Origin: Rhizophagus irregularis
Lineage: Eukaryota > Glomeromycota > Glomeromycetes > Glomerales > Glomeraceae
Assembly: GCF_026210795.1 (NCBI RefSeq)
Contig: NC_089435.1
Coordinates: 3,286,001 to 3,350,000 of the forward strand
Reading direction: 5' to 3'
DNA length: 64,000 nt
Part shown: piece after piece, positions 1 through 64,000 of the stretch
Layout of the letters: every line of letters begins with the position of its first letter
How positions within the stretch are numbered: position 1 is the first letter of the stretch
Translations under genes and position numbers: made by a program
Notes under the pieces: model-generated
The model's database searches: none
Seen by the model: only the letters and a program-made list of their open reading frames with translations
Told to the model about the DNA's origin: nothing

Positions 1-693
1 TTATTATTTATTACCCTTGTTTTAATTGTAAACTAAGTATGACCAAAACAAAATCTCAAAGTTTAAGAATAAAAATACTGGATAGAATTTAAAACCTTAT
101 ACGACTATCGAAATATGAAAAAAATAAAATTATCAAATTGATGCTGATCATGTAACACAAAATAATTGCATATACGAAAATTTTTATTTCTTGTACTTAT
201 GAAAATTTTGATATTTTAAAATGAAAACTTTATTAATATATAATTTATCATTTTTATAATAGATAAAAAATTTTATATAATTGGTCCTAGTCCAGACCAG
301 TCCTTAAAATCTTGGACTAAAGACCATGAAGACCCAATTGATATATACACGTTATCATTACTTTATTATTTGTTTACTTATTGCTCACTATTTACGCACA
401 TATTATCCGATTTACTTTAAATAATAGTTATTGCGTCAGTCACACAAGATCATGCTATTATTATAGTAAGAGCATATAAAAAGTATAATTAAACTGCGAT
501 ATTTAGCCAATAAAAGAAAAATATCAATTATTTAGCCATTAACAAAAAATATCAGTCCGTCAAAATCAGCATGATCCTATTAGACTGACCAATAGCACTT
601 GATATTCAACGTCATATTACCTTGCGATTAATAACCGATCCTTATTTATTTTTCTGTACTACCTAGCCGAACGTTAAAATCAGTGGTAACAAT
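1..693. other. AT-rich intergenic DNA, no gene seen
   Basis: No open frame with recognisable protein features was found on either strand. The block is AT-rich with short homopolymer runs and ends at the target duplication of the hAT-like element that starts at 694. Confidence 0.6.
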
Positions 694-1170
694 TAGGGAT
701 GCCAAAAGTCGGTTATAACCGATTATAACCGGTTTTTGCCGTCGGTTTTATATATAAAAAAACCGACAAAAAAACCGATCAATTAATCATATTATTCCAA
801 AAGAAAAAATATTTTTTTCATTAATTATATTGAGAATACTATTAAAAATTATGATTTTGTGTTTATATATATATAGTATTCTTATTTTTGAAATAATAAG
901 AAAATTTATTTTTTACGCGTCGATCACGTGATTTTTCGTTCCGCTGAAATAAATCGCAAAATTGACATTATTATCGTAAAAAATAAATTATAACTTTAAG
1001 GAATATTATTAAATAAAATTATAATTAACACTTTCTAACATTAGTTCATTCAATTTGCAGTAGTTTTGCGATCGGTTTTGCAATTCGGTTTTATCGGTCG
1101 GTTTTGCGGTCGGTTCGGTTTCAGCTGAAAACTGCGGTTATAAAACCGAAACCGAACCGAACTGTCCCTA
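694..1170. mobile_element. hAT-like MITE (non-autonomous)
   Basis: The 477-bp block starts TAGGGA and ends TCCCTA. It is flanked on both sides by the same 8 bp, GTAACAAT (686-693 and 1171-1178), the target-duplication length typical of hAT transposases. Both subterminal regions are built from repeated CGGTTT/AACCG words in opposite orientation (about 711-770 and 1070-1160), so the single strand can fold back. No transposase is encoded. The exact flanking duplication suggests a fairly recent insertion. Confidence 0.85.
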
Positions 1171-3029
1171 GTAACAATAAGAAAAATCATAATTGGAAAT
1201 GATATAATGAAAATATGTAGCACTAAAAAGTTGGACAATTCAAAAAATGTTACATTAGAATTTATGAATGAGATATAGTTTTATTATAGTTTATTAATTT
1301 AATTTATTAGTTATGATCATAATACACAGATTATTAGTCATACTAATACATTTGTACTTTTACATTCACATAGACTATGTTACATGATAAAGTAAAAATG
1401 GATAATAATGTGATTGTTAAATTTTATGGAATAACTCAGGATCCAGAAACAATTTAAAAAATTTGAATATTTACAATATATTAATGTTAGACTCAGATGT
1501 ATTCGATGAAAAGGAATTAATTCATCGGCAGTCTAAAGTTGCTAATAAAACTTTTTATTAAATAAAATCTTTACTAATTGATATATCTCAATTGAACGTT
1601 AATTAAGATGTAAGCTTTTAATTAATATAGTTAATGGTTAATATTACTTATTATTCATATTCAATGTTTGTTTATTCTTTTTGGATTCAAAATATCAAAT
1701 TTATTATGCATAGAAAAAGTTTGAACGAAAGTCAAACTGACTATTGGGGTTGCTATTCTTGTTGATTTGTGGAATTTATTAGACATAAACCATGGGTTGA
1801 CAATGGTAAGTCGAATTAGGATTTTAAATCTAAGTTTTAGTTGCTAATTACCAATATTATAAATATTATTGTATGCCATCAGTAAAGTTTTTGGGGTGTA
1901 GATTACTGGGGATCCCAAAAATCCTGTAATTAATGAGGACCCCTAAGGACCTTTCCTACTCACAAGTATTTCCTATCAAGAGACTTATGGAATTCTTAAG
2001 GATCCTAAATTTACAATAAAGGAATCCTTAAGAACATTTTTACTTATAATTATTATTTGCTTTTTATTGGTTTGAAGAAAATATATTTAATTAATACTAA
2101 TATAATAAATATAACAAATAAATATGAAAATTAATCATTCATCAATTAGATTTTCAGAAAAAAATTGTCGAAATCAGATTTGTAATGTAAGCTTCGAATA
2201 AATGTACAGATAAATAAATATATTTAGCGTACATTAACAGTAAAAGAAATTATTGTTGTTGTTGTATATAATCCAAGTGAGGAAGTGCGTGCTCAGGAAG
2301 AATATGAAAAAAGTGCGAGCAACGGTATTGCACTAATCTTCGTAAACTTCTTCGTTTGTGAAAATGAAGATCTAACGAAAAAAATTTTGTTAAAAAATAA
2401 TCATGGCCTAATAATAATACGTAATTCTTGTAGAACCTACTAATAAATTTTTGCGACATTGATAGATTATTCTAACAACAATAACTGTTTTGGCCAGGAG
2501 GATAACAACAAGTGCAATCTGCAACCAGCTAGCAATGATCACCACCACCAGAGAGTAGCAGGATCTAAACAACCTAATAAAGAATAGATAAAATATAGAA
2601 GTGAAAGAAACTGAAACTAATAACGAAGAATTCTAATAATTTATAGTGCCTAATTCTATACCGCAGTAATATCCATAACCTCTACCGTGATTGCATACAC
2701 AGGCAAAGTTATTGGAAACCATAAAAAATAAAAGACAAAGAATAGACGAATAAATTTATCGATGATTTTTTTGAATCCTGAAATTATCGTTATTTTTTGC
2801 AAGGTATAAATATTTGAATGAGCAAAAGATTGACGCGTCTTGCAGGGTAGATCTACGTATGAGAAATCCGTACTCATGTGCTTATTGGCATCATACGATA
2901 ATGTTAATCACGCTCCTTATTTCCTTTCCCCTTTTCCCAGCAAGATATAAAGCATGTGAGAACTCGTAGAAGTTCAGCCAACCTTCCCGCAAAAATCATT
3001 TCCGTAAAAAATAACGCAAAAAAAGGGGT
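1171..3029. other. Intergenic DNA with short open stretches, no firm gene
   Basis: Apart from the kinase relic at 1397-1458, nothing here is convincing. Short minus-strand frames at 2250-2459 (ending in a CAA run encoding Gln) and 2656-2877 (a hydrophobic segment) lack any recognised domain. The stretch 1895-2040 contains several GGATCC/AAGGAATCC-like words. A plus-strand open stretch at about 2466-2588, rich in Asn, Gln and His, could be an exon relic. Confidence 0.4.
1397..1458 (+). pseudogene. Protein kinase relic (N-lobe fragment)
   Basis: The plus strand reads DNNVIVKFYGITQDPETI and then a stop. This matches the segment after the alphaC helix in the intact kinases of this window (compare VEVYGISQDI at 25110-25150). 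Nothing before or after it continues the domain, so this is an isolated 60-bp relic of the expanded kinase family. Confidence 0.5.
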
Positions 3030-3110
3030 CATTTCACCGAAACCCTTTCACCGAAACCCATTTCGCCGAAGCCATTTCGCCGAAGGGACATTTTGCCGAA
3101 GATATGAAAT
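3030..3110. repeat. Short degenerate tandem repeat (TTTCGCCGAAG type)
   Basis: Four to five imperfect copies of a 12-16 bp unit with the core ATTTC(G/A)CCGAA run head to tail. Related words continue at 3290-3365 and 4645-4735, on either side of the MITE at 3369-4635, so the MITE probably landed in a longer eroded array. Confidence 0.6.
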
Positions 3111-3368
3111 TTTTCAATTTTCCTTTTCTTTTTTATAAGACAACCTAATTATTTACACATTAAAAGTTGCGTTTATTTATTTTATTTTAATTACTGTAAA
3201 GGAAAATTAATTTATTTGACAACTCATCAATTTTCTGAAATATTTTATTTTCTCTGTGTTGATTCAGGAATTATGTTAATTACTAGTATTTTCAGCGAAA
3301 TTTCCTTCGACAAAGTGAACGATTCGGGGAAAAGGATTCAGCGAAATGTCTATTCGACAAAACGCCTA

Positions 3369-4635
3369 CAGTCAACTCCCTCTATAGTTACTCCCGTTAT
3401 AGTCACATTCTACTATATAGTCACACCAGTTGAATGTTCAAAACACTTTATTATTAAAATCTATCCTATATAGTCACAATCTATCTATAGTCACTATCAC
3501 ACCTATCCTCAAAAATCTTATATTAAAAAAAACCGTTTATAATCACAGTTATATAAAGAATATATTAAATAACTTGGCATCTAATAATCGTACAAAGATG
3601 TATCATAGCTTGTTAGAATCGTCTCACTGAGACGAATCGAATGGTGGTAGTTTTATCCTTTTCCTTTGCTATTGTTTACGGCCAGACCACCCATTGCCTC
3701 TTATGAGACTAATCTCGGGTCTGTGTCCTATCATCTTCAATAGGCAACCATTAAACCGAGTACTTAATTCCTCAGGTAACAGCACCATGTAGAAGACATC
3801 CCCCATCGAGCCATTTTAGGCTGATCTGAAGCTAGGTACACGCCGCCTATTCATCCTTAATCCATTGCATGATACTGGTACTCAATTTATTTTACGACCT
3901 TTAGAGAGCACCTACTTTCATGGAGGACTTTCGACAGGTAACATCAACCATCTAGAGTTTTATCCTTTTCCGATCACTGGCTGACGAGTTATTCAACAAA
4001 ATGTTAAACATCGGCATTATAATATTTCTTGATTTACGTTTACTGCGCCATTTAACATTTTGCTAGATTTCTCGGTACCTAGTGATTGTAAAAAGACGAT
4101 TTATAGCTCGTTGGAATCGCCTCATCAAGACGAATCGAATGGTGGTAAGCTCATCTCTCTGTGATTAATATTGACGGAGTTATTACTTAAAAACCATTTA
4201 ATATTTTTTAATTTCGGAAATTGATCTAGTGATTGGATTTCGATGTATCTTATACCATTAGATTCGTCTCATTAAGACGAATCGAATGGCAGTAAGATCG
4301 TCTCTCTAGGATCAATATTGGCAGAGTTATTACACAAAAACCATTAATATTTTTTTAATTTCGGAAATTAATCTAGTGATTGGATTTCGACGTATTATAT
4401 ACCATTAGAACCGTCTCATCAAGACGAATCGAATGGCGGTAAGATCATCACTTTACGATTAATATTGGTGAAGTTACGATACAATAAAGTTTTAAGTATA
4501 ATTCTGGCTAAAATTATGTTAATTTTTGGCCGGAATTATGATATACAAATATAAGAAATTTTTATATAGTCACATCTTTTTATAATCACCAAATATGGAC
4601 TGTCCCAAATGTGTGACTATAAAGAGAGTTGACTG
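3369..4635. mobile_element. pogo/Tc1-like MITE with internal tandem repeats
   Basis: The 1,267-bp block is bounded by TA on both sides (3367-3368 and 4636-4637). Its terminal inverted repeats of about 22 bp begin CAGTCAACTC and continue to TATAGT(T/C)AC. The subterminal regions repeat the word TATAGTCAC several times (3380-3500 and 4565-4625). TA targets and CAGTC-type ends fit the Tc1/mariner/pogo superfamily. No transposase gene is visible. The centre holds the tandem repeat annotated at 4098-4460. Confidence 0.75.
4098..4460. repeat. Tandem repeat of about 148 bp with a hairpin core
   Basis: Nearly identical units start near 4112, 4261 and 4408, with a related lone copy near 3617. Each contains a 9-bp inverted pair, best seen as GATTCGTCT-CATTA-AGACGAATC at 4260-4283, followed by GAATGG. 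The repeat lies inside the TA-flanked MITE. Confidence 0.7.
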
Positions 4636-5289
4636 TATATCCTTTCAGCGAAACTTCCCTCCGGCGAAATGGCCTCGATGAAATGAGTCTCGACAAAAAT
4701 AGATTTCATTCGGTGAAACGTACCGTAACCAAAATAAGGTATGTATATGTAGTTATGTATGCATGAGGGTGAGTTTTAGTTTACGATCTCACTATGGGTC
4801 TTTTATTTAGGAAACGAAATGACCGATGAAAACATCACTCTCAATTTTCTTATTGTTCTTATAGGAAAACTCCTGAATATTCCTTGTATTAAAGTAATGC
4901 AAGCGATTATAATTCACAAATAAAGGTTATAGCGATCTCGAGGCTGCAATTCAAAGCAGATTGGGGGCACCATTTAATTATATCCGTCTCAAAATTTGTA
5001 TAATTCAACACTATTTCCGAAATTTTTAATGAGGAACTTAAAGCAGAGCACTTCCATGTCACTGTATACCCTATGCCAGAATAATTTTCCGTATTATGTA
5101 ATAGCGATGTATTTCGCAAATTTTATTTTATGTATCAGTTGCTTCGGCAACGTTTTTCACAAATAATAAAGCATGTATAAGTCACGTGTAATGATTGCAA
5201 TCCAATCGCCTGACACCTCTGTACTACCTAGGGGAAGATAAATAAACGGGGACAATTTATGGTCACACAGGCTGATCAATAACCTGAAG

Positions 5290-5503
5290 TAGTGTTTCGA
5301 TCCGGATAAAACCTCAAATATTTTAACGTGGGATTATGATTAAAAAAGGTTACAAATTTCGGTTTTGAGTGGACTATAATTTCGGCCAGAATTAAAATAA
5401 TATTATTCCATAAATTTTTATTAATTTTGGTGGTCTCAGCCTAAATTAACCGAGCCGGTATCCGGATAAAAACCGGATAAAACCGCTACGGATCGAAACT
5501 CTA
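5290..5503. mobile_element. hAT-like MITE, 214 bp
   Basis: The ends are TAGTGTTTCGATCCG and the inverted match CGGATCGAAACTCTA (14 of 15 bp). The exact 8-bp duplication ACCTGAAG lies on both sides (5282-5289 and 5504-5511). It has no coding capacity. It differs in end sequence from the elements at 694 and 31713, so it is a separate family. Confidence 0.85.
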
Positions 5504-7314
5504 ACCTGAAGCCTCACAAATTAGTTACACACATTCATTCTTCATATTGAATATCGCGAAAATTTAAAAATTTTTTTTAATTTTTTAATACATACACATG
5601 GAAAAGCTGCTGATCTTAAAAATTAAGACCATTTAGTTAGTTCTACATGTTAGAAGTGTTTTTATTCAAATTGGGCTATTGTTAATTTGCCGATCATGTG
5701 TAGCACGTGCATATAAGCCACATATTTTAATAACTTACAATTTTTTCATATTCTTCGTGAATCTCAAGAAATCAATAGTGATTCTGTATTTGCTAAGGCT
5801 AGTTTCGTTATAGTTAACAACCTTACATATTAAATAATAATCATATAAAATATACAAAAAGTTATTATTTAAAAAATTGTGTAAATATCATCATACAACG
5901 ACGCGAACTAGCAGTTACGTTAGTTTCTTGTGGAATAATTGAACCCCGCTTACATTATGGACCATTTTCGCGAAACTGGTGGTTTATTCCAATGATAAAA
6001 AGTAATAATGATATAGAAATGATGTATCCTATTCGGATTGGTACTCCAAATTATTACTAGCTATATTTTTGATATGATAAACAAGTCTTGCAATATTTTT
6101 AACTAAATAAAAGTGTTGTAGAATAAATCCTTTCACAATATTAACATTTATTCTCATTATTATTAGAAGGAATAAACTTAATCAATTTAGAGCTAGACTT
6201 TGAAATTTAGATCAAGAGAATTTTCATTATAAACTAGCAGCAACCCGTTGCGTCCCTAAAATTTATTTCAGTTGCACTTATTAAATTGTATACTATACGG
6301 TTCATTTTGATTTAAAAAAATGGATAAGTGAAAAACTCCAAAAATCCGAAAATCCGTAAAATTTCGAAGTAGAGATAAAAAAAAGTATAAATAAAACGGG
6401 GTCAAAATAAATTTCTTTAATCACAGATGATCTGTTAGCAATTAAAATTGAAGAATTATCTATCTAAAGCCAATCAAATTTCTTCCCCATAGTCACATAA
6501 TAAATTATTTTATCAAACAAATTCCTAAAATTAAAAGATTGTTATTATTACCATTTCTGTAATCAAAGCCTCATGAAGTTTTAATTTTCGTAAGACAAGA
6601 TTTAATTATTTTCTAATTAAGATACTGGTTTCCATTTATGAAAATCTTTTATTAACGGATTTCATATGAATTCATTTTAATCATTGTGGAAAAAATTAAC
6701 TTTATAGCAATGAAATTATCAAAGTCAGCCATTGCATGTAAATTATACTAAAAATATGAATTATATTTGTTTAATTCTTGTATTTTTGAACAAAGTTATT
6801 AATTATTTCATTTATAACAGTTTTTTCATGATTTAACATTTTTTTATATCGCATAATTCCAAATTTTACAATATCTAATATAATTAAATAAAGTTTCTAT
6901 ATAATTCATGGTTAAATTAGAATTATCTCTTATTTCATCATCTATAAAGTGAATTAGCAGTGAATTATTACATTTGATAGTGATTTCTTCTTATTTAAGT
7001 ATCTCACGGATTCTTCTATAAAATTTTCAAGTTGCTTCTATAAAAAATTTTATCTATTATTTCTAAAATATCCATAAAAATAAGCCTTTCACGGATCCAT
7101 TCACGGAAAATGTAAATAATTCGATAAATTTCGTGATATAATTCTAGAAATATGAGCCTTTTACGGAAATAAGATGGAATATAAAGACTTGTTTTTTTTC
7201 AAATTGTTTTCTTACAAATTTAATCTTTTTTGAAATTTTTGGTTGTGATAGCATGTAAGAGAATTATATTTATATTTATAAACATGATACATTATTAATA
7301 AATTACTTTTTGTA
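5504..7314. other. Gene-poor AT-rich DNA
   Basis: One plus-strand open stretch (about 5898-6058) reads SCGIIEPRLHYGPF and onward before a stop. It has no start and no recognised domain and may be an exon relic. The rest shows only AT-rich sequence with no inverted-repeat boundaries that I could close. Confidence 0.4.
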
Positions 7315-7530
7315 AATCATGTCGGGAAAATGTCTGTCGGGATATATGTTGTTGGGATAATATCATGTCGGGAAAACTAACATGTCGGTATAATGTCCAT
7401 TAGGGAAGGTGTCATGTCGGTAAAATGTTCATTCGGGAATATGTCTTGTCGGGGTATCGTCATCGCTCGGGCAAAGGGTATGTCGGAAAAAGGTTGTCGG
7501 GAAGGTTGTCCGACATCGGAAAAGGATAAA
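7315..7530. repeat. Degenerate tandem repeat, ATGTCGGGAAAATGTC type
   Basis: About a dozen imperfect copies of a 14-18 bp unit with the core ATGTCGG(G/T)A(A/T)AATG. The same word type recurs at 10840-10885 and 11180-11270. Any reading frame across it is a by-product of the repeat. Confidence 0.6.
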
Positions 7531-8196
7531 TATTTAGTAGATCAGTTGCCACAACTGCGCCTTATACTCCATAGTTGAGAAGATTCTCTAGGGGGTATCT
7601 GTTTTATAAAAAAATATCGAGTGCAGCAAAATCTTCGTGAAACAGATTTTCATGCATAAGAATAAAAACCTTTAAATGCTTTATAATTTCTTTAAAAACG
7701 ATCTAAATTCTCGGTTTGGATCGATTGGAGCTTCTAAGCAGTTTTTGAACTAGTGTCAGGTTATTCGCTGATCATCTAAATAAAAAAAAAAATACGGTAT
7801 ATAATACATTCGGATAAAGAACTAGTTCAGAAACTGCATATATCTTTTTTGGTAAAACAAGTAAGAACACAGTACTTAAAAGAATAATAGCATCTGTATA
7901 GTACATTGTGCCTAAAGAATTTAGTGATTATATTATATGATCACAAAATTATCTTTCTAAATTTACGCGTTGTAATTGGCTTTTCGGATACCGAGTACCA
8001 AGTACTAACGATATAATATTTATAAAATATTTCACATTTAAAATATTTTCAAACGTAAAAAAAAGAATTTATTTATTTATAAAAAAAAATTTAAAATAAG
8101 AAAAAATAAAATAAAATATAATTATTAATAATTAATTAACTAATTAATTTACTTATTATTAATTAAAGATTCGTGTAAAATAGGTACATCAAACAC
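7531..8196. other. Intergenic DNA downstream of the ML gene
   Basis: AT-rich with no supported gene. The final 130 bp are mostly A/T runs and probably contain the 3' untranslated region of the minus-strand ML gene that ends at 8197. Confidence 0.5.
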
Positions 8197-8709
8197 TTAT
8201 AAAAAACTCCAAAAGTCAGGTACAGCAGAAGAATCACTAGCACCAAAAATAGCAGCTGAACAGGCTAATGCTTCAACATTAGGTGGGTTTCCATGTTCCA
8301 TTGCAACTAAAATAGCATATGATTGAGGCAAATCTTTTGGTGCAGTGTATTTCTGCGTTGTAGAAAATTCAGTTCCGGCTTTAATCGGACAAGTAACTCC
8401 AGGTATTGTACAAATATCCACAACAAGGGGATCTCCTATGGGTGCTTTCGCGACAAGATCGACGAATCCAAGACCAAGCAAATCTCCAGCGACAACATCT
8501 TTTTTCAATGTTCCCTTAATGTCAAACGTTTCTTCTTGTCCAGGAACGAGAGGATCAGGTGTCATTTTTACATCGAGTCCCACTACATCTGGTGGCAAAC
8601 CGGGACATAGTGGAAATTTAGTTTCTCTTTTTACAAGTTCAAGTGGTGCCGCATTGACCGCAAAAAGCGTAGCAAATAAAACGAATGCCAAGATAAAAAT
8701 TCGATTCAT
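8197..8709 (-). CDS. Secreted ML-domain (MD-2-related lipid recognition) protein
   Basis: A 170-residue intronless gene. Residues 1-20 form a clear signal peptide (hydrophobic core IFILAFVLFATLFAV, likely cut after Ala). The rest is an ML/NPC2-like beta-sandwich: CPGLPPDVVGLDVKMTPDP near the start, a DIC...VTCPI pair of cysteines near residues 98-106, the PQSYAILVAMEHG strand near 130-143, and a final Cys in EALACSAAIFG. Family members bind lipids such as phosphatidylglycerol or phosphatidylinositol; here binding is inferred. Such proteins are multi-copy in mycorrhizal fungi and are exported. The start is the only ATG that includes the signal peptide. It stands alone, with no gene within 5 kb. 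Confidence 0.85.
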   Translation of the reverse strand: MNRIFILAFVLFATLFAVNAAPLELVKRETKFPLCPGLPPDVVGLDVKMTPDPLVPGQEETFDIKGTLKKDVVAGDLLGLGFVDLVAKAPIGDPLVVDICTIPGVTCPIKAGTEFSTTQKYTAPKDLPQSYAILVAMEHGNPPNVEALACSAAIFGASDSSAVPDFWSFL

Positions 8710-11700
8710 GATTACTTATTTTCTTGTAATTAGATTTTTATTAAAATAAATGTTTATTATTTTTTTTTTTGAATTCGGATTAAATCAGTTACTTCTTTTA
8801 TAAGAAAAAAACAACAACCAAAAGATTTAATTTGTTTCATCTTTTTTTTTTCTTCGTATTAATTTTATTAATTTGCAAATCTAGAATAGACGATTATGCT
8901 ATACATCAATCATGTTGGAAGAAAATCATACTAAAATAATTATGTATTATTACTGCGTTGGATATTTTAAATAATTTCGTTTTTGTTTCTTAGCGGCTGT
9001 TCTTTGCTTATAACATAATAAGAAGTAATGATGAAATTTCAGCCGTCAGAATTTAAAAAAGGATATGGGAGTATAGAAATTTGAGATCACATGAGGAATA
9101 CAAATTTCAGGGGCTTGTATTAAAAAATGTCTATTTATAAAAATAAAATAAAAAATAAAAAAGGAAATAAAAAATAGGGGGATAATAATGCCATAAGTTT
9201 CATTCTAAAATTAATTTTAAATAAAACTATGTCATTCAAAATAAATCGTAAGGTTTATTCGAATGCATAACTATTTCATACAAGAGGACATCACCATATG
9301 ATCCCGAGGGGGAATAATAGTGCTCCAAACTGGTAAGGTAAACCGGGTGTTCTCTTGGAAATTTACACAAGAATCTTTCGTTTAGACACAAACAGAGTTA
9401 TAAAGGCAATTATTGTCCCAACGCATTTCTAAATGTCGAGATTTTCAATGCACATTCGGCATTCCACATGCCCTTATTCTCAAACACTGATGATTATAAT
9501 AAAGAAGTTCCAAATTTCGTTCAAACGTTAGAAAGGGTTAAAAAAACTCATACTAGCCGAGAATAAGTTTCGTCTAGATAGATTCCAAAGTTTCGGCCAG
9601 GAATGAAGAGTTTAGCAAAACCACATGCCCAAGCCCTTTCATATTCTATTACTTTCCATTACTTCATTGTTATTTCATTTTTTATTAGCATCTTTCTTGT
9701 AATTTACTTATCTTTTTATTTATTGTTATTGTTTCTTTTATTTGTATCACTTCATTAAAAATACAGTGATTTTTTTCTTTAAAATCATAAATGTGTGACT
9801 TAAATTTTAATATTTGTAAATAAAATTTCATTAGATAAGATTATTTTGAATAAATATGTTTGCAAAAAAATTTTTTTTAAAATATTAAGTTTAGCCGATC
9901 AAAAATTAAAAAAAATCAGCTGTCAGCCGATCAATAAATTTACTCTATATATTGTACATCATGTGACATATTTGAAAAAAAAAATCCCCAGGCGACAATC
10001 ACCCAGGCGACGTTTAGCAATTCCCTTAAATTTTTACTATTTTACTATTTTAACTAATAATAAACCGAAATCTGCCATTTCTCAATACTTAATTTACCCA
10101 TTATAAATAGAAAACATCATTTCTTTATTCATTTTATTAATTTATTTATTTTAACGAAGCTTATTTATAAAAGAGAGATCAACAATTTGCATATTTATAA
10201 ATTGGTCATTTTTTTTTACAATAACTTTCACTTAAAAGATCTTTTAAAAGCATGCCAAGCTCCCCCTGAAAATGACCCCTTGTTTAATTCAAGATGTGTG
10301 ATCGTCAATGATACTCCGATTCATAATGTTTCATTAATTGAATATCATAATCTCATTTAAATGAGACGATTGATAGACTGGTTACAATATGGTTTCCTGA
10401 ATGTCATTTTTACTGAAATCAATTTTCCGATTGGCCATTTCCCGACCGGATCATTTCCTGAATATCTCGAACTTTACTGGAATAAATGATATATATATAA
10501 ATTTCCTTTTTAGAATAGATTTTGTTTATATTTAGTTAAATCACAAATGGCAGAAAAATAAAGATTAAATAATATTTTCCTATAATTTTTAGGCTTCTTT
10601 TTAACCCATTCCATTTTTTTACCAAAAGATTATTTGATTACAAAATTTAAAATAAAAATAACTGATAACGTTAATTTTCAAACAAATATTTAAATATATG
10701 ATAAATTGATAATAAAAATAATGATACAATATGTAACTATATATACTGTACGTAAACATTTTTTGCGTAAGAACCATAAAAGAAAAATTCATCTGAACGG
10801 CTACAGTACAATTTTAATATTCTACCGACATGAAATTAACTGACGCCATTTTGCTGACTTCCATTTTACCGACATGTAAAATTACCCGACTTGCTATTTC
10901 ACCAAAAATTTATTAGCTGCGCCTCCGTCCTTCTGCGCCTTAATTTCAAATTATTTCAAGTGCTGAAGTTCAATAAACTGATTAACAAAATGCAAGATTT
11001 TATAGCACCAATCTAATAATTCCTTTGTAATCTTTTCTCTATTTTTTTTTTCAAATATTACAGTTAGAAATTTTAGAAACAAAAAATTTATTTCATTGAA
11101 AATATTCCTTGCTTTCTTAATACTGTAAGGGCAAAATTTCATGATCGTCGACAAAATAAGGATTCGTTAAAATAATTTCGGAAAATGTGATGTCGGTAAA
11201 ATGGCAAATAGGCAAAATTATGTTGGTAAATTTTATGTCGGTGAAACAAGTGTTGGTAAAATGGGTGAATATGCATCTGATCTACTACGCAATAATTATT
11301 GCTGGTGATACAGTAAGTACATAGATTTAATAACTCAATAAAATTCTTGAAGCAATAATTCCTTAATCCTTGTTTTTTATACAATGTTTATGTAAAAAAA
11401 TCAAAAATAAATTTAGAAATTAAATAGTTAACCTGGAATTTAATTTGCTGATCATAATTTTGATCGGTAATTTTTCAAAATAATAAACAATTTTACTGTG
11501 GCTGAGAATTTTTTAAAATAGTCGCTGGGGACTTATTGATTACCTTTTTTCGAATTTAATTAAAAATTTTTATTTTTTTAGTCATGAATTCATTCGTTAA
11601 AAAAATTCATTTTTCATTATAAATTTTTTTAATTTTTTTTAATTAACTATAAATAAAAACCAAGTTCGTAAAGTGGGAGGGTGGAGCGTTACTCTACACA

Positions 11701-13504
11701 ACAATGATTAATGGTTAAAGAGTAATGATTGATGATTAATGATTGTTTTTTATCCTACGATAATGTTTGTAAACTGATTTATTAAAAATTCTCTATAGAA
11801 CTTTATTTTCTGATTTGAATTCCATGGAAGAAATATTGATGTAATAATTTCTGAATATCCCAATTGAATGTGTTAAACTTCTGTCAAAAGTCCGATAATC
11901 CGCAGTAGACTGTTTCTCAATAGTGCATATTTATGACGAAAAAAGAAAAAATTCTTACTTTATTTGATTATGTTATTTTTTCTCGACATAGTAGTAGGCA
12001 AAAAGTTCAGCCAATTATCTCACAAAAATTGGTTGGCCTTAGGATGACGTTTCAAAAAATATGGTTCTACACCAAAAAATATTTCTTTTAGGATTAATTC
12101 TTTTACGATGCTTTAACGAACATTAAAATTAAATATATCGATATATTTAGATTTTAGTAAGTTCTATTATATTTTTGAAAATTAATTAAAATTATTTGAG
12201 TGTTATTTAACTATTAAATATGGCGAGGATGAAATAAAATAAGTATGTATTGCAAACTGAGGTGATATGTATTCTTATTGACGGTTCGTAGTCATTATAT
12301 ATTATTTTTATGAAAAAAAAATTATTTTAAATTACCCGATACGATATTGTGATACGTGATATCATGCGGATTTTTTTGACAAATTTAACTAATGCCCTAG
12401 TTTTTGGCAGTGGTGATCGTCACCTAAGTTTTTATTGTAGATCTTCATGTGACTTATAATTTTACAAAGAAAAGTTGATAATACTTCGTGAATTATAAGC
12501 ATGAATAATTAGAGTTTGTGCACATACTCCGATACTAGATACTTGAGAATAGAGTTAATATATACTTTTATTCATTGATACCTATGGAATAACAAGTATT
12601 AACACTCTTTTAATATAAGGTTTTATAATACTCTAATTAGTATATAATATATTATCCTATTTAAGCGCGTCTGTCGAATTATGGTTATTGTTTGGTCGGC
12701 ATAATATTAATAATAGGATTAAAAAAAATATTTTATTTATTTTATTTTATTTTTTTTGCTTTCTTCAATAACGTATCTTAATTATTTAGAATTTATGTAT
12801 ATAACTTGCAATCTTGGATTTCATTACGGTATTGAGGATTATTATAATTGCAATTGCTTAATAATAAATGAGAAAAGTAAAGAGTAGTGACATTTGATGG
12901 AAAAAAACATTTCACTAAGTGATTTTAAGAATTTATACAATTTTGTTGATTTAAAAGTCATAGTTATTGATAAATCAAGGATGAATCAACAATCCGTAAT
13001 GAAATGTACAATAAAAAAGGAAGGAATAAATAAGTTTATTTAAATATATCGAAAAAATTGAAGGTTGAATTAACTTCTTAAACATCGTCCTCCCTTCCAT
13101 CCTTTAAATATCAGTTGAAATCCTTGTTCAAAAAGACATCTTTGTCAAATGACCAAATTGTCCGCAGTACAATTTTGTCCAAATATGCCACTTCCGATCC
13201 CACTCAGTCGCTCATTAGCTAATTTCCCGATAACATGTTTACATACTCAATAAACAATATACACTAAAAAATAAATTATATATAGAATGAACTATATAAA
13301 ATAAACTTTACTAAGTTATGCTTGATCAGCGTAACAATAAAAAAAACATTGAACAGATCATTTGTCAAATAACATCACATGATTTAAATGATTTAAATCT
13401 CAATGTTACACAAATATGCGTAGAGTCACATATATTACACAGTGGCGTTTATTTATCCCAAAAACTTTTTTCTTTCTTTCGAAAATAATAAAAATTAAAA
13501 AAAA
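8710..13504. other. Gene desert with scattered degenerate repeats
   Basis: Nearly 4.8 kb with no supported gene. Short runs of the degenerate ATGTCGGTAAAATG-type word occur at 10395-10470, 10840-10885 and 11170-11270. A related pattern with AAATGACCAAATTGTCC words lies at 13140-13200. A slightly more GC-rich piece at 9290-9610 has no open frame of note. Several long T or A runs flank it. Confidence 0.45.
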
Positions 13505-14971
13505 ATGACTTTTCAACTTTCAACACTTCCAACTGAATGTTTACATGAAATTCTTAAACATTTTGAGAATAATATTTCCACTTTACATTCATGCTTATTA
13601 GTTAATCGTCTTTGGTGTAGAATTTCCGTTAGAATTTTGTGGAGGAATGTTTGGAATTATAAGGATAATATTATTATTCGAGAACATTCATTGAAAGTTT
13701 CAACATCAATTCTTATTACATTAATTTCTTGTCTTCCTAATGATTCGAAAGAGATTTTATATAAAAATGAAATTTCTATTTTGACACCTACTTTAAGAAG
13801 ATCACCACTATTTAATTATGCAGAATTTTGTAAAGTCCTTTCAATTGATTCCCTTTCTGGAATGGTTCAAAAGATTCTTAAAAATGAATGTAGTGTTCTC
13901 ATGGATGAATTTATCAAAATGTTTGTGAATCAAATCTCTTCTTTAGAAAAATTAACTTATAATTGTCGATATAATACTAAATTTTCTTTTACCTATTTTC
14001 CTGGAGCGAGAGACCTTTCAAAATTATGCTGCAGGTCAAATCTTCCAACTAATTTTTTTTGGCAATTATCTAAAATATGTCATAATATACAATCAATTTC
14101 TATAGATGTTCGTACTAAAATTCCAGATGAGTTAAATGAATTGATTTCTTCACAAAATAATTTAAGAAATTTAACTTTAATAGTTTTTGGAGTTAGTTTG
14201 GAAAAGATTATACCTTCTTTAACAAAGAATTCCAATACAATAACAAAGTTGTGTCTTTATAGTGAAAATAATGCTTTACATTTATCTTTTATAAGTTTAC
14301 TAACTAACTTACAAGAAATTTTCATTTCAATCTTTGATGATGGATATATTGATGATTTTAAAAAGTTACAATATGTTAATTTTTCTAAATTAAAAAAATT
14401 AAAGATTCCATATCATTGTCCAAATCCTAAATATTTAAATAAATTTTTAGAAATTAATGGAAAAAATCTTGAAAATTTTTATTCAGGTGGAAATGATAAA
14501 AATTTTGGTTTATCAATTGCTAATTTTTGTCCAAATATTAAAAATCTTTTTGTATTATTTTATGATGATGAAATAAATCTTTTAAGAAATATACTTATTT
14601 CTTGTCAATATTTAGAAAGTATTAAAATTCATTGTGGAAAAAGATTTTTATCAGAAAGGGAAATATTAGGAATTATTGTAAATTATTCACAAAATAATTT
14701 TTATGAATTAAAACTTTATAATGATTCATATCCAAATCCAATCACTGTAACTCCGCAATATTTAGAATCAATTTTTATAAATTGGAAAAATAGAGAATCT
14801 AAAAAATTACTTAATTTAGTAATTATTGAGGATTATGAAGGTTATAATGGTTTAATAAATGAAGCAAATATGATGATAATTAAAAAATATGAAAATTTAG
14901 GTATAATTAAATTTGTGGTTAGAAATTATGAAGAAGAATCAATAGAAGAGAAAGAAGAATATTTTTTTTGA
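13505..14971 (+). CDS. F-box protein with LRR-like repeats
   Basis: A single-exon protein of 488 residues. Residues 1-50 form an F-box: LSTLPTECLHEILKHF, then HSCLLVNRLWCRISVRILWR, the motif that binds Skp1 in SCF ubiquitin ligases. The remainder is a run of LRR-like segments (for example SIANFCPNIKNLFVLF and LENFYSGGN) that would recognise a substrate, and it ends in an acidic Glu-rich tail. The ATG is preceded by an A-rich leader that is almost identical in its paralogue at 16374. The two genes align along their whole length, so they are a tandem duplication. The target protein is unknown. Broken relatives lie at 36100, 55075 and 57930. Confidence 0.85.
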   Translation: MTFQLSTLPTECLHEILKHFENNISTLHSCLLVNRLWCRISVRILWRNVWNYKDNIIIREHSLKVSTSILITLISCLPNDSKEILYKNEISILTPTLRRSPLFNYAEFCKVLSIDSLSGMVQKILKNECSVLMDEFIKMFVNQISSLEKLTYNCRYNTKFSFTYFPGARDLSKLCCRSNLPTNFFWQLSKICHNIQSISIDVRTKIPDELNELISSQNNLRNLTLIVFGVSLEKIIPSLTKNSNTITKLCLYSENNALHLSFISLLTNLQEIFISIFDDGYIDDFKKLQYVNFSKLKKLKIPYHCPNPKYLNKFLEINGKNLENFYSGGNDKNFGLSIANFCPNIKNLFVLFYDDEINLLRNILISCQYLESIKIHCGKRFLSEREILGIIVNYSQNNFYELKLYNDSYPNPITVTPQYLESIFINWKNRESKKLLNLVIIEDYEGYNGLINEANMMIIKKYENLGIIKFVVRNYEEESIEEKEEYFF

Positions 14972-15331
14972 TATCTAAGACTAGATTTTTTTATAACGTT
15001 ATATAATGTATATTTTTTATAATAATAAAGCATTCTTTATTTTTTTAAATTAATTATTATTATCGTCTCTTGTACGTTTATTAAGGTGTTTAATGACTTT
15101 TAGCCAGTAAGAGATTCAATGAAAGAGAGAATAATAATAAAATAATAAAAATATTAACAATAAAGTTACTTTAATAATGATTACGATCGTATTTGAAGTT
15201 CTTTTTTAAATCGCAGTAAATTCGGATAATATATATAACAAATATATATATATATTATTTAACTATGTCTCCAAGTAAAAATCAAACTTACTATCATAAA
15301 AGTTTATTTTAATCATAGTAAAAGGTATGTA
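14972..15331. other. Intergenic DNA between the F-box gene and a MITE
   Basis: Contains the probable 3' end of the F-box transcript (an AATAATAAAG word near 15020) and AT-rich sequence. No gene is seen. Confidence 0.4.
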
Positions 15332-15754
15332 CAGTTGCGTCGGAAAGTAACGCCCGATTCACAATTACATAGTAAATTACATATATAAAATGAATTCCGT
15401 ATTTTATAATTAAAACGGTTTTTGCATTTTGACTTTAAAATGATATAAAATTAGAAATAATTATTAAAATAAATATAAATATATGTGCATCTTGAAATTA
15501 TCTATTTTTATATGTAAATTCTTTTTTTGGATTTAAAACATATAAAAAAATACTTTTTTACATTACAATTAAAATATCTCTTGCATTTTAACTTTCCCAA
15601 AGTTTAAATATCATTTTTCTAAAAGAATATGATATTAACTTTAAAGTAATATAAATTTAGAAACAATTATTAAAAGAAAAATAAATATGTATATAGCTTG
15701 AAATTTTTTATTTTTATATGTTTACTATGCGGGCGTTACTTTCCGACGCGACTT
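15332..15754. mobile_element. Tc1/mariner-like MITE with internal duplication
   Basis: The 423-bp block has 25-bp inverted ends matching at 23 positions (core GCGTCGGAAAGTAACGCCCG), with TA on each side (15330-15331 and 15755-15756). The inner part contains two related AT-rich copies of about 80 bp, near 15440-15522 and 15645-15727. No coding capacity. It lies between the duplicated F-box genes, so it arrived after the duplication or was lost from the other flank. Confidence 0.8.
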
Positions 15755-16373
15755 TACAAATTAAATTATGGTTATTGATTTTTACCATTCCTAATTATTA
15801 TGTGTTAATTTTGCCAATAAATAAAATTTAAAAAATTACTCAAATGTTAATTATCGAGACATTTAATATGGATACAATGCATTTATTTGTTTTATAGATA
15901 TTAAAATTGGCTTGACATAAATTCAGAGATTTCAATATCAATAATACTTTATGGTCGAACAGATCGGCCAGAATTAGCATGTTCAGGTTGAGGCTGAATT
16001 ATAACCTAAAGCTGGCCAAAAATTCCAGACCTAAGACGTACAAAAAATTGTAGTTGATCATCAATTTGAATCATGCTAATCGACTATTATCTATGTCCTT
16101 TATTTGTATCTTGAATAAGTTTAATTTCGAACACATCTTGACCATGAATAAATTATTATGATTACAAGTAATTCCGGCCAGAATTACAGATCATTTATTA
16201 TAAGTAAATAATGTTTCACAAAGGTCACGTAATCAAATTAATTATTTTAGGATATTCCGAGTGAAATGTTACACGTACATAGCGTTACAGATATTTTTTA
16301 TTGCGTAATTTTTATTTGTGTTTGTGTTTGTGGTTTTTTTTTAATCCCTTGAAAAAAAATTGAGAAAAAAAAA
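15755..16373. other. Promoter-side intergenic DNA of the second F-box gene
   Basis: No gene. The word GGCCAGAATT occurs twice (15966 and 16186). The last 60 bp are a T-rich then A-rich leader before the start codon at 16374. Confidence 0.4.
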
Positions 16374-17843
16374 ATGACTTATCAACTTCCAACACTTCCA
16401 ACTGACTGTTTAAATAATATTGTTGAATTTTTAGAAAATGATAAAGATACTTTGCATTCGTGCTTATTAGTTAATCGTCTTTGGTGTAAAGTTTCAGTTA
16501 GAATTTTATGGAGAGACCTTTGGGATAATAAGGAACGTTCATTAAGAATGGCATCATCAATTCTTAGTACATTGATTGCTTGTCTTCCCAATAAATCGAA
16601 AGAAATCTTATTCAAAAATGGAATTTTTATTTCAACCCCTACTTCAAAATCACCTTTGTTTGATTATACGGCATTTTGTCAAGTTCTTTTAATTTGTGAG
16701 ATTAATAAAATAGTTTATAATGTCCTTAGAGATATACCTTCCAATAACTCATTGAGTTTACAAGATAGATATTGTTTAGTTACTAATGAAATTATCAAAA
16801 TGTTTATGAATCAAGTTTCTTTGAAAAAACTTTCTTATATATATAATCATTATCAATATAATCTTTCTTTCACTTATTTTTTTGAAGTGAGAAATCTTTC
16901 AGAATTACATTGTGGCACAAATCTTAATTCTGACTTTTATTATCGGTTATCTCAAACATGTCGAAATTTACAATCAATTTCTATAGAATTTTATAGTAAT
17001 GAAGTTTCAAGTGAATTAAAAGAATTAATTTCTTTACAAAATAATTTAAAAAAATGCACTTTAATTGCTTATTATGGTAATAGTTGGGAAAATATTATAC
17101 CTAGTATAACAAATCATTCTAATACATTAACGAAATTACACCTTTGTAGTGATTATACTAATTTATCATTATCATTTGTTAGTTTATTTCCAAATTTACA
17201 AGAAATTGTATTTTCATTCCTTGAGAGCGCTGATTTTGAAGATTTTAAAGTGTTACAATTTTCTAAGTTTCCTAATTTACAAATTTTAAAAATTCCTTAT
17301 CATTGTCCAAAACCTGAATATGTGATGAGATTTTTAGAAATTAATGGAAAAAATCTTAAAAATTTTTATATAAGTGAAAATGATAAAGATTTAAGTTTAT
17401 CTATCGCTAATTTTTGTCCAAACCTTAAAAGTCTTTGTGTAACTCTTAATAATGATGAAATAGATATATTAAAAAATATATTTATTGGTTGTCAATATTT
17501 AGAAAGAATTAAAATTTGGTGTGGTGGTGAATATTTAACTGTTGAGAAAGTATTAGAAACTATAGTAAATCATTCATCAAATAATTTTCATGAATTAAAA
17601 ATACATAATAGTTCAAATTCAGCTTATGTATCATCAGAAATTTTAGAATTATTTTTTATGAGATGGAAAAATAGGTTACCAAAAAAATCACTTAATTTAA
17701 TAGGTATTAATTGTTTTTATTATAATTATAATAGTTTAGTAAATGAGGAAAATTTGAATATAATTAAAAATTATGAAAATTTAGGTGTTGTTAAATTTAG
17801 GACTAGGAGTTATTATGAAGAAGGAAAAGAAGAAGAAAACTAA
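16374..17843 (+). CDS. F-box protein with LRR-like repeats (paralogue)
   Basis: A single-exon protein of 489 residues, collinear with the gene at 13505. The F-box is residues 1-50 (LPTLPTDCLNNIVEFL, then HSCLLVNRLWCKVSVRILWR). LRR-like segments follow, including SIANFCPNLKSLCVTL and LVNEENLNIIKNYENLG near the C terminus, and the protein ends in a Glu-rich tail. Family role: substrate adaptor of an SCF-type E3 ubiquitin ligase, cytosolic or nuclear. The substrate cannot be read from the sequence. The coding frame is intact. Divergence from its neighbour is spread over the whole length, which points to an old duplication. Confidence 0.85.
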   Translation: MTYQLPTLPTDCLNNIVEFLENDKDTLHSCLLVNRLWCKVSVRILWRDLWDNKERSLRMASSILSTLIACLPNKSKEILFKNGIFISTPTSKSPLFDYTAFCQVLLICEINKIVYNVLRDIPSNNSLSLQDRYCLVTNEIIKMFMNQVSLKKLSYIYNHYQYNLSFTYFFEVRNLSELHCGTNLNSDFYYRLSQTCRNLQSISIEFYSNEVSSELKELISLQNNLKKCTLIAYYGNSWENIIPSITNHSNTLTKLHLCSDYTNLSLSFVSLFPNLQEIVFSFLESADFEDFKVLQFSKFPNLQILKIPYHCPKPEYVMRFLEINGKNLKNFYISENDKDLSLSIANFCPNLKSLCVTLNNDEIDILKNIFIGCQYLERIKIWCGGEYLTVEKVLETIVNHSSNNFHELKIHNSSNSAYVSSEILELFFMRWKNRLPKKSLNLIGINCFYYNYNSLVNEENLNIIKNYENLGVVKFRTRSYYEEGKEEEN

Positions 17844-19190
17844 TATTATTTATGATTATTTTTTTTATATATTTTATTCGTTTCTATTTATAAATTTTAG
17901 AGATAAAATTTTAATTTATTTATATTTATTTTTTTTTTTTACATGATTATTTTTGTATTTTGAGTGAAAGTTTCCAAATATCCAGATAATAAATTTAAAT
18001 CCAACGAATTGTGAATTTAATTCTAATAATTTTTTGATTTATTCGCTTATTTGAACTAAATCATACTAAACGAAATAAGATAGAATTAGTGCGCGTGCTA
18101 ATATTATAATATGTCGATTAGGATTCAGGATCAAAAATATCGGGTATGATAAAAAATTATCGGATACAGCAAATTTTACAGTGTCAGGAAGCAAGCAATC
18201 ATAAATTAGACCTTTGGCTTTTTCATCAGTGCTTTTATCAAATGTCCGATTAGCTTTTATCGATTCATCTTCTGCTATACAAGCTTATTCATATAAGTTA
18301 GCCATATTTTGTAAGATATCCGATTTTCCCTGACCCGAGGTCAGCGAAATTTCATTCACACGAGATATAGAGTCATGCAAAGCGCCTCTCGGCTAGAAGA
18401 TATGTCGTTACAGCTGATACTAGTAGATATTTCTCTAATCAAGCCTTCGCAAGCTGAAGATCCCTGTTCGTTCTTCCGCTCATGGCAAGTAGAAGATGTA
18501 ATATTCTGGGAAATCGAGGGCGTCTCCTGGTCCTAATTTCGTTACCAGGAAAACTTCTGGTGGTTATGAATATTCGCAGGCTTATGACTCTTCTGATATT
18601 TATACTATTTGCATAGTAGGTCCAGCTATTGAAAAATAAATAAAATTTAATAATAAAACATGTTTTTGATTCATTTTTTTTAAAAAAAATTATAAAATTT
18701 CAGAACTAGCATAACTAAAATCGGGTTTGGAACTTATACTCAATTAAAATTATAATAATTAATTATATTGAATTCATTATTTCCTCCTACAATTTTTGCA
18801 TTAGATAACTTCATACAATATAGGCTAATTAGAAATTTTATGTACAAAAATATATAAATGTTATATATCAATAAGCAAGTGAACAGCTAATAGTTGTTTT
18901 TTAATATTTTCTAAATAATTTTATTAAAAAACAATTTTTTCATGTACTCTGATAGTTCTGATAGTACTATATGCGATAATAAAATATTTTGGATCATGGA
19001 ATTTAACTAAAGGATCGGTAAATACCTAAATTTGTAGTTAATTGCTGATATATCCTATAAGATTCAAAAGGTTTCGATTTTCAAAGCAAGTAATTTCCGA
19101 AAAAAAGGCCTGTTACCGGCGCACCTGTCACACTTTTCATTATATCAATGGGAGACGAAAAGAAGTGATGGGAAGATGAAGAGGAGTAAA
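17844..19190. other. Intergenic DNA, no gene seen
   Basis: The stretch 18100-18610 is noticeably more GC-balanced than its surroundings and looks like eroded coding or repeat DNA, but no frame stays open long enough to support a gene. The rest is AT-rich. Confidence 0.4.
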
Positions 19191-19194
19191 AATT

Positions 19195-20450
19195 TATTAA
19201 AATTATAAAACTTAATAAAAAATTTTCCAATAAATTTTCAATCAATTTTTTATAAAAAAAAAGATCTCTAATGAAATTCTTTATTAAAAAAAATTTCAAG
19301 CCAAAATTCTCGATACCCTTATTAAAAAAAACTATTTTCAATAAAATTTTCTATTAAGATTTCTAAACAAAATTCTCCATCAAAAAAATAAAAATAATTT
19401 TCTCTGATGAAATTCTCAATCAAAAAAAAATATCCCGATTAAAGAAAAGTTTCTAACGAAAATCTTCCATCAAAAAACACATTTTAAAATTCAAAGATTC
19501 TTACCTATTAAAAAAAAATCCAAAAGAATTTCTATATCAAAAAAAACTCCCCTCCTATTAAAAAAAAAAATCTTTACCGAGATTCTCTATAAAAAAAATC
19601 TCTGTTAAAAAAATTTACTAACGAAATGATCTATCAAAAAAAAAATCTACTGTATAATGAAATTTCTATCAAAAAAAAAAATTCTCAGCGAAATTATTTA
19701 TCTTCCTATTAAAGAAAAATTCTTTATAAAATCCTCTATCAAAACAATCTCCCTATTAAAAAAAATTCTCTAATAAAGTTCTCCGTCGAAAATGCTTTCA
19801 CCTATTAAAAAAAATTCCCAAAAGAAATTCTTTATCAAGGAAAACTCCCTCCTATTAAAAAAAGATTCTTAACGAAATTCTCACAAAATTATTTTTATCA
19901 AAAAAATATTTCCTATTAAAAAAATTCTCCAAAGAATTTATTTTCTACAAAAAAAAGATCCTCAATGAATTCTCTATCAAAAAAAAAAAATCTCTCCTCA
20001 AATTAAGTATATGAGGACCCAGAAATATACATAAAAGGTCATGTTTGAGTTTGCTAAAAAAATCATGAAAATCTTTCCTTTTTTAGATAATTTTTGATAA
20101 TGCCGGTCAGAATTGTATTCCCTATTATAGTAACTGGCTAACGTTATCATAATTCCGGCCCTGAAAAAATGCGTACAGCTCATAGTAAAAAATTTTTTCA
20201 TCACCTGACCCCTATATATATGTCCTAATATGCCAAAAAAAAATCTTATTAAAAAAAAATCCTCCAATGAAACTTCTAATAAATAAGATTTTTGATGAAA
20301 ATATCCATCAAAAAAATCAGAAATGATGTCTAACGAAATTTTTTATCAAAAAAAAATCTTTTTATTAAAAAAAATTCCCAAAAATATTCTATCAAAAAAA
20401 AGCCTTTGCCTATATTAAAAAAAAAGCAATAAAAAAAAATCATTCATGTA
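19195..20450. repeat. Long degenerate tandem repeat of A-runs and TCT words
   Basis: About 1.2 kb made of imperfect units, each with a run of 6-10 A, then AATTCTC(T/C), then a word such as AATGAAATT or CTATCAAAAAA. The period is loosely 35-45 bp. The order of words (CTATTAAAAAA, TTCTCTAA, GAAATTCTCTATC) is kept in most units, so it is a decayed satellite and not just low complexity. A unique insert of about 200 bp (20020-20220) interrupts it. Confidence 0.65.
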
Positions 20451-20544
20451 AAATTTTAAACTTAAAAAACATGTGATCGACAAAATATCAGACAAAGAAA
20501 CTAATTTTTGACAAAGATAAAATTATCGAGTATAGTTGGATTAA

Positions 20545-20735
20545 ATGAAACACAGTTAGACAAAAACATCAAGCACAGACGGACGGAAATACATCAAGCA
20601 AGCATGATCAGATAAAACCATCAAGCACGTACAGATAAAAACATCAAGCACCCACACAAGCATGAACAGATAAAAATATCAAGCACGTGATAGATGAAAA
20701 TCAAGCATGAACAGGAAAATGTCAGGCACGGTGTA
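20545..20735. repeat. Minisatellite with ACATCAAGCAC words
   Basis: Six to seven imperfect copies of a 25-35 bp unit with the core GATAAAAACATCAAGCAC and the variable part AAGCATGAACA. Confidence 0.65.
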
Positions 20736-20739
20736 ACAT

Positions 20740-21060
20740 TTTGTCAATCCACGCTTGATTTTTCACCCGCCAAATGCCTGATAGTTTAGTCCAACTCGGC
20801 TTGCCATAGTTACCGGTGCACCTGTCACACCTAGGCGCAAGTATGCAACAGCAGGTAACGCCTGAATGCGACAGGTGCGCCATGTTTATGCGCCTAAACA
20901 TGCGCCACATGCCATATAAAATAAGCTGCACCTTCCTAATCCAGGCGCGAGCTGTCGGCAAAACCCGGCACACTTTAATCAATGATGGCATTTACTGGAA
21001 ACGGTAGAGTCTGTTGCAGATCATCGGACTTTCGGTTAATTGATTTGCCTGATCTGCCTG
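20740..21060. other. GC-richer island upstream of kinase gene A
   Basis: The block contains repeated words such as AGGTGCGCC, GGCGCAAG and ATGCGCC and partial inverted repeats. It has short frames on both strands but no recognised protein. It may be the remnant of a non-coding mobile element. A TTCTAGAA palindrome follows at 21077-21084. Confidence 0.35.
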
Positions 21061-21232
21061 GTGACATAATGTGGAATTCTAGAACTTAAATCGAAAAAAA
21101 AAAGTTCTATAATAAATTTAATACACAAATCAGGTTTAAGTGGAAGATCATAGTATAATGCCAAATAAATATAAATATCGTTATAATTGAACTTAGCTTT
21201 TTAAATTTCTTCTACTTCTTAAATATAACCAC

Positions 21233-24200
21233 ATGGAACTTTCAAATATATATATTGGAAATTCTCTTGATTCAAAATCTAGCCCTAACTTGATTCAGTT
21301 TATTCCTTTTAATAATGATGAGAGTAAATGTTACTATTGTCAAAAGCCTTATTCTACAACATATCTATTTAATCAAAAATATTGCAAGCATTGCTTGATG
21401 TTGTATATTAAATATACAGCTAATGACAATTTGGATGTATGCATAAGGACAAGTTATTTTAATTGTAGTAGACATGAACCAAGAAGCTTAGATTATTGCA
21501 CAAATAAAATTCAGGAATGGTGCAATAGTTGCTCTGAAATTTTATACTTTAAACAAATAGTTACAAATCAAAAGTTTGGATTTGTAAATGAGCAAAGAAA
21601 AAAGTTTATTGAAAATAAAATAGATTGTAAATTATGTGGAAAAGTAATTTACAATCAGTTGGTATTTGTTGAAATATATTTATATTGCATTGAATTTAAG
21701 TTGTGTTCAGATTGTTTTAAAATTTCTTCTGGATTGATAGAATCAACTTCAACTAAAAAATCTATTCCAATTCTTTATTTACCTTGGTGGGATGCTCATA
21801 ATCAATGTATAGCTTGTAATCGATTTCTAGAATTCAAATCCAATTGTCAAAAATTGTGCTTAAATTGTAAGATTATTTATATTGGATGTAGATTCTGTTT
21901 GACAACAAATATTATATTTGGAATTGTAGACCAATCTCAATGCAAAAAATGCAAAAGAATGATATCTATTATTGTTGATATTACCAATTTTGTAGAAGAA
22001 AGCGGTGTTTTTACAAAAATCCATACACATAATTATAATCAAATAGCCAATTATACAACAGTTAACAAGAATTCTAATCCATTAGAAGTATATAATTTTA
22101 TAAGTAGGCGTTATCTTTCTTTAAAACCATTAATAGATTTGATTTCATTATATTCTCAAATCATAAATTTGAAAGAAGATTCTTTACCAATTATGTTTAT
22201 TCCTTTTAATAATGATGAGAATGAATGTTGTTATTGCAAAAGGACTTATTATATAACACATTTATTTAAGCAAAAATATTGCCAGCATTGCTTAATATTA
22301 TATATTAAATGTACAGCTAGCAGCAATTTAGATATACATATAGCTACAATAGATTATCAGTATAGTAATACAAGTCATATAGTACAGGAGTGGTATGATA
22401 ATTGCCCTGAAATTATATACTTTAAACAAATGGTCACCAATGATAAATGGAATTATATTAGTAGTTATGATAATATTGAAAATATAAAATATTGTAAATT
22501 ATGTGGCAAATTAATTTTCAATCAGATATCTTCAGATATACTAAGTTTATATTACATTGAATTTAAGTTGTGTTCAGACTGCTATAAAATTTCTTCTGGA
22601 TGGGTAGAATCAACTTTAACTAAAGAATTTATTCCAATTCTTTACTTACCTTGGTGGGATGCTTATAATCAATGTATAGCTTGTGATCAATTTCTAGAAT
22701 TTAAATCCAATTGCCAAAAATTGTGCTTAAATTGTAAGATTATTTATATTGGATGTAGATACTGTTTGACTACAAATATCATATTTGGAATTACGGAACA
22801 ATCTCAATGTAAAACATGCAAAAGAATGATATCTATTATCATTGATGTTACCAATATTGAAGAAAGTGTTGTTTCCACAAAAATCAGTACATATAATTAT
22901 AATCAAATAGCTAATTATACAAATAACAAGAATTCTAACCCACTAAATATATATAATTTTATAGGTAGGAATTATCTTCCTTTACAATCATTAATAGATT
23001 TGACTTCATATTTCAATATTACAATTATAGAAGATAATGATAATTCTTTTAATCCTACTATACCAATTATGTTTATTCCTTTTAATAATGATGAGATTGA
23101 ATGTTGCTATTGCAGAGGGCCTTATTCTACAACGCCTTTATTTGGACAAAATTATTGTAAGGATTGTTTATTTTTATATATCAAGCATACAATTATTAAT
23201 AATTTGGATGTATATATATGTTCAGGCTATTCTGCATGTAAAAAGCATGAACTAAGAAGATTATATTTTTGTACACAAAATATTCAGGAATGGTGCAATA
23301 GCTGTTCTAAAGTTTTATTCTTTAAGCAAATAGTTACAAATAATAGACTGGAATATATTAATTGTTATAACAAAGAGTATATAGAAAACATTAAAAATTG
23401 TAAATTATGTGACAAAATGATTTACAAACAGATATCTATAAATAAGATTGAATTTAGATTATGTTTAGATTGTTACAAAATTTCTTCTGGATGGGTAGAA
23501 TCAACTTTGACTAAAAAAATCATTCCAATCCTTTACTTACCTTGGTGGGATGCTTATAATCAATGTATAGCTTGTGATCAACTTCTAAAATTTAAATCTA
23601 ACTGTCAAAAATTATGCTTAAATTGTAAGATTATTTATACTGGATGTAGATTCTGTTTGACAACAAATATTATATTTGGAATTACGGGTCAATCTCAGTG
23701 TAAAAAATGTAAAAGAATGATATTTATTATCAATAATATTACCAATATTGAAGAAAATGTTATTTCTACAAAAGTCAATATATATAAATATAACCAAATA
23801 GCCAATTATACAATTGATATGAATTCTGATCCATTAGAAGTATATGATCTTATAAGTAGGTTTTATCTTCCTTTAAAACCACTAACAGATTTGATTTCGT
23901 ATTTCAAAATTGCAATTATGGAAGATAATGAAGATTCTTTTAGCTCTATTGTACCAATTATGTTTATTCCTTTTAATAATGATGAGAATGAATGTTATTA
24001 TTGTAAAAAGCCTTATTCTACAACACTCTTATTTAAACAAAAATATTGCAAGCATTGCTTGACATTATATATTAAATGTACAGCTAACAACAATTTAGAT
24101 GTACATATAATTACAATAGATTCTCAATGTAGAAATAGACATAAACCAAGAAGCTTAGATTTTTGCGTACAGAATCTTTGGGAGTGGTGTAATAGTTGCT

Positions 24201-26318
24201 CTGAAATTTTATGCTTTAGACAAATAGTCACAAATAATAGATTTTATAGAGTGAATAATACTGATAATTACAGACAACAAAAATTGATTGAAAATGGAAA
24301 AGACTGTAAAATATGTGGCAAAATAATTTACAAACAGATATCAATAAATATTGTTGAATTCAAGTTGTGTTTAGATTGTTATAAAATTTCTTCTGGATGG
24401 GTAGAATCAACTTTAACTAAAGAAGTTATTCCAATTCTTTACTTACCTTGGTGGGATGCTTATGGTCAATGTATAACTTGTGATCATGTTCTAGAATTTA
24501 AATCCAATTGTCAAAAATTGTGTTCAAATTGCAAGATTATTTATATTGGATGTAATTATTGTTTGACAACAAATATCATATTTGGAATTACAGACCAATC
24601 TCAATGTAAAAGATGTAAAAGAATAGAAGAAATATCTTTTATCACTATTAATACTAAGGATAATATTGACACTTGCAGAGACATTAATGATGTTATATAT
24701 TATATACAAAATACAGTAGCACTTTACAAGTTTAATTGTAAGATTGCTAATTATATGGATACTATTAATGAAAATATGAATTTATTCGATTTACATGAAT
24801 ATATTAGAAAAATATTTCTTAGTTCTAGAACAAACCAGCTATTAATAAATGAAATTCCACATTCTCAAATTAAAAATTTTAAGTATGTTGCAAAAGGAGG
24901 ATTTGGTATTATTTATAAGGCGACTTGGTTAGGTCAAGATGTTGCTGTAAAAAGATTTTTGAATTCGCAATATATTAGTAAGTATTTTATAAATGAGGTA
25001 ATTGATCTTTACTTTTGGTGCAAACTATTATTTAATACATTTATCTATTTAGTTTTAATAACCACTATATATTTAGGTAAAATCACTTTTCCAATGTTGT
25101 AATTTAGAATATATTGTTGAAGTTTATGGTATTTCGCAAGATATTAAAACAAAAGATTATATGTTAGTAATGAAGTATGCAATTGGTGGAAATTTACATA
25201 ATCATTTGCAAAATAATTTTAATGATATTACATGGAATAAAAAACTACACATTTTATTGAAAATTTCAGAAGGGTCAGTATTTATATAATTATACTTATT
25301 AATAATTGTTGCATTTATAATATTAATTTATTATTTCTTAATTATTCAGACTAAATGTAATTCACAGAAATCATTTTATACATCGAGATTTTCATAGTGG
25401 AAATATATTATTAGCACATCAAACATGGTTGATTTGTGATTTGGGATTATCATTACCTGCAAATTATAGTTTATCAAATAATGAAGTTTATGGAGTAATA
25501 CCTTATGTTGCTCCAGAAATACTTGAGGGTGGTACATTTTCAAAAGAATCAGATATTTATAGTATGGGTATGATCATGTGGGAATTAACAACAGGTTGTA
25601 AACCTTTTGCTAATATTGAACATGATGTTAATCTTATTTATAAAATTATTGATGGAAAACAACCTGAAATTACAAAAGATACTCCTGAATGTTTTTCTAA
25701 TTTAATGAAAAGATGCTGGAATTCTGATTCTACAAAAAGACCTTCAATAACTGAAATTACCGAAAGTTTTAGTAATTGGTTTCATAAGAATAAATATGTA
25801 GAAATATTCAAACAGGCAGAAAAAAAGAGATTAGAATTAATACAATTAAGACAACTTGGTCCTGAATTTAGTGAAACTACTCATTCTGGTGCTATATATA
25901 CAAGTAGACCACTGAGCTATATGATTTCTAATTTATCTTCAATGAGATCATTTAGTATAAAACAAGGTAGGTAAATTACTGGATTATGTAAAATGATGTG
26001 AATTATTAATTTTAAATCAGTTTAATTCTTTTAGAATATATTACTGAAGAACAACACCTTGATATAGACATAAGGTACTGATAATATTTAATTGTGTTGT
26101 ATGAAATTTAGGGGTGTATTTTTCTAATTTTAATACTATATTGTCTTAATCAAATGCAATTTTTATTAGTGAATCAAAAAAACGTAATATTACTAAAGTA
26201 TTGCAAATTGATCAAGGTAAATATTAAGGCTTTATTAAGTTATATGATAATATTGAATAATCAACTAATATATTGATTTATTATAGGAAAGCGCATTAAA
26301 ATTGTTAATAAAAATTGA
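21233..26318 (+). CDS. Protein kinase with four Cys-rich zinc-ribbon units (gene A)
   Basis: Predicted exons 21233-24997, 25077-25273, 25350-25966, 26035-26074, 26170-26216 and 26287-26318 keep one frame and give 1,565 residues. Four units of about 290-300 residues begin FIPFNNDE at residues 23, 322, 614 and 911. Each has many CxxC pairs (CYYC, CKHC, CKLCGK, CSDC, CIAC, CLNC, CKKCKR) and the constant stretch IPILYLPWWDA. The kinase domain starts near 1215: GGFGIIY loop, VAVKRF lysine, NEV alphaC glutamate, HRDFHSGN (Asp 1334), DLG in place of DFG (1351), APE, and SDIYSMGM. It resembles the tyrosine-kinase-like families expanded in these fungi and is probably an active Ser/Thr kinase. Splice joins are my predictions, supported by the identical layout in gene B. 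Confidence 0.8.
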
Positions 26319-27771
26319 TATTTAAATTAATATAACTTGTATATTTATTGATATATTTCATAGTTTTATCCATTTTATGATATTAAATAAAGGCATTTAA
26401 TTTTTTAAAATATTTTGATTAGTTAATTTATTCAATCTACTTATTACGAAATTTTCCAATCAATTATTAAAAAAATTACTGAAAACTCTAAAAAATTTAA
26501 AAAAAATTGAGTTTTTCTTTCGGCGCAGCAAAAATTTAGCACGGATGGAATCCAAAAGAAGTAACAGAAGATTCTACGAGGACCAATTGGACTGTAGGTG
26601 GTTTGCTGTGGGACAAAATTGCGGCAACAAATTTATCCGAGAAGGGATCAGCCATATCTGCCGCAGTAATCACGTGAGGGACATTATCGATCTCGGTATG
26701 GATTTTTTGAGAAAATTTAACTGGACGAGGACACCGTAGACTTGGACGGTAGTAATGTAAATAAAGACAGACAAAACCTGTTTTGTTCAAAGAAATACAA
26801 ATAGCTAACGTCGAGCAAGTCGTTGTAAAAGAAAAAGAATAAACCAAAGAGGTGGTAAGTTTGTTAGTAAGGTATTTCATGGTCGTAGGTATTAGCATAG
26901 ATTTTGGATTAAAAGTTAAATTAAATCATAAATAGCTAGTATGTTTTGGTATTTCGTTTTTTTGTTTTATGTTATAATTTTATTTTAGGATAGTTAGCAG
27001 ATAGATATTTTATTAGGAAATGCATGACGTCTAAATTATAACAAATTGTTGTATAATAATTGTTATAATATTAATAAAGTTAATAAAATAGAAAAAAAAA
27101 TAATAATAATACAAAATCCAATAATCATAATGATTACGACAAGTAACCTTATTAGGGTCCATTTTATTTAACCGAAAATTATTTCACTGACAATCAACTT
27201 ATTGACAGTGAGCTCACCAAAAATCATTTCACATAATTTTATTTTAAATATCAACTTAATATCATAGTCATAAAGAATAAAAGAAAAAAAATCTTGTGAC
27301 TAATTTTAATAATAAGAGATAATAAGAGTCTTTATATTATAATTATATTACATATATTAAGTGTTTTTTTATTTATTAGTGTTCACTTACGAAATTTCCA
27401 TGATATAAATACATTTTAATGAACTTACTACTAGTATTTATAAACAGTTATTATTAAATATAAAAAATTTAGAACTTGTCGGTAAAGTGACAAATAATCA
27501 TCATTGGTGAAAATGGTTGTAGTTGCCATAATAGTTAAGCGAAACAAACCTATTTCATTTCTAAAGTTAAAGTGAAAATTGACAAGGGGTAATCACATCC
27601 CTCATAAACACCTCCAAGAATTAAAGGTGAAGAAAGTCAAAAAAAAAAAGTGAAAAATGAATAATAAAAATTGAAAGAACAGAAATGAAGATAAAAAAAT
27701 CATGCAATATATTTTAGTCGCAAAGTACATCGTCAGCAGCAAAGGCAACAATCGGTAATTATCAATGATAA
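26319..27771. other. Spacer between kinase genes A and B
   Basis: The first 230 bp (through about 26550) and the stretch 27540-27720 resemble sequence downstream of gene B (30423-30560 and 30720-30900), so the spacer is part of the duplicated segment. The middle (26520-26900) is more GC-balanced and holds a 120-codon minus-strand frame. A degenerate repeat with ATTTCACTGACAA-type words lies at 27160-27235. Confidence 0.5.
26536..26898 (-). CDS. Hypothetical 120-residue frame, function unknown
   Basis: An open frame from an ATG at 26898 (a second Met lies six codons in). It has a hydrophobic Ser/Thr-rich stretch and a more ordinary C-terminal half (KIHTEIDNVPHVITAADM, then ILSHSKPPTVQLVLVESS). 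I recognise no family. Its base composition differs from the surrounding AT-rich spacer and it lies in the unduplicated core of that spacer, so it could be an inserted fragment of a gene or transposon. It may not be expressed. Confidence 0.25.
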   Translation of the reverse strand: MLIPTTMKYLTNKLTTSLVYSFSFTTTCSTLAICISLNKTGFVCLYLHYYRPSLRCPRPVKFSQKIHTEIDNVPHVITAADMADPFSDKFVAAILSHSKPPTVQLVLVESSVTSFGFHPC

Positions 27772-30422
27772 ATAAATACATATAATTATAACCAAATAGC
27801 TAATTATACAAGTAGAAATTATTCCAATCCATTAGAAATATATGATCGTATAAGTAGACTTTATCTTCCTTTAAAACCATTAATAGATTTGATTTTATAT
27901 TTTCAAATCACAGATTTGGAAAATATGAAAGATTCTTCTAACCCTATTATACCAATTATGTTTATTCCTTTTAATAATGATGAGAATGAATGTTGTTATT
28001 GTAAAAGGTCTTATTCTGCAACACTCTTATTTAAACAAAAATATTGCAAGCATTGCCTGAAATTATATATTAAATGTACAGCTAGCAACAATATAGATGT
28101 ACATATAACTACAATAGATAATCAATGTAACAATAGACATAAACCAAGAAGTTTAGATTTTTGTATGCAAAATATCCATGAGTGGTGTAGTAATTGCTCT
28201 GAAATTTTATGCTTTAAGCAAATAGTCACAAATAATAGATTTCATGAAGTAAATAATAAGGATAATTATAGACAACAAAAATTGATTGAAAATGAAAAAG
28301 ACTGTAAATTATGTGGCAAAATAATTATTAAGCAGATATCTGTAAATATTATTGAATTTAAGCTGTGTTTAGATTGTTATAAAATTTCTTCTGGATGGGT
28401 AGAATCAACTTTAACTAAAGAAGTTATTCCAATTCTTTACTTACCTTGGTGGGATGCTTATAATCAATGTATAGCTTGTGATCAGTTTCTAATGCTTAAA
28501 TCTAATTGTCAAAAATTTTGTTCAAATTGCAAGATTATTTATATTGGATGTAATTATTGTTTGACAACAAATATCATATTTGGAATCACAAACCAATCTC
28601 AATGTAAAAGATGTAAAAGAATAGAAGTAGTATCTATCAATATTAATACCAAAGACGATATTGATACTTACAGAGAAATTAATGATGTTTTATATTATAT
28701 ACAGAATACAGTAGCATTTGATAGTTTTAATTGTAAGATTGCTAATTATTTGGACACTATTAATGAAAATTCAAACATATTAAATGTATATGACTATGTT
28801 AGGAAAATATTCCTTAATTCTAGAACAGACCAGCTATCAATAAATGAAATTCCACATACTCAAATTACAAATTTTAAGTATGTTGCAGAAGGAGGATTTG
28901 GTATTATCTATAAGGCGACTTGGTTAGGTCAAGATGTTGCTGTAAAAAGATTTTTGAATTCACATAACATTAGTAAATATTTTTTAAATGAGGTAATTGA
29001 TTTTTTCTATCGGTTTATTATATTTATATGTTTTATTACATTTATTAATTAATTTTGATAATTAATATATATATATATTTAGGTAAAATCACTTTTCCAA
29101 TGTTATAGTTTGGAATATATCATTGAAGTTTATGGTATTTCACAAGATATTGAAACAAAGGATTATATGTTAGTAATGAAGTATGCAAGTGGTGGAAATC
29201 TACATAACCATTTGCATAAGAATTTTAGTGATATTGCATGGAATAAAAAACTACATACTTTATGGAAAATTTTAGAAGGGTCAGTATTTATATTATATAT
29301 TTATTAATTATTGTTTAAATTTATAATATTAATTATTATTACTTATTTATTTCAGCCTAAATGTAATTCATAAAAACCATTTTATACATCGGGATTTTCA
29401 TAGTGGCAATATATTGATAGCACATCAAACATGGTTAATTTGTGATTTAGGATTATCATTACCTGCAAATTATAGTTTATCAAATAATGAAGTATATGGA
29501 GTAATACCCTATATTGCACCAGAAATATTTAAGGGTGGCGCATTTTCAAAGGAATCAGATATTTATAGTATAGGTATGATTATGTGGGAATTAACAACAG
29601 GTTGTAAACCTTTTGCTAATATTGATCATGACGTGGATTTGATTTATAAAATTATTGACGGAAAACAACCTGAAATTACAAAAGATACTCCTGAATGTTT
29701 TGCTAATTTAATGAAAAGATGCTGGGATTCTGATCCTTCAAGAAGACCTTTAATTACTGAAATTACAGAAAGTTTTAATAATTGGTATCACAAGAATAAA
29801 TATGTAGAAATATTCAAACAGGCAGAACAAAAAAGATTAGAATTAATACAATTGAAACAACTCGGTCCTGAATTCAGTGAAAAACCGCATCCTGGTGCTA
29901 TATATACTAGTAGACCACTAAGCTCCATGATTTCTAATTTATCTTCAACTAGATCATTTAGTATAAAACAAGGTACGTATTATTTGCTCCAAAAAAATGA
30001 TTTATGTTTGAAATTAATAATTATTTTTATTATTTTTAGATAATATACTAATTGATGACAGTGGAGGTAAGTTACTGAATTATATAAAATGATATTATGA
30101 ATAGTTAATTTTAAAATCGGATTAAATTCTTATAGAATATAATACCAAGGAACAAGATCTTGATATAGACATAAGGTATTGATATTAAATTATACTGTAA
30201 AAATTTTAAGTGTATTTTCTAATTTTAACATTATTTTATCTTAATCAAATACAATTTTTATTAGTGAATCAAAAAAGCGTAATATTACTAAAGTATTACA
30301 AATTGAAACTTCGGATCAAGGTAAATATTAAGATTTTATTAATTCATAAGGATAATATTAAATAACAGCTAATTCATTGATTTATTGTAGGAAAGCGCAT
30401 TAAAATAGTTAATAGAAATTGA
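27772..30422 (+). CDS. Protein kinase with one zinc-ribbon unit (gene B, 5'-truncated copy)
   Basis: Using the ATG at 27925, exons are 27925-28992, 29083-29279, 29356-29972, 30040-30066, 30136-30175, 30265-30320 and 30391-30422, giving 678 residues. Exons 2 and 3 have exactly the lengths seen in gene A (197 and 617 nt). Sequence like the tail of a gene A unit begins abruptly at about 27772, with an in-frame stop just before, so gene B lacks the upstream units and probably starts inside the old coding region. It has one Cys-rich unit (FIPFNNDE at 27961), then a full kinase domain: GGFGIIY, VAVKRF, HRDFHSGN, CDLGL, IAPE and SDIYSIGM. It has one more micro-exon (27 nt, DNILIDDSG) than gene A. 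Confidence 0.75.
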
Positions 30423-31144
30423 ATATAATTTATAGATTTTATTTGATATGTTTCATAGTTTTATCCATTTTATAATAAATAAAGGACGTTTATTACTTAT
30501 TTTATCACGTGATTTTAAAATATTTCGATTGGCTAATTTTATTCAATTTATTTATCACGAGATTTGCCGAAAAAATTACCGAGAATCCGAAAATTAATTG
30601 TAAAAGTATTACAAAACAATTACAATTTTTTTTAGTCATAAAAAAAAAGATAAATAACAGTCATTAGATATTGTTGAAGCACAAAAAATATATGTACTAA
30701 TTTTATATGTTTATAAAAAGTATAAACAAACCTATTTTTAATTGGATCATTTCTAAAAGTTAAAATGAAAATTGAAGAACGAAAAAAAGGTAACTAAACA
30801 CTACTAAGAATTAAGGGTGAAGAAAAATAAAAAAATGAAGATCAAGAAAAATGAACAATAAAATTGAAGGAAAAGAAAATGAAGATAAAAAATGCGTATG
30901 TACTGCTGCAGTATAAAATTTATAAATTTAAGTTTTAAATTTAAATTTTAAATTTTTTTCTAATGAACGACTCCATCATTGTCTCATTAGGGCACTATTA
31001 AAATTTTGATTATAATTGTAAAAACCATATCTAGTAAGTTAAGAAAAACTTTTATCAATGAAATTTTACAAAAGTAAATTTATATCACTAGGTATACAAT
31101 TCAATTTTAAAATAGAACTTTGGCTCGCGCTAGTGTAACTCGCT
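30423..31144. other. Downstream spacer of kinase gene B
   Basis: Its first and middle parts match the spacer between genes A and B, marking the end of the tandem duplication. A TCACGTGA palindrome lies at 30505. No gene is seen. Confidence 0.5.
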
Positions 31145-31244
31145 AACGTAAAAATTATCTTTTTTGACCCTCCCTATATGTAATACAGTATGTGCGTGTC
31201 AAAAAAACAACACGGGGAGGTCAAAAAGGTAATTTTTGCCTTGA
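31145..31244. repeat. Short fold-back element
   Basis: Two arms of about 24 bp pair in inverse orientation (AAAATTATCTTTTTTGACC on the left, GGTCAAAAAGGTAATTTT on the right), separated by about 55 bp. It is a probable MITE remnant; I could not fix a target duplication. Confidence 0.5.
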
Positions 31245-31539
31245 TAGATTTTTTTAGAATCTGATCGATCATTTCGGCCAAAAAAACGTTAATTTTGGCC
31301 AAAATGACCAATATTCAGTGAGCCCAAATCCGCTCATATGTATTAGCGGTTCTATAATTCTATGCTTGGTGAAATTATCATCGACGAAGCAACGAGGTTA
31401 TAATCCCGTTACAATAATATTTTTGTATATATTTGCTATTCTCTATATATTTTGGCAAGTTCAAACATCATAATGGTCATATTCTATCACGCTGGTTATC
31501 GATTGATCTACATTATTTATGCAATAAATTAAAAACCTC

Positions 31540-32044
31540 CCCTAGCGTAACCTGAAAAAAATGTCACGAAATGGCCGGCATTACGCAACTTGACTAAAAT
31601 TAAGTGTGGCGCACATGTGACGAATAACGTGTGACGAATAAGTTTTTACCTACTCGAAAAAAACTGAGTCCCTCAGATACTTATAGAAAATGGAAGCGCA
31701 GTGGGGTGTGACCAGGGACGATGATTTTTTGTGATCACAGAATTTCACAGAAAATCACAAAATTTGGCTATAAAAATGTTGATAATTTTCAAGTTTTTGG
31801 CCTGATTTAGGATTTGAAATTATTATAATTCCGGCAGACACTAAATTTGGCCAGAATTTACGAATCGTAATGTTGGCTAACCTTGCATAATTCTGGCCAA
31901 ATCACAAAATTTCACAAAATTTACTTTTACCACACACAAAATTTACTTTATACCGCCGCAAAAAATCATCGTCCCTGGGTGTGACGGTTGTGACAAAAAA
32001 ATGTCACGTGATTTTTCGTGACATTTTTTCCAGGTTACGCTGGG
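31540..32044. mobile_element. Outer MITE carrying a nested hAT-like MITE
   Basis: Inverted ends share the word CAGCGTAACCTG(G/A)AAAAAATGTCACGAAA with one or two mismatches (left 31540-31575, right 32010-32044). The interior is interrupted by the hAT-like element at 31713-31977; without it the outer element is about 230 bp. A clear target duplication was not found. A 26-bp direct repeat with the core TATCACGCTGGTTATC lies outside both ends (about 31486 and 32076). Confidence 0.6.
31713..31977. mobile_element. hAT-like MITE, 265 bp, nested
   Basis: Perfect inverted ends of 19 bp (CAGGGACGATGATTTTTTG) and an exact 8-bp duplication GGTGTGAC (31705-31712 and 31978-31985). It has no coding capacity. 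It sits within the older inverted-repeat element at 31540-32044. The word GGCCAGAATT appears at 31849 and its reverse complement near 31898. Confidence 0.9.
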
Positions 32045-32563
32045 AAAGTCCTTCGACATCTGCTGCGACAGTTATTGTATCACGCTGGTTATCAATTGAT
32101 CTAAGGAATGTATCACTTTTGATATCTATAAAATCTACTTGTGAGTGATAAGTTACCTATTACAGTATATCGTGATCAAAACAATATATAATAATAAAAT
32201 CATTGCCTATAAATATATTAGAATTTACTTTTTAAAGAAAAATAACACAAACAATTATTCTGCAATCATGAATTTACCATATAATCAGTAACGCAATTTG
32301 GTTATATTGTACAAAGCGAGTTTCCTGTTTTATGACGTGTAACTGGGGGTTATTATTTTGTTTTTTTAATTGAACGCGTCTTATTGCGTGTGAAAATTTC
32401 TTTATCTCATCAAATAACATATAAAATCCCCTACTTACAAAAGAAACGAAATTTTTCAAAAAAAAAAAAAAAAAAATTTCATCCAAATAACAATAAAGAA
32501 ACGAAAAAAAAATATTATTCAAATATACTCAAATATTGTTCAAATAATTTGTGATACAAAATC

Positions 32564-32824
32564 ATGTCTACAAACTCCAATACTTCCTCAACTTCAAATA
32601 ATAATTCTTCATCTCAAACTCAACCTTCAAATAGTAACGATAACGTTTATAGAGGCGTTAATGATCAAGGAAATAAATGGACTCATCGTGGAGATTCAGT
32701 AGCATCTGGCGGTTCTTATCATTACTCCAACCAAGATAATTCTTATTATTATCAAAATCCTGACGGTTCCAGATATTATAACGATGGAAATGGCTTTTCC
32801 AGTTACAAAAAGTACGAATCTTAA
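32564..32824 (+). CDS. Small Tyr/Ser/Asn-rich conserved protein (paralogue 1)
   Basis: 86 residues, single exon. A Ser/Asn/Thr-rich leader (1-28) is followed by a patterned region: DNVYRGVNDQGNKW, HRGDSVASGGSYHYSN, DNSYYYQNPDGSRYYN and a basic Tyr-containing tail. The same pattern occurs in the 75-residue protein at 61427. The Tyr-Tyr-Tyr and Gly spacing looks like small fungal proteins of unknown function with SYYYxNPDGSxYYN repeats. No signal peptide or membrane segment. The conserved core between two divergent copies argues for a real gene. An AT-rich 5' leader with A and T tracts precedes the ATG. Confidence 0.7.
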   Translation: MSTNSNTSSTSNNNSSSQTQPSNSNDNVYRGVNDQGNKWTHRGDSVASGGSYHYSNQDNSYYYQNPDGSRYYNDGNGFSSYKKYES

Positions 32825-35419
32825 CTAGAATAATGGAATCTTTTTTTTCCTTTTGAATTTTTTCCTTTATTTCTTTTTCTTTTTTTTTTTCGACAATGAT
32901 AGATTTTTTTGTTGTCTCAGTGTTTCTTATGTTCTGTTATATATATATTTTTGTCGTTGTTTTTCTCTCAATGTTCTTTTTATCGTCTTAACTCTCATGT
33001 CCATGTCTAGACAAATATTAAGAAATAAAGTTTTGAATTTTAAATTTTAAATTTTGACGTTTTTATAATATAGATTACACTTATAATATGTTACGTGTAG
33101 ACAATTAATAACTACACCATATACCATTTAAAAATGATACTGTTAGTAGGGAACTGTCGTAGTATATAAATATATTCCTGTTTTAAAGATGTTAAAAATA
33201 TTCGTCAGTATTTAGAAAATTTTATCTATCAAACACTCTAAACACTCTTCATATATAAGCTGTTACATATCATCATTATTTACATTTACAAGGATACTTA
33301 CTAAAAAATTTGATTTATAGGCAAAAATATCATACCGATGAAATCACCGACACTAATCTCGCTAAAATAGAATTTTATTTTGATTTATCATAAAAAAAAA
33401 CTCGCCAAAACCTGTTAATGAAACCACATCTTTAAAAACAACAGAATCAAAGACAAAAAGTACCTAAGTTGATTTAGAATTTACATCAATCAAGAAAGAA
33501 ACTGATGTGGATGTAATAAAAAATTCCGGTGAAACTTGAGGAAGTGGCAACGATCTCCATCAAAAGCAGTTTATTCCTCAAGTGTACGAATTAAATTTTA
33601 ATAGGTAGTATCCAGGTCATTGGACTCTAAAGGAACGTAAAGGGCGTGATGATATGGAAGATCTATTGGATAATGGTAATGATTACGCTTTTTTAAATAA
33701 GTTTCAAGTTTAACGCTTCAAATTTGTTACTACAGAATGAAATTAAAAGTTCATAGGGTACTTCGAATCACCATTTAAAATTGACCAAAATTATAATTTG
33801 GAAGTGAATAGTTCGTCTCAACGAAAAGGAAATTCTTAAGAAAAGAGGAGAAGACTCGTGAGGAAATCAGCAAGAAATTAAAGACAGGAAAGAAACGAAG
33901 GAATCACATGACCGGACTTCAAATGATTTTTTGGTAAATTTAGTTTCAGATAGATTACATAGTCTAGATAATAATCGTAGATTAGACTACTTAGCAAAAG
34001 CATAAACCTAGTGATTTTTTAGGTAAAGAAAGAGGAGAGGTTTTAAAAGTAGTTGAGAAAACTCTTACTGTCGATATCTTTAATTTAATGTATGGCGTTA
34101 ATTTATGAAAACACATATTTACAGTATATGAAAGTACTTTTCAGTTTCTCATTTATCGTGGCAAAATAGTATTAGATGCTATTGTCCTGTATTATATTAC
34201 GAGTAAAATATGAATCAACTACGTTAAATGTTTCAAAAAAATTATTAAAAAGAAACTTATTAAAGTAAATAACTTTGTCGTTAAATATTAGTTGAATGAA
34301 AAGTATAAAAAAAAAATTTCAATCATAAGACCATAGACTTCTTTTATATTGCTGAATATATTGTATTAAACTTACCTTTTATTTTTTTCTTTACGTAAGC
34401 TAAATTATAAAAACTTTAGACCGTATTACAGAGAATCACATATCCACTCACACACCAACACATCCACACGCCACCGCCTAAAAAAAAGTTACTGTAGTAT
34501 TTATAGATATATTTATACCCTTCTTAGATTACTGTCGCATACCAGGAGTAATTTTTTTACTATTTCCCATTAAGAAATTCTATAGAAAGTTACGGTTCAA
34601 ATTCAACGATGTCACAAGAAATGTATTGAGTTTCATGACAGAATTAAACTTTACGGTCGTCAAGATATGAAATATTTATTTACTTTGCACGTCTGAATTT
34701 TTTTAAAGACGGACGGAATAAGAAAAATCAAGATAATATGCGTGTAATAATAATTTTTATCTTAGATTTAATTAATTTGTTAAACAAAACAATATTAAAT
34801 AGTAAACCATTTTAAGATTGTAATAATATGAATATATTAATTGAATTGTACCCAATTGCAGCTTCATTTATAAAAAGATTTAACCATACATATTAATAAT
34901 TTTTCAATATCGTAAAACATTTTTTTCATGAAAAGTTTTGTAAAAAGAAATTCTTGGAACTTATCATGGAGAAGTTACCAAAGAATCTCCTTTTAGGTAA
35001 CATAATTGAATAAAATTTTGTTCACGTGCAGTCATCCCGACATGATTGATGACAATAAAGTACTATCACCAACAAGAGCTTCTGATTCCTTTAACAAACA
35101 CCATTTATTAAAAATCGTTACGATCAAGTTCGTTATATAATTTTTTTTTTTATCAGAATATTTTTAATATTAAAATAAACCTTTTATTTTATTTTAGTAT
35201 CAAAGAATTACAAAGTAAAAGCATGATAATTATTTACAATTAAAGTAAAAAGAAAAAAGAATTTTCATAATCACGTAAACTATTTTTTTTTAATTATCAC
35301 AAAATAATTCCGCACTCAAAATACAAGATTTTCCTTTTCGGTAATTAATCATTATTTTTTTTCAAAATTTTTTCATATTATTAACTAAATGGTTATTTTC
35401 ACATTTTAGTGTTAAATAG
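32825..35419. other. Intergenic DNA with an eroded gene of unknown type
   Basis: Between about 33480 and 34150 the plus strand has broken coding-like stretches (PGHWTLKERKGRDDMEDLL near 33613-33670, then DNGNDYAFLNKFQV) separated by stops and frame changes. This looks like a dead gene that I cannot name. A CACA-rich run lies at 34440-34480. No other gene is seen. Confidence 0.4.
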
Positions 35420-35738
35420 ACTGATAATTCTCATAATCAATACGATCAAAATGAATGGCCTGTTGCATTATCTGTAATATATCATTTTTTTTCTTTATCC
35501 AAAGAAATTTATATATATATATAATATTTTATTTTATTAGACTCATATACCACAAATATCATCAGTCAATGAAATGTATCCCTTATCACAACGAAGAACT
35601 TTCACAAATTGCTTTGGAAAGCCCACTTCCATCTCCAGATCTTTTAACGATGATAGCATTACCGGTATGACGGCATCTGCTCCTTCATATTCTCTAATCT
35701 CTTTCGGTAATCCACAAACTTTTAAATTACGTATTTAA
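35420..35738 (+). pseudogene. Possible 3' end of a two-exon gene, Ser-rich
   Basis: Two segments join in frame across a predicted GT-AG intron (35474-35540). The first reads DNSHNQYDQNEWPVALS; the second reads THIPQISSVNEMYPLSQ and onward to a stop at 35736, rich in Ser and Thr (SYSLISFGNPQTFKLRI at the end). A candidate TAG acceptor stands directly before 35420, but I found no upstream exon. It is either a 3' fragment left by rearrangement or the end of a gene whose start is lost. The family is not recognised. Confidence 0.3.
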
Positions 35739-36099
35739 TCCGGTATGTTTAATGGTTTGTTGCGCCATTCTAATTAATATTGTTTCAACGATAACAACTT
35801 ATCACGTGATCAATGATCACCATTTCAACATTTCGTACACGGAGTGACGGAGGTAAAGAAAATGAGATTTTCACCAGAATTAAAAGAAAGAAAGATTCCA
35901 AGACCTCAACACTTATTCTACGAAATGATTAATCCAAATTTTTAACTCTTATTCAGGGGCTGTCCTATTTTTCATTACCCTAACGTCCTTCAGAAACTAA
36001 AACATAATTTTAATAATGTCGTAGGACATGTTTATCTTATAGATTCATTTAAAAAGAGTAGTTTCCGTCAAAATAGTCCAGATTCCTTTAGAATAATAG

Positions 36100-36690
36100 T
36101 TTCTTTCAGAGAACTCGAATGGAAGGTTCTGATATTTCTCGTCGATTCGAAGTGAAATCATCGATTCTTCGCATGTTAATTGTATGCCTTCCTGTTAATT
36201 CAAAAAAAAATCTTATCTGAAAGTGAAATTGTTCATCTCGTTAAAATTACCACTATTTAATTATGCAGCTTTTATATGTGAACTTAAGAGTGCAGCAATT
36301 TCATCTATTGCTAGTTTTTGTCTAAATCTTCAAAATCTTTTGTAATTTTTAAAAAGTAATAAATTACATTTATTACAAGCAATATTTATTGAATTTCAAT
36401 AGTTGAAAAAACATTAAAACTTGGTTATGGGTAAGAATATTTAAACGAAACGGAAGTATTAGAAATTTTTGCAAATCATTCATCACAAATGAATTAAAAT
36501 ATATAATGATGACTCAAATTTAAAATTTGTAACTCTGAAAGATTTAGAATCATTTTTCATAAGTTGGGAAAATAGAGTATCAAAAAAATTACTTTCTTTA
36601 ATAATCCTTAAGAAATATTATGAAGATTATGATGAATTATTAGGAGTGTAATTCGAATTACTATAAGAGTTGATGCAGCCAAAGTATTAT
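36100..36690 (+). pseudogene. F-box/LRR gene relic
   Basis: Broken segments match the intact F-box genes at 13505 and 16374 in order: SSILRMLIVCLPVNSKK, then PLFNYAAFICEL, then ISSIASFCLNLQNL, then NELKIYNDDSN and LKDLESFFISWENRVSKKLL near the end. Stops, frame changes and a large missing middle separate them. It is a dead member of the family on the plus strand. Confidence 0.65.
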
Positions 36691-37486
36691 TTGCGATTGA
36701 CAATTTGCGATTTGTATTGTCATTATACTCGTCAATTGAACAAAAATCTTTTACGCGTCATTAAAAAAAACCATTTAATTAGCGGGCACTTTTCCTAGCC
36801 AAAATCCAATTTTTTTGTGGTACGCATATGAGCTCTTGGTTAGCAATCAGTAGAATATTAATAACTATTTTTATAACCAGCGAGTATATTGTACGAAAAT
36901 AAATATCATGCCATTCATATACATTTATTATTTATTAAAATACTATTGTTTATAGTGTCAAAATGGTATTATATTAAAACACAATTCGGTATTATAAAAA
37001 AAAAGGTGTGCAAATTTCCAGTAAATAAATAAGTATATTTATTATAAAAATACGTATCAAAAAAAGTTTCAATAAAAAATTTGCATGAGTCTTTCATATT
37101 ATTAGTGAATAAAACTCTGGAAAAAACCTCCAATAAATGATCATTTTTCTAGTTTTGTTCTAAAGAAACTCAGACACGTGATCATTTTTCTGAAAAAATT
37201 TTTATAGGGAAATGAGCTAATTGTTTAAAATACTGTATGGTATCAAGAAAATGTTTTTTGAAATAAAATGATCATTTAAAACATGTATGAATGTAAGCAA
37301 ACAAACATTCAATATTTTTTTTTGCATATGAAATATATAATGTGTGAAATACTATTATCTTTAATGCTTTCTACTACCACATATATTTAATTTGAAATCA
37401 CATATATATCTGGATACAAATATTGAACTCTTCCTTCCTTACTAGTTACTCCTTTTTGATATCTTAAGTAAAAAATTGTTTAAATG
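36691..37486. other. Intergenic DNA, nothing recognised
   Basis: AT-rich, no supported frame on either strand and no closed inverted-repeat element. Confidence 0.5.
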
Positions 37487-38940
37487 TCACAGTTCTTCCT
37501 CATCTGACATTGCCTCAGTGATATACTTATTAGTCTGATTCATAATAAGCTGTTGCACTTTTCTTTCAATTCTCCATACTCTTGCATTTTTTTTAATAAT
37601 ATTATGTCTCAAGCATAGTAATGTTTGAATTAGTTGAGCTGCATATCCCAAATTAGCAGCAGAAGTTGGAATAGTGAGACTTGGGACCATAAATGGTGAA
37701 AATAAGTACAACCCTGGTCCAATATATATCATTTGACCAATTTCAAGATAATTGTCTGTAATAGTTATATTAAATGTTAAGATATATAAACAATTTATAC
37801 ACTAATATTTAATAGTGACTTATTATGACCTTGTGCTGGAAAGATTCCCAAAGTTTCACATACATCCCATGATGGAAAGAATGTTCTTATTATAAACTTA
37901 TTTAGGGCAAAAATGCCTTTCTTTATTAGATCCAGTTTATTAGGAACCTCAGAAACATCTAGCAAAACATTGGGATTGGTCAGGCTGTTTAAGGAATTCT
38001 GCACTATCTGCCTTATAATCAGTATCTTGTAAATCTGATTTTGTAGAAATGGATGTTCACATGAAAAGTATTGAATAGAATCCAAGAAACTGAATGTCAT
38101 AAAAAAAAAATATGACAGAACATGTGCTGTCCAAGATTGTTCTGTGGTATTCTCCTTCTCTTCTTGATCTGTATTGGTATTCACACTGTCACACTGATGA
38201 TGATCATTAGCTGCATTTTGTCATCTATATTCTCATTGTACAAATCTTAAATCCAATAAAATAAAAATATAAATAAATTATAAATTGTTTACATAAAACA
38301 AATTTGAAATTGATAATTACCTGTCTGCATCCAGATATCATCATTCATCTTGTTAAAACAACTGCAATCAAAGCTGTTTGGGCTTTTGATCAGAAATCCT
38401 TCTTCATTACCCCTAATTATTTGTGTAAAGTTTTCATATCTCCTTTTCAAAGCATTTCACTTTACATTTTAGTGTAACTATCAATGTGACTTGAGATACT
38501 TTTAATAATATGAATATCAATATGGTAAGATTGATGTTTAGTAAGTTTTGCTTTAATTGGATCATCATCTTCAGTGTTTTGTTCTTCAGATTCTAAAATT
38601 GTGTTAAATAATGGCAAATAATCAAGTGCTTTTGGACTTAAATGAAGTTCTTTATCATCTAATTTTAATATTTCAAATAATGACATTAATTCATCATTTT
38701 CTAACAAATTATGTACTTTCACTAATATTTCTCAATTTCCAAAGTCAATTACATAAAAATTGGATTCAAGTTCATCATTATACCATATGGTTTTAAGTTT
38801 ACTATATTACAAAGGAAATGGACCTCTTTGAAGGTATTTTAAGCTTCATTGACAGAATTTAACAAATCTTCTTGCATAGTACTTCCTTCTTTTTGAATGC
38901 AAGAATGTTGAAATCCTTAGTTTTCAAATGATATTTAATC
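37487..38940 (-). pseudogene. Eroded multi-exon gene, unknown family
   Basis: Read on the minus strand, pieces run in order: an early part near 38930-38790 (QEDLLNSVNEA, then VIDFGN), a middle part 38730-38462 (LLENDELMSLFEILKL), an exon about 38450-38321 (RYENFTQIIRGNEEGF, ending WMQTG at a GT donor), an exon to 37803 and a last exon 37755-37487. The 47-bp intron 37756-37802 joins in frame (GHNKSLLN to NNYLEIGQM). At least two in-frame stops (one near 38741, one at 38462) and two single-base frame breaks (near 38440 and 38220) disable it. A region with FFFMTFSFLDSIQYFSC is hydrophobic. I do not recognise the family; the gene looks recently dead. Confidence 0.55.
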
Positions 38941-40021
38941 ATTCATTACCAAATTCTATTTATATAATAAAATGAACAAAATCAAAAATGTGCCAAGTAA
39001 TTGAACAAGCAAAATTTAGAATAAAGATCTTGACTTACCTGTCCTTTTTCATTTTTTTTCATTGATAATACTTTGACAATAAGTCATCAAGATTTTATTA
39101 GAAGTTTCTAATTTCACCTATTATGGGAAAATTAATTAAAGTTAGTTATAAATATCAACTATAACAATGCAATAATGCAATGAGAAATGCAAACCATCAT
39201 TACATAAGTAACCAATCACTTTTTTTTTATTTATAATGAAGAACCTTTTCACATATTTCTTCATATTTTTCTGGAGTAATTTCTTTATACTTCTCAGGAA
39301 TCTAGTTTTTCATACAGTTTCTAACCCAGTTGTTGGTGACTCTATGATCATTTTTGTAAACTTTACAAATTTGCAAAATGAACAGTTTTCACCTATATAA
39401 GAGCAAATAGCTAAAGAGATTGATTGGTTAGTAAGTGGTAAAGAAGAATATCAAGAAGGTGCTGGTGAACTATCATTAACTATGGTTAATATTCTGACAT
39501 GTTTAAAATAAAAATGTCTAGAAATACAGTTAAAAAGAATTGATATCTATAACCAGTGTTGAATGATTCAAAATGATTTATATGCATATTGGTGAAAATC
39601 ATGTGCCAGTTTAAGATAATCGGACAATTTGATATATTTTGATATATTTCGTATTATTTGATGGATTTGAACATATTTCCAATTGTCTAATTATTTATTG
39701 TATTATTAACATATTCCCCTATTTGACAATTATATAATTGGACATTTGTTACGTTGATCAATAACAAAGAAATCATGAGCAATAAACTTTACTATTTTTA
39801 GTATCACCTCACAATTAATCTGGACTTAAATTAGACTAATGCGTACAATTTAAATAATTATAAATTATAGTGTGACATTATGATGTTTTATTTAAACTTT
39901 TATTAAACTCGAATTAAACTCATAAATTAAGCTTTTATCATTTTTTTTCTTTATCCAATTTCATTTCTCTCCATTTCTGACTCTCTTTTTTACACAAAAC
40001 CTTTCTATTAATATTTTAAAG
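38941..40021. other. Spacer with a small minus-strand relic
   Basis: At about 39235-39385 the minus strand reads VYKNDHRVTNNWVRNCMKN, a stop, then IPEKYKEITPEKYEEICEKVL. This is probably another exon of the dead gene at 37487-38940. The rest, including a T-rich block just before the recombinase start codon at 40022, shows no gene. Confidence 0.4.
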
Positions 40022-40938
40022 ATGCAAGATAACAAAGATAAACGACCTTGTAAGAAATTAAAGGTGAACTTTACTTATAAAAAACCTACTGATGATGAGC
40101 TTCGCAATCTTATTGATAGTAGCCGATGTAAAAATACTGATTATTCAACTTCAAATTGGATACGAGCTTTGGAAAAATTTAGAACAGATGTTAATTATCA
40201 AGGATTGATTGAGGAAGTTGATACAAAAGAAGAATTAGAGGATCAGCTTTGTAGATTTGTTTATGCAATGAGAAAAAAAGATGGTTCTGAATATCATGTT
40301 TCTTCAGTTAATAGTTGCATGTTTGCAATAAATAGACATTTGAATAATAAGTCTGTCCTTTCAAAACCTATCAACATTATGGATAAAGATCAATATTACA
40401 AATTATGGCAGATTTTGAATGGTAAAGTTAAGAGTCTTGTGAGTCAAGGTCGTGGGGAGCGTAACGGTGCTGATGGATTTACTGAAGATGATCTTCTTCA
40501 GATTCTTGATCATCCAGCAATGTCTGGCAATGATCCTGCCAGTTTATTATATAGGATCTTTTTTTTTAATGCTATTTTTTTAGGGTTAAGGGGAGGAGAA
40601 CATTTCAATTTGCAGCTTCAAAATTTTATACGAAGAAAAGACAAATATGGTGGATTTGATGTTATCATTTACAAATCAAAAACTAATCAACGCGGTGCCA
40701 ATAATATTGAATCTCAAGGTGATAAGTTATACATTCCCGAAATACCTAGTATCATTGAAATGTATGAAAATTATTTTACCAAACGTCCAACCCAAGCTGA
40801 TCCACATTTTTATTTAAAGCCATGCAATATTAGTGAAGGTAAATATTAAAATTTTTTTTTTTTTTTGACAAATCTAATGTCAAAATTTTTATTATTTTTT
40901 ATTTCATATTATACAGTTGAATTTAATGGACCATGGTA
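40022..40938 (+). pseudogene. DUF3504/Crypton-like tyrosine recombinase, 5' part (split by the Polinton)
   Basis: Exon 1 is 40022-40838; a GT-AG intron (40839-40916) leads to exon 2, which is cut at 40938 by the Polinton. The N-terminal 150 residues are helical and typical of the SAM-like core-binding region. GLRGGEHFNL near residue 190 carries the first catalytic Arg of tyrosine recombinases. The reading frame resumes without loss after the element (52994): removing the element and one copy of ATGGTA gives codons CCA TGG TAT CAT. Total length would be 460 residues. Relatives include Crypton transposons and domesticated ZMYM/QRICH1 type genes. In the present state a full protein cannot be made from the plain transcript. 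Confidence 0.8.
40933..40938. repeat. Target-site duplication ATGGTA (left copy)
   Basis: Six bases identical to 52988-52993 immediately outside the inverted repeats. Six bases is the duplication length known for Polinton integrases. Confidence 0.9.
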
Positions 40939-41376
40939 AGTAGTATGAAAACCCCAATTCTAGCTCACCCCCACCATATAATCTAAAATACTACCACTTT
41001 ATATAATCTAATTACCACCATCATATAACTTAATTACCATCATATAATCCACCTACCACTTTTACTATAATTTAACTACCACTTTATATAATCTAATTAC
41101 CACCATCATATAATTTTAATTACCACCATATAATCCACCTACCACTTTTCATATAATCTAGTTACCATCATATAGTTTTATTACCACCATACAATTCTAT
41201 TACCACCACACAATCTGAAAAAATTAACCGAACAAGAAATAGGATTTCAAAGCCAACGGAGCCAAAAAAGGTAAGGAATATTAACCCATCCAGGAAACCA
41301 GCCATGGAGTCAATAGAGCGGAATAGCAAGGCAAGCAATTACCCTTATACCGAGAAAAAATGTAATTGAATAAAAG
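40939..41376. repeat. Polinton left terminal inverted repeat
   Basis: 438 bp, inverse of 52549-52987. The outer 270 bp are a series of iterated words (TTACCACCATATAAT, CTACCACTTTATATAAT and variants, about a dozen). The inner 160 bp are unique and end with the promoter-like motif at 41353-41376. Confidence 0.92.
41353..41376 (+). promoter_or_regulatory. Conserved promoter-like motif, copy 1
   Basis: A 24-bp word (AGAAAAA followed by ATGTAATTGAATAAAAG) at the inner edge of the left inverted repeat, 39 nt before the start codon at 41416. It is identical at 42025-42048 and 52549-52572 (minus), and 21 of 24 bases match at 50965-50988 (minus). Confidence 0.65.
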
Positions 41377-41415
41377 GTAGGTACCAAGTAACTATACAGA
41401 TAAATAGTACATAAC

Positions 41416-41862
41416 ATGGTATATACCGCAGAAAAGTTAGCAACAATCTTTGGCTGCACAGTCTCTGATCTTATGGCTATCAATAGAGAGATTCTAAAAA
41501 GCCACCAAACCCCGTACGCAGTATCAGTAATCCCCGAACTTGTGGGCCATATCCTGGAATACATTCCAAGTAGAAATTTCGGGACACATCTTCTAGAAGT
41601 CAGCCCAATCTGGAGAGCCGAAGCTGAACGAATACTCTGGAAGCGGCATAAAGAAGCCGAGGAGGCATACGACAAAGCAGTAGAAAAGAAGGAAAAAGCA
41701 AATGATGCTCTTGGTCGATCAGAGGAGGAGGGTAATAGAAATCGTGACCTCCGTGAACTTGAATGGGAGGCATATCAAAAGGCTTGTAAAGAGAGAACAA
41801 ATGCTGCAGTAGAGCATATTATGGTAAAAGAAGCTATTCGCCGTTGTAGCTTACAACTATAA
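41416..41862 (+). CDS. F-box-like protein of the Polinton (left end)
   Basis: 148 residues. Residues 37-76 look like an F-box: VIPELVGHILEYIP, then FGTHLLEVSPIWRAEAERILWKRH, matching the pattern of Leu-Pro, a hydrophobic helix and W...A.RILW seen in the host F-box genes. The second half is a charged helix, probably a coiled coil (EAYDKAVEKKEKANDALG). An acidic stretch (SDSDDNPDDSDGEE, 41899-41949) follows in the same frame after three stops and may be a lost tail. Role inferred: recruitment of host Skp1/cullin ligase by the element. Transcription probably starts from the motif at 41353. Confidence 0.6.
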   Translation: MVYTAEKLATIFGCTVSDLMAINREILKSHQTPYAVSVIPELVGHILEYIPSRNFGTHLLEVSPIWRAEAERILWKRHKEAEEAYDKAVEKKEKANDALGRSEEEGNRNRDLRELEWEAYQKACKERTNAAVEHIMVKEAIRRCSLQL

Positions 41863-42024
41863 GTTACTTAAGGATAGAGTATACATCAGGACAAGGATGT
41901 GCTCAGTGACTCGGATGACAATCCCGATGACTCAGATGGTGAGGAATAGTTTAGGAAGACAGTACTAATCTGTCTCCCTCTTTTTTTACCCTCATAGGGT
42001 AGGCGAACAATTAATTTTATTTTC

Positions 42025-42048
42025 AGAAAAAATGTAATTGAATAAAAG
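42025..42048 (+). promoter_or_regulatory. Conserved promoter-like motif, copy 2 (polymerase gene)
   Basis: Identical 24 bp to the motif in both inverted repeats, 22 nt before the polymerase start codon. It is followed by TATAAAAAGTTTACAAGATG, which closely parallels TATAAAAGACTTACAAGATG before the gene at 52524. Confidence 0.7.
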
Positions 42049-42070
42049 AGGAGTATAAAAAGTTTACAAG

Positions 42071-45000
42071 ATGTCAACACATCAAGCAAGAAGTGCCCAA
42101 CACAGACAAGTCACCCGATCAGTTCTAGCTGAACTCAAGCAGGTACCTGTCAAGTCCATCCCATATCCCCGCTCAAATGCAAAATTGCAGGAATATGAGG
42201 ATGAGATCCGCCAAATCCGTGAAGCACAAGCGGCGGTAACCAATGAAGAGATAACCCGCATGATGCAAATTGATCCAGACCCACATTATGAGGTAGTCTT
42301 TGAACGTCGTGATCAGGTACGTATAGGAAAGGAGTTAACAGACTCAAACTTTACGGCTGATATTGCTATAGGAACACCTGGAGAGCATGACTATGCTTCA
42401 TTTCTTACAGCACACAGTCAAACAATCCAGAATATTCTTCAGGATGAAAGAAATCGATTGGGATCAATAAAAGTAAGAATTGGAATATTTGCCACAATAA
42501 GACGTTTAGATTCTTACCTTGAGGGATTATTCGGAGATGGTAACTTTAGTGAAGATGATGGAGTAGAGTATATCTACAGATATAACATACCATTTAAAAC
42601 TCGCAATATGCCAATCCTACCATCAACAGATATTAATGGTACATTTAACTTTGCATTAGCAAGAATCATGCAGAAAGTAGAAGACTATGTAAATTACGGA
42701 TCAGGTTGGGAATTCTATCGTGTAGAAAAAATATTTATAGAAATCTCGCAATTTCAACCACCCACAGGAGCAGGACATATACCACTCCCAAAAGATCTTG
42801 CCACGAAAAAGGGAGTAGTAAATCCAGCTAATGATGATGACAAATGCTTCCAGTGGGCAATCCTAGCAGCATTACATCCAGTAGAAAAGAACGCAGAAAG
42901 AATTTCCAAGTATAAGGAGTATGTAAATGAGTTAAACTTTGAAGGTATCGAATTTCCAGTACAAGCTGATGAGGTAATTCTAAGAAGATTTGAGCGACAG
43001 AACCCAACTATTGCCCTCTGCATTTGTGAATGGCGTGACCACCGCCTATGCCCAATATATGTTACCGATAGGGATGATGCAGAGGGCCGTAAAATAATAG
43101 ATTTAGTACTTATCAGTAACGGGGAAAAGCAGCACTATTGCTGGATTAAGAATATGAGCCGTTTAGTAAATAAACGTACAAAAGATGGACATGCAACATT
43201 TGTCTGCCGATGGTGTATCTCCCACTTCACACATCAACAAGAAATCCATAACAAACATGTAGCAATATGTCGAGGATTAAAGAAAACCCCACAAGCAGAC
43301 CGAATGCCATCAGTAAAGAAAGGAAATGATATATATGAATTCAAGAACTGGAAACGCCGCATGCAAGTCCCATATTACTTTGTTGCAGACTTTGAAGCCC
43401 TAGTAATGGACATACCACCCACAGATGAAGACAAAGATAAGAAAACCAAGAAAGTACAAGAGCAAATCCCCTGCTCATACTCGTATATTAAGGTAAGATA
43501 TGATGGTGTAAGTGAATCACAGAAGATATTTACAGGAGAAAATGCAGCACAAAAATTTGTAATCGAAATGCTAAATGAGGCTGAAGCAATCCGTAATGAA
43601 TTCAGAAACCCAATGGAAATGATGCCGTTAACAACCCAAGAGCAAGCAAGTTATGATAATGCAATAAACTGCTGGATATGTCGTAACCCCTTAAATGGAA
43701 ATAAAGTAAGAGACCACTGCCATATTACAGGAAGGTATCGAGGTGCAGCACATAGAGGATGTAATCTTGACTTATCCATAAAACCTCGTGAAATGCATAT
43801 CCCAGTAATCTTTCACAATTTATCAGGATATGATGGACACATAATTATGCAAGGAATTGGTGCAATGGAATGTGAGGATGATATTGATCCTATCCCTTAT
43901 AACATGGAAAAGTATATGGCATTCAAGTTAGGTTCCCTCCGATTTATAGACAGCTTACAATTCATGAAATCAAGTCTCGACAAATTAGCATCCAATCTAG
44001 GTGCAGAAAAATGTAGAGCACAAGAATGTAGTAATCCACAACACTTATGGCGAATTGATGCAGGTAGATGCTTTGCACATCCCGAAAACTTTAAGATAAC
44101 ACGAAGTCAAATACCACCTGAATTACTCGAGATTTATCTTAAAAAAGGTGTCTACCCGTATGAATACATGGATGACTGGAAAAAGTTTGAGAAAACTAGT
44201 TTACCACCTAAAGGAGCATTTTATAGCAAACTTAATGAAACCCACATTAGTGATAAAGAATATGAATATGCACAGTATGTATGGGAAAAAGCAGGATGTA
44301 AAACAATGCAAGATTATCATGTCATTTATCTCAAAACTGACGTCCTCCTACTAGCCGATATATTTCAGAATTTCCGAGAAATGGCCTTGAAAAAATATGG
44401 GTTAGATCCTCTCTGGTATTATTCAACACCAGGCTTCGCATGGGATGCACTATTCTTAATGACAGGGCAAAGATTGGATCTTATAACTGACCAGGACATG
44501 TACATGATGGTAGAACAAGGATTACGTGGTGGAATCTCTATGGTAAGTAAACGATATGCTCGTGCAAATAATCCAGGTATGGGAGAAGGTAAATGGACCG
44601 CAGATAAGCCCAAGTCATCTATTCTATACTTAGACGCAAATAACCTATATGGATGGGCCATGTTGCAATACTTACCTACAGGTAACTTCCACTGGATAAA
44701 GGAGGAAAACGAGTTATCTAACATTCAAAGGCAAATAGAAAGTAATGAAATACCAGACGATTCTTCTGAAGGATATATCCTTAAAGTTAAACTGGAGTAC
44801 CCTCAAGCCCTCCATTCACAACACACAGATTACCCCCTTGCACCAGAACGAATGAAGGTTAAGAAGGAATGGCTTAGTAAAAAGCAGCAGGAAATAATAG
44901 CACGCTCAGGACAACGATACACACCCACAGATAAGCTCATCCCTAACCTATTTGATAAGGATGAATATGTAGTTCATTATAGAAATCTCCAGTATTATGT

Positions 45001-45967
45001 TAGCCAGGGCTTAGTAATCAAGAAGGTCTATGAAGCTATAAAATTCGAGCAGGCTCCATGGATGAAACCATATATAGAATTTAACACCGCCGAACGTGCT
45101 AAGGCTAAGAATGATTTTGAGAAGGACTTCTATAAACTCATGAATAATAGTGTATTTGGTAAAACTATGGAAAATCTCAGGAAACGTGTACGTGTCTCAG
45201 TAGTACAACCCCAAACCCATCCCAAGAAATATAAAAAGCTTACCTCAGATCCTGCATTCAAGGGTCGTAAAATATTCTCAGAAAATCTTGTTGCAATCCA
45301 CCGACGAAAAGTGGAGGTAATGCTTAACCGTCCAACATATGTGGGTATGAGTGTGCTTGACCTCTCGAAGCTCTGTATGTATCAATTCTACTATGATACT
45401 CTTAAAGTACGATATGGTGAAAAAATCCAGTTATGTTATACAGACACAGACTCACTTCTTGTACAAATCCAAACTGAGGATATTAATGCAGACCTCATAG
45501 ATATGGCAGACCAATTTGACTTCAGTGATTATCCTAAAGATCATCCTGTACGAAAAGCATTAGGTGATAAGACTGACATAAATATGAAAATCCCAGGGAA
45601 ATTTAAGGATGAATGTAATGGAGCAGTTATAGCAGAATTTATTGGCCTCCGTCCCAAAATGTATTCCATTCTCAAGGTAGGGGATGAGACCACCAATCCA
45701 AAACATGGTATCCGTAAGGCTAAAGGTGTCCCCTCAAAGGTAGTTAAAAAAGAGTTCCACCATGAGCGGTATAATAAGGCACTCTTTGATCCTAAACATA
45801 ATGATACAGTCACCTTTAGAGCAATCCGATCTGATAGACATGCCATAAATGTTATAGAAATGTCGAAGGTAGGATTATCCCCTATGGATGATAAAAAATG
45901 GATTGCACAAGATAATATCACAATGTATGCACATGGAGATTATAGGATACCACAACTTGAAAATTAA
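42071..45967 (+). CDS. polB: Protein-primed type DNA polymerase B of a Polinton
   Basis: 1,298 residues, uninterrupted. The exonuclease domain has motif I FVADFEA (Asp 440, Glu 442), motif II HNLSGYDGH (Asp 588) and motif III TDVLLLAD (Asp 757). A zinc/HNH-like insertion, CWIC (534-537) then RDHCHITGRYRGAAHRGCN, lies between exonuclease motifs I and II, as in Maverick polymerases. Polymerase motif A is LDANNLYGW (Asp 855), motif B KLMNNSVFGK (about 1020-1030) and motif C YTDTDS (1123-1128). All catalytic residues are present. It would replicate the element, presumably from a protein primer at the ends. Its stop codon overlaps that of the convergent integrase gene by 4 bp. Confidence 0.95.
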   Translation: MSTHQARSAQHRQVTRSVLAELKQVPVKSIPYPRSNAKLQEYEDEIRQIREAQAAVTNEEITRMMQIDPDPHYEVVFERRDQVRIGKELTDSNFTADIAIGTPGEHDYASFLTAHSQTIQNILQDERNRLGSIKVRIGIFATIRRLDSYLEGLFGDGNFSEDDGVEYIYRYNIPFKTRNMPILPSTDINGTFNFALARIMQKVEDYVNYGSGWEFYRVEKIFIEISQFQPPTGAGHIPLPKDLATKKGVVNPANDDDKCFQWAILAALHPVEKNAERISKYKEYVNELNFEGIEFPVQADEVILRRFERQNPTIALCICEWRDHRLCPIYVTDRDDAEGRKIIDLVLISNGEKQHYCWIKNMSRLVNKRTKDGHATFVCRWCISHFTHQQEIHNKHVAICRGLKKTPQADRMPSVKKGNDIYEFKNWKRRMQVPYYFVADFEALVMDIPPTDEDKDKKTKKVQEQIPCSYSYIKVRYDGVSESQKIFTGENAAQKFVIEMLNEAEAIRNEFRNPMEMMPLTTQEQASYDNAINCWICRNPLNGNKVRDHCHITGRYRGAAHRGCNLDLSIKPREMHIPVIFHNLSGYDGHIIMQGIGAMECEDDIDPIPYNMEKYMAFKLGSLRFIDSLQFMKSSLDKLASNLGAEKCRAQECSNPQHLWRIDAGRCFAHPENFKITRSQIPPELLEIYLKKGVYPYEYMDDWKKFEKTSLPPKGAFYSKLNETHISDKEYEYAQYVWEKAGCKTMQDYHVIYLKTDVLLLADIFQNFREMALKKYGLDPLWYYSTPGFAWDALFLMTGQRLDLITDQDMYMMVEQGLRGGISMVSKRYARANNPGMGEGKWTADKPKSSILYLDANNLYGWAMLQYLPTGNFHWIKEENELSNIQRQIESNEIPDDSSEGYILKVKLEYPQALHSQHTDYPLAPERMKVKKEWLSKKQQEIIARSGQRYTPTDKLIPNLFDKDEYVVHYRNLQYYVSQGLVIKKVYEAIKFEQAPWMKPYIEFNTAERAKAKNDFEKDFYKLMNNSVFGKTMENLRKRVRVSVVQPQTHPKKYKKLTSDPAFKGRKIFSENLVAIHRRKVEVMLNRPTYVGMSVLDLSKLCMYQFYYDTLKVRYGEKIQLCYTDTDSLLVQIQTEDINADLIDMADQFDFSDYPKDHPVRKALGDKTDINMKIPGKFKDECNGAVIAEFIGLRPKMYSILKVGDETTNPKHGIRKAKGVPSKVVKKEFHHERYNKALFDPKHNDTVTFRAIRSDRHAINVIEMSKVGLSPMDDKKWIAQDNITMYAHGDYRIPQLEN

Positions 45968-47022
45968 TATAATATATAAGTAGGAGGCAGCATAGTATCA
46001 GATGGCACAACTAATAATTCTTCTCGAGTAAATATTTTTTTAGGTCCATCAGATAACCTATATATAACCGGCTGCCCATCAACAACTGTGGAAGATTCAA
46101 TTGTATAAACTTTAGTAGACCATATTGGATCAGTTGCACGTCTCCTACCTTGGTAATCTGAGTTATCAAGTAAGTATCTCACAAGAGAACCAGCTGGTAA
46201 ACGTATTTCTTCTGCACCTACAGGTCTATCCTTCCGAATTTTTGAAGGTAGTGCATACACTTGATCTTTCTGGATTGCCTCAACTGGCAACATACCTAGT
46301 AGACGAGTATTAGAATTATTTAGCTCATTCACAATATCAGAAAGGTTCTTAACCCAGGCAGTATTCACACCTTCTGTAAGGAGTTCCTTTGCATCCTGTA
46401 TTTTGAAAAGTCTCTCTGCTAAAGTTCGATTATACCGTTCAACAATAGCCTGACTCTTATGAGTAGTACCCACCCGAATACGCACACCTTTTTCATCCAT
46501 TAATCGGATAACTTCATCCTTAAATTCTGATCCCCCATCTACTTGTAAAACTCTTGGCCAAATAAGCGGGCAGTCTGCTTTACCATAAATCTTTTTAAAT
46601 GCCTTAGCAACACGTGCAGAGCTGCGATCTTCTAGAGGTACTGAAGCTTTATATCGGCTAGCAACATCTACAATATTCAGACAGTATTTATACAGCTTTC
46701 TATCTACAGTATCATAGGGCATATATAAGATATCTGCTTGATGATACATATTTGGTCGAGTAATCTTATTAAAAGAAACCTGTGGAACATACTTGGGTAT
46801 AGGTAAGTGTATTTGCCATATAGCCTGTTTATGCAACCACTCTGTAATATCAGATATATTAAAATCATGGCCTTCAGCTTGCACTTTAGCCCAAAGTTTT
46901 TCAGGAGTACGATAATATCCACATGGATGGTAATAGATTTGTTGAAGGATATAATTTTGTTCGATTTGTTTATTAAATGTAGGGTCTATAAAAATCTGTG
47001 GAACTGGCAATGGAAGATACAT
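45964..47022 (-). CDS. Polinton-type integrase (rve superfamily)
   Basis: 352 residues from the ATG at 47022. The N-terminal region (IYYHPCGYYRTPEKLW, then EWLHKQAIWQIH) is typical of Polinton integrases. The catalytic core has Asp 97 (HQADILYMP), Asp 162 (QVDGGSEF) and Glu 195 (VERYNRTL). The C-terminal part (LRYLLDNSDYQGRRRATDPIW to YRLSDGPKKIFTREELL) looks like the chromo/SH3-like tail of this family. It inserts element DNA with 6-bp target duplications, as observed here. The stop overlaps the polymerase stop by 4 bp, and the start lies inside the divergent Gag frame (13-bp overlap). The frame is intact, so it may be active. Confidence 0.93.
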   Translation of the reverse strand: MYLPLPVPQIFIDPTFNKQIEQNYILQQIYYHPCGYYRTPEKLWAKVQAEGHDFNISDITEWLHKQAIWQIHLPIPKYVPQVSFNKITRPNMYHQADILYMPYDTVDRKLYKYCLNIVDVASRYKASVPLEDRSSARVAKAFKKIYGKADCPLIWPRVLQVDGGSEFKDEVIRLMDEKGVRIRVGTTHKSQAIVERYNRTLAERLFKIQDAKELLTEGVNTAWVKNLSDIVNELNNSNTRLLGMLPVEAIQKDQVYALPSKIRKDRPVGAEEIRLPAGSLVRYLLDNSDYQGRRRATDPIWSTKVYTIESSTVVDGQPVIYRLSDGPKKIFTREELLVVPSDTMLPPTYILY

Positions 47023-48212
47023 CGTTAAAGACACAGATTACAAAGCTTGCACATACATTGCAATCACAAGAGCAATATATAAAATACCTGTATGGTGTAA
47101 TCGAGGGTCATGAATCTGAGATAGAAGAACTTAGGCAAAAAAATGCTGAGTTGCGTGCAAAGCTTAAGAAAGCATTAGAAACGGCATCACTAAAGGAGGA
47201 AGGGCTTCAAGCATTAGAACGTCAGCTGATTGAAGTTGATACTCTAAATATTCAACTCAAAGATCGAATAAAAGAACTTGCTAATAGACAACGGAAAAAC
47301 ATGGCAGCAATTCCTCCTGACCCTATTACAGAAATCTTAAATAATCGGACAACTATAGCAAATAGTGTAGCTGGTATTCACCTTGATCGTACAACTATAG
47401 CAGCACACCCTCATATAAATCATTTATTTAACACTGCAAATGATAGTCTTGATGCCATTATCCGATATGCTAATGAGTTGCGAAATATTATAGAAGATCA
47501 AGATAATATGGAGGATAGACTTGAAGGTTTGTTAGATGATGCACATAACCGTGAAGAATATCTTAGACGAGAACTTAATAATACACGTGCTACTATACTA
47601 AGAACAAGACGTACCTATGAGGATGCATATGCAAATGAAGTGCGTCATCGCCAACATTGGGAAGGCCTTGCACAAAATACTCAGATCCAATTGGCTAACA
47701 TCCAGGCTCAATTTGCTAACAGTCAAATCCAACTAGCTAATGTCCAGAGAGAACGTGATGAGAGTAGAAGAAATGCTCATAGATTATTACAGCGCTATAA
47801 TACTGAAACAGAGCGAAGTAGAAGGCGGGCTAATGGTATCATTCAGCAAGCTCGAGCATGGAGAGGGCAATTTTTAAACTGTCGCAATCATGGTCAAAAT
47901 TTGCAAAATCAGGTCAATAATTTGAATCAACAGATTCTAGCATTACAAAATAACCCTCCGGTAATACAACAACCTATAATGGCAGGATATGCACCTAAAA
48001 AATTTAGAGGAGCATCTGGTGAAGATCCAGAACTTTGGCTTCAAGAATTCAGGCAATGGTGTGAGTCTGCTGGACTTGATCCTGCTGCTAATGCTAGGAC
48101 TCGTGTTAGGATTCATGGGATCTTTGAAACTTTACTTGAAGATGATGCTAGAGATTGGTATGAAAGCGCATATCAAAGGAAAAAATTGGGAATGTGTAAA
48201 TCTTCTGGATAA
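47010..48212 (+). CDS. Gag-like protein, N-terminal frame (coiled coil plus Gag core start)
   Basis: 400 codons from the ATG at 47010. Residues 1-315 are almost all charged helix with heptads (EELRQKNAELRAKLKKAL; repeated QLANIQAQFANSQIQLAN), so a long coiled coil. From about residue 326 a retrotransposon Gag core begins: KKFRGASGEDPELWLQEFRQ, WCESAGLDP, then LEDDARDWYES. The sensible continuation, HIKGKNWECVNLLDN, is in the next frame and is reached by a +1 shift near 48165-48170. A TATAAAAA word lies 23 nt before the start, inside the integrase gene. The plus- and minus-strand start codons overlap head to head. Confidence 0.75.
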   Translation: MEDTSLKTQITKLAHTLQSQEQYIKYLYGVIEGHESEIEELRQKNAELRAKLKKALETASLKEEGLQALERQLIEVDTLNIQLKDRIKELANRQRKNMAAIPPDPITEILNNRTTIANSVAGIHLDRTTIAAHPHINHLFNTANDSLDAIIRYANELRNIIEDQDNMEDRLEGLLDDAHNREEYLRRELNNTRATILRTRRTYEDAYANEVRHRQHWEGLAQNTQIQLANIQAQFANSQIQLANVQRERDESRRNAHRLLQRYNTETERSRRRANGIIQQARAWRGQFLNCRNHGQNLQNQVNNLNQQILALQNNPPVIQQPIMAGYAPKKFRGASGEDPELWLQEFRQWCESAGLDPAANARTRVRIHGIFETLLEDDARDWYESAYQRKKLGMCKSSG

Positions 48213-49341
48213 TACTGGTGTGGCCACTCTTGCTGCTTTTAATGCTTTGAATAATGCCGCTATACAGGCTGTAGCGGCGAATCAATTTCGTGGAGGGGCT
48301 GGTGTATTACATGGACAAGCAGCTGCAGATAATACTATTACTGGTGCTAATTTTATACCTGATCATACTGTATGGGATGAAGATTGGTCAATAGTCGAGG
48401 GTCGTCCTACTGATATAGCTGTTAATAATCCTAATGCTAATAATGGAGGTACAATTGTGGCTCCTGGAATACGTATTGGACAATTAATATATCGTTTTAA
48501 GCATTACTTCCCTACTATAACATCTGAAAAGTCTAAGCTTGCATTTAATGCTATTGTTCAGGGTAGTGATACTGTAAGCCGATTCTATTCTAAATTACGA
48601 AGAATGGTTAGACTTGCATATCCAATTCTTCCAGAGGTAAATCAGAATGAATTAGTACGGCAACAGTTCTTAAATGGTCTTTCCAGTGAAAATAAGTTGG
48701 ATGCGCGACGTATTGGTTTAGAAAATTCAGTTGCATCTATTCTGAATAAATTGGAAGAAGTTGAGAAATACAGGACAGATATGCCACCTACTCCTATAGT
48801 TACATACCAGGGTCCAACTTTAGCGGATATTGAGAATCTTATAAATTCTAAAATTCCTATGACTACGGCTAAATCATCTGCAGTACCAGTACCATCTTCT
48901 AGTCCATTTTCAAGTCCTCAAAATGATACATCATTTCAGAGATTACTTGCTTTAGCATATAAATTAGGTCTTCCAAGAGATATCGATATAAGTAAAGTAA
49001 CCCTTAGTGATCTTGAAATATTTATTGATACAGAACTTAATAAAAATTTACCATCTGACCATATTTACCGTGGTAATCAGGTATTTGGTATAAGTTCAGG
49101 TACACGCAAACCAAAGAAATCAAAGAAATGCTCAAGTTGTGGAAAATCTGGTCATACTAAGAGTTCCTGTCCAAAATCTAAGAAGGGAAAGAGGAAAACA
49201 AATTATGCACATGACTCCTCTGATTCCTCTAACTCTTCTGACGCCTCTGACTCCTCTGACTCCTCTGATAGTGATTCAGACTCTGGACATGCCTGCTATG
49301 GATTAAAAAAAAAAGCCTACAGAAAGGAAACGTGTAGATAA
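48169..49341 (+). CDS. Gag-like protein, C-terminal frame with CCHC zinc knuckle
   Basis: Frame +1 relative to the previous segment. It continues the Gag core (HIKGKNWECVNLLDN; SRFYSKLRRMVRLAYP; LVRQQFLNGLSSENKLDAR), the helical capsid-like region of Ty3/gypsy-type Gag. A Pro/Ser linker follows, then a CCHC knuckle at 49129-49170 (CSSCGKSGHTKSSC) with basic flanks, and a Ser-Asp repeat (49206-49290). The frame ends at 49341 just after a run of ten A (49305-49314). With one base fewer there, reading continues into the protease. A true Gag would form shells and bind nucleic acid; for this element that is inference. Confidence 0.75.
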   Translation, partial: HIKGKNWECVNLLDNTGVATLAAFNALNNAAIQAVAANQFRGGAGVLHGQAAADNTITGANFIPDHTVWDEDWSIVEGRPTDIAVNNPNANNGGTIVAPGIRIGQLIYRFKHYFPTITSEKSKLAFNAIVQGSDTVSRFYSKLRRMVRLAYPILPEVNQNELVRQQFLNGLSSENKLDARRIGLENSVASILNKLEEVEKYRTDMPPTPIVTYQGPTLADIENLINSKIPMTTAKSSAVPVPSSSPFSSPQNDTSFQRLLALAYKLGLPRDIDISKVTLSDLEIFIDTELNKNLPSDHIYRGNQVFGISSGTRKPKKSKKCSSCGKSGHTKSSCPKSKKGKRKTNYAHDSSDSSNSSDASDSSDSSDSDSDSGHACYGLKKKAYRKETCR

Positions 49342-50215
49342 AAAGCCTACTGATAAGAAAAAATCACAACTTGAAAGGCAGCGTATTATCTTTGAGGTTT
49401 TTATACAACTCTTAAAGCTTCTGGTTCAATCCTTCGTTAATGCTGTACCAAAAGAGACTGTTATATCTGCTTACAATGCTCTGAATGCTGAATTCATTAA
49501 TTATAAAGAACCAGTACTCAGTCAGCTTAAAGGAGAACCCTCGATAAAAACACGTGAAAAAGTTTGGGATAATGTTAAGGACCTTTTCACATCTATCCTT
49601 CATCCTATGATTTCGGTTGTAACTAATAGTATGGCTGCAAATTTAATCCGTAAAAATGATGATGTTATATGTAATAATGACTTATGGTCTTCTATAGCGG
49701 GTATTGGAATTGTTAACCGCAAGTCTGCTAGTGATGTAGTCACTATTAAGACCAAAGTAGTCGCACCTGAGAGTGAAAAATCTTTAGTTATTCCTACGAC
49801 AATTTTTGATACTGGTTCTGATAGTTCTCTGATATCTAACAATATTGTAAAGCGCCTAAATCTTGACGTTGATAGAAGTAATGCTCCTGATCTTAGTGGT
49901 GTTGCAACAAAATCTGATACTATTGGGACAGTATATGGTCTTGGTATTCTTGTATATGATGGGGAGAACTCTAAAAAAATTGAAGATGACTTCATGGTTG
50001 TTAAGAGTGATAAGGACTTTTTATTGCTAGGTGTACCTTGGATTGATCGTGCTAATGTCATTCTAGATTTCCAAAATCGGCAACTGACCATCCCTCTATC
50101 ATCACGTAAAAAAATTACCATTCCAATTTCTCTACATAAACGGAAAACTAACGTGACTTCCTTGCAGATGGATACTATCGACTTAAAAAAAATTCACACT
50201 CTCGAGGAAGATTAA
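49313..50215 (+). CDS. Retropepsin-like aspartic protease (third frame of Gag-Pro)
   Basis: A frame open from the A10 run at 49305-49314 to 50215, with no start codon of its own before a late Met. Basic KKPTERKRVDKKPTDKKK continues the Gag tail; a helical region follows (to about 49600). The protease core has the active-site motif FDTGSDSSLIS (about 49807-49838) and the C-terminal LLLGVPWIDRANVILDF hydrophobic-Gly motif. It is a single-domain retropepsin that would dimerise and process Gag. No reverse transcriptase or RNase H follows, unlike a Ty3/gypsy element. It is most likely made as a Gag-Pro fusion by frameshifting, unless the A10 run is a mutation or read error. Confidence 0.75.
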   Translation, partial: KPTERKRVDKKPTDKKKSQLERQRIIFEVFIQLLKLLVQSFVNAVPKETVISAYNALNAEFINYKEPVLSQLKGEPSIKTREKVWDNVKDLFTSILHPMISVVTNSMAANLIRKNDDVICNNDLWSSIAGIGIVNRKSASDVVTIKTKVVAPESEKSLVIPTTIFDTGSDSSLISNNIVKRLNLDVDRSNAPDLSGVATKSDTIGTVYGLGILVYDGENSKKIEDDFMVVKSDKDFLLLGVPWIDRANVILDFQNRQLTIPLSSRKKITIPISLHKRKTNVTSLQMDTIDLKKIHTLEED

Positions 50216-50334
50216 CCTGTCATCTATGTGGAGCAAGTTTTGACTTTCCCTCTAAGTTAAAGCGTCATCTTGCTAGGAAAAATCCATGTGTTTCCCAAAC
50301 TTCTGCGGCAATGATGGGCAGTGGCGGGCAGTGA
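50212..50334 (+). pseudogene. C2H2/C2HC-type zinc-finger fragment after the protease
   Basis: In the frame next to the protease frame, overlapping its stop, the sequence reads TCHLCGASFDFPSKLKRHLA and then RKNPC, a finger of the CxxC...HxxxxxC kind. It stops at 50332. The protease frame could join it by a one-base change at the A-run near 50187. It is either the C-terminal domain of the polyprotein or a fragment of a captured gene. Confidence 0.45.
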
Positions 50335-50405
50335 CAGGGCAGTGCCCAAATTTTTTCGGCAGTGACGGGCAGTAACAGGGCAGTGCCCAAATTTTTTCGG
50401 TAGTG
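50323..50405. repeat. Two-copy direct repeat with GGGCAGTGCCC palindrome
   Basis: Two copies of about 41 bp (starting near 50325 and 50366) with the words GGGCAGT, ACAGGGCAGTGCCC and AAATTTTTTCGG. The GGGCA-G-TGCCC palindrome could form a short hairpin followed by a T run in the space between the convergent Gag-Pro and F-box genes, so a 3'-end signal is possible. Confidence 0.5.
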
Positions 50406-50422
50406 ATTAGCCTTTACAAATA

Positions 50423-50935
50423 TTACATTTGCCATGTTACTCTGATTTCTAGGTCTTTACGGGTTTCTATGAGTTTTTCAATGGCATTTCTATTTTTAAA
50501 ATATCGACTATATCTGATATCTAGCTTTTGAAGGTTTGGTAATATATGCAGGATTTCACTTAGCAAATCTCTAACGTCACCTTTTCCACCATAGTATTGA
50601 TAATCTATTATGCTAAGTTCCTGGATATTGGGACAAGCTTGTAGCATTTTTACAATACAAATGGGCCATAATTTTACTCCATCCATATTAAGCTTTCTGA
50701 TATATTTTCCACATACTGTTCCTGGTTTTGTGAGATGTTTGTACATTTGGAACTCCTTAATATTATAGAGGTTATAAAGGTCTGTTTCACCCCATAGGAG
50801 AGAGTTTGCTACTACAGCCCATTTTCGACACACTAATGCATAATTGCAAAGATAATGCCAACGGGAGTAAGTACCTTCATATGAAGTTTTGAATATCTTT
50901 TCTAAAAGTTCGAAAGGTAAGCTATTGTTTGTCAT
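50423..50935 (-). CDS. F-box/LRR-like protein of the Polinton (internal)
   Basis: 170 residues. The N-terminal F-box reads SLPFELLEKIFKTSYEG, then LCNYALVCRKWAVVANSLLWG. LRR-like segments follow (VKMLQACPNIQELSII, EILHILPNLQKLDIRYS). It is much shorter than the host F-box genes at 13505 and 16374 and is not a recent copy of them. A variant of the element's promoter motif (50965-50988) lies 29 nt before the start codon. Role inferred: recruiting a host or element protein to SCF ubiquitin ligase. Confidence 0.75.
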   Translation of the reverse strand: MTNNSLPFELLEKIFKTSYEGTYSRWHYLCNYALVCRKWAVVANSLLWGETDLYNLYNIKEFQMYKHLTKPGTVCGKYIRKLNMDGVKLWPICIVKMLQACPNIQELSIIDYQYYGGKGDVRDLLSEILHILPNLQKLDIRYSRYFKNRNAIEKLIETRKDLEIRVTWQM

Positions 50936-50964
50936 GGTATCTCATATGAGATATTGATGAAGAA

Positions 50965-50988
50965 GTTTTATTTAATTAGATTTTTTCT
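50965..50988 (-). promoter_or_regulatory. Conserved promoter-like motif, copy 3 (variant)
   Basis: On the minus strand 21 of 24 bases match the motif at 41353, 42025 and 52549. It lies in the 104-bp divergent space between the F-box gene (minus) and the TBP-like gene (plus). Confidence 0.5.
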
Positions 50989-51039
50989 TAGGATAAAATA
51001 ATTTGAACATTTCTTTTCTATCAATAGAAAAAACCAGAC

Positions 51040-51831
51040 ATGCTTACTTTTAGTGAACTTACTCCATCTCTTACTGTTACTGAATTTAAGATCAATGTTG
51101 AAGGGCTTGATTACACCGTGCTTGGTCATAAGCTTGAACCTACTAAGGATGTTATTGCCATTAATAGCAACTTTATTCATAAAGCTTTTGAGGGTTATGA
51201 ACAGTACTTGTCTAAACCAAAAGGTGAGAGGCGATGCAGACGAAGTACACCTGACAATCCATTAAATAGACGGCGACGTACAGGGGATGGTAGCACTTTT
51301 AATGCATGCATTGAGTTTGTTATCATCTTAGCTGATACTGTACATACTATTCGTTATTTTCCTAAATCTGGTAGTATACAAGTTTTCGGGTCTTTTGATC
51401 CTGTTGCTATCTTCTTACGTTACCTTTCTGAATGTTCCCTACCTGAATTTTCTTCTGTAGAACTTGTGGGTGGAAATAAGGCTCTCCTGCGCAATTATAA
51501 ATTTGTGATTAATATTGGGGGTGATAAGTTTATTAATCTTTCTACCTTAGCATATGCTTTAGAATCTATAGATGGTATTCGTGAGATTCTTCCCTTTCCG
51601 ATAAAGTATATTAAGAATGATGCAGGTGATATTCATTCTAAAATTGCTATAATCTTTACTTCAAAGATTCGGGTACATATCTGGCCTAAATCTGGTAAGG
51701 TTAATATATTTGGCACTAAGACTGAATTGGATGCTGATATGGTTTATAAGTTCTTACAGAAGTTGTTTTCTAATCCGAATGATTTTGGGGATTTTATTTG
51801 TGATGCACCTATTCCAGATTGTGAGAGGTAA
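51040..51831 (+). CDS. Putative TATA-binding-protein-like factor of the Polinton
   Basis: 263 residues, no signal or membrane segment. Two halves share a pattern: FNACIEFVIILAD, then HTIRYFPKSGSIQVFG and a helix (about 88-135); and SKIAIIFTS, then VHIWPKSGKVNIFGTKTE and a helix DADMVYKFLQKLF (about 200-250). In TBP each half has a strand with F/W..SGK(V/M)..TG.K followed by a long helix; large DNA virus TBP-like proteins show FxN(Q/A)I near the strand before it. A basic loop (ERRCRRSTPDNPLNRRRR) precedes the first half. I infer a divergent TBP fold. Alternative: an unrelated two-repeat protein. The gene is divergent from the F-box gene. Confidence 0.45.
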   Translation: MLTFSELTPSLTVTEFKINVEGLDYTVLGHKLEPTKDVIAINSNFIHKAFEGYEQYLSKPKGERRCRRSTPDNPLNRRRRTGDGSTFNACIEFVIILADTVHTIRYFPKSGSIQVFGSFDPVAIFLRYLSECSLPEFSSVELVGGNKALLRNYKFVINIGGDKFINLSTLAYALESIDGIREILPFPIKYIKNDAGDIHSKIAIIFTSKIRVHIWPKSGKVNIFGTKTELDADMVYKFLQKLFSNPNDFGDFICDAPIPDCER

Positions 51832-51852
51832 AAAAAATGGTTTCACTGAGAA

Positions 51853-52524
51853 CTAAAAACCCTCTATTTGTAAAATCCAGCAATCGCATTCCTGACTTCT
51901 TGTTGGCATAAGACATTCGTCACATAGAGTTATAGCCAACTCATTTTTTAGTCTATCCAGCTGACTCTCGGTGGTCGGTGCAAGATTCTGATAGTATTCA
52001 TTGAATTCATTCTGCTCTACTTCATCTATGTCTTCATCTGTGTCTTCGTCCATATCTTCATCTCCTTTAATATGGTAGATGCTGAATTCATTTCTATATT
52101 CATCATTAGGATTCGTGAATATTCTTTGTATATTGTAATCTATAATGTTGAATGTTGTAGGTTTCTTTTTTGATAATATTTCTACTAAGTCTAATAATGC
52201 ATATGCTAATTCTTTATCCTCTGAGAAGTTCTTAATGATATCTGAAAATCTTTCATATATTGCCATCTCATCTGGTAGAATAGAATATCTTATTCGTGAT
52301 AAAAGTGATGGATGTATCCATATATCATCACCTTCTAACATCTCATCAAATATTTCTACTAGCTCTTCTAATCCAGATACTAACATACTTTCTTTGCTAA
52401 ATTCGGAATCTAAAGCTTTTAAATATGCTATATCTAAATACCACATTATTTCCTTTACCCATTCTTCTATGTTGAGTTCAAACTGGCCTAGTATACGTCT
52501 TAGTAATGGTCTGTATTGTGACAT
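51853..52524 (-). CDS. Acidic protein of unknown function (Polinton right end)
   Basis: 223 residues. The N-terminal two thirds are helical and acidic (LVSGLEELVEIFDEMLEGDD; FSEDKELAYALLDLVEIL). A strongly acidic linker (EDMDEDTDEDIDEVEQNE) follows, and a short Cys cluster CDECLMPTRSQECDC ends the protein, perhaps a small zinc site. No family recognised. The start is preceded by TATAAAAGACTTACAAG and the promoter motif inside the right inverted repeat. It ends about 20 bp from the TBP-like gene, which converges on it. Its place at the very edge suggests an early or regulatory role. Confidence 0.6.
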   Translation of the reverse strand: MSQYRPLLRRILGQFELNIEEWVKEIMWYLDIAYLKALDSEFSKESMLVSGLEELVEIFDEMLEGDDIWIHPSLLSRIRYSILPDEMAIYERFSDIIKNFSEDKELAYALLDLVEILSKKKPTTFNIIDYNIQRIFTNPNDEYRNEFSIYHIKGDEDMDEDTDEDIDEVEQNEFNEYYQNLAPTTESQLDRLKNELAITLCDECLMPTRSQECDCWILQIEGF

Positions 52525-52548
52525 CTTGTAAGTCTTTTATATGTGAAT

Positions 52549-52572
52549 CTTTTATTCAATTACATTTTTTCT
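52549..52572 (-). promoter_or_regulatory. Conserved promoter-like motif, copy 4 (right repeat)
   Basis: Identical, on the minus strand, to the motif at 41353-41376. It points inward toward the gene starting at 52524 (24 nt away). Confidence 0.65.
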
Positions 52573-52987
52573 CGGTATAAGGGAAATTGCTTGCCTTGCT
52601 ATTCCGCTCTATTGACTCCATGGCTGGTTTCCTGGATGGGTTAATATTTCCTTACCTTTTTTGGCTCCGTTGGCTTTGAAATCCTATTTCTTGTTCGGTT
52701 AATTTTTTCAGATTGTGTGGTGGTAATAGAATTGTATGGTGGTAATAAAACTATATGATGGTAACTAGATTATATGAAAAGTGGTAGGTGGATTATATGG
52801 TGGTAATTAAAATTATATGATGGTGGTAATTAGATTATATAAAGTGGTAGTTAAATTATAGTAAAAGTGGTAGGTGGATTATATGATGGTAATTAAGTTA
52901 TATGATGGTGGTAATTAGATTATATAAAGTGGTAGTATTTTAGATTATATGGTGGGGGTGAGCTAGAATTGGGGTTTTCATACTACT
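52549..52987. repeat. Polinton right terminal inverted repeat
   Basis: 439 bp, inverse of 40939-41376. By eye only a one-base indel and one substitution separate the two copies. Confidence 0.92.
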
Positions 52988-53661
52988 ATGGTATCATAAG
53001 CAACATGTGTCTGAAAAAGAAATTAAATCCTTTATGAAAAAAATTGTTACCTTAACCGGAATTAACGTGGATGATCGCAAAATTAGTAACCATTCAGGTC
53101 GGAAAATGCTAGTACAAATATTAAAGCGATGAGGATTTTCAAATTCTGAATGTATGGCAAGTACACGACATAAGTCTGAGCAAGGGCTTGCTAGATATGA
53201 GCGTCCAGAAACTGAAATTCAACGAAATAATGCTTTTAACCTTGTTGAAGCATTTGGTTTTAATAAAAATAATATTCGATCAGGTAAAAATTTGAAATTT
53301 TTAATCATTAATAAATGACCTGCATTCTAATTTTCTTCTATAGAAGAATCAATGGAACAATCAACTTTATCAACAGACAATTTCGTTGTTGCAAAATCAT
53401 TGCTTAATGGTAATATTCTAAAATTTTATTCTATTTTTTGATAATCAATTTAACAAAATTGAACTTTTTCTAGATAATCGTGAAGTTATTAATTCGGCAA
53501 ACAGTAATATTAAAGTTACAAGAAGGCCATTAAAAGATTTAAATGAAATTCAAGAAAATAAAAGTCAAAATTTGGAAGAATTAGTTTCGAAATTAACAGC
53601 TGATAAAGTTTTTATCAATTCTGTTATTATTTTCAATAATAATCCTAATAGCCATAATTAA
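52988..53661 (+). pseudogene. DUF3504/Crypton-like tyrosine recombinase, 3' part
   Basis: Begins with the second ATGGTA copy and resumes the codon broken at 40938. Exon 2 continues to 53283, followed by exons 53344-53409 and 53474-53661 with in-frame GT-AG introns. It contains NHSGRKMLVQIL (the HxxR pair), TRHKSEQGLARYERP (the nucleophile Tyr) and a Lys/Asn-rich tail. A single TGA stop at 53130-53132, between HxxR and Tyr, breaks the otherwise open frame. So the gene was either already dying before the Polinton landed or has picked up a stop since. Confidence 0.8.
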
Positions 53662-53869
53662 TAATTATAACACATGTATTGTTTATAGCTTAAATATAGT
53701 TTATTGTAATTATTAAACTTACGCATAAAAAATAATTAAATTACAAATCATCAACATCATACAGCGGAGCACGATAATTGTATTTATAACTAAATATATA
53801 ATAGTATTATTTTAACAAAAAAAAATAATAACATTTCTTTAAAAAGAAACCCCAATTTGGATATATACT
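53662..53869. other. Short spacer, nothing recognised
   Basis: AT-rich sequence following the recombinase stop; no gene or inverted-repeat element seen. Confidence 0.4.
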
Positions 53870-54960
53870 TTTAACTAAAAACCAGTATCTGGGTTTTTGG
53901 ATATTCCATATATTCTACATTGTAATTTAGAAAAATATTAGTTATTAAGAAAATTTAGGACTTCCGGAAAGAATTTATACCTCTTTCAAAATTTTATCAA
54001 CGTTTTGTGAGTTATATAAACATTTTTGAGCCACTTTCATATATGGTAATCTTTTCCAATCATAACAAGATCGTGAACCTTCTTCCCACATTGCTGAATA
54101 TAATGCATTGAAATATTTTTGCTCACTTCTTTGATATTATTGAACTGACTGTATGGTATCCATTCAAGTATTGTTCGGTAGAAGATAATATCATTTAACT
54201 CACTTGACTTAGCATATTTTAATTGTCTCTTAAATAAAATTATCAATTTTTTTCATTATTACTTGCCCAGTTTGTAAAATTTGCTTTCAAATAGTTAGTT
54301 TGGCACTGTCTACACAACTTAGGCCACACAAATTCGAATTTTCGGTTCACTTCACCCGGCCGGGTCACTTTTTCAAATTTCAATAAAAAAAAGTTTATAT
54401 ATAAAAAATTTATCACGTGATCAGGACGTAAATTTATTGGCGGGTAAGTTTATCACGCGGCTGAGAACTTCTAGAGCGAAAATAAATTCCTCCCTTTTAA
54501 AAGTCAACCAATCAAATGTCACGATTTTATATATAAACTTTTTTTACTAATAAACAATAAACCCTGGGTCCCCGGGTCGATTTTAAATTTCAATGTTACG
54601 TGAACCGAAAAATTGAATTTGTGTGGCCTTATCTGTTAAACATCCAAATTATAACAATTATTCCCCACATTTACTACATCGTTCAAATGCATACTTTTTA
54701 TACTCTAAAACCATAATATAATCTTTTATATATGTATCTTGAGATGTTCCATATATTTTAGGAATTCTAATAAGAATCTCAATCGAATAATTTTCTCTAA
54801 TCTGTTGATAAACAATATGAATTAATATAACGTAATATTTATAAGAGTGTTGAAATTAAAAATTCACAATGAAATTTTATACCTTATTGAAAAATTCAGT
54901 AAGATTTTGACAATTATATAAATATTTTAACTCAACATTTTTTATCTGACTCGCTTATCC
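53870..54960 (-). pseudogene. Kinase/zinc-ribbon mosaic pseudogene, interrupted by a MITE
   Basis: On the minus strand the pieces are: LKYLYNCQNLTEFFNK (about 54890-54935), then KIYGTSQDTYIKDYIMVLEY joined directly to a zinc-ribbon start FERCSKCG (about 54765-54670), then, after the Harbinger-like MITE, CRQCQTNYLKANFTNW (54314-54265), EWIPYSQFNNIKEV (about 54165), KCLYNSQNVDKILKE at a GT donor (about 53978), and RIYGISKNPDTG (about 53895). Stops and frame changes break it throughout. Two kinase N-lobe copies are chained head to tail through a zinc ribbon. Confidence 0.65.
54322..54628. mobile_element. PIF/Harbinger-like MITE, 307 bp
   Basis: Inverted ends of about 30 bp begin GGCCACACAAATTC and continue to TCGGTTCAC. 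TTA stands on both sides (54319-54321 and 54629-54631), the 3-bp duplication typical of PIF/Harbinger. An inner inverted pair (AAGTTTATATATAAAA and its complement) extends the fold-back. It interrupts the zinc-ribbon region of the kinase pseudogene. Confidence 0.8.
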
Positions 54961-55074
54961 ATTTCTTATTAGAATTTATTTTTAATTGTATCTCTAGAAT
55001 AAAAACAGCAATTCCTTTATTACAATTTGTCCTAATAAAAATGATTCATCTGACATGGCTTGTACATTCATAAT

Positions 55075-55635
55075 TCAAGCATGATGCAGTTTAATTCTTG
55101 AAAGATTTCTTATTCCAGGAAAATAAAGAAAGGAATAATTAATATGATAATGATTATGATAATAGAATAATTTTTTCAAGGAATAAATTTGCTTTCCAAA
55201 CATTTTGATAATTTCATGTATGACTAAATAATTTCTATCTTCTAAGCTTAATTGAATTATGGAGTGATTTATCCTTGAAAGCATTATCAAATATTCTACT
55301 AATATCACGAACTGAAAGTACTCTGCAAAATGCTGCATAATTAAACAGAGGTTTTTTTGCTGTAGGTTTGAAATAAAAATTCCATTCTTCTGTAAGAGCT
55401 CTTTTGATTCATTTGGAAGACAAGCATATAAGGTAGTAAGAATTGATGAGTCTATCTTAAATGGATTTTGTTGATAAGAACTTTTATTAAAATTCCAAAT
55501 ATTTCTCCATAAAATTCTAACAGAAATTCCACACCAAAGGCGATTAGTTAGCAAATATGAATGCAAAGTAAGAGTATCTTCCTCTAAGCATTAAAAAATC
55601 TCATTTAAACAGTCAGATGGAAGTTGACAAGTCAT
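55075..55635 (-). pseudogene. F-box gene, truncated and broken
   Basis: The start ATG at 55635 gives MTCQLPSDCLNEIF and then a TAA stop. Beyond it the frame continues CLEEDTLTLHSYLLTNRLW and GISVRILWRNIWNF, matching residues 10-60 of the F-box genes at 13505 and 16374, and then about 120 more residues with local frame damage. It stops at 55075 without the LRR half. A run of about 25 A lies upstream of the start (55649-55675). Confidence 0.75.
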
Positions 55636-57929
55636 TTTATTATAATTTCAAAAAAAAAAAAAAAAAAAAAAAAAAGATTGATGTTAAACCTTTTTTAAAA
55701 TATAAAGAAATATAAATACAAATGTAGTGTAATATTAATTTTTTTGTCGATCGGTACAATTATAGTGCGAGCTGAAATTACGTTTTCAAAATGGTTGAAT
55801 TTGATGTCAATCGCATAAGGTGTTGGCCCATAAACGTAAATACGTAATGTATGTAATGTAGTTAATCGATTAACATAATAAGATTTTTAGATAAACATTG
55901 ATCTTGCCTTATTTTATATACATTGTTTCTTGTCACCACCTTACGTGGTTATCGCTAATATAAACAAGAATCATCACATGATCTGAATTATTTTATTATA
56001 TGTCGCACAAATCGCACAAATGTATAATCAGAAAATTTTTTCTTCCAGGTGATGTTCAATCATTACAATCAAGGTCACGATTGACCTTTGAACAAACTCT
56101 CTTCACTTTCTTCATTTTATAATTCATCATTGTGTCTTCAAAAAATCAAAAAAGAGACTATTCAACGAATAAAAGAAACATTTCCAACAATAATTCAAAA
56201 TATTCCCATTTCTCCCTTTGCAGATTATACAAACTTTCATATGTTGTTTAAGCAACAGTATCCTGTCACACAATTCTTTGTGAGTTCTATGAAGTATGAA
56301 ATCTTTAATCATGATTCATGAATAAAGATAATGCAAGATTAAAATAAACAAAATTTTCATAAAAAAATTTAATAATTAAATTTTTTTGTATATATGATAA
56401 AATAAAGATTTTTTCTAAAGTATTGCCCTTCTATCAATAATTTAATATGAACAAGAAAATTTATCACTTCAACAAACGGCTCCAGAATCTATGCTAAAAT
56501 GTAAGATGATAAGTATTAGTTATTCTTGTTTGAGTTTCCTAACATTTCTATATGCTATGATAGTTTTTAGAAAATACAATGAGCTGTTGGTTGATTTCAT
56601 CGATTTTTGCACTTCACTGAAATGAAAAATCTCTGTTAAACGTAACTCTATAGCAATCTTCATAGGTACTATTTGCATAATGAAATATAGTAGCTTATTG
56701 ATTATATATTTAAAAAAATATATATATATTTCTTTCAAATCTTTCTTGTAATTTATAAATTCTCCAATCATTTTCTTTCAGCTGATCTTTCGATTTAAAA
56801 TTGAAGTTGTATAAATTTGTCAAAAATTCTTCAATCTTTGAATAATCTTCGTTCAAAGCAAATGGTAATATTAATTTACTTTATAAATAGAATATTCTTT
56901 TTTGAATAAATTAATTAAATTATAACAATTAGGATTCATTATAACTAAATAATAATTTATGACTGAATTAATCTCGTTTAATCATATAATAAAGTTTTTA
57001 TTTAGGATTCAAACTTCAAATGACATCTCTCAAGATTGACGATTCTATTTGGGACCTCTTGAAAAAAACAATTTTATGAAATATGTCTTTTATGCCTTAT
57101 TTACTGTAACGATTGATACTTAATACCATTATTTTTAGTAACTTTATAATCATCTGTGTTTACTGCGCCACATTCTATTTACACTCTGTAGTAACCAAAA
57201 TTATATCAAACACACAAAAATAAATTCCTAATCACAAAGGATTTCCACTAAAACAACCTTTCTTGAGAGAAAATCTTGTTTTAGGGTCTAAAGATCTTGA
57301 TTCTAAACTGAACTCTTCTAAAAAAAACTATTCTTCCTCCCACATCCATTTGGAGAAATATTTATAATGAAAAAAAATTCAAAGGACAACTTGTTTATAG
57401 CTAAATTGACTTTAGACAACTTACACACTTCGTCCAAGTGACAATTTGTCAAAGGTCACTTTGTGATAAGTTGACCAAAGCAAATTTGATTACATAATCA
57501 TGATTGTCCCTTGGCTAACGCTCTAAAAATAATTCTAACCTAATATATCTAATAAAAAATCAATAAAAACAATATACTAATACAATAAAACATTATATAA
57601 AAAAATAATTAATACAAAAATATAATAAAAATACAATAAAATACTAAATAGTAAAAAAAATTCATATAAATTATGATTGATCATTTCACTAATCACTAAT
57701 AATATATTAGTGCGCGATGATCATTCAGTAATCAAAATTTCGCAACAGTAATATTATCATCCTGGTTATTACCATTGATCACCCGTTATATCATATGATT
57801 TCATCACCTAATTTTTCTATCATAACTATATTGATTTATATGAAAAATCAAGTAAAATTGAATAATCTAAAACTTAGTTTTCTAAAGCTACAAAATTTAA
57901 ATATATTTCAAATCATCAAAATGTATATA
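55636..57929. other. Intergenic DNA with no firm gene
   Basis: Short frames at 56088-56321 (plus, no ATG start) and 56520-56771 (minus) have no recognised domain. A degenerate repeat of ACAACTTGT / GACAATTTGTC-type words lies at 57385-57480. The rest is AT-rich. Confidence 0.4.
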
Positions 57930-59510
57930 TAATGCTTACAATGTAATAATCTGTAACTTCAAATTTCTTGATAATACCTAAATCAATATATTTTTCAATG
58001 ATTTCCAAATTCTTATCATTTTTGTTTAAGCTTGACACAATACAAAAATCAATAGTAATAATCAATGAAATTGACTTTTGTGATATATGATTTGACCAAC
58101 TTATAAAAAGAAATCTAATTCTTCCAGAAATATTTTAAATTGTACATTATAGTGATAATATAATATTACTTAATGTATTTTTTTTGAATATTCCAAAATT
58201 ACTTCCAATGCATCTTTCTCATTTAAAATAAACCACCACATCAAACTTTAATACTTTTTAAATTCTGACAACTTTCAATAATTATTTTTAATATTTCCAA
58301 TTCATTTAGAGGTGTTGGTACACATTGTTCATAGTAGTGTATCATTAGTTTACTTTTAATTCTAGTAGAAAGCTTATTAAGAATTGGACAATATCTGGCA
58401 ATTGATAATTTAATGAATTATTATTATAAATCATACTATAATCACAAAAATCAGACTTTTTCCATTATTTTCCCAATTAGAAAGTTCATATTTAAATTTT
58501 AAACTTGTAACTTTGGGAAAATAATGTATTGTAAAATTTCAAAATCTTTAAACTATTCTTTAACTTCAAATGACAGTTGTAGTTCTTGTAATTTTGTTAA
58601 CCTAATGATAAATGATAATGAAATATCATCATCACCTCCATAAAGTTTTAATTTAGTCAATGTATTGGGAACTCTTGTCATTAATAAAGATATTAAATCT
58701 GTCAGAACATAATATATTGATAAATTAAGACATGTTGAACAGAAATTAAATCTATCAATCCATCTGGAAGACAATCTACAACTGTTATATCTAATAATGA
58801 AATATTATTACAGATTTGAGATAATTGATGAAAAAATCAGAGGAAGTATCTGAACTACAATATAATTCTGAAAGATTTTTTAAACAATTCCTTGCTCCAG
58901 GGTAGGAAGTAAAACCAATTTCTTGATAGTGTGGATAATCTAAAACCTTTAATGAATCTGAAAAAAAATTAAATCTATCAATCCATCTGGAAGACAATCT
59001 ACAACTGTTATGCCTAATAGGAGGATTATGAGGATATTGTGAACTAGTTTTACTACGAAGCAAGGCTACCATTCCCTCAGCCCTATGATGAGCTGAATTT
59101 CTCTCATGACGCAACCTATTACAATCCTCTCTTAAAGCTGATATTTGGTGACGAAATGCAAGATGTTCATTTGTTCTTTCATTTCTGAGTTATTGAATGA
59201 ACTCATCCCTTTCTTGAACTTCATTCAACAAAATTTCGTTCTCTGCAACCAGTTGATAATGCTCAGAATTGGTAAGAGGAGGAGGAGGAATAATGAAAAA
59301 TAATTACAGATTTGAGATAATTGATAAAAAATCAGAGGAAGTATCTGAACTACAATAATAAAATTCTGAGGGATTTTTTAAACAGTCCCTTGCTCCAGGG
59401 TAGGAAATTAAAACTTTTAATGATTCTATATATTTTCCACCACATCTTTCACACAAAGACCATAATGCAATCTTTAGTATCAGGATTTTGAGAAATTCCA
59501 TAAAACTTGA
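57930..59510 (-). pseudogene. Scrambled F-box/LRR pseudogene with a coiled-coil insertion
   Basis: Minus-strand pieces resemble the F-box/LRR genes: TLTKLKLYGGDDDISLSFI and LQELQLSF (58690-58553), PGARNCLKNLSELYCSSDTSSDF (about 58905-58830), and C-terminal-like text near 57960-58010. Between 59000 and 59290 a different protein intrudes: NSEHYQLVAENEILLNEVQE, RDEFIQ, a stop, LRNERTNEHLAFRHQISALR, then HRAEGMVALLRSKT, a heptad coiled coil. A block of about 110 bp occurs twice (58801-58920 and 59305-59410), and a 45-bp block occurs twice (58743 and 58968). Confidence 0.6.
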
Positions 59511-59519
59511 GAGTAAATT

Positions 59520-60544
59520 TTCTTAAACCATGTAATTAGTTTACATTTTACATTAAAACATTCAAGTTATTTTTTAAATGTTTACGCATTATTTCAAACC
59601 AATTTTTATCTGATTTTCTCATCCGGTCCTCCTTATTAAGGTCACAATATATTGGTCCGTCCTTCCATATTGCAAATATACTGAAGTTTTTATTTCTTCA
59701 ATAATATTAAACTGGTTGGCATGGTATCCACTCAACAACTATATCAAACAAGTCATAAATGCTTAATTGTTTTTCTTAAATAAAATCGTCAATCATTTTA
59801 TTTCCACTGGTCCAATTTGTATTTACTTTAAAAAATTTGTTTGATATGGAATATACCATTCATATTTTGCGTACGAGCGTTCTGCATACTTTTCATCACA
59901 TTTTTTACATCGTAGTTTATAATTTTCGCCATTCATATATTGAAAAACCATAATGTAATTGTGTGTATCTGGATTTTTGGATATTCCATAAAATTTATAA
60001 GATTCTTTTTTTGAATATATTAAATATTCATCTACCTGTTAAAGCATATAGAAAAAAAATTAATTGTGTAAAGAACGATAATATTTTTAAATTCATCACA
60101 ATATTTTCTCTAATCTATTAAAATAAAAAATAATATTTTAATTAATAAAATTTTTTTTTAAAAAAAAAATTTTAAAAATATCGTACCTCATTTAAAAATT
60201 CATTAATGATATTTGGTTTATCATAAAAACATTTTAAAGCAATTGTTTCAAACGAATCAATATCATGATATTGTAATGAACCATCCTTCCTTTTTGAATA
60301 ATATAATGCAGCAAAACTACCTTTGTTTTTTTCCTTAATATTAATGAATTGATTGTATGGTATCCATTCAAAAATTATATCATCATAATTATTAAGCTTC
60401 ATTACCGCTTGTCCAGTTCATAAAATTTCTTTTTAAAGAATTTATTTGACAATGTTTACACCATTCTTTTGCTGCACTTGAACGATCTATATAATTTTTA
60501 GCACATTTTTCACATCGTCCTGCTGGATTTATCAATGGAGACAT
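59520..60544 (-). pseudogene. Kinase/zinc-ribbon mosaic pseudogene
   Basis: The ATG at 60544 begins PAGRCEKCAKNYIDRS, AAKEWCKHCQINSLK and NFMNWTSGNEA, the zinc-ribbon leader of the kinase family. A deletion and frame break follow, then NYDDIIFEWIPYNQF and IALKCFYDKPNIINEFLNEV at a GT donor (60402-60180). Further down: KFYGISKNPDTHNYIMVF joined to YKLRCKKCDEKYAERSY (about 59985-59870), then EWIPCQPV and IWKDGPIYCDLN (about 59735-59640). The glycine loop reads NKGSFAALYY. The order repeats the leader-kinase-leader-kinase pattern of 53870-54960. Confidence 0.65.
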
Positions 60545-61426
60545 AGTATATTATTTCGAAAGATTCTTTTAATTAGAATAATAAGAATAATTAATAATTA
60601 GAATAATTTCGGTTTAAAATTAAAGACGATCAAACAATTTGAGAATCAACAAGGAGTTACCGCAGTAATGTTTAACCAAAAGAAATTAATGCCTTGTCGA
60701 TCATCCCCTTACATTCGCGTTATCGAAATTTTTTTGGAATACAATAAGACTTGGTTTTCCGTCTAGTAGACAAAGAACTTGACAAGTAAAAAAATTGTTC
60801 TTTTATTCTGTCATGTCAATAACAGTTGTGAAAATATTATAATCTACATGTTTAATTGGTTATAGATGAAAATATTTATACAAAATATTATAAAAATCAG
60901 TTATAAATACAAGTAATTAATTAAGATATAAGAGGGATTATTATTATATAATTTATTAAGTAGTTACATTGAAATACTGTATTAAATAGTCAACTTTTTT
61001 ATTTCTTTGTTTAAACAAAAAATTCTTATTTTTATTGTTAGTATCGACAATTTTATTTTATTTTTTTTTTCACCATTTGGGTGGATAATAAATAGATCAT
61101 GTTTAAAAGGAAATTACCTGCATTGTGGCTTGTGGGCTTAGATAATTTATGTGACGGAACCGGCTGCGGCTGGAGACCTGCACCGGGCTGGGTTCGTGTA
61201 ACCCAGTCTGGTATCGTAAATCAGTTAAGCCGCAGAGCTGCGGCAAGTTCTAGAACTTTTTTCAATTTATGAACAAAAAGCGTAAGCACCTGATATGTTG
61301 TAAGAATTTCGTAAAAGTTTAACCCAAATTTAGCGATCAAGATAACTTCAATAAAGTATATAAACACGTAAAATTCTCACATACGAAAAATTATTTTAAT
61401 AAAATCAAAATAAACAAACGGAAAAC
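60545..61426. other. Upstream region of small gene 2 with a structured GC-rich block
   Basis: Mostly AT-rich. A GC-rich block at 61150-61245 has an outer 8-bp inverted pair (CTGCGGCT at 61164-61171, AGCCGCAG at 61228-61235) enclosing a hairpin CTGGGTT-CGTGT-AACCCAG (61188-61206). A TTCTAGAA palindrome follows at 61248-61255. It may be a small fold-back element or a regulatory structure. Confidence 0.4.
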
Positions 61427-61654
61427 ATGCCTTCAACTTCAAATAATAACCCTTCATCTCGAACTCAACCTAAAGATAACGTTTATAGTGGCGTCAATAA
61501 TAAGGGAAATATATGGTATCATCGTGGAGATTCAGTAGCACCCGGTGGTTCCTATTACTACGCTAACAAGGATAATTCTTACTATTATCAAAATTCAAAT
61601 GGATCAAAATATTATAATAATGGAAAAGGTTATTCTTATTACAAAAGATATTAA
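61427..61654 (+). CDS. Small Tyr/Ser/Asn-rich conserved protein (paralogue 2)
   Basis: 75 residues, single exon. The Ser/Asn leader is shorter than in paralogue 1 (32564). The shared core is DNVYSGVNNKGNIW, HRGDSVAPGGSYYYAN, DNSYYYQNSNGSKYYN and a basic Tyr-rich end. About two thirds of core positions are identical between the copies while the flanking DNA is unrelated, so the protein is under selection. The function is unknown. Cytosolic by prediction, since there is no signal peptide. Confidence 0.7.
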   Translation: MPSTSNNNPSSRTQPKDNVYSGVNNKGNIWYHRGDSVAPGGSYYYANKDNSYYYQNSNGSKYYNNGKGYSYYKRY

Positions 61655-62165
61655 GCTCAGTATCGAATTTTTCTTCTCTTTCGATAATGATATTTTTTTA
61701 CCGTTTTTCTTTTGATGTCTCTTTTTCTGTTATTTTTTGTTTTTCTCTTGATATTTACGTATACAAGTGAGCTATAGTACCCGGGTATCATACAAATTTT
61801 TCTGGGGTAATATACTACGAGGGATGCTTAGAATTAGGTACAAGATTATTAGGTATAAAGGTCATTTTTCAATTCAAGATCATTTCACATAAATATTTTA
61901 CTTTCCCCGGAATTGTTATTTCATTAAATATACATCAACCTAATAAAGTATCATGTGTAATACCAAAAGTCAATTATTGACTATTTATTATAATGTATCG
62001 GCGTTTATGGAAACTTTGTGCTTACGGTTTCTCTGCCCATCACGTGATTGTCGGCTAATATTTTGGGTCGACGCCAACATTTGTTGCATTAACTCAATAT
62101 ATTATCATTACATATTTCAATAATAAGATCTGCATCACGAAAATATATATCGTATATTTTTGCCC
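61655..62165. other. Intergenic DNA
   Basis: T-rich 3' flank of the small gene and AT-rich DNA; a TCACGTGA palindrome at 62040. No gene seen. Confidence 0.4.
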
Positions 62166-62245
62166 TTGAAAACTTCTGGAGCAACGTAAGGTATTCCATA
62201 AACGGATAAACCTTTCAATCGATAACCTTTCAATTGCAGATTTTA
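62166..62245 (-). pseudogene. Kinase activation-segment relic
   Basis: The minus strand reads LKGLSVYGIPYVAPEVFKG, matching the VYGVIPYVAPEILEGG segment of kinase gene A. Nothing around it continues the domain. Confidence 0.55.
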
Positions 62246-62545
62246 ATAAGATGGATTATTATCATAATTACGAAAAATCTAATAAAAAATTTTGCGTTTA
62301 AGAAACTTCATTTGTGTTTTAGACTTATATGTCCCTTTATTGTTTTGGAATTTCTATTCCGACACATAAAAGAAAAGTAAGAACCAAGCAAAATATTTTA
62401 ATATAATTTTATTTATCTGTATTGTGGTCAATAAATGAATATATCACGATTCAGGTGATATTTATTTTACGCCATTCAACATGTATTAATAATTTCCAAT
62501 GCTTAATGAAGCTCAATAGAATTATTTTGGAATTTAAAGTGTAGT

Positions 62546-62650
62546 TTAAAGTATGACAAATGCTTCGTCACGGATTTGATAATTAATCCATTTATAAGCA
62601 CAAATTTTGCATCTATAATTAACTAAATTGTCTAATTGATTAGTACTCAT
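62546..62650 (-). CDS. Tiny frame with a CxxC pair (possible zinc-ribbon relic)
   Basis: 34 residues starting MSTNQLDNLVNYRCKICAYK and ending at a TAA. A single CxxC pair and basic/aromatic residues resemble the start of the zinc-ribbon leaders in the kinase family. It may be a relic and not an expressed gene. Confidence 0.25.
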   Translation of the reverse strand: MSTNQLDNLVNYRCKICAYKWINYQIRDEAFVIL

Positions 62651-63158
62651 GTCGTTACCTATTTTTTCTTTCTAGACTTCTAATATTCTAATAACATCAT
62701 TACCTAAAAATTTCCTGATTTTAAAATAAGATCAATATAGACGAAAGAACTGAATATGTAATTAAAATAATTTGAGAAAATCTTCGTAAAAGTTCTAAAA
62801 TGATTTTTTTATATACAGTTATGTTTATTAAAATACTATTCATAATGAATCAGAATAAACAAATCCTAATTAATACATATTTGAGTACAAGGTGGAATTA
62901 AGGTATGTCGATCATTTCAAGTTTAAAAGGGGCTGAAAAGTTTTTGGTAATGAAAATCTTTATTCTGCATTTAAATTAGATATTTTCTACCTTTGTATTT
63001 AATAATTTATATTATAGTATGTTAAAATATAATGCAGTTTAATAGTTTAATAGGAAGGTGCTTGATATTTAGCTATAATTTAATTTTAAGAATTTCGACA
63101 AAATGGTAGTTTTTCTTGGTTAAATAATAAATATATATAATGAAAAGTAACAACCAAC
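62651..63158. other. Intergenic DNA, nothing recognised
   Basis: AT-rich, no supported frame. Confidence 0.4.
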
Positions 63159-63236
63159 TTATTGATTTGCATCCTCCATGACTAAATCGTCTGACATAGG
63201 CATATCATCGTCCATATTGTCGATATTGTTATCGTT
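63159..63236 (-). CDS. Possible last exon of a minus-strand gene, acidic C terminus
   Basis: After a candidate AG acceptor the minus strand encodes NDNNIDNMDDDMPMSDDLVM, EDANQ and a stop. The Asp/Met-rich composition looks like an acidic protein tail. I could not find the preceding exons between here and the window end with confidence. Confidence 0.25.
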   Translation of the reverse strand, partial: NDNNIDNMDDDMPMSDDLVMEDANQ

Positions 63237-63514
63237 CTATGTTAGTCAGTCACAGATTATATGTTAATTATTCAAATAAATTATATTTTGTATTTGATTT
63301 ATTATTTAACTGACATATTTGTTGAAGTTTGGATTTAGTTTGAACCTTTATATAGTATTTCTTTTAAAAAAAATCATACTGGATACTCGTCAAAATTCAA
63401 ATTTATCTTCAACATTCCTTGAATATGTGATTAATTTGGTTTATTATTATTACTAATGTTAACCAAAATTTTATTTGTATATCATATAGATAATGCTATG
63501 GCATATAAATTATG

Positions 63515-64000
63515 CCCAAATTAGGTCAAGAGATCGAAGATTTTAAATATAGTAACAAATTGGCGCCATTTGGAAACGAAAAAGTTCATTAAAGTTTACT
63601 GGCTTGGAATTAAAGATGAGGTTAGTGAATATATATACATATATACGTTTATTATACTTGGAGATCTTTTACTTTAATTTTATAAATTTCGTTTAAAAGA
63701 TAACCACTAGGAAGCCATTGATTTTCGCCTTCCAAAGAATTCAATTGTTAACGACATCACCATCACCAAATTCTAGAATTAGGTTCATCAGGATAGGATT
63801 TAAAAGGACTATTTGGGGACCGAACCAGTAGAGAGAATACAAGAAGAACATGCAACATTATACGCAGAGGTGAATATCATGAATTGATTAAATTTTTTTA
63901 TTTTACCATAAATATACATGTATTTATTTTAGGAAATACCTCAAGATGAAATTCATGTCGATCAAAATAACCGAGCGAGCTATTCAAGTATATCATTTCA
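63515..64000 (+). CDS. Partial multi-exon gene running off the window
   Basis: Candidate exons: about 63560-63619 (NWRHLETKKFIKVYWLGIKDE ending at a GT), 63807-63869 (DYLGTEPVERIQEEHATLYAE, ending GAG/gt) and 63933 to the window end (EIPQDEIHVDQNNRASYSS). The last two join in frame across a 63-bp intron. Joins to earlier pieces are uncertain. The family is not recognised. Confidence 0.3.

What the first reader, a model, noticed from the sequence alone, without database searches (positions are those of the whole stretch)
47010..50334. Gag plus retropepsin module where a Polinton should carry capsid, ATPase and cysteine protease
Known Polintons encode double-jelly-roll major and minor capsids, a HerA/FtsK ATPase and an Ulp1-like protease. 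None is recognisable here. The same place holds a coiled-coil Gag core, a CCHC knuckle and a DTGS aspartic protease, with no reverse transcriptase, no RNase H and no LTRs. The Gag start overlaps the integrase start by 13 bp, so the gene is woven into the element. This suggests a DNA element that swapped its virion module for a retroelement Gag, which could build Gag-type shells around a DNA genome. It could be a previously undescribed class.
Basis: partly seen in the sequence, partly recalled or inferred. Interest (0 to 1): 0.9.

Follow-up and report, generated by a model that had tools for sequence, protein, structure and literature searches.

The report
DNA transposons carrying a retrovirus-like capsid
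In a soil fungus that lives with plant roots, families of virus-like DNA transposons carry a retrovirus-type shell protein and protease where the usual DNA-virus shell genes are expected, which raises the testable possibility that a DNA genome travels in a retrovirus-type particle.

Summary
The window holds a complete 12,049-bp Maverick/Polinton-type element (40939-52987: near-identical inverted repeats, 6-bp target duplication ATGGTA). Gag and retropepsin lie inside it, head-to-head with the integrase, and are not a nested retrotransposon: 37 of 38 close integrase places have Gag beside them, and all 16 elements I read, with integrases down to 28% identity to the window's, carry Gag sequence and the protease. 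A model of a public homologue shows a retroviral CA fold and a retropepsin fold. No jelly-roll capsid was recognised; the longest unassigned ORF is TBP-like. Sister elements join Gag-Pro to an A32-type packaging ATPase, with two polymerase types. Homologues occur in other Glomeromycota. Published work left the missing capsid of R. irregularis Polintons unexplained. I propose that Gag-Pro is the virion module of these DNA elements. Anatomy and conservation are shown; particle formation and DNA packaging are inferred. In this copy the Gag-Pro region runs over three reading frames; another copy has one open frame.

The parts
40939..52987 (.). the whole element, 12,049 bp
   Evidence: bounded by inverted repeats and a 6-bp duplication; a 97.8% identical copy at C29
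40933..40938 (.). target-site duplication ATGGTA, left
52988..52993 (.). target-site duplication ATGGTA, right
40939..41376 (.). left terminal inverted repeat
   Evidence: against the right one 437 matches, 1 mismatch, 1 gap
52549..52987 (.). right terminal inverted repeat
41416..41862 (+). 148-aa ORF of unknown function
   Evidence: no Pfam or PHROG match; 93% identical in C29, 29% (E 6e-9) to an ORF beside the right repeat of the C1 element; not folded
42071..45967 (+). 1,298-aa family B DNA polymerase, Polinton type by motifs
   Evidence: motifs by eye (recalled): YLKTD, DANNLYGW, NNSVFGK, YTDTDS; no Pfam polymerase match, no PDB match; 33% identical (E 1.4e-32) to the L042 ORF, which matches PHROG DNA polymerase at E 0.0042; endonuclease VII-like insert aa 531-566
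45964..47022 (-). rve integrase, 352 aa
   Evidence: PF00665 E 8.1e-9; 116 matches in the genome
47010..48212 (+). Gag: coiled coil and start of CA (frame 0)
   Evidence: one open frame with the next two parts in the C29 copy
47989..49341 (+). Gag: CA core, CCHC knuckle, acidic serine-rich tail (frame 1; Gag-coding from about 48175)
   Evidence: fold of a close homologue
49607..50215 (+). retropepsin with DTGS (frame 2)
50423..50935 (-). F-box-like ORF, 170 aa
   Evidence: PF12937 E 1.5e-6; also in the C29 copy
51040..51831 (+). TBP-like viral protein, 263 aa
   Evidence: model pLDDT 88.8; best BFVD match B263R homologue of Abalone asfa-like virus, E 2.3e-17, TM 0.75; PDB TBPs E 5.5e-7
51853..52524 (-). 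223-aa ORF of unknown function with a Cys-rich end
   Evidence: no PHROG match, Pfam nothing over cut-off; 96% identical in C29; not folded

Best explanation
This is one copy of a class of self-synthesising, integrase-using DNA elements in a glomeromycete fungus whose virion module is a retroelement-type Gag-Pro. Proposed cycle: the element is copied as linear DNA by its own family B polymerase with the inverted repeats as ends; Gag (coiled coil, CA, and a CCHC or lysine-rich tail) assembles a shell; the aspartic protease matures it; in the families that have it, the A32-type ATPase drives the DNA in, while the window's family, in which no ATPase was found, would load DNA by co-assembly through the Gag tail or borrow an ATPase from a sister element; the rve integrase inserts the DNA with a 6-bp duplication. 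SHOWN: complete element with integration hallmarks; Gag-Pro as an integral, conserved gene; CA and retropepsin folds by prediction; co-occurrence with packaging-type ATPases in sister families; no recognisable jelly-roll capsid. INFERRED: that Gag forms particles, that these hold DNA, that the protease is active, and how packaging works.
For: Element bounds and an independent full copy with its own 6-bp duplication TAATAT and one open 1,075-aa Gag-Pro frame. Gag beside 37 of 38 close integrase places, all 37 head-to-head (two of the 37 rest on pieces of 63 and 88 residues). 16 of 16 elements read have Gag sequence and protease. CA and retropepsin folds, Pfam on the family, Ty3 and DDI1 proteases by profile. 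Pox_A32 ATPase in L036 (E 7.6e-11), L037 (3e-8), L043 (1.3e-10), L046 (9.7e-6), all near Gag-Pro. 51 of 68 chromodomain integrases have the ATPase at the ~3-kb spacing that holds Gag-Pro in L043. gag of L035/L037: dN/dS 0.12 (69 synonymous, 33 nonsynonymous). An independent published search found no MCP gene in five R. irregularis strains (PMC10640383 section 9).
Against: No particle, packaged DNA or protease activity is shown. No ATPase match in the window element, in C29 or in the 10 kb read of L042. The protease motif varies: DTG in the window, L042, L051-L053 and L054; DPG, DSG, DSA or DTC elsewhere, so some may be inactive. The CCHC knuckle is missing in L035, L037 and L043, where the first two have a lysine-rich stretch. 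The CA of L042 aligns poorly with the others. Other dN/dS values are less clear or rest on few changes: L035/L037 protease 0.60, integrase part 1.29, ATPase 0.21; window/C29 gag core 0.45, gag coil 0.59, integrase 0.53; C21/C23 gag 0.64. One of 38 close places (C27:1915288) had no Gag within 7 kb, and six Gag rows had no integrase within 7 kb.
Confidence: 0.6

Rival explanations
1. Gag-Pro is an integral, selected gene of these DNA elements but not a DNA capsid: it could be a nucleoprotein that guides element DNA or integrase in the nucleus, carry RNA (Arc-like), or block rival elements.
For: No particle data; the window family has no ATPase match; variable protease motif and nucleic-acid-binding tail; Arc2 and PEG10 have the same CA fold and carry RNA (recalled).
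Against: Gag, protease and an A32-type packaging ATPase occur together in L035, L036, L037, L043 and L046, which is the composition expected of a virion module.
Confidence: 0.28
2. A diverged jelly-roll capsid exists, in an unrecognised ORF or in trans from another element or virus, and Gag is an accessory.
For: MCPs diverge strongly; missing Polinton MCPs were found later in other species (PMC7805220 passage). The 148-aa and 223-aa ORFs were not folded. The PF04451 genome search was silent also in its control genomes.
Against: Longest unassigned window ORF is TBP-like; in the C1 element the unassigned ORFs are at most 203 aa apart from one of 386 aa without Pfam match; five strains searched by others with MCP models gave none (PMC10640383 section 9).
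Confidence: 0.08
3. Gag-Pro is a nested or captured retrotransposon fragment without a role in this one copy.
For: The window copy alone looks like that: three reading frames.
Against: Same place in 37 of 38 close places and Gag-Pro in 16 of 16 elements read; one open frame of 1,075 aa in C29; no bracketing repeats; 13-bp overlap with the integrase.
Confidence: 0.01

Closest known systems
Maverick/Polinton elements (polintoviruses)
   Same: Inverted repeats, 6-bp target duplication, rve integrase, family B polymerase with Polinton-type motifs; sister families have a Pox_A32-type ATPase.
   Different: No recognised double-jelly-roll MCP, minor capsid or Ulp1-like protease; Gag and retropepsin instead.
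Ty3/gypsy-type LTR retrotransposons and retroviruses
   Same: CA fold, CCHC knuckle, retropepsin in the same order.
   Different: No reverse transcriptase, RNase H or LTRs; integrase on the opposite strand; DNA polymerase present.
Asfarvirus-like polB genes and the 1.5-Mb asfarvirus-like region of R. irregularis (PMC5294986 passages; PMC10640383 sections 9 and 11)
   Same: The polymerase in L037/C23 is of the cellular/NCLDV B type (PF00136); the window's TBP-like protein is closest in fold to an asfarvirus B263R homologue.
   Different: Here these genes lie in small elements with integrase and Gag-Pro. That the dispersed published polB genes are these same elements is inferred, not tested.
Arc and PEG10 (domesticated Gag)
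   Different: Host genes (recalled); here Gag belongs to a mobile DNA element.
Chimeric giant elements such as Teratorn (abstract in listing; one passage)
   Same: Fusion of modules from different mobile-element worlds.
   Different: Teratorn joins a herpesvirus and piggyBac; no Gag capsid there as far as I know (recalled).

Membership tests
Maverick/Polinton | long terminal inverted repeats | tested here: met
   40939-41376 / 52549-52987, 437 matches, 1 mismatch, 1 gap
Maverick/Polinton | 6-bp target-site duplication | tested here: met
   ATGGTA in the window, TAATAT in C29 (flanks printed, read by eye); unclear for the C1 element; no ends found for C23
Maverick/Polinton | rve integrase | tested here: met
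   PF00665 E 8.1e-9
Maverick/Polinton | protein-primed family B polymerase | tested here: inconclusive
   motifs by eye and 33% identity to the L042 polymerase piece, but no Pfam polymerase match; met in the sister L043 (PF03175 E 4.5e-7)
Maverick/Polinton | double-jelly-roll major capsid protein | tested here: not met
   no Pfam capsid match; unassigned ORFs of 148 and 223 aa are too short (size recalled), the 263-aa ORF is TBP-like; the PF04451 search was uninformative
Maverick/Polinton | A32/FtsK-HerA packaging ATPase | tested here: not met
   four sister ATPases give no tblastn match (E <= 0.01) in the window element; met in L035, L036, L037, L043, L046
Maverick/Polinton | Ulp1-like cysteine protease | tested here: not met
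   no Pfam match in the 9 element ORFs scanned
Ty3-type LTR retroelement | Gag with CA fold and CCHC knuckle | tested here: met
Ty3-type LTR retroelement | retropepsin | tested here: met
Ty3-type LTR retroelement | reverse transcriptase and RNase H | tested here: not met
   no Pfam match in the ORFs scanned
Ty3-type LTR retroelement | LTRs | tested here: not met
   no bracketing direct repeats of 40 nt or more
Virus with a Gag capsid around DNA | particles that contain the element's DNA | not testable with these tools
   needs microscopy and nuclease-protected sequencing

The most novel reading that the evidence does not exclude
Glomeromycete fungi host a class of dsDNA virus-like elements whose capsid is a retroviral-type Gag, matured by a retropepsin and, in several families, filled by an A32-type dsDNA-packaging ATPase: a virion architecture that joins the retroviral and DNA-viral worlds and would explain Polintons and asfarvirus-like polymerases in a fungus without any known jelly-roll capsid.
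Probability: 0.55. Interest if true: 0.97.

Novelty: categorically new. Interest (0 to 1): 0.92.

Why it matters
Capsid type is a backbone of virus classification, and Polintons are held to be ancestors of many eukaryotic dsDNA viruses because of their jelly-roll capsids (recalled; also the abstract start of PMC7805220). PMC7805220 states that early Polintons of Glomus intraradices (R. irregularis) had no detectable MCP, that this fed the idea of capsid loss, and that none had yet been found there (passage). Here a Gag-Pro occupies that role in position and persists while polymerase and integrase types change. That makes an open question directly testable: can a retroviral capsid carry a DNA genome? 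The rating 'categorically new' rests on the combination (each part is known) and on finding no report of it in ten searches of open-licence PMC papers; Repbase and subscription journals were not searched. A stricter reader may call it a new variant of Polintons.

Tried and rejected
Nested retrotransposon: rejected. Jelly roll in the 263-aa ORF: rejected, TBP-like. The 148-aa and 223-aa ORFs were not folded. IMG/VR scans with polymerase, Gag core, the Gag alignment and the TBP-like alignment found no relative. The PF04451 genome search was empty, but nothing rang in its control genomes, so it shows nothing. The protease row 'pro w/L047' was read in a wrong frame and is discarded; redid it (4 synonymous, 1 nonsynonymous change). 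One search failed on an import and was rerun. In one search I used 107 of the 116 integrase rows (nine second or short pieces left out) and 58 of the 101 Gag rows (short further pieces left out). Zero of 12 places in the ~50% clade and 43 of 57 other places had no Gag hit there; I read five of the 12 (L042, L051-L054) and three of the 43 (L055-L057), and all eight carry Gag sequence and protease (in L057 only the Gag end with a CCHC fell in the stretch). The other 7 and 40 were not read. In one search, 13 of 68 integrases had no listed ATPase within 12 kb and 4 of the 55 with one had other spacings; only the first 68 rows and 81 rows were used. No inverted repeats were found for C23 in 30 kb, and the duplication of the C1 element is unclear, so those ends are not established. 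In one search four trypanosomatid mitoribosome chains rank among the matches (best E 2.6e-3); I did not work out which part of the model they match. Genome-wide searches with the L042 Gag, the L043 Gag and the polymerase did not complete.
Full report
WHAT IS THERE. The genome is that of Rhizophagus irregularis or a very close relative: a Gag of its elements matches an R. irregularis record at 99%, and the assembly has 146.7 Mb in 32 contigs. The window contains a complete element, 40939-52987 (12,049 bp), bounded by inverted repeats (437 matches, 1 mismatch, 1 gap) and a perfect 6-bp duplication ATGGTA. It carries, left to right, a 148-aa ORF, a 1,298-aa family B polymerase, an rve integrase on the minus strand, the Gag-Pro region, an F-box-like ORF, a TBP-like ORF and a 223-aa ORF. 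I call the polymerase family B by motifs seen by eye and by 33% identity to the L042 polymerase piece; Pfam found only an endonuclease VII-like insert in it. The near-identical repeats suggest a recent insertion.

CONSERVATION. The integrase gave 116 matches in the genome, the Gag core 101. Pairing them (107 and 58 rows used), 37 of 38 close-family integrase places (80-100% identity) have Gag within 7 kb, all 37 head-to-head; two of the 37 rest on short pieces. With this probe 14 of 57 more distant places had Gag (10 head-to-head, 4 in another layout) and 0 of 12 in a clade at about 50%; six Gag rows had no integrase within 7 kb. Reading the DNA showed that probe sensitivity explains misses: five of the 12 (L042, L051-L054) have Gag and a DTGS protease at the same spot, and three of the 43 (L055-L057) carry Gag sequence and protease. 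In all, 16 of 16 elements read carry both: window, C29, L042, L051-L054, L035, C23, C21, L037, L043, L046, L055, L056, L057. Seven of the 12 and 40 of the 43 were not read.

SISTER ELEMENTS. (a) C23, C21, L035, L037: Gag-Pro, integrase, Pox_A32-type ATPase (L036 E 7.6e-11, L037 3e-8; C21 and L035 by 99% and 82% identity to these). C23, C21 and L037 also show a family B polymerase (L037 piece PF00136 E 2.9e-24) and a coiled-coil ORF with a transmembrane-like stretch. That R. irregularis has polB genes of asfarvirus type is from PMC5294986 (passages) and PMC10640383 (sections 9 and 11); I built no tree, and the link to these elements is inferred. (b) L043/C1, with 116 integrase rows: about 15.1 kb between 95% inverted repeats, with a Pox_D5-like helicase interrupted by a stop (E 1.2e-5), DNA_pol_B_2 (E 4.5e-7), A32 ATPase (E 1.3e-10), protease (E 5.8e-8), and a chromodomain integrase; its Gag has no Pfam match of its own but aligns with the other Gag cores (26-31%, E down to 3e-26). 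Of the first 68 integrase rows 55 have the ATPase within 12 kb, 51 at the ~3-kb spacing that holds Gag-Pro. (c) L046: Gag, protease, ATPase (E 9.7e-6), integrase in another order. Gag-Pro thus stays while polymerase and integrase types change.

NO JELLY ROLL SEEN. The 263-aa ORF folds with confidence (pLDDT 88.8) as a TBP-like protein: best viral match the B263R homologue of Abalone asfa-like virus (E 2.3e-17, TM 0.75), best PDB matches TBPs. The 148-aa and 223-aa ORFs are too short for a double jelly roll (size recalled) and were not folded. In the C1 element the unassigned ORFs of 110 aa or more reach 203 aa, apart from one of 386 aa without Pfam match. The PF04451 search was empty but nothing rang in its controls. 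PMC10640383 (section 9) reports no MCP in five R. irregularis strains by tBLASTn and HMM searches; it also reports no A32 and no D5, whereas A32-like ATPases give 152 matches here.

MECHANISM. I think Gag-Pro replaces the jelly-roll capsid and its protease. Shown: integration hallmarks, conservation, predicted folds, co-occurrence with a packaging-type ATPase, and in the most informative pair purifying selection on gag (dN/dS 0.12, L035/L037; the same pair gives 0.60 for the protease, 0.21 for the ATPase and 1.29 for an integrase part with few changes; window/C29 pairs 0.07-0.59, C21/C23 gag 0.64). Inferred: assembly, DNA loading, protease action, spread between nuclei or hyphae. Weak points: no ATPase match in the window family, varied protease motifs and Gag tails, poorly aligning CA in L042.

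AGAINST WHAT IS KNOWN. PMC7805220 notes that the early Polintons of Glomus intraradices (R. irregularis) had no detectable MCP, that this led to the idea of capsid loss, and that none had yet been identified there (discussion passage). Two transposon papers on R. irregularis name Maverick elements without gene content in the passages shown (PMC8647823, PMC11075540). Ten library searches listed no paper whose title or abstract start reports a Gag in a Polinton; in seven papers I looked up the word Gag and found no such report. Other listed papers were not opened. Gag homologues in Entrophospora, Paraglomus, Diversispora, R. clarus and unnamed sources (35 proteins) suggest an old, widespread family; whether it sits in DNA elements there was not tested.

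VERDICT. Observation confirmed; interpretation supported for the anatomy, plausible for the function. I do not file the element as a Polinton in the viral sense, since the capsid feature was tested and not met. By its ends it behaves like a Maverick; if the inference holds, its shell works like a retrovirus's.

Noticed in passing
window 51040-51831: TBP-like protein closest in fold to an asfarvirus B263R homologue, with 66 homologues at E <= 0.001, many from environmental sources.
   Followed up: yes
L036/L038 (C23) versus L044/L045 (C21): The two elements are 97.5% identical over 9 kb (ATPase, integrase, Gag, protease, coiled-coil protein) but their polymerases are 46% identical: the polymerase was exchanged.
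   Followed up: partly
L055 versus L037 and L042: L055 Gag is 75% identical to L037 over residues 2-398 but resembles the L042 Gag (30%) further on: the CA domain seems to be swapped between families.
   Followed up: no
L036, L037, L038: The asfarvirus-like polB genes reported on many R. irregularis chromosomes (PMC10640383) may belong to these Gag-bearing elements rather than to giant-virus remnants.
   Followed up: partly
window 42071-45967, aa 531-566: Endonuclease VII-like insert within the polymerase (PHROG E 1.2e-6).
   Followed up: no
L036 7125-8780; L037 8052-8717; L046 8981-9553: Treble-clef and endonuclease-looking domain fused to, or beside, the integrase (DUF4379 E 0.02; rest by eye).
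   Followed up: no
window 40022-40849: ORF with DUF3504/QRICH1 matches (E 8e-7, 2e-5) ends 89 bp left of the element; Crypton-like by recall.
   Followed up: no
window 50317-50398: 41-bp tandem repeat just after Gag-Pro, with a C2H2-finger-like stretch before it in another frame.
   Followed up: no
window 50423-50935: F-box-like gene carried inside the element, also in the C29 copy.
   Followed up: no
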